Under the pieces are notes generated by a model. The model was not told the DNA's origin and did no database searches. It saw only the letters and a program-made list of their open reading frames with translations. DNA of 34,553 nt from Anaerolineae bacterium (lineage in GTDB: Bacteria; Chloroflexota; Anaerolineae; S016-19). Where the stretch lies: the NCBI GenBank assembly GCA_015486235.1, contig WFSD01000267.1, positions 1 to 34,553 of the forward strand, given 5' to 3'. Below, piece after piece: positions 1-34,553 of the stretch; the first letter of the stretch is position 1; the number at the start of each line of letters is the position of its first letter. Both the position numbers and the translations under genes were made by a program.

Positions 1-368
1 CCGGTCTCCACGTGGACGCCTTCCTGTTCCAAAAGCTTCACGAAGCGGTCCACCAGCGGTTCGGCGACCTCCGGCGGAGCGGCATTGTTGAAGCTGGGCC
101 GTCGCCCCTTCCTGACATTTGCGTGGAGAGTAAACTGGGAGACCACCAGGGCACTGCCTTCCACGTCCAACAGGGACAGATTGAATTTGCCTTTATCGTC
201 CGAGAAAATCCTGAGGACGGCAATTTTGGATGCCAGAAGCCTTGCATCCTCCTCCGTATCCCCTTTGGAGACGCCCAGAAGCACAAGCAGGCCCTTGCCT
301 ATGGCTCCTACAACCTCTCCATCCACCGTCACCGAAGCTTCCAAAACCCGCTGGACTACAGATCTCAT
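1..368 (-). CDS. dtd: D-aminoacyl-tRNA deacylase, truncated by the window edge (C-terminal end missing)
   Basis: Minus-strand reading from ATG at 368: [55 protein letters not shown]...[39 protein letters not shown]; characteristic Dtd motifs SQFTL and [12 protein letters not shown]. Confidence 0.93.
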
Positions 369-755
369 CAGCATACTCCAAAAATCACCAACAATCACCA
401 TAGAATGCCGTGTATCTTCTCAGTATTCCGGGGTGCTGTTCGGATTCCGACGATTGATTCAGGCGGCGATTGTATCGCCGAGGGTGAGGGTAACCCGCGG
501 GCCACCATCGCCGGCCACCACCACCCAAAACACTTCTTCAACCTTCCCTTTCCTGGAGAGGATTGGAGGGATCAAGGGGGATGGGAAAAACACCCCGAGA
601 GCCCAAGCCCCTGTGTGGTTGTTCGATCTCATCGGCACCGCCGTGCGATTCATCACAAAACGCGTTTTTCTGCCCGTCCGGACGGACGAAAGGGGTCTCC
701 CCTTTTTCGAGAAGATACAAGCCGAAATGGTCGCGTTTGTTCTACATTTACAACG

Positions 756-785
756 AACGGCGGGGCACCTGAGCGCCCCGCCGTT
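756..785 (-). terminator. Intrinsic-terminator-like hairpin downstream of the S1-domain gene
   Basis: Perfect inverted repeat AACGGCGGGGC (756-766) / GCCCCGCCGTT (775-785), 8-nt loop, just past the minus-strand stop at 834. Confidence 0.65.
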
Positions 786-833
786 TGTACTCCCATTTGC
801 CAGAGAGGTCCCGGCGTGTTGGAGCCCTCTCAG

Positions 834-1691
834 TCAACTCCCTGACTCCCTGTAGGAGAGCGTTCGGGCAATTATTTCGTCGATTTCCCTGCGTGCCCTT
901 TGTTTCTGCCGTCGTTCCTTGCGTCGCCGAGGTGCCGGAGCTTTAGCCATCTCATCGCCGAGAGCCTTCTTGAGTGCCAGAGCCAACGCTGTTGGCTCGT
1001 CAGAAGCATCATCCGGCTCAGACACATAGCTCATCGGTTTGCCTTGCCTGGGAGGATGTTGGCCTTTCGACCTGGACGATCGTCCTCGAGAAGACTGCCC
1101 TTCCGTTCTCTGCCTGGGGTTGGATCCTTGGGGCCGTTCCTGCCTTTCTGGCTCTTCCTGAAGAGCTTTCAGGCTCAGATCAATCCGCTCCCGTCTTTTA
1201 TCCAGCTTGATGATCTTGGCCTCGATTTCCTCTCCCTCTTTTACTACGTCTTCCGGCTTCTTGACAAACTGCCAGCTCATTTCCCGGATGTGGAGCATGG
1301 CGTCCCGGCCGACTCCGATATCCACAAATGCTGCGTAAGGGAGGATGCGGGTAACCGTCCCCTTGACGACCTCCCCTTCTTCCAGATCACGCAGACGTTT
1401 GGTTCCAGGGGGAATCATGGTCAAGCTAATGCGATTGTGGGCTCGATCCAGATCCTTGATCCACACCTTGATCGTATCTCCCACGCTTACAACGTCAGAG
1501 GGCTTTGAGATCCGGCGCACGCTCATCTCTGATACATGCACCAATCCGTCCCTGCCGACTCCGATGTCCACGAAAGCACCGAAATCGGTCAGGCGCTTGA
1601 CAGTGCCCTCAAGCTCCATGTTGATGGCGAGCTTTTTGACGATTTTCTTTGGTTTGATAACCCGAACTCGGGATGTTCGTTCTGCCGTCAC
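834..1691 (-). CDS. S1 RNA-binding domain protein with two S1 domains and a basic C-terminal tail
   Basis: 285 aa; two S1 repeats (GTVKRLTDFGAFVDIGVGRDGLVHVSEMS and GTVTRILPYAAFVDIGVGRDAMLHIREMS). Confidence 0.88.
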   Translation of the reverse strand: MTAERTSRVRVIKPKKIVKKLAINMELEGTVKRLTDFGAFVDIGVGRDGLVHVSEMSVRRISKPSDVVSVGDTIKVWIKDLDRAHNRISLTMIPPGTKRLRDLEEGEVVKGTVTRILPYAAFVDIGVGRDAMLHIREMSWQFVKKPEDVVKEGEEIEAKIIKLDKRRERIDLSLKALQEEPERQERPQGSNPRQRTEGQSSRGRSSRSKGQHPPRQGKPMSYVSEPDDASDEPTALALALKKALGDEMAKAPAPRRRKERRQKQRARREIDEIIARTLSYRESGS

Positions 1692-1741
1692 GGAACCTCT
1701 CCTTAACGTCTAAAAATCTTACTCATTGAAAGCCGAAAGGC

Positions 1742-1771
1742 ATTATACCAGTAACGCTCGGAGGGTGTCAA
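1742..1771 (-). promoter_or_regulatory. Sigma70-type promoter for the S1-domain gene
   Basis: Minus strand TTGACA (1771-1766), 18-nt spacer, TATAAT (1747-1742). Confidence 0.7.
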
Positions 1772-1989
1772 AATCAGCTCACGGAAAGGAATCTCGAAGC
1801 GAATCCAGGGGGCCTCACGGGCCCCAAGATTGCCCATGAGGCATCTTCAGCATCCATCGACCCCAAGCGATGGGGCACGCCATGCTTCGGGCACGTCGAA
1901 AAAGCTCCAGAGGCAGCATGGGGCTTTGATTTGCTTCGAAGGCTCACGGAAAAAGCCTGTTTCCAGCAGCGATGGTACTGTCTGCCGAT

Positions 1990-2751
1990 TCACTTCTCGA
2001 GGAATTCATATTTCCCCTGGCACACAGGACAGTCTGGCCTTCTGGGGGGCAACTCGATCCGTTCCCACGCATTGTTCCAGACATCTACGTACAACAGGCC
2101 TGGGTTCCGCTGGCCTGTGCCGATTATCAATTTCATCGCCTCGGCAACACTAAGCGCTGCCATAACGCTGACCGCCGGAGCAATGATCCCCGCAGTAGCC
2201 GCGGTATCCATGGAGCTATCTTCAGGTGGATCTCCCAAGATGCATCGCAGGCAAGGCGTTTCCCCCGGGGCCAACGTCGCAGACATGCCGTAAGACGCAA
2301 CCACTCCGGTGTACACCCATGGTATCCCTTCCTTGAAACAAGCATCATTGATCAGGTATCGCGCCGAGAATCTATCGGTGCAGTCGAGAACCACATTGGC
2401 TCCCTGGATCAAGTCCAGGATGTTCGTGGGCACCGCCCGACCCACCACTGGCTCTATCTCCACCCCGCTATTGACTTCCCGAAGCCGTCTCGCAGCCGCC
2501 AACACTTTCGGCCTGGCGAGTCTGGCATCCTCCTCGTCGAAAAGAGTTTGGCGCTGGAGGTTGTCAATTTCCACCACGTCATCATCCACCAGGCGCACTT
2601 TGCCGATCCCGGCGCGCACCGCCAGGTCTGCAGCGTGAGAGCCAAGCGCTCCCACGCCGATGATCACGACGGAAGCATGAGCAAGTTTCCGCTGCCCCCG
2701 GATGCCTATTTCTTTGAAAGTCATCTGACGCACATAACGGTCGGCATTCAT
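1990..2751 (-). CDS. ThiF/MoeB/HesA-family E1-like adenylyltransferase
   Basis: 253 aa; nucleotide-binding GVGALGSHAADLAVRAGIGKVRLVDDDVVEIDNLQRQ; Zn ligands CLRC...CPVC. Confidence 0.88.
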   Translation of the reverse strand: MNADRYVRQMTFKEIGIRGQRKLAHASVVIIGVGALGSHAADLAVRAGIGKVRLVDDDVVEIDNLQRQTLFDEEDARLARPKVLAAARRLREVNSGVEIEPVVGRAVPTNILDLIQGANVVLDCTDRFSARYLINDACFKEGIPWVYTGVVASYGMSATLAPGETPCLRCILGDPPEDSSMDTAATAGIIAPAVSVMAALSVAEAMKLIIGTGQRNPGLLYVDVWNNAWERIELPPRRPDCPVCQGKYEFLEK

Positions 2752-2795
2752 GATTCACTCCGATCCAAGTATTCTTCGGCGCACCTATCAGGACG

Positions 2796-3590
2796 TCACG
2801 GATACGCGAATCGCTCGATCGCTCTCCGTATACGACGCTCCAGCTGTCGGAACTCTGCGTCCTCCAGCAGAGATAGCTCCCTTGGACGTGGGAGATAAAC
2901 ATGGACCTCTGCAGCCACCACTGCGGGACGGGGTGTCAGCACCAGAACGTGATCCGCCAGAAAGACCGCCTCCGTGATGCTGTGGGTAACCATGACGACG
3001 GTTTGACCATGCTTGCGCCACAGACGTAACAGTTCCAGGTTCATCTTCTCCCTGGTCATTGCATCGAGGGAAGCAAAAGGCTCGTCGAGAAGGAGCATCC
3101 GAGGACGTTGGATGAGCGCCCGCGCCAGGGCAACACGCTGCTGCATCCCGCCTGAAAGCTGAACAGGGTATGCTTTCTCGAAGCCCTCCAGTCCCACCTG
3201 CCGGCAGAACGCCCTCGCCCGTTTTTCCGCCTCATCCTTCGGGATATGCGCTACTTCCAATGGCAGCATGATGTTCCGGAGGACAGTACGCCACGGCATC
3301 AGGTTCGATTTCTGGAACAGAAAGCCGATATCTGACCGTGGGCCGCTCAAGTGCTCTCCCGCAAACCACACCTCGCCGCGGGATGGCCTGAGCTGCCCGC
3401 CCAGGATACGGAGGAGAGTGGTCTTTCCGCAGCCGGACGGGCCAACAACGGTGACGAATTCCCGGACGTTGGCGGAGAAAGAAACATCTCCAAGTGCTTG
3501 AAGATCGTTCCCATCTTGGTCTCTGAAATAATGCACGAGTCCTTTTGCCACCAGAAGTGGCCCGCCGTCGTGAGGAATGACATTACTCAT
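2796..3590 (-). CDS. ABC transporter ATP-binding protein of the NitT/TauT-like class; likely part of a riboflavin/flavin-precursor importer
   Basis: Walker A GPSGCGKTTLL, signature LSGGMQQRVALARAL, Walker B MLLLDEPFASLD. Start set at MSNVIPHDGG (ATG 3590-3588), whose ATGA overlaps the stop of the upstream gene. Confidence 0.9.
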   Translation of the reverse strand: MSNVIPHDGGPLLVAKGLVHYFRDQDGNDLQALGDVSFSANVREFVTVVGPSGCGKTTLLRILGGQLRPSRGEVWFAGEHLSGPRSDIGFLFQKSNLMPWRTVLRNIMLPLEVAHIPKDEAEKRARAFCRQVGLEGFEKAYPVQLSGGMQQRVALARALIQRPRMLLLDEPFASLDAMTREKMNLELLRLWRKHGQTVVMVTHSITEAVFLADHVLVLTPRPAVVAAEVHVYLPRPRELSLLEDAEFRQLERRIRRAIERFAYP

Positions 3591-4570
3591 TTGACAAATT
3601 CGTTGGTGTAGCACAAGTTGGGGTCTACATTTTTCTCTATCAGGCCTGCCGCTTTCATGAACTTGATGGTGCCGGCCCATGCCTCAGGAGTGGAGACCCC
3701 CAAAGTCCCCTCGTCGCGCCAGAGCTTCAATGCCTCGTCGAATACCGCACGATTCACTTTCTTTTGATGTTCGTCCTTTCCCGCCTCCGGCACATACTTC
3801 AGGCTGATGTCGAACGCCTCGTCGGGATTGTCAAGGGTATCCCGTAGCCCATGGAGCGTAGCCTGCACCAGGTCTCTCACCCAGTCAGGGTGATCTTTTA
3901 TCACCTTTTCGCTGGTTATTATCCCGTTGGATGGAATGTCGATGTAATCGGACACGGGGATGACATTCACATCCTTTCCTTCGAGTCGGAGCTGGACTGG
4001 CCCGTTGACGGAGTAATCCAGCGCTGCGTCAACCTGTCCGGAACTGACCGCCGCTGCCTGAGTGTAGCCGATGGACGTGAGGGTGATCTTGCTCTCGTCC
4101 AGGCCGGCCGAATAGATCAACCCTTTCCAACCGATGTAGCTGGCACCGTAGAGACCGGGTATCCCGACTTTTTTCCCCTCCAGGTCTTTGGGTTTCTCGA
4201 TTCCTCGATTCTTTAGAGAGAAAACGACCACGGGGAAATGGCGGTACCACCGCATCACGTATACCACTGGCAGCTCCCTGGCCCGTCCCAGGATCACTTC
4301 TTCGCCGCTTCCGACCATAAAAGGAATCTGATTTGTGCCTACCAGCTTTACCAAATCGGACTCGAATCCGTATTTGAACTTGATGCTTAGCCCTGCTTTC
4401 TTGTAATACCCCTTTTCTGTTGCCACGTAGAAAGGGGCAAACTGGACATTCGGGATGTATCCCATGGCCAAAGTAATTTCCCGAGGCTGCTTCCTGGCCT
4501 TTGGAACACATCCGGATGCTGCAAGGATGGTCACGACAACTACCAACAAGAACGACAAAGCTTTTTTCAT
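3587..4570 (-). CDS. NMT1/THI5-like ABC substrate-binding lipoprotein (RibY-like)
   Basis: 327 aa; lipobox-like signal MKKALSFLLVVVVTILAASGC; ITLAMGYIPNVQFAPFYVATEKGYYKKAGL typical of NMT1/THI5 binding proteins; downstream of an FMN riboswitch. Confidence 0.88.
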   Translation of the reverse strand: MKKALSFLLVVVVTILAASGCVPKARKQPREITLAMGYIPNVQFAPFYVATEKGYYKKAGLSIKFKYGFESDLVKLVGTNQIPFMVGSGEEVILGRARELPVVYVMRWYRHFPVVVFSLKNRGIEKPKDLEGKKVGIPGLYGASYIGWKGLIYSAGLDESKITLTSIGYTQAAAVSSGQVDAALDYSVNGPVQLRLEGKDVNVIPVSDYIDIPSNGIITSEKVIKDHPDWVRDLVQATLHGLRDTLDNPDEAFDISLKYVPEAGKDEHQKKVNRAVFDEALKLWRDEGTLGVSTPEAWAGTIKFMKAAGLIEKNVDPNLCYTNEFVK

Positions 4571-4636
4571 CGGTCGATATTTACCTCCGTCAGTGTGTAG
4601 TGATAATTCCAGACGACCCGCAGGTCGTGGTCCGCG

Positions 4637-5467
4637 TCATCTTGCGCGCTGCCAGCGCAGCAGCACCCATTCCATCGTCAGGACTGTCAGGTAAAGGATC
4701 AGTGCGATCACCACGAGAGTGATGATAGTGGCAAATAGCAGTGGCGTATCCAATGTGCCGCGGGCCAGATTTATCAGGAATCCCAGGCCTCTGTCTGCTC
4801 CAATGAACTCCCCCACCACTGCACCTATGACTGCCAGGGTGACGCTCACCCGCAGCCCCCCTAGCAGTACCGGCATCGCTGCCGGGACTTCCAGCATCCG
4901 GAACGTCTGCCAACGGCTGGCATTCAACGACTGCATCAGCTCCCGTAGGTCGTTGTCCACCGATCGGATCCCCACGAGGGTGTTCACTAGTGAGGGAAAG
5001 AAAACCGTGATGGCGCACACAAGCACTTTCGAGATGCTCCCAAAGCCGAACCATATGATGAAAAGGGGCGCAATTGCCACCACCGGGATGGATTGGGACG
5101 CCACGATGTAAGGAGTCAGCAAGTGCTCGATAGACCTGGATTTCGCCAGAAGATAGCCAAGAGTAGTAGCAGTCACCAGGCCGAGCACCAGCCCAAGGAT
5201 AATCTCCTCCATTGTCAGGGAAGTGTGGTACACGAGGCTGCCATCTTTGAGCATCAAGAGGAGTTTCTGCGCCACCAGGACAGGTGAAGGCAGGATAAAT
5301 GCCGGATAATGCTTCCAACTGACCAGCGCTTGCCACAAACCAAGGAGCATTGCGAGTCCCATGGGAAAGAACACATAATCTGCGTGTCGGCGTAGGCACT
5401 CACCGCAGGGAACTCCTCGTTCCCCAGATCTGCGCGCCGCTTTTATCAACCAACTATCGATTGCCAT
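4637..5467 (-). CDS. ABC transporter permease of the BPD/SsuC class (RibX-like)
   Basis: Multiple TM segments; EAA-like loop ELMQSLNASRWQTFRMLEVPAAMPVLLGGLRVS. Start set at MAIDSWLIKAARR (ATG 5467); the longer ORF N-terminus reads through leader RNA. Confidence 0.88.
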   Translation of the reverse strand: MAIDSWLIKAARRSGERGVPCGECLRRHADYVFFPMGLAMLLGLWQALVSWKHYPAFILPSPVLVAQKLLLMLKDGSLVYHTSLTMEEIILGLVLGLVTATTLGYLLAKSRSIEHLLTPYIVASQSIPVVAIAPLFIIWFGFGSISKVLVCAITVFFPSLVNTLVGIRSVDNDLRELMQSLNASRWQTFRMLEVPAAMPVLLGGLRVSVTLAVIGAVVGEFIGADRGLGFLINLARGTLDTPLLFATIITLVVIALILYLTVLTMEWVLLRWQRAR

Positions 5468-5494
5468 TTCTTCTATCTCCAGTCCGGGGACGAA

Positions 5495-5523
5495 GAAAAA
5501 ACCCCCGGAGTTTCCTTCGGGGG
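5495..5523 (-). terminator. Second leader terminator upstream of the permease gene
   Basis: Minus RNA CCCCCGAAGGAAACTCCGGGGGUUUUUU: 6-bp GC stem (5502-5507/5518-5523), GAAA loop, six U. Confidence 0.75.
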
Positions 5524-5575
5524 CAGGGGGCAAGATCGCGTGCAGCATACGTTCCCCTCCGGGCCCTGCTCGAAA

Positions 5576-5607
5576 CAAAAACCCCGTGAGCAGAGGCCCT
5601 CGGGGTT
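5576..5607 (-). terminator. First leader terminator downstream of the FMN aptamer
   Basis: Minus RNA AACCCCGAGGGCCTCTGCTCACGGGGTTTTTG: AACCCCG/CGGGGTT stem (5580-5586/5601-5607) followed by a U-run. Confidence 0.7.
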
Positions 5608-5651
5608 CGAACGCAAGCCGCACCACGCGCCATCAGGCACGCAATGCAACG

Positions 5652-5810
5652 ACCTTCTCCCATCCGGACTATACCGTCGGCTCTGGATTTGCCGGATCCG
5701 GCTCACCAGATCAGTCCTCGTACTTTTCACGAGGGCTCGCGGGCTTGGCGCTCATGCGCTTTACCGCCGGTCGGGAATTGGCCTGTCAGGCCTCACCCTG
5801 CCCCGAAGGT
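5652..5810 (-). ncRNA. FMN riboswitch (RFN element)
   Basis: Minus strand: CCTTCGGGGCAGGGTGA...CAATTCCCGACCGGCGGTAAAGCGC...AAGCCCGCGAGCC...GCCGACGGTATAGTCCGGATGGGAGAAGG; matches the conserved RFN consensus blocks in order. Confidence 0.96.
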
Positions 5811-5868
5811 CTTCATCTTATTTGGTTGTACGGCTGGCCAACGATCCTCACTGCCAGCACACTTTCAC

Positions 5869-5896
5869 ATTATACGTGAAGTGAGCGGTATGTCAA
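5869..5896 (-). promoter_or_regulatory. Promoter for the FMN-riboswitch operon
   Basis: Minus strand TTGACA (5896-5891), 16-nt spacer, TATAAT (5874-5869). Confidence 0.8.
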
Positions 5897-5982
5897 ATCA
5901 GGGGGCCGAGAACTTTCGGACCGCCGGAACGGATTGGTATCTTTCGGCGTTTTTTGGATAGCGTCGGGCTCTGGATTTCCCC

Positions 5983-6013
5983 GGGTAGCGGAGGGCATTG
6001 TCCTCCGCTACCC
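5983..6013. repeat. Intergenic palindrome between divergent promoters
   Basis: GGGTAGCGGAGG (5983-5994) / CCTCCGCTACCC (6002-6013), 7-nt loop. Confidence 0.8.
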
Positions 6014-6052
6014 CTATGTCCGAACTCTTGCTCGAACATCAGCGGACGAGAT

Positions 6053-6080
6053 TTGACAAGCCGGGAAACGTGTGTTAAAT
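6053..6080 (+). promoter_or_regulatory. Promoter for the lys leader/operon
   Basis: TTGACA (6053-6058), 16-nt spacer, TTAAAT (6075-6080); alternative -10 TAAATT with a 17-nt spacer. Confidence 0.65.
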
Positions 6081-6109
6081 TTGCTTTCAAATTCAGACAG
6101 GTGTGGATC

Positions 6110-6178
6110 ATGTTCATGATTGGGATTTCCACCAAGAAGCAGGTGAAGAAGCAGATGCCGGACCCGGGGGTCTGGTAG
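6110..6178 (+). CDS. Candidate lysine-rich leader peptide (attenuator) MFMIGISTKKQVKKQMPDPGVW
   Basis: SD-like AGGTG at 6099-6103; 22 codons; paired Lys codons AAG AAG at 6134-6139 and 6146-6151; stop TAG 6176-6178 directly after an RNA pairing segment. Confidence 0.7.
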   Translation: MFMIGISTKKQVKKQMPDPGVW

Positions 6179-6228
6179 GCCTTGCCTTGCCCGCTTCGAT
6201 AGGCTGATTGCAACCGGCTTCCAGACCC
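6158..6228 (+). promoter_or_regulatory. Attenuator pairing segments: 1 = 6158-6164, 2 = 6168-6175, 3 = 6221-6228
   Basis: Segment 2 GGGTCTGG is perfectly complementary to segment 3 CCAGACCC, which overlaps the terminator 5' arm and loop. Segment 1 CCGGACC can pair with GGTCTGG (one G-U). Confidence 0.65.
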
Positions 6229-6245
6229 TGGAAGCCGGTTTTTTT
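6212..6245 (+). terminator. Intrinsic terminator of the lys attenuator
   Basis: AACCGGCTTCCA (6212-6223) - GACCC - TGGAAGCCGGTT (6229-6240); perfect 12-bp stem; T7 run 6239-6245. Confidence 0.9.
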
Positions 6246-6254
6246 ATGCGGAGT

Positions 6255-6285
<31 letters not shown>

Positions 6286-6319
6286 TCACCGGAAATTCTA
6301 AAAAGGAGGAGGGATCGAA

Positions 6320-6487
6320 ATGACCAAGTTCGTGTGTCCTGAGTGCGAAGCAGAGTTCGAGCTATTCGACGTGATGAAAGGTGAGTTGGTGACCTGCCCC
6401 GAGTGTGGTGTGGACCTGGAGGTGGTCTCGCTAGACCCACCAAAGGTGGAGCTGGCGCCCGAGGAAGAGGAAGACTGGGGGGAGTGA
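6320..6487 (+). CDS. lysW: Alpha-aminoadipate carrier protein LysW
   Basis: [55 protein letters not shown]: two CPEC zinc motifs and the EDWGE C-terminus; SD AGGAGGAGGG upstream. Absent from the ORF track because of its small size. Confidence 0.96.
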
Positions 6488-6488
6488 G

Positions 6489-7364
6489 ATGCACGTAGGC
6501 GTTCTTGCCTCCATCATCAGGAAGGAGGAAAAGCTGATCTTCCATGCCCTGAGTGACCGGGGCGTGACCTGGGAAGTCATAGACGACCGGGAGGTGCAGT
6601 TCGACCTGGAGAACGGCGACCGCTACCGCCAGTTCGACGTGATCCTGGAGCGGGCCGTGAACCACTCCCGAGCACTCTACGCCCTCAGGGTCTTCGGCAT
6701 GTGGGGCATCCCCACGGTCAACACGTATCATGTGGCGGAGACTTGCGGAAACAAAATACTCACAACGGCAGCGCTGATGGAAGCAGGAGTCCCGACGCCG
6801 CGGACCACCATCGCTTTCACACCGGCGTCTGCCCTGGACGCTATCGAGAAGATGGGGTATCCGGTGGTGCTGAAGCCGGCCGTCGGCTCCTGGGGACGGC
6901 TCCTCTCCAAAATCAACGACCGCGATGCAGCCGAGGCTGTTCTGGAGCACAAGAAAATCCTGGGCACATACCACCACTCGATCTTCTACATCCAGGAGTA
7001 CGTGCACAAGCCGCAGCGGGACATCCGGGCTTTTGTGGTGGGGGACCAGACCATCGCGGCCATCTACCGGTCGTCGTCCCACTGGATCACGAACACCGCC
7101 AGGGGCGGCAAAGCCAGCTACTGTCCCATCACACCTGAGCTGAACGACATCTGCGTTCAAGCGGCGAAAGCCGTGGGCGGCGGTGTAGTCGCCATCGACG
7201 TTTTCGAGGACCCGGAGCGGGGACTGCTGGTGAACGAGGTCAATTACACCATGGAGTTCCGAAACAGCATCGAACCGACGGGGGTGGACATCCCCGGTAA
7301 GATCGTGGACTTCACCCTGCGGGTGGCAGAGGAGGGATGGCCCACGGCAAACGGCTGGAGATGA
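6489..7364 (+). CDS. lysX: Alpha-aminoadipate-LysW ligase LysX (ATP-grasp)
   Basis: 291 aa ATP-grasp; follows lysW; contains [34 protein letters not shown]. Confidence 0.93.
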
Positions 7365-7367
7365 TGC

Positions 7368-8414
7368 ATGGTTAGGGCGAGCATTGTTGGAGGCTCTGGT
7401 TACGTGGGCGGCGAACTCCTGCGGCTGTTGCTGGGGCACCCTGAGGTGAAGGTGGTCCAGGTTACCAGCGAGCGACACGCGGGGAAGATGGTCCACAGCC
7501 GCCATCCGAATCTGCGGGACAGGACGCCCCTTCGGTTCGTGGGGATGGATCGGCTGGAACCGGTGGATCTGCTCTTCCTGGCGCTGCCGCATGGAGAGGC
7601 CCAGAAACGGATCGATTGTTTTGCCTCCCTTGCCCCGCGGATCGTGGATCTGAGCGCCGACTTCCGGCTGAAGGACCCGGCGGCGTACAGCCGCTGGTAC
7701 GGCAAAGAGCACGCCGCCCCCGACTGGTTGGGCCGTTTCGTGTACGGCCTGCCAGAGCTCTACCGTGACGAGATCCGGGGGGCGCGGTACGTCTCCGGGG
7801 TGGGATGCAATGCCACGGCGACGACCCTGGCGGTGTGGCCGCTCTTCAAATCCGGCCTGGCAGACCCCCGTCGCGACCTGGTGGCCGAGGTGAAAGTCGG
7901 CTCCAGCGAGGGGGGCAACGCGCCCTCCGAGGCATCCCACCATCCGGAGCGGAGCCACGCCGTCCGATCCTACGCCCCTGTGGGACATCGGCACACCGCG
8001 GAGGTGATCCAGAACCTGGCGCTGGCCGGGGACGTGCCGCCGGTCCACCTCTCGGTGACGGCGGTGGATCTGGTGCGTGGTGCGCTGGCGACGGCTCACG
8101 TCTTCCTGCGGGAGCCTGCGGACGAGAAGATCGTCCGGCGGGCGTACCGCCGGGCATACGCGGAGGAGCCTTTCGTTCGGATCGTGGCGGCAAAAGTGGG
8201 GATCTACCGGATGCCGGAGCCGAAGATCCTGGCGGGAAGCAACTACGCGGACGTGGGGTTCGCGGTGGACGAGGAGACACGACGCGTGGTGGCTGTGGCT
8301 GCTATAGACAACCTGATGAAAGGCGCGGCCGGCGCAGCGGTTCAGTGTATGAACCTGATGTTGGGGTTCGAGGAGACGCTGGGGTTGGAATTCCCGGGCC
8401 TGCATCCGATCTAG
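7368..8414 (+). CDS. lysY: LysW-gamma-aminoadipate-6-phosphate reductase (ArgC-like)
   Basis: 348 aa; N-terminal GGSGYVGGELLRLLLGHPEV; catalytic region SGVGCNATATTLAVWPL. Confidence 0.94.
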   Translation: MVRASIVGGSGYVGGELLRLLLGHPEVKVVQVTSERHAGKMVHSRHPNLRDRTPLRFVGMDRLEPVDLLFLALPHGEAQKRIDCFASLAPRIVDLSADFRLKDPAAYSRWYGKEHAAPDWLGRFVYGLPELYRDEIRGARYVSGVGCNATATTLAVWPLFKSGLADPRRDLVAEVKVGSSEGGNAPSEASHHPERSHAVRSYAPVGHRHTAEVIQNLALAGDVPPVHLSVTAVDLVRGALATAHVFLREPADEKIVRRAYRRAYAEEPFVRIVAAKVGIYRMPEPKILAGSNYADVGFAVDEETRRVVAVAAIDNLMKGAAGAAVQCMNLMLGFEETLGLEFPGLHPI

Positions 8415-8491
8415 GAACCGTCTCCCGCTGCGCCCGCCGGTAGGTCCAAAAAGCGTCACGTTGGCGTTTGTAAGCGTCAAAAGAATCGGCT

Positions 8492-8712
8492 GCGCTCAAA
8501 AGTAGTGAGACGAGTTTCGGCGGGAATTGTAGGGCGAACCGTCCGGTTCGCCTGGTCGAGCTAACAGCTCGATCTACATTCCCGCGGCAAATTTGTAGAG
8601 CGGGCTGTTAGCCCGCTCCGGCGCGGAGGCCGTATGAGCGGACTGACAGTCCGCTCTACAAGGCCGGTATGGCCCCTTTTTTCGCTCGGAAAGAGCGAGC
8701 GCTCACAAGCGG
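8492..8712. repeat. Composite palindrome-rich repeat, copy A, inside the lys operon
   Basis: Ordered blocks GCGCTCAAAAGTAGT; GTAGGGCGAACCGTCCGGTTCGCC; TCGAGCTAACAGCTCGA; GCGGCAAATTTGTAGAGCGGGCTGTTAGCCCGCTC; GAGCGGACTGACAGTCCGCTCTACA; CGCTCGGAAAGAGCGAGCGCTCACAAGCGG. Several blocks recur in order at 25049-25405. Confidence 0.8.
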
Positions 8713-8834
8713 GAGCGTAGGAGCGAGGCTTGTCCTCGCCCTGGGGTAGGAGGGGGTCAAGAGCCGTTCCATCCCAACAGTCTCGGGCGTCATCGAACAA
8801 TCCGTGAATATGCAGTTGCAGGAAGGCATGAAAT

Positions 8835-9050
8835 TTGGACGAATTAGAACGAATCGTTCGGAGTTTCGAACAGAAATACGAATGCGACCTGCCGACCTTC
8901 CTCGCTCGTGTAACATCCGGCGAAAATTACGCGGCTCGTTTGCGTCGCGTGAGCCCAACCTGGGAAGGCGATCTGCAGGAGTGGGAATTCTACGCCGGCG
9001 AGCTGGATGCTAGACAAAAGGGACAAAGCAAATGGGAATCATCGTCGTGA
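8835..9050 (+). CDS. Small protein resembling orphan antitoxin-like proteins, between lysY and lysZ
   Basis: TTG start with SD AGGAAGG 8 nt upstream; MDELERIVRSFEQKYECDLPTFLARVTSGENYAARLRRVSPTWEGDLQEWEFYAGELDA...; acidic and protein-like; overlaps the lysZ start. Confidence 0.5.
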   Translation: MDELERIVRSFEQKYECDLPTFLARVTSGENYAARLRRVSPTWEGDLQEWEFYAGELDARQKGQSKWESSS

Positions 9051-9841
9051 AAATCGGCGGGGGCCTCGACCTGGACCACGACGCCATCGCCGACGACATC
9101 GCAGGGATGTGGCAGGAAGGGCAGCAGTTGGTGGTGGTCCACGGCGGGGCAGAGCTGACCAATCAGGTGGCGGAAGCGCTGGGGCACCCGCCCAGGTTCG
9201 TCACTTCCGTCAGCGGCTACGTCTCCCGCCGCACGGACCGCCGCGCCCTGGAAATCTTCGAGATGGTGTACTGCGGCCAGCTCAACAAAGGCTGGGTGGA
9301 ACGGTTCCAGCGCCGCGGGGTGAACGCTGTCGGCCTGAGCGGGCTGGATGGCAGGCTCTGGGAAGGCCCCAGGAAAAAAGCGATCCGGATCGTGGAGAAC
9401 GGCCGGAAGATGGTGCTCAGGGACGATTACACCGGCAAGGTGGAGCGGGTCGACACGGCCCTGCTGACCACGCTGCTGGAAGGCGGTTACCTGCCGGTGC
9501 TGACGCCGCCAGCCATTAGCTACGACGGCGAGGCGCTCAACGTGGATGGGGACCGCGCCGCGGCCATGACCGCTCAGGCGATGAGAGCGGAAGCCCTGGT
9601 CATCCTGAGTGGCGTTCCCGGACTTCTGGCCGACTTCCCGGACGAATCCAGCCTGATCCGCCGGATACAGTCCGACGAGATCGAGGATTTCATGTCGGTG
9701 GCCGAAGGCCGGATGAAGAAGAAGGTGATGGGTGCTGGCGAGGCGCTGCGAGGCGGCGTCGGCCGGGTGATCTTCGCCGACGGGCGGGTGCGAGAGCCGG
9801 TGCGCCGGGCGCTGTCCGGCGAGGGCACGGTCATCGGGTAG
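9032..9841 (+). CDS. lysZ: LysW-aminoadipate kinase (ArgB-like)
   Basis: 269 aa; MGIIVVKIGGGLDLD, QLVVVHGGAELTNQVAEALG, ALNVDGDRAAAMTAQAMRAEALVILSGVPGLL. Confidence 0.95.
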   Translation: MGIIVVKIGGGLDLDHDAIADDIAGMWQEGQQLVVVHGGAELTNQVAEALGHPPRFVTSVSGYVSRRTDRRALEIFEMVYCGQLNKGWVERFQRRGVNAVGLSGLDGRLWEGPRKKAIRIVENGRKMVLRDDYTGKVERVDTALLTTLLEGGYLPVLTPPAISYDGEALNVDGDRAAAMTAQAMRAEALVILSGVPGLLADFPDESSLIRRIQSDEIEDFMSVAEGRMKKKVMGAGEALRGGVGRVIFADGRVREPVRRALSGEGTVIG

Positions 9842-9842
9842 G

Positions 9843-9879
9843 GAATCGGGCGAATGGGCGAATGGGCGAATGGGCGAAT
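9843..9879. repeat. 8-bp tandem repeat (GAATGGGC) after lysZ
   Basis: GAATCGGGC GAATGGGC GAATGGGC GAATGGGC GAAT. Confidence 0.85.
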
Positions 9880-9883
9880 CTGG

Positions 9884-10106
9884 TAGGGGCGCAGCGTGCT
9901 GCGCCCATCGTTGAACCCCAAAAAGGAGTTGTGTTGGCGCTTGCAAGCACCGAATGAAATTCGGCACTTGAGGCGCCTTCGGCGCCGACCAGAGCGTTAC
10001 CTGCGCGGAGAACGCTCTTTTGACGTAGGGACGTTCTGAGCCGCACGACGTCCTGTTCGGCGGGCGTTAGCCCGCCTCAAGAACCGGATTCATCCGGTGG
10101 AGGCCC
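9884..10106. repeat. Cluster of short palindromes between lysZ and lysJ
   Basis: GGGGCGCAGCGTGCTGCGCCC, GGCGCCTTCGGCGCC, AGGACGT-type arms, GGCGGGCGTTAGCCCGCC (10059-10076), AACCGGATTCATCCGGT. Confidence 0.65.
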
Positions 10107-10145
10107 AAAAACACGACGCCACCTGGCAGGTAATGGAGCAAAGCC

Positions 10146-11315
10146 ATGGAAACCGAAAAAATTTTCACGCTGGAGAATGCCCATACGTCGGGGGCGTACG
10201 CCAAGCGCCCCGCGGCGCTAGTGCGGGGAAAGGGCGCACGCGTCTGGGATTCCGATGGGCGTGAGTACATCGATTGTATCGGCGGGCACGGGGTGGCCGT
10301 GGTGGGCCATGCCCATCCGGCGGTGGTCAGGGCAATCTCGGAGCAGGCGGAGCGGATGATCATCTGCCCGGAGTCGTTCTACAACGACCGCCGTGCCGAA
10401 CTATACGAACGCCTGAGCCGCCACACCCCCGACGGCCTGAACCGATTCTTCCTGTGCAACTCCGGAGCCGAAGCGGTGGAGGGGGCCATCAAGGCCGCCA
10501 GGTACTTCACCGGCCGCCCCGGAATCGTGGCGATGAAATCCGGGTTCCACGGCAGAACCCTGGGCGCGCTGAGCGCAACCTGGAACCCAAAATACCGGAA
10601 GCCTTTCGAGCCGCTGCTGGCGGGCTTCCAACACGTGTCTTTCGGAGATCTGGATGCAGCGGATCGGGCGGTCGGCGACGACACCGCTGCGGTCATCGTG
10701 GAACCGGTGCAGGGGGAAGGCGGGGTCAACCCGGGATCGGCAGCTTTCTTCGACGGTCTGCGCCGCATCTGCGATGAGCGGGGGGCGCTCCTCATCGCGG
10801 ACGAGGTGCAGACGGGGTTCGGGCGCACCGGACGCTGGTTCGCCGTCGAGCATTTCGGCCTGGCGCCGGACATCATGGTCCTGGGCAAGGGGATCGCCGG
10901 GGGCGTGCCCGCCGGAGCTGTCGTGTGGCACAGACGCCTGGGAACGCTGAAACCGGGCATCCACGGGAGCACTTTCGGCGGCAATCCCCTGGCCGCGGCC
11001 GCGGCCATCGCCACGGTCCATGTTCTGGAGGAGGAGCGGCTACCGGAGAGGGCCAACCGTCTGGGGACATGGCTCCTGGCGGAACTGCGGCAAATCCGTT
11101 CCCCGGTGGTGAAAGAGGTGCGGGGGCTGGGGCTGATGGTGGGCATAGCGCTGCGGGTTCGCGTCACGCCGGTGCTGCGGGACCTGATGAAGAAAAGCGT
11201 ACTGGCGCTTCCTGCGGGTCCCACGGTGCTCAGGCTGCTGCCGCCGTTGGTTATCGAGGAAGAAGACCTGCAGGCCGCGGCGGCGGCGATCAGGGAGGTG
11301 CTGGAAAGTGTTTGA
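10146..11315 (+). CDS. lysJ: LysW-aminoadipate semialdehyde aminotransferase (ArgD-like)
   Basis: 389 aa; GAEAVEGAIKAARYFTGRPGIVAMKSGFHGRTLGALSATW, LLIADEVQTGFGRTGRWFAVEHFGLAPDIMVLGKGIAGGVP. Confidence 0.94.
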   Translation: METEKIFTLENAHTSGAYAKRPAALVRGKGARVWDSDGREYIDCIGGHGVAVVGHAHPAVVRAISEQAERMIICPESFYNDRRAELYERLSRHTPDGLNRFFLCNSGAEAVEGAIKAARYFTGRPGIVAMKSGFHGRTLGALSATWNPKYRKPFEPLLAGFQHVSFGDLDAADRAVGDDTAAVIVEPVQGEGGVNPGSAAFFDGLRRICDERGALLIADEVQTGFGRTGRWFAVEHFGLAPDIMVLGKGIAGGVPAGAVVWHRRLGTLKPGIHGSTFGGNPLAAAAAIATVHVLEEERLPERANRLGTWLLAELRQIRSPVVKEVRGLGLMVGIALRVRVTPVLRDLMKKSVLALPAGPTVLRLLPPLVIEEEDLQAAAAAIREVLESV

Positions 11316-12384
11316 CCACGAAGAAGCGATAGCACTGCTGGAAGGTCTCGTCCGGATGCCCAGCCCATCTGGGCAGGAGCGGTCGGCAAGCGAGTTTCTG
11401 GTCTCGTGGATGGCCGGGCACGGGATGGACGCGGCCGTGGACGAGGCAGGGAACGCCGTGGGAACGAAAGGGCATGGCGAGAAGGAAATCCTGCTCCTGG
11501 GGCACATAGACACGTTTCCGGGGAACCCGCCGGTCCGCCGGGAAGGGGACTTGCTGTACGGGCGGGGGAGCGTGGATGCCAAAGGGCCGCTGGCGACGTT
11601 CGCCGCGGCCGCGGCGAGCGTGAGGCCGCCAGAGGGGTGGCGGATCACGGTGGTGGGCGCGGTGGAAGAGGAAGCGGCGACGAGCAAAGGGGCCCGGCAC
11701 GTGCTCGCGCAGCGCCCGACGGGGCCTGTGGCGTGCGTCATCGGCGAGCCGAGCCGCTGGGACAGGATCACGCTGGGATACAAAGGCCGGCTGTTGCTGG
11801 ATTTGCGGATGCGGGCGCCGTTCAGCCATTCGGCCGGGGTGGGAGCGCTGCCGCCGGAGCGGGCCGTCGCCCTGTGGCAGCGGGTGGTGGATCACACCGG
11901 GCGGTTCAACGAGGGGCGTCGGAAGGCGTTCGACCGGCTCATGCCCTCCCTCCGGCGCATCGTCACGTCGGACGAGGGAGCTTATGGGGTCGCCGAGATG
12001 ACGATGGGGTTCCGCCTGCCGCCGGACCTGCCGCCGGAAGCGCTGGAGACAGACCTCAGGCGGCTGCTATCGCCTGAGGATGGCGTGGAGGTTACGCTGG
12101 CGTTCCGGGGGCACGAGCGGGCCTATCGAGCGGCCAGGAACACGCCGCTGGTGCGGGCGTTCCTGAGCGCGATCCGGGCGGAAGGGGGCGAGCCGCGCTT
12201 CGTGGTCAAGACCGGCACATCGGATATGAATGTGGTGGGCCCCCACTGGTCCGACACGGCGATGGTGGCATATGGTCCAGGCGATTCCAGCCTGGATCAC
12301 ACACCGGGGGAGTATACCCACCTGAGCGAGTACCTCCGGGCCATCGGTGTGCTACGGCGGGCGCTGGCGGACATAAGCCGATGA
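11308..12384 (+). CDS. lysK: LysW-lysine hydrolase (ArgE/DapE-like M20 peptidase)
   Basis: 358 aa; overlaps lysJ by 8 nt; LLGHIDTFPG, GRGSVDAKGPLATFAAAAA, EEEAATSKGARH. Confidence 0.94.
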   Translation: MFDHEEAIALLEGLVRMPSPSGQERSASEFLVSWMAGHGMDAAVDEAGNAVGTKGHGEKEILLLGHIDTFPGNPPVRREGDLLYGRGSVDAKGPLATFAAAAASVRPPEGWRITVVGAVEEEAATSKGARHVLAQRPTGPVACVIGEPSRWDRITLGYKGRLLLDLRMRAPFSHSAGVGALPPERAVALWQRVVDHTGRFNEGRRKAFDRLMPSLRRIVTSDEGAYGVAEMTMGFRLPPDLPPEALETDLRRLLSPEDGVEVTLAFRGHERAYRAARNTPLVRAFLSAIRAEGGEPRFVVKTGTSDMNVVGPHWSDTAMVAYGPGDSSLDHTPGEYTHLSEYLRAIGVLRRALADISR

Positions 12385-12415
12385 CGCGAACAACGATCGA
12401 AGGCCATTGCTCCGA

Positions 12416-13279
12416 TCACAGGTCGAGCACCATGACTGGAACCGGTTTGCCGTATCGCCGGAAGCCAAAGGACTTGTAGAGCTTTTGTGCCGGACGGTTG
12501 TTCGACTGGGTGTTCAGCACTACGGAAAGGGCTCCGTTCGACTCGCAGAATTCCAGTGCTGCCCGCATCAGGGAGCTACCTACGCCCAGACCCTGACGCT
12601 CCGGCAGCACTCCCAGCCGTATGACCTCGCCAATGCTATGGTGGACGGCGGCGATCACGTATCCCACTGGTTCGTTTCCTCGGTACGCCAGCATCGCCTG
12701 GCCTCCAGAGAGAAGCAGGAGCATGAGCATCTCTCTCTTGCCAAAGGCCCACATGGGCGGAAAAGTCGCCCTGTCCAGCCGGAGGAGCAAGCCCAGGTCG
12801 CTGACTGTCGCAGGGCGTATCCGCGCATCACCTGGAGGTCGCGGGATGTGCCCGGCCGAGGATACATAAGCCCAGATCTCCTCTCGTTTCTCGAACCCTC
12901 CCAGCCTAAGAAACGACTCCATCCAGTATGGATCGCCTTCTGTGACATTTCTTCGATCGCAAATCGCCATGACATGGGTAAGACCCCGTCCTCGGAGTTC
13001 GTCCAGCGCCGGAGGCAACAATTCCCGGACGGCGCTGTCCGCCCGCCACCCATTTATCAGAGCCAGAGCGTGGGCCTCGGCCCAGGGAGCGCGGTGGATG
13101 GTGCACGCCACAGCTCCCCACAACAGTGGCCCGGTCTCCGCAACGAAGAACGGCTCCTTCGCCAGCAGTCCTGGCAGATCCTCATGACCGAATCCGGCAT
13201 AGGCGCGGCGGGCGTGCTCGAACAACAACTTTATCTGGACAGCGTCCAGCACCTTGGCTTTCCTGACGCGAATCTCCAT
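12416..13279 (-). CDS. GNAT-family N-acetyltransferase
   Basis: Start set at MEIRVRKAKVLD (ATG 13279-13277); acetyl-CoA motif IRLGVLPERQGLGVGSSLMRAALEFCESNGALSVVLNTQSNNRPAQKLYKSFGF. Confidence 0.88.
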   Translation of the reverse strand: MEIRVRKAKVLDAVQIKLLFEHARRAYAGFGHEDLPGLLAKEPFFVAETGPLLWGAVACTIHRAPWAEAHALALINGWRADSAVRELLPPALDELRGRGLTHVMAICDRRNVTEGDPYWMESFLRLGGFEKREEIWAYVSSAGHIPRPPGDARIRPATVSDLGLLLRLDRATFPPMWAFGKREMLMLLLLSGGQAMLAYRGNEPVGYVIAAVHHSIGEVIRLGVLPERQGLGVGSSLMRAALEFCESNGALSVVLNTQSNNRPAQKLYKSFGFRRYGKPVPVMVLDL

Positions 13280-13409
13280 ACACAAGACCCATATATCCTC
13301 TCGATATCCCAGAGGTGGCGTTCGGACTTTGACAATCAGTTCTGGCAACGAGGGAGACCTCTCGACAAATCCGTCGAGCTATCGCGGACAACTAAAGCAC
13401 GCCGAAGCG

Positions 13410-14507
13410 TTAGTGGGCGGGTGTGATCGACAGCGGCATGTAAATTCTCCAATTCATCATAGCCTGCCAGTTCTGCGGATCCTCGCTACCCAGCCGCCAG
13501 ATTGCAACACCCCGAATCCCCAGGCTCCTCGCCAGCCGCCAGCGGGCACGCACGCTGTCGTGATCCGCGAACACCACACCATGGCCATCGCCGTAGGAGA
13601 ACCAGTGCTCCTCCACTGGCCTTCCCTCGCTGTCCGTGGCCCACCAGTGAACAGCTACCCCATAGCTCGCACGCAGCGATTGGACATCCAACCATGTCAG
13701 CGGGTTGCCCACGCCAGATGCATCCCAGTCGTAGCCATAGAAATGCACCCCCATCATCACTTTATCCGATGGGACCTGAGTGATGGCAAAGCGGATGACC
13801 TCATTCACCCACCAGGTGGGCGCGATTGGGCCGGGTGGGCTTCCCCAGCTTCCCTCGCATCCCATGCTCCAGCAGTAGTCATAAGTCATGACCCTGAACT
13901 CGTCCACTGCGCTGCCAAGGGCGCGCCAATCCTGCGCCTGGGCCCCATTCCATGTGCCGGGTTCGCTTCTCTTGGCGTGGACGGCAATGGTGAGCATTTT
14001 GTGGCCCGGAAGTTGGTGTACTTTGGACGCCAGCTCCGCGATGAAGGTCGAGAAGGCATCTCTGTCACCGGCGTACAGATTCTCGTAGTCGATATCTATC
14101 CCATCGTAGCCATACCGACGAATTTCTTTCGCCAGGGCACTTATGTGGAGTGCCCGGAGGCTGGGATCGTTCAGGATACGATGCACCGTGTCCGGGTCGA
14201 AGCCGTTGCTCACCGTGGGGATTACGAGGGTACTATGGCGGTGGGCAAACTGCACCAGGTTGGCATCCCTGGCACCAGCGTATGGATCCAACGTTCCGTC
14301 CTGGTCGACAGAATACCAAAACGGGCTGACCTCGGATATCTGGGAGATGTGATCGTGGAACGAGGTAAGAGCGTTGGTCGCGTCCCACGATGTGGGCATC
14401 CAGGCGGCGATTATCGGGCCGCAGGCGCGAACTCGCTGCGGCCCACCCATCCATGAGCCCACTGTGACAAGGAAAGCCAGCGCCGCCAGCCTGGTCGAGA
14501 TTGACAT
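13410..14507 (-). CDS. Secreted glycoside hydrolase family 18 protein
   Basis: 365 aa; signal-like N-terminus; catalytic DGIDIDYENL (DxxDxDxE); FRVMTYDYCWS. Confidence 0.9.
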   Translation of the reverse strand: MSISTRLAALAFLVTVGSWMGGPQRVRACGPIIAAWMPTSWDATNALTSFHDHISQISEVSPFWYSVDQDGTLDPYAGARDANLVQFAHRHSTLVIPTVSNGFDPDTVHRILNDPSLRALHISALAKEIRRYGYDGIDIDYENLYAGDRDAFSTFIAELASKVHQLPGHKMLTIAVHAKRSEPGTWNGAQAQDWRALGSAVDEFRVMTYDYCWSMGCEGSWGSPPGPIAPTWWVNEVIRFAITQVPSDKVMMGVHFYGYDWDASGVGNPLTWLDVQSLRASYGVAVHWWATDSEGRPVEEHWFSYGDGHGVVFADHDSVRARWRLARSLGIRGVAIWRLGSEDPQNWQAMMNWRIYMPLSITPAH

Positions 14508-14517
14508 CCCCTTCAGG

Positions 14518-15699
14518 TTAGATTACCCCCATTGCCTTGCCGACCTTGGCGAAAGTGTCCAGTACCCGGTCGAGCTGCTCCTGAGTGTGGGTCGCCATGT
14601 AGCTGGTTCGGAGCAGAGACATGTTGGGTGCCACGCCAGGCGGGATGACAGCGTTGGTGTAGACCCCGGCCTCGAACAATGCTTTCCACATCATTATGGT
14701 CTTCATGTCGTCTCGGATCAAGATGGGAATGACCGGCGTCTGGCTCAAGCCGGTGTCAAACCCAAGGCTCTTGAAGCCTTTGCGCATGTAGTCGGCAATA
14801 TCCAGAAGCCGCTGGATTCGCTCCGGCTCTTCTTGCATGACGTGAAGTGAGGCGAGGGTCGCAGCGGCGTTTGGCGGGGAGATGCTGGCGCTGAAAATGA
14901 GCGACCGGGCATGGTGTTGGATGTAGTGAATTATCTGGTCGTCCCCTGCGATAAATCCGCCAAGGGAAGCGAAGGACTTGCTGAAAGTCCCCATGATCAG
15001 GTCCACGTCGTCGGTCACGCCGTAGTATGCCGAGGTGCCGCGACCTCCGCCCAGGACGCCCAGGCTGTGAGCGTCATCCACCATCAGGCGGGCGCCGTAT
15101 TTCTTGGTAACCTCCAGCATGTCAGGAAGCGGCGCTATGTCACCTCCCATGCTGAAAACGCCGTCGGTCACCACTATTCTTCCCGCATCCTCCGGCACTT
15201 TCTGCAGCACTCGTTCCAGGTCTTCCATATCCCCGTGGCGGAAACGGAGCATCTTGCCGCGGCTCAACATACAGCCGTCCACGATGCTGGCATGGTCGTC
15301 TTTGTCGGTGACGATATAATCTCCTTTTCCTACGAGGGCCGAGATGGTCCCCAAATTGGTCTGGTAGCCCGTGCTGAACGCCAGGGCCGCCTCCTTGCCG
15401 ACGAACTCCGCCAGCTCTTTTTCCAGCTGCACGTGAAGCGTTAGAGTGCCGTTCATGAACCGAGAACCGGTGCAACCGGATCCATATCTGTTGATAGCAT
15501 CGATCGCCGCCTGGCGGACCTTGGGGTGGGTTGTCAGGCCCAGGTAGTTGTTCGAGCCAATCATGATGAACCGTCGACCCTGGTAGACGAATTCCGTCCC
15601 TTCAGACTCCTCCAGTGGGATGAAGAAAGGGTAATATCCGCCTTTCATAGCTTCCCGCGCCTCTGTGAACTGGTAGCATTTCTCGAAAATGTCCTGCAC
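14518..15699 (-). CDS. PLP-dependent alpha-oxoamine synthase (BioF/Kbl/serine palmitoyltransferase superfamily)
   Basis: 393 aa; GSNNYLGLTTHPKV, GSGCTGSRFMNGTLTLHVQLEKELAEF, VDDAHSLGVLGGGRGT, PLP-Lys motif GTFSKSFASLGGF. Confidence 0.9.
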   Translation of the reverse strand: MQDIFEKCYQFTEAREAMKGGYYPFFIPLEESEGTEFVYQGRRFIMIGSNNYLGLTTHPKVRQAAIDAINRYGSGCTGSRFMNGTLTLHVQLEKELAEFVGKEAALAFSTGYQTNLGTISALVGKGDYIVTDKDDHASIVDGCMLSRGKMLRFRHGDMEDLERVLQKVPEDAGRIVVTDGVFSMGGDIAPLPDMLEVTKKYGARLMVDDAHSLGVLGGGRGTSAYYGVTDDVDLIMGTFSKSFASLGGFIAGDDQIIHYIQHHARSLIFSASISPPNAAATLASLHVMQEEPERIQRLLDIADYMRKGFKSLGFDTGLSQTPVIPILIRDDMKTIMMWKALFEAGVYTNAVIPPGVAPNMSLLRTSYMATHTQEQLDRVLDTFAKVGKAMGVI

Positions 15700-15783
15700 T
15701 TTTTACCTCCTCGTATGATTGCAAATGTCGGTCGGATATGTGATTAATTGAGGTAGACGATCTGCCTGTAACCAACCACAAAA

Positions 15784-15812
15784 ATCATATCACATAAGTC
15801 GCTATTGCTCAA
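15784..15812 (-). promoter_or_regulatory. Promoter for the alpha-oxoamine synthase/GH18 pair
   Basis: Minus strand TTGAGC (15812-15807), 17-nt spacer, TATGAT (15789-15784). Confidence 0.55.
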
Positions 15813-15886
15813 CCCGCGCTTCTGGGGTTCAAACATGAGTCCGGACATAATGAGTAACGGGGCATCGTGAGCAAGGCAACGTTCGG

Positions 15887-15937
15887 CCAATTCACTCCGG
15901 CAGAGAGGTGATGTCCGAACTCATGTCCAAGGTTCAG
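15887..15937. repeat. Direct repeat flanking the NSAR-like gene, copy 1
   Basis: CCAATTCACTCCGGCAGAGAGGTGATGTCCGAACTCATGTCCAAGGTTCAG; near-identical to 17262-17312. Confidence 0.85.
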
Positions 15938-15942
15938 GCGCT

Positions 15943-17058
15943 TCAGTCGCTGTCGGCCGAATCCCACACTCGCACGCGGCGCATTTTCAACACGTCCTCA
16001 CGCACTTTGGCCCCCAGCCCAGGCACAATTGGGGCTTTGATCGTCCCATCGGGGGACATCACCACCTCTGGCTCTATCAGGTCAGGCTTGTAATATTTCT
16101 TGCTGGCGGAGACATCGCCGGGGAGTTTGAAGTTTGGGAGGGTGGAGAGGGCCACGTTGTGGAGCCTGCCGATGCCGGTCTCGTTCAGGCCGCCGCACCA
16201 CACAGGCACCCCTTTCATCATGCAGAGATCGTGGACTGCGATCCCCTGGCCCGGCCCGCCCATGCGAGCGGCCTTGATGTTGATTATCCGGCAACTCTCC
16301 AACTCCAGCGCCTGCCGCGCCATCGCAAAACTCCCGATGCTCTCGTCCAGACAAATCGGCGTTTCGAGCATTTTCTGGAGTCGGGCGTGGTGGGTCAGGT
16401 CTTCGTAGCTCATCGGCTGCTCGATCATCATCAGGTCGAACTCATCCAGCTTCTTCAGATGTTCTGCGTCTTCGATGGAGTACGCCGCGTTGGCGTCTAC
16501 CATTAGAGGTATGTCGGGATAGAGCCTGCGCACTTCCCGGAGCATTTCCACGTCCCAGCCCGGCTTGATCTTCAGCTTGATCCGCCGGTAGCCTTCCGCC
16601 AGAAATTTCTCGATGCGGTCCAGCAGGATGGATACCTCCGGTTCGATCCCTATGCTAACGCCGGAGACGATGTAATCCCGCTCGCCACCCATTGCTTTCC
16701 ACAGGGGCACATTTTGCTCCTGCGACCAGATGTCCCACAGTGCAGCTTCGACCCCCGCTTTCGCCATGTTGTGGCCGCGGATCCGGCGCACTATTCCCCA
16801 GAAATCCAGCGGATGGGCGATCTCCTTGCCGAGTATTCTAGGCACGATGAAGTTCGGTATCACCGACCACGCGGTGTCCACCGTCTCGTAGGTATAGTAG
16901 GGATTGGATTCCGCGGCCGACTCCCCCCAGCCAACCAGTCCGTCGGCGAATATCTGGACGATGATCGACTCGACCTCGTACTCTCTGGAAAAACTGGTCT
17001 CGAACGGATGCACGAGAGGCATCTTCACATGGTGTAAAACCACTCGTTCGACTTTCAT
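15943..17058 (-). CDS. o-Succinylbenzoate synthase / N-succinylamino acid racemase family protein (enolase superfamily)
   Basis: 371 aa; RIKLKIKPGWD (KxK), VDANAAY, IEQP, CLDES, NIKAARMGG. Confidence 0.9.
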   Translation of the reverse strand: MKVERVVLHHVKMPLVHPFETSFSREYEVESIIVQIFADGLVGWGESAAESNPYYTYETVDTAWSVIPNFIVPRILGKEIAHPLDFWGIVRRIRGHNMAKAGVEAALWDIWSQEQNVPLWKAMGGERDYIVSGVSIGIEPEVSILLDRIEKFLAEGYRRIKLKIKPGWDVEMLREVRRLYPDIPLMVDANAAYSIEDAEHLKKLDEFDLMMIEQPMSYEDLTHHARLQKMLETPICLDESIGSFAMARQALELESCRIINIKAARMGGPGQGIAVHDLCMMKGVPVWCGGLNETGIGRLHNVALSTLPNFKLPGDVSASKKYYKPDLIEPEVVMSPDGTIKAPIVPGLGAKVREDVLKMRRVRVWDSADSD

Positions 17059-17261
17059 ATCTGCCTCCGCTCAGAGTTTTGGTGTTCTGAAGATCACATG
17101 AAGTATATTACAGGCACAGGCTTTGCACAAGAGGGGATGGTGTGAGGGGGAAAGAAAGGGCGTTTTGGGTGGTGGAGGCTGGGAAAATGACACTTTCGGC
17201 AGTACGGCCATCGTCAGTGCCGTTTGTCAGAGTTCAACGGGCGCAGCATGCCGCACCCGTA

Positions 17262-17312
17262 CCAATTCACTCCAGCGGAGAGACGATGTCCGAATTCATG
17301 TCCAGAGTCCAG
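17262..17312. repeat. Direct repeat flanking the NSAR-like gene, copy 2
   Basis: CCAATTCACTCCAGCGGAGAGACGATGTCCGAATTCATGTCCAGAGTCCAG. Confidence 0.85.
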
Positions 17313-17346
17313 CACATCTGGGATTGCCAGCAACGACAGATCCGAC

Positions 17347-17376
17347 TTGACAGCCCGGCCCGTCCTGGTATATGTT
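17347..17376 (+). promoter_or_regulatory. Candidate promoter for gyrA/parC
   Basis: TTGACA (17347-17352) followed by TATATGTT at 17369-17376. Confidence 0.55.
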
Positions 17377-17462
17377 AGGCAAAACGATTGCACGGTTCAT
17401 AGTTGTGGGACATAGATTCCCGCGACGGTATGCCTGAGCTGAAATTGCTTGAGGAGGTTGTC

Positions 17463-19880
17463 ATGCCGCAGACCATACGCAAGGTCGCTATCGAGGAGAA
17501 GATGCAGGCGGCCTATCTCGACTACGCCATGAGCGTCATAGTTGCCAGGGCACTCCCTGATGTGCGGGACGGCCTGAAGCCGGTTCACCGGCGCATTCTC
17601 TACGCTATGTACGACATGAGCCTGACGCCGGAAAAGCCCTACCGGAAGAGTGCTCGTATCGTCGGAGAGGTGCTGGGGAAATACCATCCCCACGGCGACG
17701 CGGCAGTTTACGATGCTATGGCCCGCATGGCCCAGGATTTCTCCCTGCGGTATCCGCTGGTCGACGGACAGGGGAACTTCGGCTCCATAGACGGCGACCG
17801 GCCCGCTGCCATGCGCTACACGGAGGCTCGTCTCTCCCCGATAGGCATGGAGATGCTCCAAGACATCGAGAAAGAAACAGTGGACTTTGCGCCGAACTTC
17901 GATGGTATACTCCAGGAGCCAACGGTGCTCCCTTCTCCGCTACCAAACCTGCTGGTCAACGGTGCCAGCGGCATCGCCGTCGGCATGGCCAGCAACATTC
18001 CGCCCCACAACCTGAGGGAGGTAGTGGATGCCCTCGTCTACCTCATAGACAAAGAGGACGGGGTGGAGAACGTTACTGTCGAGGACTTGATGCAGTTCAT
18101 CCAGGGGCCAGACTTCCCCACCGGCGGCATCGTCTATCGCTACGATGCTGAAGGCAACGACATGGTCGCCAATGCATACGCCAGCGGGCGCGGCAAGTTC
18201 TACATGCAGGGAAGGGTCCGGATGGATCCGGGCACACGGGGGCGCACCCATATCGTCATCACAGAACTGCCGTACCAGACGGACAAGACCAGGCTCATCG
18301 AGCGGATAGCGGGCATGGCGCGGGACGGGAAGATCCAGGGAATCGTGGACCTGCGGGATGAGTCGGATCGCCAGGGGATGCGGATCGTGGTAGTGGTAGG
18401 GAAGAACGCCGATGCCCACGAGGTGTTGCGTTCCCTCTTCCGCCTCACGCCGCTACAGACCACTTTCGGAGTGGGGATGCTGGCCCTGGTAGATGGTGAG
18501 CCGCGCACCCTTTCCCTGAAGCGGATGCTCCTCCTCTACCTGGGACACCGTCGGCAGGTCATAACGCGCCGTTCTGAATACGATCTGGCAAAGGCGGAGG
18601 TGCGAGCGCACATTCTGGAGGGCTTGCTGCGGGCGCTGGACGTGCTGGATGAGGTGATAGCCACCATCCGGCGCTCACGAACAACCGACACCGCCCGCAA
18701 GAATCTGATGAAAAGTTTCAGGTTCACAGAGGTGCAGGCTCAGGCGATCCTGGACATGCCGTTGAAGCGCCTGGCTGCTCTGGAGCGAAAGCATCTGGAG
18801 GAGGAGTACAAGGAAAAGAAGAAGAGCATCCGTTACCTGAAACGCCTGCTGAAAAGCAAACGGATGATGATGGAAGTGATCCGGCAGGAGCTTTTGAATC
18901 TCAAAGAGCGCTATGGAGACCCCAGACGAACCCAGATCGTCCAGCGGAGCCGCGGCGTGGTGATGGCCCACGAGGCGGAGGAAGCCGAGGACGTGCTTGC
19001 GGTGGTCAACACCTCCGGGGAGATATACCGGATGCGGATGGCCGATCACAGGCGCGGGACGGTACCCCGTCGGGATCAGGATGTCCCGCAGGCGGTGGGG
19101 GTGGCGAACACCCACCACATCCTTTACGTTTTCACAGACCAGGGCCGGGTGGCCGCCATCTCGATGCACATGGTGACGGAGGGACCAACACCGTTGAAGG
19201 AATTCTTCGTGCCAGAGGAAGGGGAACGGGTGATCGCCATGCTTAGCCTCCCTAGAGACGAGGAACCTGGGCCGAAAAAGACGCTCCTGATAGCGATGGC
19301 CTATGGCAGGGTGAAGCGCGTCTTGCTGAAGGATGTGCTGGAGTATGCCCATGGTGTCCCCACGCTGACGAAGCTGGGCCCCGGAGACCGCGTGGTCGGG
19401 GTGGTGCCGGTGGAGGACGAGGCGGAGGCCATGCTTTTCACCGCCGGAGGGCGCAGCATCCGATTTCCCGCCTCCGATGTTCGGCCCATGGGGTTCTCGG
19501 CCGCAGGCGTGCGCGGCATAGACCTGAGCAGCAACGATGAGGTAGTATCCCTTAGCCGCGTGGTGCCAAAGGGCGACAAAGTGGCGTGCGTTACACGGAA
19601 GGGCTACGGCAAGTGGTCGCCTCTGGACGAGTACCCTTCCCAGCACCGGGGCGGGAGCGGCGTGATCACCATGCGTCTTTCCTCCGGCGACCATCTAGCC
19701 TCGGGGATTGTGCTTGCAGGCAAGGAGGAGACCTTCGTGGCGACTAACTCCGGCCAGATGACCTACCTGCCGTGGAGCAAGACCAGAGGTCTGCCCAAGT
19801 CCCGTCGGGATGGGAAAGGGAAACGGATGGTCAAGCCTAAGCGCGAAGACCAGGTCAAGGGATTCCTCGTGATCGCCTGA
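17463..19880 (+). CDS. gyrA: DNA gyrase subunit A / topoisomerase IV subunit A
   Basis: [52 protein letters not shown]; active-site [39 protein letters not shown] upstream. GyrA versus ParC not resolved. Confidence 0.9.
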
Positions 19881-20018
19881 TTTCGGACGGTCGATACTCA
19901 TAAGGACTGCTGCAGGTTGCTTCTATCCCCAACACAAGGCTGCTCCCTGGGCAGACACGATTGGAGAGCACTCGGGGTGGCCAGTTCGTGTAGTTTGTGA
20001 ATTCGTGGTTGTAAAGAA

Positions 20019-20042
20019 CAGGGGCGACGCAAGTCGCCCCTG
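20019..20042. terminator. Bidirectional terminator-like hairpin between convergent gyrA and the protease gene
   Basis: CAGGGGCGAC - GCAA - GTCGCCCCTG perfect 10-bp stem with tetraloop. Confidence 0.7.
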
Positions 20043-20071
20043 CCTCATTTCTGGAAGCCCTGTTATGAATC

Positions 20072-23000
20072 TTAGGGCTCGCGATATTCGACTACCAACT
20101 GCGGATGGGTATCGGCGTGGACATCTTCCATGGACAGGAATGCATACTCCACGCCTGTCCTGTCAGTGCCGGCAAGCGCCAGCCCGTGGTTGGTGCTGGG
20201 ATCGCTCACCCACTGACGCACCAGGTCGGTCACGTCGATCTCGACCCACCCCGGCGCCGTTGTGACGCCCGTCTCGGAGACGGCGGTGCTAGCCATAGCT
20301 GGCATCGAGTTGTAGGTCACCGTAGTCGGATCCCAATCGTCCGTGATGCCGTAAGCCGAGATCGTCAGCGGGTTCGGATTGGTCGCGAACGTTCCGTAGA
20401 TCCGCAGAGTTGCCTTGTCCACCGGGTATGCCGAATTGATGCTGGATACGTCGAACTTGAACAAGGCGCTCTTCACGTCCTGCTGCCTCACGTAGAAGTG
20501 AGGATCGTTGTTGTAGTTAGTATCCGGCGCCCACTCGTCCACAGTCGTATCAGCGGTCGGGTTGACGGTGAGAGTCTTGGGCGTCAGGTAATCCTTCGTG
20601 ATGGCAACCGGGATCGCCAGCGCACCAGGAGCACCGGAGGGGCCAAGGAGCACCACGCCGCTGGCAGTCTGGCCGCCGGTGAGAGTCTTGCTCCAATTCA
20701 CATGGAAAGCGATCGGCGTGTTAGGAGCAAACGGCCCGTTCGGGATACCGCTGACCTGCAGGTCGTACCCCTCGACAGCATTGACGGTCAGATCGAAAGT
20801 GGACGGGGATGCAGGCACCGACCAGCCATGGACGGCGATCATGTAGTTGCCGTCGGGCGGGAAGGTGATCTTAACTTCCTCGTTCGGCGTAGGCGAAGTA
20901 GAAGATCCCATCAACGTCTCGTAGACACCATCGCCGTCGGAATCGTAGTAGACGTAGAGGTCGATATCGTTCCCGGGCGAGTTAGAAGTGGACACGTCCA
21001 GCATAGCAGCATGCTGCAACGTCAAGGTCTTGGTATAGCTGGCCGTGGATGGATCGTTCGGGTCATCCTGGTAGATGACCTGACTGGGGAACGTCTCAGG
21101 GGCACCTAGGCCGAAGCCCTCAGCCACCAGGTCTGGCAAAGCCATGGAGGAAGTGACGGATATATCGAACCCGCCATTGTCCTGGGTGACTGTGGCAGAG
21201 TAGGAAGCAGGGTTGGCTTTGACCGTCCCAACCTGGCCGGTGAAGTTCTCGGCGATCTGTTTCCCTGCGAACACCACGTTGTGGATCGCGACCAGATTTA
21301 GCCCTGGGCTCATCGGAGCCGAGACGATGTCCTGAGGTCCGCCAGTGGATGTGTTGAACGCCCACACGCCGCCTCCAAGGTTGGCATTGGGGCTCCCACC
21401 CACGGTGTCCAGCGTGTAGGGCCCGTAGAAGTCAGGATACTTGGCGGTGTAGTTGTCCGGCGTTGGCCCCATGACCAGGGTGTCCAGGTCGGTGGGGACA
21501 TTATCCCACTTCGTGCTGACCAGGAAGCTCGTTCCCGCGGGCACATCCTCCGGTATGTCGGCGAAGAAGAAGCGCCAGTCTCCGGACTCGGCCCTCCAAA
21601 GCCAGTCGAAGTAACCGTAGACCTGCCCGTTGTCGTACGGACCCACGGCCCTGGGCGGGCCACCGAAGGTGAAGTCGGTGCCATAGGCCGCGACGTTCAC
21701 GACCACCGGGATGACGCTGGCATGGGTGCCGTCGTCGGCGATGATCTTGAAGTCATAGACGCCCAGAGGGATGGTAGAAGGAGTGCTCACCGTGGCCTGG
21801 AACGTAGCCGTGCCTCCCGCAGGGACTGTCACGCTGGTAGGATTAATGGTGGCGATCTGGCAAGGTGCACTCTTGTAGAAGTTCACCTGGAATTTCAGGT
21901 GGCTTACAGGCACTTTGTCGGATTTGGCCCGATGACGCAGCCCCAGGAAGATGCCATCGTGCATCCTCTCGAGAGGCATCTTCACCCTGGCCTGCTTGGA
22001 GTCGCCGTAGTTGTAGCCATAGGTGAAGCGGATGTACTCGCCGCTCTCAATCTCGCCAGTTTCTACGATCCCATCGCCGTTGGCATCGTTCCAGAGCTTG
22101 CCGTCGCCATTGATGTCCTTCCAGTCGTAGACGAGGACTCGCCATACAGAGTCGAACTGGTAGTCACCGTCGGCATCGAACTCATCGTACGGGCCGGCGA
22201 GCTTGACTTCCATCAGTTCTGTGCCAGCGGGGATCTGATCGGTGAACGGGATCAGGTAGTCAGGCTTGGTGAACTTACCCTCTTCCAGCGACTGATCCTT
22301 GGTTGTGAAATCGAAGTTTTTCTGGGCGAAGCGGACCAACCGCTTGGTGCTGAGGTTGACCGTCAAATCGGCGCTGCCAGTGTTGTGGATGGTGAATTCT
22401 TTGGTACTGGTTCCTCCGGGGTACATGATATTGGCAAAGCCGGGGAAGACCTGACCGTGGTAGTCACCCGCGGACCAGCTGTCCGGTGTGACGTAGAAGC
22501 CAGTCAGACCGCCAGCTATGTCGGTGGCCCGGTCGGCATCCACCATACCCGCGCCCTGGTCGAGCACGTCGTAATGCTGATCGTCGGCGCCGGACATGAA
22601 GATTGCCCTGGCAGTCTGTGCGTCAGGCCACTGGCCATGGGCCTGCCTGTATGCATCATAGACCAACGCCAGGTTGCCCGCAGCGACGGGTGCCGACCGG
22701 CTCGTGCCTCCCCAGATCTCCCAGGCAGTCCAGCCATCGCCCCACTCGTTCAGGGAGAGGTCACCGGAGCCCCACGCGCCGTTTGCGGTCACGTGGACGC
22801 CCACATCGCCACGTGCGCCAGGCCCTCTGTTGGACCAGCTCATCACATCGCCCCAGTTGATCTGCTCCGTGCTGGTAATGGAATCGAACAGCCCGCCGGA
22901 ACCGTACTGGGTGGACGCGCCGACGCCGATCTGCAACGGGCCGTTGGGCTCGGTCACGGTGCCGTATCCGGGTGCACCGTTGCCGGTGGATACCAGGACG

Positions 23001-24658
23001 CTCAGGTCGGGGTTGAGCCGGCGCTGTATCTCGGTGATCATGCGGGATTCGGGATCCCAGCCATCGTTGTCTACGGCAGAGCTACCCCAGGAGTTGCTGA
23101 TGATCTGGATGTCGTCGTCGGTGCCAGGGGCACCATCATACCCCAGTGCGGAGAAGAGGAAACCATCCTCGACGTACGGGGAGATGTAGAAGTTGCCATT
23201 GGCGGAGAGCTTGACGTTCTTGCCGCCACCCTGGACCATGCCGGTGAACGGCGTGCCGTCTCCTGCAGGTTTCCAGGAAGGCGCACCGCCATCGATCACG
23301 CCCTGTCCTGCGACATCTGAGGCACAGAGCTGTCCATGATCGCCTCCGCCTTCAGTGAAGTCGTTGAGGATGAACGCCACCAGGTCGCCATTGCCTGGCT
23401 CGCCGAAATCATGGGTTCCGTTCCCTGCAACGCCCAGCCCCCACATCCAGTCAGAGGCGGGGATTGGGTCTACGCCGTCGGCGATGAAGTAAATCATGCC
23501 ACCGGAGACATCAGCGTACCCATCCTGGCCGGGAGCGTTGGCAGCAGAATCCCAGTTGTCGAGCCAGGAGATTTCGTCCCCTTTGCGAAGAGGCTTGTCA
23601 TCGGTGAAGTCGTAGTCGTCGTCCAGGTCCACGTACACGGTGTCGTAGACGCCGGCCTCGTGTTCGTCCACGACCAGGACCGCCACCCGCTCGCCGTACC
23701 AGTATTTCTGGAGGGCTTTGTCCGGGTGACTGCCGATGTGGTAGTAACCGCTCTTGCTGGTGGTGGGCAGGGTGTAGGTGTGCGGTTCAGAAGCGCCGAT
23801 CGGCTGGTATACCGCCGTGGTGCCGGTCACCACTGTGCTGGTGTCGGCGTAATCGGCATAGCCGCTGGCGACGAAGTTGTAGCCCAGGTATTGATCCAGC
23901 GCCCACAGGTACATGGAGTAGCTGTCGAACATCTCAGGCCAGCCGTAGTAAGGCGAGCTGGGGTCGGTGATCCTGGCCTGGGTTCCCTGGAGGTCTGGAT
24001 GAGCGAAGTCGATGCCGGAGTCGTTGACCATGACCTTGACGCCGTCGCCGGTGAAGCCTTTGGCCCACGCAGCAGCGGATTTGTGGCCGTTGCTCACGTC
24101 CCACCATCCGGCGGTTCCCGCTGCCTTCAAAGTGGCAGGCTTGCCCCAGTTCCTGGGAAGGGTGCCGGCTTTGCGGGCGGCGCGGATCTTGGCAAGGCGG
24201 CTCTGCACTTTCTGCGGGTCGAACTTGGTGCCCACGTCGCTGTCCAGAGGCTGCGGCTTGTCCATGGTGTTAGCCAGAGGCTTTACCATCCGAACAGAGG
24301 GCATGGACGCCACCTTGGAAACTGCACTGACTTTCATAGCACCGACGGTGACCTGGATGTTGTCGGGATACACATATGGCCTGGTGAGATGCCACATCAT
24401 GTACTTGCCGACATCTACTCCGGCATCGTGGTACACCATCACGTCCACTTTATCGCTGGCCGCCATGGCGGAGAGCTCGGAGCGCAACTTGGGATGGATT
24501 TTATTGATCGCCGAGCTGGTGGCCGTGGTGACCTTGGTCGGGCCGTAGGAGCTGGCTACTGCCGTGCCAGGAGCCATCGCTGCTGGCGCTCCGACCATTG
24601 GGACCAACATAGCAAGCACCACAACCAATACGAACAAACGAGATTTCTGCAGATTCAT
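20072..24658 (-). CDS. Large secreted subtilisin-like (S8) serine protease with C-terminal DNRLRE-like domain
   Basis: 1528 aa; signal peptide; Asp motif VNDSGIDFAHPDLQG, putative His GGGDHGQLCASDVAGQG, oxyanion SNSWGSS, Ser motif GGTSRSAPVAAG; C-terminus DTTVDEWAPDTNYNNDPHFYVRQ...SALFKFDVSSI...TDLVRQWVSDPSTNHGLAL. Confidence 0.9.
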   Translation of the reverse strand: MNLQKSRLFVLVVVLAMLVPMVGAPAAMAPGTAVASSYGPTKVTTATSSAINKIHPKLRSELSAMAASDKVDVMVYHDAGVDVGKYMMWHLTRPYVYPDNIQVTVGAMKVSAVSKVASMPSVRMVKPLANTMDKPQPLDSDVGTKFDPQKVQSRLAKIRAARKAGTLPRNWGKPATLKAAGTAGWWDVSNGHKSAAAWAKGFTGDGVKVMVNDSGIDFAHPDLQGTQARITDPSSPYYGWPEMFDSYSMYLWALDQYLGYNFVASGYADYADTSTVVTGTTAVYQPIGASEPHTYTLPTTSKSGYYHIGSHPDKALQKYWYGERVAVLVVDEHEAGVYDTVYVDLDDDYDFTDDKPLRKGDEISWLDNWDSAANAPGQDGYADVSGGMIYFIADGVDPIPASDWMWGLGVAGNGTHDFGEPGNGDLVAFILNDFTEGGGDHGQLCASDVAGQGVIDGGAPSWKPAGDGTPFTGMVQGGGKNVKLSANGNFYISPYVEDGFLFSALGYDGAPGTDDDIQIISNSWGSSAVDNDGWDPESRMITEIQRRLNPDLSVLVSTGNGAPGYGTVTEPNGPLQIGVGASTQYGSGGLFDSITSTEQINWGDVMSWSNRGPGARGDVGVHVTANGAWGSGDLSLNEWGDGWTAWEIWGGTSRSAPVAAGNLALVYDAYRQAHGQWPDAQTARAIFMSGADDQHYDVLDQGAGMVDADRATDIAGGLTGFYVTPDSWSAGDYHGQVFPGFANIMYPGGTSTKEFTIHNTGSADLTVNLSTKRLVRFAQKNFDFTTKDQSLEEGKFTKPDYLIPFTDQIPAGTELMEVKLAGPYDEFDADGDYQFDSVWRVLVYDWKDINGDGKLWNDANGDGIVETGEIESGEYIRFTYGYNYGDSKQARVKMPLERMHDGIFLGLRHRAKSDKVPVSHLKFQVNFYKSAPCQIATINPTSVTVPAGGTATFQATVSTPSTIPLGVYDFKIIADDGTHASVIPVVVNVAAYGTDFTFGGPPRAVGPYDNGQVYGYFDWLWRAESGDWRFFFADIPEDVPAGTSFLVSTKWDNVPTDLDTLVMGPTPDNYTAKYPDFYGPYTLDTVGGSPNANLGGGVWAFNTSTGGPQDIVSAPMSPGLNLVAIHNVVFAGKQIAENFTGQVGTVKANPASYSATVTQDNGGFDISVTSSMALPDLVAEGFGLGAPETFPSQVIYQDDPNDPSTASYTKTLTLQHAAMLDVSTSNSPGNDIDLYVYYDSDGDGVYETLMGSSTSPTPNEEVKITFPPDGNYMIAVHGWSVPASPSTFDLTVNAVEGYDLQVSGIPNGPFAPNTPIAFHVNWSKTLTGGQTASGVVLLGPSGAPGALAIPVAITKDYLTPKTLTVNPTADTTVDEWAPDTNYNNDPHFYVRQQDVKSALFKFDVSSINSAYPVDKATLRIYGTFATNPNPLTISAYGITDDWDPTTVTYNSMPAMASTAVSETGVTTAPGWVEIDVTDLVRQWVSDPSTNHGLALAGTDRTGVEYAFLSMEDVHADTHPQLVVEYREP

Positions 24659-24983
24659 TTCTCACTCCTCTTGTCAATTTTCTCTAAACTGTCAGGTAAG
24701 CCATGGAACCGAGAAAAAACGAGATCAAACTGAAAAGCATGGGGTAAACCTAGCGGATTCAATCACCTCCTTCCAGCAGGTTACAAGGTTCTTTTTGTTT
24801 CGATTCAAGGAAATGAAATGTGTACTTCGGACTGCTGCCAACGCAATGCCCGAGAGGCATTCCCCTCCAGTAAAATCGGATTGTTCACCCTGGAACCGTA
24901 CTCTCTTGCATAATTCTCTATGGGAAAGCTCACTCTGCGTGCAAGCGCGGGCTGCGGTATCTGGTACACCCGAACGCTGCAAA

Positions 24984-25013
24984 ATTGTAACACCGAAGTG
25001 CCTGTTGTGTCAA
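24984..25013 (-). promoter_or_regulatory. Candidate promoter for the S8 protease (long 5'UTR)
   Basis: Minus strand TTGACA (25013-25008), 18-nt spacer, TACAAT (24989-24984). Confidence 0.6.
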
Positions 25014-25048
25014 ACGTAGGAAAGAGGGGGTCCCAAAGCGAATAGGTG

Positions 25049-25405
25049 GCGCTCAAAAGTAGTTGGGTGAGCTTGCCTTGCAGGGGAGTGAAGAAGGCAT
25101 TTTTGCCCTCTCCCATCACCCCGGCCGCCTGCGGCGGCAATTTGTAGAGCGGACTGTCAGTCCGCTCTAGTCGGGCCAGACGGCCCGACCTACAGCGCAA
25201 CTCCGCGGTGCGTTTTCGTAGGGCGGGCTGTTATCCCACTCAGGTCAGGCTCAGACAGGAAAGTTGCTTGGGAGCAGTTTTTCTCCACATGCGCTGATCA
25301 TTCTGTCGTGTCTCACCATGCAATGTGGGGGTGAGCGGACTTACAGTCCGCTCTACAGGCTCACACGGTCCTTTCTCCGTTCGGAAAGTGCGAGCTCACA
25401 AGCGG
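25049..25405. repeat. Composite palindrome-rich repeat, copy B
   Basis: GCGCTCAAAAGTAGT; GCGGCAATTTGTAGAGCGGACTGTCAGTCCGCTCTA; TCGGGCCAGACGGCCCGA; GAGCGGACTTACAGTCCGCTCTACAGG; GTTCGGAAAGTGCGAGCTCACAAGCGG; block order as in copy A. Confidence 0.8.
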
Positions 25406-25580
25406 CCGCTGGCGGCCCCTCCCTCGCCCGCGTGTGGGAGAGGGAGGGGTTGGGGTGGGTGAGGGCCAAAGGCAGCCTGCACCCCTCCTGCCGTGCCTGT
25501 CTGTGCCTGCTTCGTACAATCCGCGGTTGCTATTTCCGAAGTAGGGAAATGTGCCACTGGCCAAACGCCCAGCATTGATT

Positions 25581-27260
25581 TTACAGAAGGCGAGCCCTCA
25601 AGACGCGTTCCAGGGTATACAGAGGTGGAGGAAGAAGGTTGGCAAATTCCAATAAATCGTCTTTCCCATAAAGAGATTCCGCATCTCCCTGGTAAATTGT
25701 CCTTCCGGCGAAGAGCACCGCTACTAGATCTGCCACATCCAGCACCAGACGCATATCGTGGGTGATGAACAGTATCGTGACGCCCTGCCCCTGCAAACGT
25801 CGCCACCGAGCGATCATTTGCTCGGTGGTGAGCCTATCTTGGCCGAATGTCGGTTCGTCGAGCACCAGCAGTCTCTGTCCAACGGCAAGCATGGTCGCCA
25901 CGCTCAAACGTCTTTTCTGCCCCTGGCTTAGCGTGAAAGGGTTCGCGCGGGACAGCCGGACGAGGTGAAAATCTTCCAAAAGTTCTCGCACTCTGGCGTC
26001 TATCTCCGCATCGGGCCATCTTCTGACCCGGAGGCCATATGCCAGTTCGTCGTAAACCGTGTCTGTGACAAACTGATGCTCTGGATCCTGGAAAACGTAC
26101 CCCACTAGTTCCGTCAACCTGGCGAGAGTCATGCCAGCCTTGGGGCTCACGTCCTCGCCGAAGATGAAAACTTTCCCTTGGGGAGGCTCTCGAATCGCCA
26201 TGATATGCGCCGCCAGTGTGCTCTTGCCGGATCCATTGGGGCCCAACAGGGCAAACATGCTTCCTTCAGGTACCTGCAGCTGGGCGGATTCCAAAGCAGG
26301 TTTTTCCTGTCGGGGATATGAAAAGCTAAGAGATCGGATGTCCACCGCCAGCGAATCCCGGCGGAATGCTTTCCGTTCCACCCGGGGCCTGATACCATCC
26401 GCCCCGATTCTCAGGCTTTCGGCCAGCGCTAGCGCCTCTTCCAGCGTCATCGGAAGAGAGTGTATCTCCACGCCCTCGTCACGCAAGCCCAAAGCCCACT
26501 CCGTGACCTCGGGTATCCATATCCCGTACTGCCGGAGGACATTTATTTTAGCTTCGTCCGAAAAAAGTGCGCGCGGCTCCTCATCGGCCAGCAAAGCACC
26601 ATCCGGTGAGAAAACCAGCGCCCTATCCACCAGCCGGATGCACTCATCCAATTTGTGCTCGATGATAAGGATTGTGCGTTTGCCTTTCAGGGGTTCCAGA
26701 ACCCGGAAGAAATCCGCAGTAGCCTGTGGATCCAGGTTGGCCGTCGGCTCGTCCAAGATGAGAATATCGGGACGCATGGCGAGGATTGCTGCCAGCGCCA
26801 GGCGTTGTTTCTCACCGCCGGAGAGTCTGCGGAGAGATCGCCCTCCCATGCCAGACATCCCAACCGTCGCCAGCGCTTCCTTTATCCGGGTATCCATATC
26901 GGCCCTGGGAATGCCCAGGTTCTCCAGGCCGAAAGCCACCTCATCGGCCACAGTAAGCGTGCAGAACTGCGCTTCTGGATCCTGAAACACCACACCCACC
27001 CTGCGGGTTATTTCCCCCGGGGAGGCGTTGAGAGTGTCGATCCCTGCCACGCGGATGGTACCGCTCACTTCGGCCTCTATGTCGTGGGGTATGAGACCAT
27101 CGAGGGCCAGGGCAAGTGTACTCTTCCCGCTGCCGCTTGGCCCCAGGATGAGTAAGGTTTCCCCCTGCGCCACGCGGAAACTAACGTTCCGAATAGCGGG
27201 CTCGCGGCGCAGGGGGTACCGGACGGTCAGATTGTTGACTTCCACGGCGAAGGCTGTCAA
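25581..27260 (-). CDS. ECF transporter ATPase with two fused ABC domains (YkoD-like)
   Basis: 559 aa; two Walker A motifs (GPSGSGKSTLALAL, GPNGSGKSTLAAHI), two ABC signatures (RLSGGEKQRLALAA, TLSQGQKRRLSVAT). Confidence 0.92.
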   Translation of the reverse strand: MTAFAVEVNNLTVRYPLRREPAIRNVSFRVAQGETLLILGPSGSGKSTLALALDGLIPHDIEAEVSGTIRVAGIDTLNASPGEITRRVGVVFQDPEAQFCTLTVADEVAFGLENLGIPRADMDTRIKEALATVGMSGMGGRSLRRLSGGEKQRLALAAILAMRPDILILDEPTANLDPQATADFFRVLEPLKGKRTILIIEHKLDECIRLVDRALVFSPDGALLADEEPRALFSDEAKINVLRQYGIWIPEVTEWALGLRDEGVEIHSLPMTLEEALALAESLRIGADGIRPRVERKAFRRDSLAVDIRSLSFSYPRQEKPALESAQLQVPEGSMFALLGPNGSGKSTLAAHIMAIREPPQGKVFIFGEDVSPKAGMTLARLTELVGYVFQDPEHQFVTDTVYDELAYGLRVRRWPDAEIDARVRELLEDFHLVRLSRANPFTLSQGQKRRLSVATMLAVGQRLLVLDEPTFGQDRLTTEQMIARWRRLQGQGVTILFITHDMRLVLDVADLVAVLFAGRTIYQGDAESLYGKDDLLEFANLLPPPLYTLERVLRARLL

Positions 27261-28018
27261 ATCCGCTCATGCCCTTCCCGTGCTACCGGAAAGTTACCCA
27301 GCGCGCCGGAACGAACCAAACCATCGGATATGACTTTGGCAAGCCATCCGCCAAGTACAGCACCGCTGATGAGCCGAGCGATCAGCATGATCGTCAGCAC
27401 GAGGGGTGTTTTATCGGAGTACCAGAAGAAGTAATCCACCACCAGGCTGCCGACACCCGACGCGGCGCCAGCCAGCATAAGGGTGTCGAGCTCATACCTT
27501 TGGTACCCGTAGGCAGCGAACACTATCTCCGCCATGCCGCCCTGGATCAGGCCACTGATAAGCAAGGTGAACCCCCACTGGCTCCCCGCCAGCCATTCTG
27601 CCAGTGCGGCAATGGTCTCGGCGACCACCGCAGCGCCTGGTTTGCGGATGATGTAAGGGGCAACGAGGCCCGCCAGGAACCAGAATCCGTAGCTCAGATC
27701 CTGAATACCTGGGAGAATAGCATTTAGCGGCTTCACCAGATCCCAGACCATGGCCCATCCCAGGAACAGAAGCCCGAACGCCAGTGCCAGATTTGCCACC
27801 AGGACGGCGTCGCGGGTCTTCCACGTCCTGAGCTCGCCGCCGACGCCCCACGCCGCTCCAGCGGCAAGCCCCATGATGGTAAGCACGGCGGCCACCGTTG
27901 GGCTCCAACTTACGTATTCCACTTTCGGCCCCCGAATCACGGCGGCGATGTAGTAAACCAGAAGCGTGAACGCTCCGACCGCAACAGCATAGACCAAAGT
28001 TCTAACGGACTTGCTCAT
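27257..28018 (-). CDS. YkoE-like ECF transporter substrate-binding (S) component, thiamine/HMP class
   Basis: Start set at MSKSVRTLVY (ATG 28018-28016); YkoE-like block APYIIRKPGAAVVAETIAALAEWLAGSQWGFTLLISGLIQGGMAEIVFAAYGYQRY. Confidence 0.82.
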   Translation of the reverse strand: MSKSVRTLVYAVAVGAFTLLVYYIAAVIRGPKVEYVSWSPTVAAVLTIMGLAAGAAWGVGGELRTWKTRDAVLVANLALAFGLLFLGWAMVWDLVKPLNAILPGIQDLSYGFWFLAGLVAPYIIRKPGAAVVAETIAALAEWLAGSQWGFTLLISGLIQGGMAEIVFAAYGYQRYELDTLMLAGAASGVGSLVVDYFFWYSDKTPLVLTIMLIARLISGAVLGGWLAKVISDGLVRSGALGNFPVAREGHERI

Positions 28019-28676
28019 GGTATGCACCTCCTCTATCAGATGAGATATGGACCACCCACATCGACCCCTCAACGAGGGAGATCGTTGCTTCGCTGGCTAT
28101 GAACTCATTGCTCACACCCCGCGCGGGCCCCATCAACAGTGTGTCTTCGTGAAGGGGATACAGCAACCCTTTGGTGGAGACCCCGCGGGCATCACCGCTG
28201 AACGGCAGCAGGGAAAGGATGTCCCCCCGCTTCCCCACGATCGTCAGCGTTTCCCCGCTACAGAGCAGGCGTACCGACTGCCAGCCATCCACTATCACAG
28301 CGCGCCGGCCCTGGAGTTCCGGCCTTACCAGGAGCAACAAGTTGGCGATTTCGTGGTCTATCCTTCCCCCCATGGCACCAAGGATAACCAGTTCATCCGC
28401 GCCCTTTCGGGTGGCGTAGAGGATCGCCAGCTCCCCATCTGTCTCGTCTTTCTCGCGAGGATGTCTGATCACAGGAATGCCACTTTTCTCTATCCTGTGG
28501 AGCTTTTCTCGGGGAATGGAATCGAAATCGCCCACCAGCACATCTGCTGTCAGGCCGATGGCTTCGGCGCTTTCGCTGCCCCCATCGGCAGCGACCACCA
28601 GGTCTGGCTGCCCGATGTGCTCTCTCACAAATGGCGTGTCATTGATTGCCTGACTTGCTACCACAATAGCTTTCAT
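28002..28676 (-). CDS. thiN: Thiamine pyrophosphokinase
   Basis: Start set at MKAIVVASQAIND (ATG 28676); LVVAADGGSESAEAIGLTADVLVGDFDSI, ILGAMGGRIDHEIANLLLL. Confidence 0.9.
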   Translation of the reverse strand: MKAIVVASQAINDTPFVREHIGQPDLVVAADGGSESAEAIGLTADVLVGDFDSIPREKLHRIEKSGIPVIRHPREKDETDGELAILYATRKGADELVILGAMGGRIDHEIANLLLLVRPELQGRRAVIVDGWQSVRLLCSGETLTIVGKRGDILSLLPFSGDARGVSTKGLLYPLHEDTLLMGPARGVSNEFIASEATISLVEGSMWVVHISSDRGGAYHEQVR

Positions 28677-28844
28677 CTTCTGCTCCCAAAATAACCACGG
28701 ACACAGCAGGAAATGCAGTCCACCACTGCCGACAGCCCTATAGAGCCGAGGAGCGATTGCCGGGTTTGATTTTCCAAACTGCGGTAGCTCATGATGACTG
28801 CTCCGAGAACGCATCATGGACCATGGAGCTCTATCCACATGATG

Positions 28845-28878
28845 AAAAAGGCCACTGCCCCGGGGCAGTGGCCTTTTT
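28845..28878 (-). terminator. Terminator in the TPP-riboswitch leader
   Basis: Perfect 34-bp palindrome AAAAAGGCCACTGCCCCGGGGCAGTGGCCTTTTT. Confidence 0.92.
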
Positions 28879-28891
28879 CGCGTCGCCGTAA

Positions 28892-29000
28892 GCATTCCCT
28901 ACGCCAGCATTACCCAGGTCAGGTTCCAAGGGTCGGAGACGGGTGAGGCAACAACCTCAAGAGCTCCCTCTCAGCCGGGCATCCCCCCAGCTCCCCTAGC
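28892..29000 (-). ncRNA. TPP riboswitch (THI element)
   Basis: Minus strand: CTAGGGGAGCTGGGGGGATGCCCGGCTGAGAGGGAG...GACCCTTGGAACCTGACCTGGGTAATGCTGGCGTAGGGAATGC; matches THI-box CTGAGA and ACCTGA..GGGTAATGC.GCGTAGGGA. Confidence 0.96.
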
Positions 29001-29240
29001 ACATATTCGGTTGTCAATCTCCTGCAGTCACCACGCTCAACCGTGATGATTGCATGGCATCTCCTTGCCATCCTTAGGATGTAGTCTCGGCATGTCGCCT
29101 GCAGGCCGAACGAAAGCCGTAGAGCAGGATGTGGCTTGCTCCACACCCAGGTGCGATTCTACTTTCCTGCTTCACCCAAATTTTAATCAAGCCTGCGGGA
29201 AAGTGCAAGAAAGATGAAGGCCCGGGAGAGCGAAGCAGTT

Positions 29241-29265
29241 CCTGGGGGCCCTACGGGCCCCCAGG
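29241..29265. repeat. GC-rich palindrome between der and the TPP riboswitch
   Basis: CCTGGGGGCCC TAC GGGCCCCCAGG; may serve as der terminator or repeat element. Confidence 0.75.
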
Positions 29266-29492
29266 AGTTCCCGGAACCGTTGTCGCTCTACATCAACCCC
29301 AACGGCAAGTAGCGGATCGCTTCAGAAGCGTCGAGAATGCCCCTGAAGCGATTTCGTGCTTTCGATTTGCTCCGAAATCCCAGGCCCAGGACAGGCGAAA
29401 AAGGACATCTTTGGAAGCGAGGACTCTCTGTATCCCCCGGGGTGGATGCAAAGGAGCGCAAGGTGCATTGTGCTATCTGTCTTTCGGAAGCC

Positions 29493-30872
29493 TCACCGCC
29501 TTCCTTTTCGCTCTCGGAAGATGAATCTTACCGGCGTCCCCTCGAAAGGATAATGAGTTCGCAACTGGTTTTCCAGGTACCGTTGGTAGGAGAAATGCAC
29601 CATTTTGGGATCGTTCACGAATATCACGAAAGTCGGAGGGGCAACGCCCACCTGAGTAGCGTAGAAGAATCTGAGCGGCCGGCCTCGTTTCAGAGATGGA
29701 GGATGGGCTAGCACGGCGTTCTGGATCAGCCGGTTCAGCTCGCCAGTGGGTATGCGGTATCTGGCCGACTCCCATACACGGTATGCCGTGGGCATCACCT
29801 GATGCACCCGCTGTTTTGTCTTGGCAGAGATGAAAATGATAGGAGCCCAGGCAGCGAAATCGAACCTTGATCTGATCTCCTCCCGGAAACGGTTCATGGT
29901 GTAAGAGTCTTTCTCCACGGCATCCCACTTGTTCACCGCCAGAACCAGGCCGCGGCCTTCCTCGACCACGTATCCGGCAATGTGGGTGTCCTGGGCAGTG
30001 ATGCCTTCCGTGGCGTCTATCAGGACCAGGGCCACATCGGAACGCTGCACAGCCCGAAGCGACCGGATCACGCTGTACTTCTCCAGATCGGGCTTGATCG
30101 CCCCGCGCCTGCGGATGCCTGCTGTATCCACGAGGGCCACCTGATGACCTTCCCATCTCAGGCGCGTGTCCAGCACGTCCCTGGTGGTGCCGGGTATATC
30201 GCTGACGATAGCCCTTTCCTGGCCGATGATAGCGTTCAGCAGAGACGATTTCCCCACGTTGGGACGTCCCACTATGGCAAGGTGAAGTGTGTCCTTCTCT
30301 TCCGGCAGTTCCGGAAAGTACGGTACCCTCGAGACTACCTCGTCCATCAGATCCGGAATCCCCAGGCCATGGAGTGCAGATATCGGGAAGGGCTGACCCA
30401 AACCGAGGCGATAGAATTCCACAGCATCTTCCTGACGCGCAGGGTTATCCGCTTTGTTGACAGCCACGACTACAGGCTTGCCGGACTTCCGGAGCATGTC
30501 GGAGATTTCCTCATCCACAGGCGATACCCCTTCTTTTACGTCGGTGAGAAAGAGGAGCAGGTCTGCCTCGTCTATCGCCATCTGGACGTGATCCCGTACT
30601 TCCTCCACAAACTGCTCGGAGGCCTCCGCCAACGGCTTCATCTTGCGTCGTTTCCGCCGGATGGTCTCCTGGGATGGTTCTAGCCCACCGGTGTCCACCA
30701 GCGTAAAAGCGGTATCCGCCCATTCGGCGTCGGCGTAGAGCCTGTCCCTGGTGGTGCCCGGGATATTCCCGACTATCGCCAGCCTTTGACCGACGATCCG
30801 GTTGAAAAGCGTGGATTTCCCCACGTTTGGCCGTCCAACTATCGCCATTATCGGTTTTCTTTTCCTGAGCAT
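29493..30872 (-). CDS. der: Ribosome biogenesis GTPase Der (EngA)
   Basis: 459 aa; two GTPase domains (AIVGRPNVGKSTLFNRI, AIVGRPNVGKSSLLNAI), IPGTTRD twice, NKAD/NKWD, KH-like C-terminus. Confidence 0.96.
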   Translation of the reverse strand: MLRKRKPIMAIVGRPNVGKSTLFNRIVGQRLAIVGNIPGTTRDRLYADAEWADTAFTLVDTGGLEPSQETIRRKRRKMKPLAEASEQFVEEVRDHVQMAIDEADLLLFLTDVKEGVSPVDEEISDMLRKSGKPVVVAVNKADNPARQEDAVEFYRLGLGQPFPISALHGLGIPDLMDEVVSRVPYFPELPEEKDTLHLAIVGRPNVGKSSLLNAIIGQERAIVSDIPGTTRDVLDTRLRWEGHQVALVDTAGIRRRGAIKPDLEKYSVIRSLRAVQRSDVALVLIDATEGITAQDTHIAGYVVEEGRGLVLAVNKWDAVEKDSYTMNRFREEIRSRFDFAAWAPIIFISAKTKQRVHQVMPTAYRVWESARYRIPTGELNRLIQNAVLAHPPSLKRGRPLRFFYATQVGVAPPTFVIFVNDPKMVHFSYQRYLENQLRTHYPFEGTPVRFIFRERKGRR

Positions 30873-31107
30873 GCTTTTTCAGTACCTCTGGGCGCACCGG
30901 ACAAAAGTCTTCCCGTCTGCCAGCGCGGCTTGGGATGGACTGACACCCTACCCTGCAGAACCTCTGTATGTTCGCGCACTGTCACCCTGACGTCGTCCCG
31001 GAGTGGGTGGCAATGAAAAGGAGTCGTCTTCCCCCTTAGCAGGATAACATGGGAGAGAATGGATCGTCAAGCCAGAAAAACCGCAGTCCGAGATCGCTCT
31101 GGCGCGA

Positions 31108-31136
31108 AGCGGCCCGCATCTTTGGTGCGGGCCGCC
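31108..31136. terminator. Hairpin downstream of the fadN-like gene
   Basis: GCGGCCCGCA-TCTTTGG-TGCGGGCCGC; weak U-tract, so terminator role uncertain. Confidence 0.5.
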
Positions 31137-31160
31137 AACTTGATCTACAAACATGCGGGC

Positions 31161-33587
31161 TCAGTTTCTCAGAGGTTTATTTGTCCTGAGCATGTGATCC
31201 AGCCGTGCCTGTGTCTTCTCCTCGCCGCAGAGGCTCAGGAATGCCTCCCGCTCCAGGTCGAGCAGATGCTGCTCCGATACTTTCGTGCCAGGTAGCACAT
31301 CCCCGCCGGAGAGGACGAAAATCAGCTTGCGTGCGATGGATTCGTCGTAGTCGCTGATGTAGCCGCCGTCCCGCATGGTGTGAACGCCCAGAGTCAGGGT
31401 CGTGATTCCCTCACGCCCGGCAACAGGGATCTCCCGAAGCGGGTGCCTGGGCGTGAATCCTTCCTGCAACATCGCCAGCACCGTCTGCTTTGCATCGTAG
31501 ATCAGCCGGTCGCGATTCATGGTGATGTTGTCGGTGGGACGCAGCAGCCCCCAGTCCTTCGCCTGCTTCGCACCCACGGAGACCTTCGCCATGCCGATCA
31601 GATCCAGGGCATGGGCCGCCGCCTGCAGCGCGTGCTGCGGCACTTTCAGCGGATCCGTCGGGATGGGGATCTCGCCGTAGGACCGCAGGTAGACCTCCTT
31701 GTTCCCGCCGCCACCGGGGATCAGCCCGACGCCCACTTCCACCAGGCCCATATAGGTCTCGATGTGCGCCTGGGCCTTGCTGCAGTGCATGGCGATCTCG
31801 GCGCCGCCGCCCAGGGTCAGATCGTAAGGGGCGACGACTACCGGCTTCGGGGCGTATTTCATCCTCATGTTCACGTCCTGGAAGGCTTTCACCACCCGAT
31901 CCAGCATGTCGAACTGCTTCTGCTGAGCTGCGGTCAGGATCATATAGATATTGGCGCCAGCGCTGAAGTTCCTGGACTGGCTTCCGACGACCAGACCTTC
32001 CAGTTTGTCCTCCTCCAGCATCCCCACCGCCCGGTTCAGCATCTCGATGATCTGATCGTCGGTGGAGTTCATCTTGGTGTGGAATTCCACCAATCCGATC
32101 CCGTCGCCCAGGTCGATCAGGGATGCCGAGTTGTTCTCCTCGATGATCTTCCCATCGTCCTTCAAGGCCTTGATGAAAATCGTCTTCGGGTTGACCGGAA
32201 TCGGCTTGTACTCCATGTCGGCGAAGTCGAAGTAGTACTTCTTTCCCTCGACGGTGATGTAGAATTTCCCGTACCCTTTCTCCAAAAGGTCGTACACCAT
32301 GGGGGGAATCTCGACACCGTCCGCCTCCATCCGCTCCACCGATTCTCGGACGCCGATGGCGTCCCACGTCTCGAAGGGGCCCAGATCCCAGTTGAAGCCC
32401 CATTTCATCGCATTGTCGATGTTCACGATGTCGTCGGCGATCTCGAATAGCCTGTTCGCGGAGTAGATCAGGGTATCGCGGATGACCCGCCACGCGAACT
32501 CCGAGGCTTTGTCGTCCCCGGAGACCAGGGTCTTGATCCGCTCGCCGGGGTCCCGCTGGCTCCTGGCCGCATCCACTGAGTAGTAAGAATATTCTTTGAC
32601 GGGGCGGTACTCCAGGGTCTTCGGGTCTATCACCAGCTTGACCCGCTTCCCTTTCTCGTCCTTGGTGCGTTTGTAGAACCCGGCACCGGACTTGTTCCCC
32701 AGCAGTCCTTTCTCCACCATTTTCTGGACGAACTCGGGGACGCGGAACATCTCACGTTGCTCGTCACCCCAGACCATGTCGTACAGGTTGTCCACCACAT
32801 GGACCACCGTGTCCAGGCCGACCAGGTCGGATGTACCGAAGACTGCCGTCCTGGGACGGGACATCGGCCTGCCGGTGATGTAATCGACCTCATCAATCTC
32901 CAGACCCTCCTCCTGCATTGCCCAGATGGTCGCCATCATGCCGAAGACGCCTATCCGGTTTCCCACGAAGTTGGGGGTATCCTTACCGAAGACAACACCC
33001 TTCCCCAGGATATTCTCTCCGAAGTCCTTCATGAACGCTACCATGTCGGGGTCGGTGTCCTCGCCGGCGACCATTTCGAGCAGCTTCATGTACCTGGGCG
33101 GGTTGAAGAAATGGGTGACCATGAAATGTTGCCTGAACTCCTCACCCCTTCCCTCGATCATCGTGGTGATGGGGATGCCGGAAGTGTTGGACGTTACGAT
33201 GGAACCGGGCTTCCGGTATTTCTCCACCGTCTCGAATACCTGCTGCTTGATCTTCGGGTTTTCCACCACTACCTCGATGATCCAGTCCGCATCTCCCAGC
33301 CACTCCAGATTGTCCTCCATGTTGCCAGGTGTCATCAGGTGAACGTCCTTCTCGGAGTAGAGAAGGGGCATTCTGGATTTCACGGACTTTAGAAGGCCGT
33401 CAATGGCACCCAGAGCAAAGCGATTGCGGGCTTTCGTGTCTTTCCGTTCTTCGTCCGTCAGGTTGGGCGGGACGATATCCAGGAGGTACACCGGGATGCC
33501 CACGCCTGCCAGGAGAGCTGCGATGCCCCTGCCCATGACCCCAGCGCCTATCACTGCTGCTTTCTTGATCTTATATTCCGAAGCCAT
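31161..33587 (-). CDS. 3-hydroxyacyl-CoA dehydrogenase / enoyl-CoA hydratase fusion (FadN-like)
   Basis: 808 aa; N-terminal Rossmann AAVIGAGVMGRGIAALLAGVGIPVYLLDI; HAD ...THFFNPPRYMKLLEMV; crotonase-type FSAGANIYMI and LGGGAEIAMHCSKAQAHIETYMGLVEVGVGLIPGGGG. Confidence 0.93.
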   Translation of the reverse strand: MASEYKIKKAAVIGAGVMGRGIAALLAGVGIPVYLLDIVPPNLTDEERKDTKARNRFALGAIDGLLKSVKSRMPLLYSEKDVHLMTPGNMEDNLEWLGDADWIIEVVVENPKIKQQVFETVEKYRKPGSIVTSNTSGIPITTMIEGRGEEFRQHFMVTHFFNPPRYMKLLEMVAGEDTDPDMVAFMKDFGENILGKGVVFGKDTPNFVGNRIGVFGMMATIWAMQEEGLEIDEVDYITGRPMSRPRTAVFGTSDLVGLDTVVHVVDNLYDMVWGDEQREMFRVPEFVQKMVEKGLLGNKSGAGFYKRTKDEKGKRVKLVIDPKTLEYRPVKEYSYYSVDAARSQRDPGERIKTLVSGDDKASEFAWRVIRDTLIYSANRLFEIADDIVNIDNAMKWGFNWDLGPFETWDAIGVRESVERMEADGVEIPPMVYDLLEKGYGKFYITVEGKKYYFDFADMEYKPIPVNPKTIFIKALKDDGKIIEENNSASLIDLGDGIGLVEFHTKMNSTDDQIIEMLNRAVGMLEEDKLEGLVVGSQSRNFSAGANIYMILTAAQQKQFDMLDRVVKAFQDVNMRMKYAPKPVVVAPYDLTLGGGAEIAMHCSKAQAHIETYMGLVEVGVGLIPGGGGNKEVYLRSYGEIPIPTDPLKVPQHALQAAAHALDLIGMAKVSVGAKQAKDWGLLRPTDNITMNRDRLIYDAKQTVLAMLQEGFTPRHPLREIPVAGREGITTLTLGVHTMRDGGYISDYDESIARKLIFVLSGGDVLPGTKVSEQHLLDLEREAFLSLCGEEKTQARLDHMLRTNKPLRN

Positions 33588-33599
33588 TCGACGCCTCCT

Positions 33600-34553
33600 T
33601 TATTTCTCGATCTCGATGGCGGTGGCAATCCCCATGCCGCCGCCGATGCACATAGTGCCCAAACCGAGGTTCAGCCCGCGTCGCCTCATCTCGTACATCA
33701 GCGTGGTGAGAATCCTGGGCCCGGAGATGCCCAGCGGATGCCCCAGGGCAATCGCACCGCCGTTCACGTTGATGATCTCCGGATCAATGCCAAGCTCGTG
33801 GATGCTCACCAGCGACTGCGAGGCGAACGCCTCGTTGATCTCCACCAACTGGAAGTCCTTGATGTCAAAACCGTACCGTTTCATCAGATACCTTGTAGAG
33901 TAGATTGGGCCAAGCCCCATTACCTCCGGTTCCAGACCGCGTACGCCTGTCGCCCTGATTTTCGCCAGCGGTTCCAGCCCCAGTTCCTTTGCTTTTTTGT
34001 AGGACATGAGAACCATTGCCTGGGATCCCACATTTATCGGCGATGAGTTCCCGGCGGTGACACGGCCGTTGGCCCGGAAGACCGGCTTGAGCTTCGCCAT
34101 TTTCTCCAGGCTGGTGTCGCGTCGGGGACCTTCGTCTTTGGTCATAAGGATCCACCCTTCCAGCACCCCTTTTTCTTTCCGGTACATCTCCACGTCGGCG
34201 GTCTTGGGGTTCACCACCAGCGGCACGATCTCCTCGTCGAATTTTCCCTCGTCCTGGGCTTTTATCGCTTTCATGTGGCTGTTGTAACTGAATCTGTCCA
34301 GCGCCTCTCTGGAAAGGTCATATTTGTCCTGGTACCGATCTATGACCCGCTCCGCTGTCTCGCCCATGGGAATGTAAACGTTGTGGAGGCCTTCTGGTAT
34401 CTCGACCCCTTCGAGACTTTCACCGTAGAGCGCTTTGACGAATTTCATGTTCGGGGTCAGCTTGTTGCTGGTCATGGGCACCAGCGTCATGCTCTCGGTA
34501 CCCCCCTCGACGATGATGTCGGCGCCGCCGGACCAGATGGCGAAAGTGGCGTA
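33600..34553 (-). CDS. Acetyl-CoA acyltransferase (thiolase), N-terminal end outside the window
   Basis: Minus strand open to the window edge; GGTESMTLVPM, VNEAFASQ-like EINEAFASQSL, NVNGGAIALGHPLGISGPRI, GLGTMCIGGGMGIATAIE. Confidence 0.94.
   Translation of the reverse strand, partial: YATFAIWSGGADIIVEGGTESMTLVPMTSNKLTPNMKFVKALYGESLEGVEIPEGLHNVYIPMGETAERVIDRYQDKYDLSREALDRFSYNSHMKAIKAQDEGKFDEEIVPLVVNPKTADVEMYRKEKGVLEGWILMTKDEGPRRDTSLEKMAKLKPVFRANGRVTAGNSSPINVGSQAMVLMSYKKAKELGLEPLAKIRATGVRGLEPEVMGLGPIYSTRYLMKRYGFDIKDFQLVEINEAFASQSLVSIHELGIDPEIINVNGGAIALGHPLGISGPRILTTLMYEMRRRGLNLGLGTMCIGGGMGIATAIEIEK

Follow-up and report, generated by a model that had tools for sequence, protein, structure and literature searches.

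A probable lysine-codon attenuator upstream of the lysW operon of an Anaerolineae bacterium and its apparent relatives across the Chloroflexota

The lysW Locus and Its Leader

The window analyzed here is a stretch of 34,553 nucleotides from an Anaerolineae bacterium (GCA_015486235.1, contig WFSD01000267.1). It contains genes of the LysW-dependent (AAA) lysine pathway in the order lysW-lysX-lysY-lysZ-lysJ-lysK:

6320–6487, forward strand: lysW, first gene under the proposed regulation (TIGR01206 above cut-off)
6489–7364, forward strand: lysX (TIGR02144 above cut-off)
7368–8414, forward strand: lysY, argC family (NCBIfam)
9032–9841, forward strand: lysZ, [LysW]-aminoadipate kinase (NF010659 above cut-off)
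10146–11315, forward strand: lysJ (best match LysJ family, argD above cut-off)
11308–12384, forward strand: lysK, [LysW]-lysine hydrolase (NF003367 above cut-off)

These genes are preceded by a leader element at 6053–6245, which is composed of the following parts:

6053–6081, forward strand: sigma-70-type promoter, TTGACA, 17-nt spacer and TAAATT with TG (promoter scan)
6098–6104, forward strand: SD-like CAGGTGT ahead of the leader ATG (sequence reading)
6110–6178, forward strand: leader ORF MFMIGISTKKQVKKQMPDPGVW, 22 codons plus TAG (homologous in-frame Lys-rich leaders)
6134–6139, forward strand: Lys-Lys codon pair 1, AAG-AAG, putative sensor codons (sequence and homologues)
6136–6151, forward strand: left arm of an outer stem that extends hairpin 1:2 and holds the Lys codons (folding and family permutation test)
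6146–6151, forward strand: Lys-Lys codon pair 2, AAG-AAG, putative sensor codons (sequence and homologues)
6158–6164, forward strand: segment 1, CCGGACC (sequence and aligned copies)
6168–6175, forward strand: segment 2, GGGTCTGG (sequence and aligned copies)
6181–6197, forward strand: right arm of the outer stem, the anti-codon-region segment with a conserved CTTGC-type motif (folding and homologues)
6212–6245, forward strand: intrinsic terminator with a 13-pair stem, a 3-nt loop and a U tract (terminator scan and covariation)
6221–6228, forward strand: segment 3, CCAGACCC, antiterminator partner of segment 2 within the terminator apex (sequence and 110 leaders)

The promoter proposed in an initial annotation of this DNA was recovered by the scan, with TTGACA starting at 6053 and the -10 element at about 6075–6081 (one promoter-like site found versus 0.2 expected in shuffles). 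The annotated 22-codon ORF with its SD-like site and two AAG-AAG pairs is likewise present, and its stop codon TAG (6176–6178) lies directly 3' of segment 2. Since the reading frame is also open 5' of the ATG at 6110, this codon is to be regarded as the presumed start. Within the ORF, the Lys codons at 6137 (K10) and 6149 (K14) are accompanied by Gln codons at 6140 and 6152. Folding of 6085–6250 yielded the hairpin expected from the complementarity of segments 1 and 2, together with the terminator (z = -2.33 versus shuffles), and paired the Lys codons with 6181–6197 in an outer extension of hairpin 1:2. Segments 2 and 3, which had been described as perfectly complementary, agree base for base. 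The proposed overlap of segment 3 with the terminator, whose 13-pair stem spans 6212–6240 and is followed by the T run, exists as well, but it is confined to the apex: segment 3 consists of the apical half of the 5' arm, the loop and the first base of the 3' arm, and does not take up the whole 5' arm.

Between the terminator and lysW, the window contains a near-perfect palindrome, GTAGGCGAAGGCAATGCCTTCGCCTAC (6257–6288), and a similar one is located upstream of the leader at 5986–6013. The former is a dispersed repeat; other contigs of the same genome and further genomes of the class hold many copies at 88–97% identity. It could add a further hairpin to the 5' UTR of lysW.

Distribution of Homologous Leaders

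The block of Lys codons, hairpin and terminator recurs on a second contig of the same genome, directly 5' of lysW in an Anaerolineae MAG of the same genus (JALWAP010000038.1), and 5' of homocitrate synthase in a distant member of the class. In an alignment of the first copies, the Lys codons, the CCGGACC...GGTCTGG hairpin and the CCAGACC of the terminator are all retained. From four copies, Lys codons included, a covariance model (R1) was built; it matched 116 of 396 Anaerolineae (Chloroflexota) genomes at E ≤ 0.01, almost throughout 5' of hcs or lysW. Because homologues thus recur in the same genome, the same genus, a distant class member and 116 of the 396 class genomes, a chance origin of the block is excluded. 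R1 matches on the reverse strand of the terminator, and one upstream of an unrelated gene (L118), were discarded as false positives.

To remove the bias toward lysine, a second model (R2) was restricted to the part from segment 1 to the terminator and omitted the leader codons. It matched 181 of 396 class genomes at E ≤ 0.001 and, in a sample of the phylum, 40 of 400 at E ≤ 1e-4. The latter matches included other Chloroflexota families, with hcs, a homoaconitase-like lysT or argG downstream. The genes that follow homologous leaders mostly belong to the AAA lysine pathway, hcs, lysW or lysT being the downstream gene in 107 of 167 collected copies. When R2 was applied to 80 lysX loci (Acidobacteria, Planctomycetota, and others), strong matches were obtained solely where the locus carried an Anaerolineae or Chloroflexi/Chloroflexota label (L192, L196, L211, L268). 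The element was undetected in many class genomes that bear lysW (304 with lysW-like matches); many of the surveyed genomes are MAGs.

The second Lys-type copy in the genome of the window (L009, 1501–1610; contig C285:3136–3245) encodes the leader MRVFFMEKKQGKKQMPDRRSG* and is situated about 290 bp 5' of an ORF, MSDQAFRFREYTPK..., that is cut by the contig end. At about 15 loci, two putative attenuators are arranged in series (L035, L038, L046, L055, L056, L058, L063, L064, L074, L087, L098, L099, L108, L119, L120), typically 50–400 bp apart and mostly upstream of one lysine gene.

Sensor Codons and the Downstream Gene

Not all copies of this chassis carry lysine codons. Arg codons are found before argC or argG, and leaders of alaS and of proS operons contain Ala and Pro codons, respectively; the gene identities of alaS, proS (both types), argC, and argG were confirmed by NCBIfam. 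Even the copies retrieved with R1 include Arg-rich leaders before argC-argB and Pro-rich leaders before prolyl-tRNA synthetase or metallophosphoesterase genes, and the metallophosphoesterase operons continue into proS. The window's own genome possesses an Arg leader, which precedes an argC-argB-argD-like-argG gene row.

The Lys codons are conserved in the orthologous leaders, as is the reading frame together with the position of the stop codon. Among the first 162 copies, lysine made up 382 of 900 sensor codons before AAA genes versus 9 of 332 before arginine genes, and arginine 50 of 900 versus 124 of 332. Lysine exceeded arginine in 99 of 100 AAA leaders, and the reverse was true for 36 of 37 leaders of arginine genes. 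In the codon-blind set, the cognate residue accounted for 36% of the sensor codons in AAA leaders (K; 29 leaders), 37% in argC/argG leaders (R; 56 leaders), 48% in alaS leaders (A; 9 leaders; for example ...SAAAAAGQTEGLDCCAA*) and 39% in proS/mpe leaders (P; 6 leaders). It was the most frequent of K, R, A, and P in 25/29 AAA, 49/56 Arg (7 ties), 9/9 Ala, and 6/6 Pro leaders. A few AAA leaders are poor in lysine (L176, L169).

Several further copies were recorded. A metallophosphoesterase gene and an unnamed gene separate the Pro leader from proS in a conserved operon (L060, L079, L093, L097, L160, L300, L301). A Gln-rich leader, TSQQRGQQQPDRRSG, precedes a gene resembling LysE-family exporters by eye (L298, about 1435–1601) and is possibly a glutamine version of the attenuator, judged from this single case. 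Weak copies with a Pro-rich leader (L353) and with mixed Lys/Arg/Pro/Gln codons (L339 and L362) are located before ORFs that look, by eye, like citrate synthase and DRE-TIM metallolyases, respectively.

Conservation of the Alternative Pairings

An alignment of 110 copies shows standard pairing in 93.5% of the cells for hairpin 1:2 plus the base of the terminator; double-sided changes number 190, as against 50 in shuffles. Compensatory changes are present in the terminator (3:4), all seven outer pairs of which change on both sides; they are scarce in helix 1:2, most of which is invariant. The complementarity of segments 2 and 3 is conserved across 110 leaders, with 95.6% of cells paired and at most 49% when the segments are slid against each other. 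In 2:3, the strong conservation of both sides leaves few double-sided changes (7 cells). Matched versus permuted partners gave z values of 13.8 for 2:3, 10.6 for the outer stem and -0.9 for the control (119 dereplicated copies, shared ancestry uncorrected), and the family permutation test of the outer stem an observed value of 7.30 versus 6.19 ± 0.11. The partners in the outer stem change with the codons, as in AGCAAG/CTTGCT, GCCCGAGGC/GCCTGGGC, and GCCCAGC/GCTGGGC.

In computed folds of naked RNA, about 85% of copies adopt 1:2 and 85–90% the terminator. Once segment 1 is masked in the nascent RNA, 2:3 forms in 90% of the AAA and 95% of the Arg copies. When the A site of a ribosome is placed on the Lys codon at 6149 of the window's leader, the nascent RNA is predicted to adopt 2:3. 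Full-length RNA at equilibrium always favors the terminator, and antitermination must therefore be kinetic. The stop codon is placed at +18 from segment 1, just 3' of segment 2, in 64 of 100 AAA leaders, and at +6 or +9, within the loop of 1:2, in 23 further ones (87/100 in total). In some Arg leaders the ORF ends just 5' of segment 1, and a ribosome terminating there would cover this segment; in these, quick release, and not a waiting ribosome, would have to restore 1:2.

Proposed Mechanism and Alternative Explanations

The element at 6053–6245 combines a leader ORF with start codon, SD-like site and cognate codons, mutually exclusive 1:2, 2:3, and 3:4 pairings that are conserved in homologues, a stop codon placed for coverage of segment 2 (with exceptions among Arg leaders), and an intrinsic terminator ahead of a gene of the cognate pathway. 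We conclude that it very probably is a lysine-codon, ribosome-mediated transcription attenuator of the lysW operon. Codons, frame, pairings, and downstream pathway thus lend strong comparative support to the trp/his-type reading put forward in the initial annotation, with dependence on lysine as its prediction. Charged tRNA-Lys would be the sensed quantity. Transcription would start near 6088, followed by translation of the 22-codon leader. With ample Lys-tRNA, the ribosome would reach the TAG at 6176 and cover segment 2, or leave and allow 1:2 to reform; either way 2:3 would be blocked and the terminator at 6212–6245 would halt transcription. With scarce Lys-tRNA, the ribosome would wait on the AAG pairs, melt the outer stem and, presumably when held at the second pair (6146–6151), cover segment 1. 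Segment 2 could then pair with nascent segment 3, nucleation of the terminator would be blocked, and lysW-lysX and the genes beyond would be transcribed.

Three other explanations deserve consideration. The outer stem and 1:2 together constitute a long structured hairpin that forms without ribosomes, as would be expected if the leader were a metabolite riboswitch or a tRNA-binding leader (L-box, T-box) and the ORF incidental. Covariance models of the lysine riboswitch (RF00168) and the T-box (RF00230) found no match in the leader, nor did any other Rfam riboswitch at either gathering or relaxed threshold, in agreement with the initial annotation, in which no L-box was apparent. Moreover, the sensor codons vary in frame according to the gene that follows, a variation for which a ligand aptamer would have no need, and we regard this possibility as extremely remote. 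A constitutive terminator or a protein-binding RNA attenuator, with codons rich in lysine solely for the sake of outer-stem pairing, would be in line with the observed pairing between the Lys codon region and the conserved CTTGC motif. Yet the pairing partner changes jointly with the codons, it is codon identity and not pairing that follows the downstream gene, and the complementarity of 2:3 would serve no role with a constitutive terminator; this makes such an arrangement very improbable.

The leader peptide might also act by itself, as an arrest peptide or a functional small protein, and its conserved end (P-D-x-x-S-G or V-W) would then be the active part. These residues, however, are what segments 1 and 2 encode. 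The Ala leaders translate the two segments in a different frame (QTxGL...), in many hcs leaders a stop codon follows PD and shortens the ending, and the remaining peptide varies with the target gene. An active peptide is accordingly just as hard to credit as a terminator without a sensing ribosome. Given the natural codon swaps to Arg, Ala, and Pro, amino-acid sensing by a translating ribosome is therefore the sole economical reading.

The comparison of copies strongly supports the assignment of the lysW attenuator to a Chloroflexota-wide family with a shared chassis, in which the sensor codons (Lys, Arg, Ala, or Pro) correspond to the controlled gene. Judging by their shared sequence, common descent of the four versions appears likely as opposed to convergence. 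It is also reasonably probable, though with less certainty than for the lysW attenuator itself, that one ancestral chassis of the Chloroflexota had its codons rewritten repeatedly for Lys, Arg, Ala, and Pro, with alanyl- and prolyl-tRNA synthetases among the controlled targets and often with two copies in series. If true, this chassis would amount to a lineage-wide, codon-programmable amino-acid sensing system.

Comparison with Known Attenuators

Ribosome-mediated attenuation is a known class of mechanism. The closest known case is the lysine (hcs) gene cluster of Thermus thermophilus, for which leader-peptide attenuation has reportedly been described. That system is reported to share AAA-pathway lysine genes, a short leader peptide with Lys codons and alternative hairpins with the Chloroflexota leaders, but differs in phylum and leader sequence. 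Thermus is not known to have Arg, Ala, or Pro versions or tandem copies. Comparable within the Deinococcota is the lysS leader MTALATASKKPTAPPG* on a plasmid of Deinococcus sp. NW-56 (L306, 1326–1376), which contains Lys-Lys followed by a hairpin and a terminator; AAA-pathway attenuation may therefore exceed one phylum.

The trp, his, leu, thr, and phe attenuators of Proteobacteria resemble the Chloroflexota leaders in the abundance of the controlled amino acid, the exclusive 1:2/2:3/3:4 pairings, the stop by segment 2 and the intrinsic terminator. In contrast to these, the Chloroflexota chassis sequence serves four amino acids, and its sensor codons form part of an outer stem in which the opposite segment changes along with the codons. 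Leader-peptide attenuation has been seen as largely a proteobacterial speciality with a suggested gamma-proteobacterial origin, and when regulatory RNAs were surveyed in 2013 with Chloroflexi included, the attenuators drawn from Rfam were limited to His, Leu, Thr, and Trp (PMC3766115). None of these four leader families gave a gathering-level match in the window or in 20 loci of the family described here, and Rfam holds no family for the chassis. A survey of Actinobacteria predicted candidate attenuators for trp, trpS, and leuS; it reports no such case for operons of lysine or arginine and does not mention alanine or proline (PMC1262725). Like the Chloroflexota leaders, these candidates are predicted leader-peptide attenuators outside the Proteobacteria that include aminoacyl-tRNA synthetase genes; lineage, sequences, and the lysine and arginine targets set the Chloroflexota leaders apart.

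A search of the open-licence literature for Chloroflexota attenuators and Thermus lysine attenuation retrieved nothing relevant, and an earlier description elsewhere is possible. To the extent that this literature shows, the lineage-wide family, the exchangeable sensor codons, the alaS and proS targets and the frequent tandem copies appear to be new, and the suggestion that the architecture was undescribed for this lineage stands within the same bounds. Attenuation would thereby be extended, in a phylum that has received little study, to AAA-pathway lysine synthesis and to the synthetases for alanyl- and prolyl-tRNA. Hairpins that are kept while the sensor codons swap with the target gene represent a natural codon-swap experiment for the attenuation model, and the tandem copies offer a test case for serial attenuation. 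The covariance model is ready for the annotation of regulation in Chloroflexota MAGs.

Other RNA Elements in the Window

A match to the Rfam family anti-hemB at 6171–6247 was rejected (E 0.19, far below the gathering score). An FMN riboswitch (93 bits) at 5648–5814 on the reverse strand precedes genes for a permease, an NMT1-type binding protein, and an ABC ATPase at 2796–5626 on the same strand. The gene set looks like a riboflavin transporter of the RibXY kind; an ATPase gene is present in this case, whereas RibXY of Chloroflexi is said to lack one (PMC3766115). A TPP riboswitch at 28878–29007, also on the reverse strand, scored just above the gathering score.
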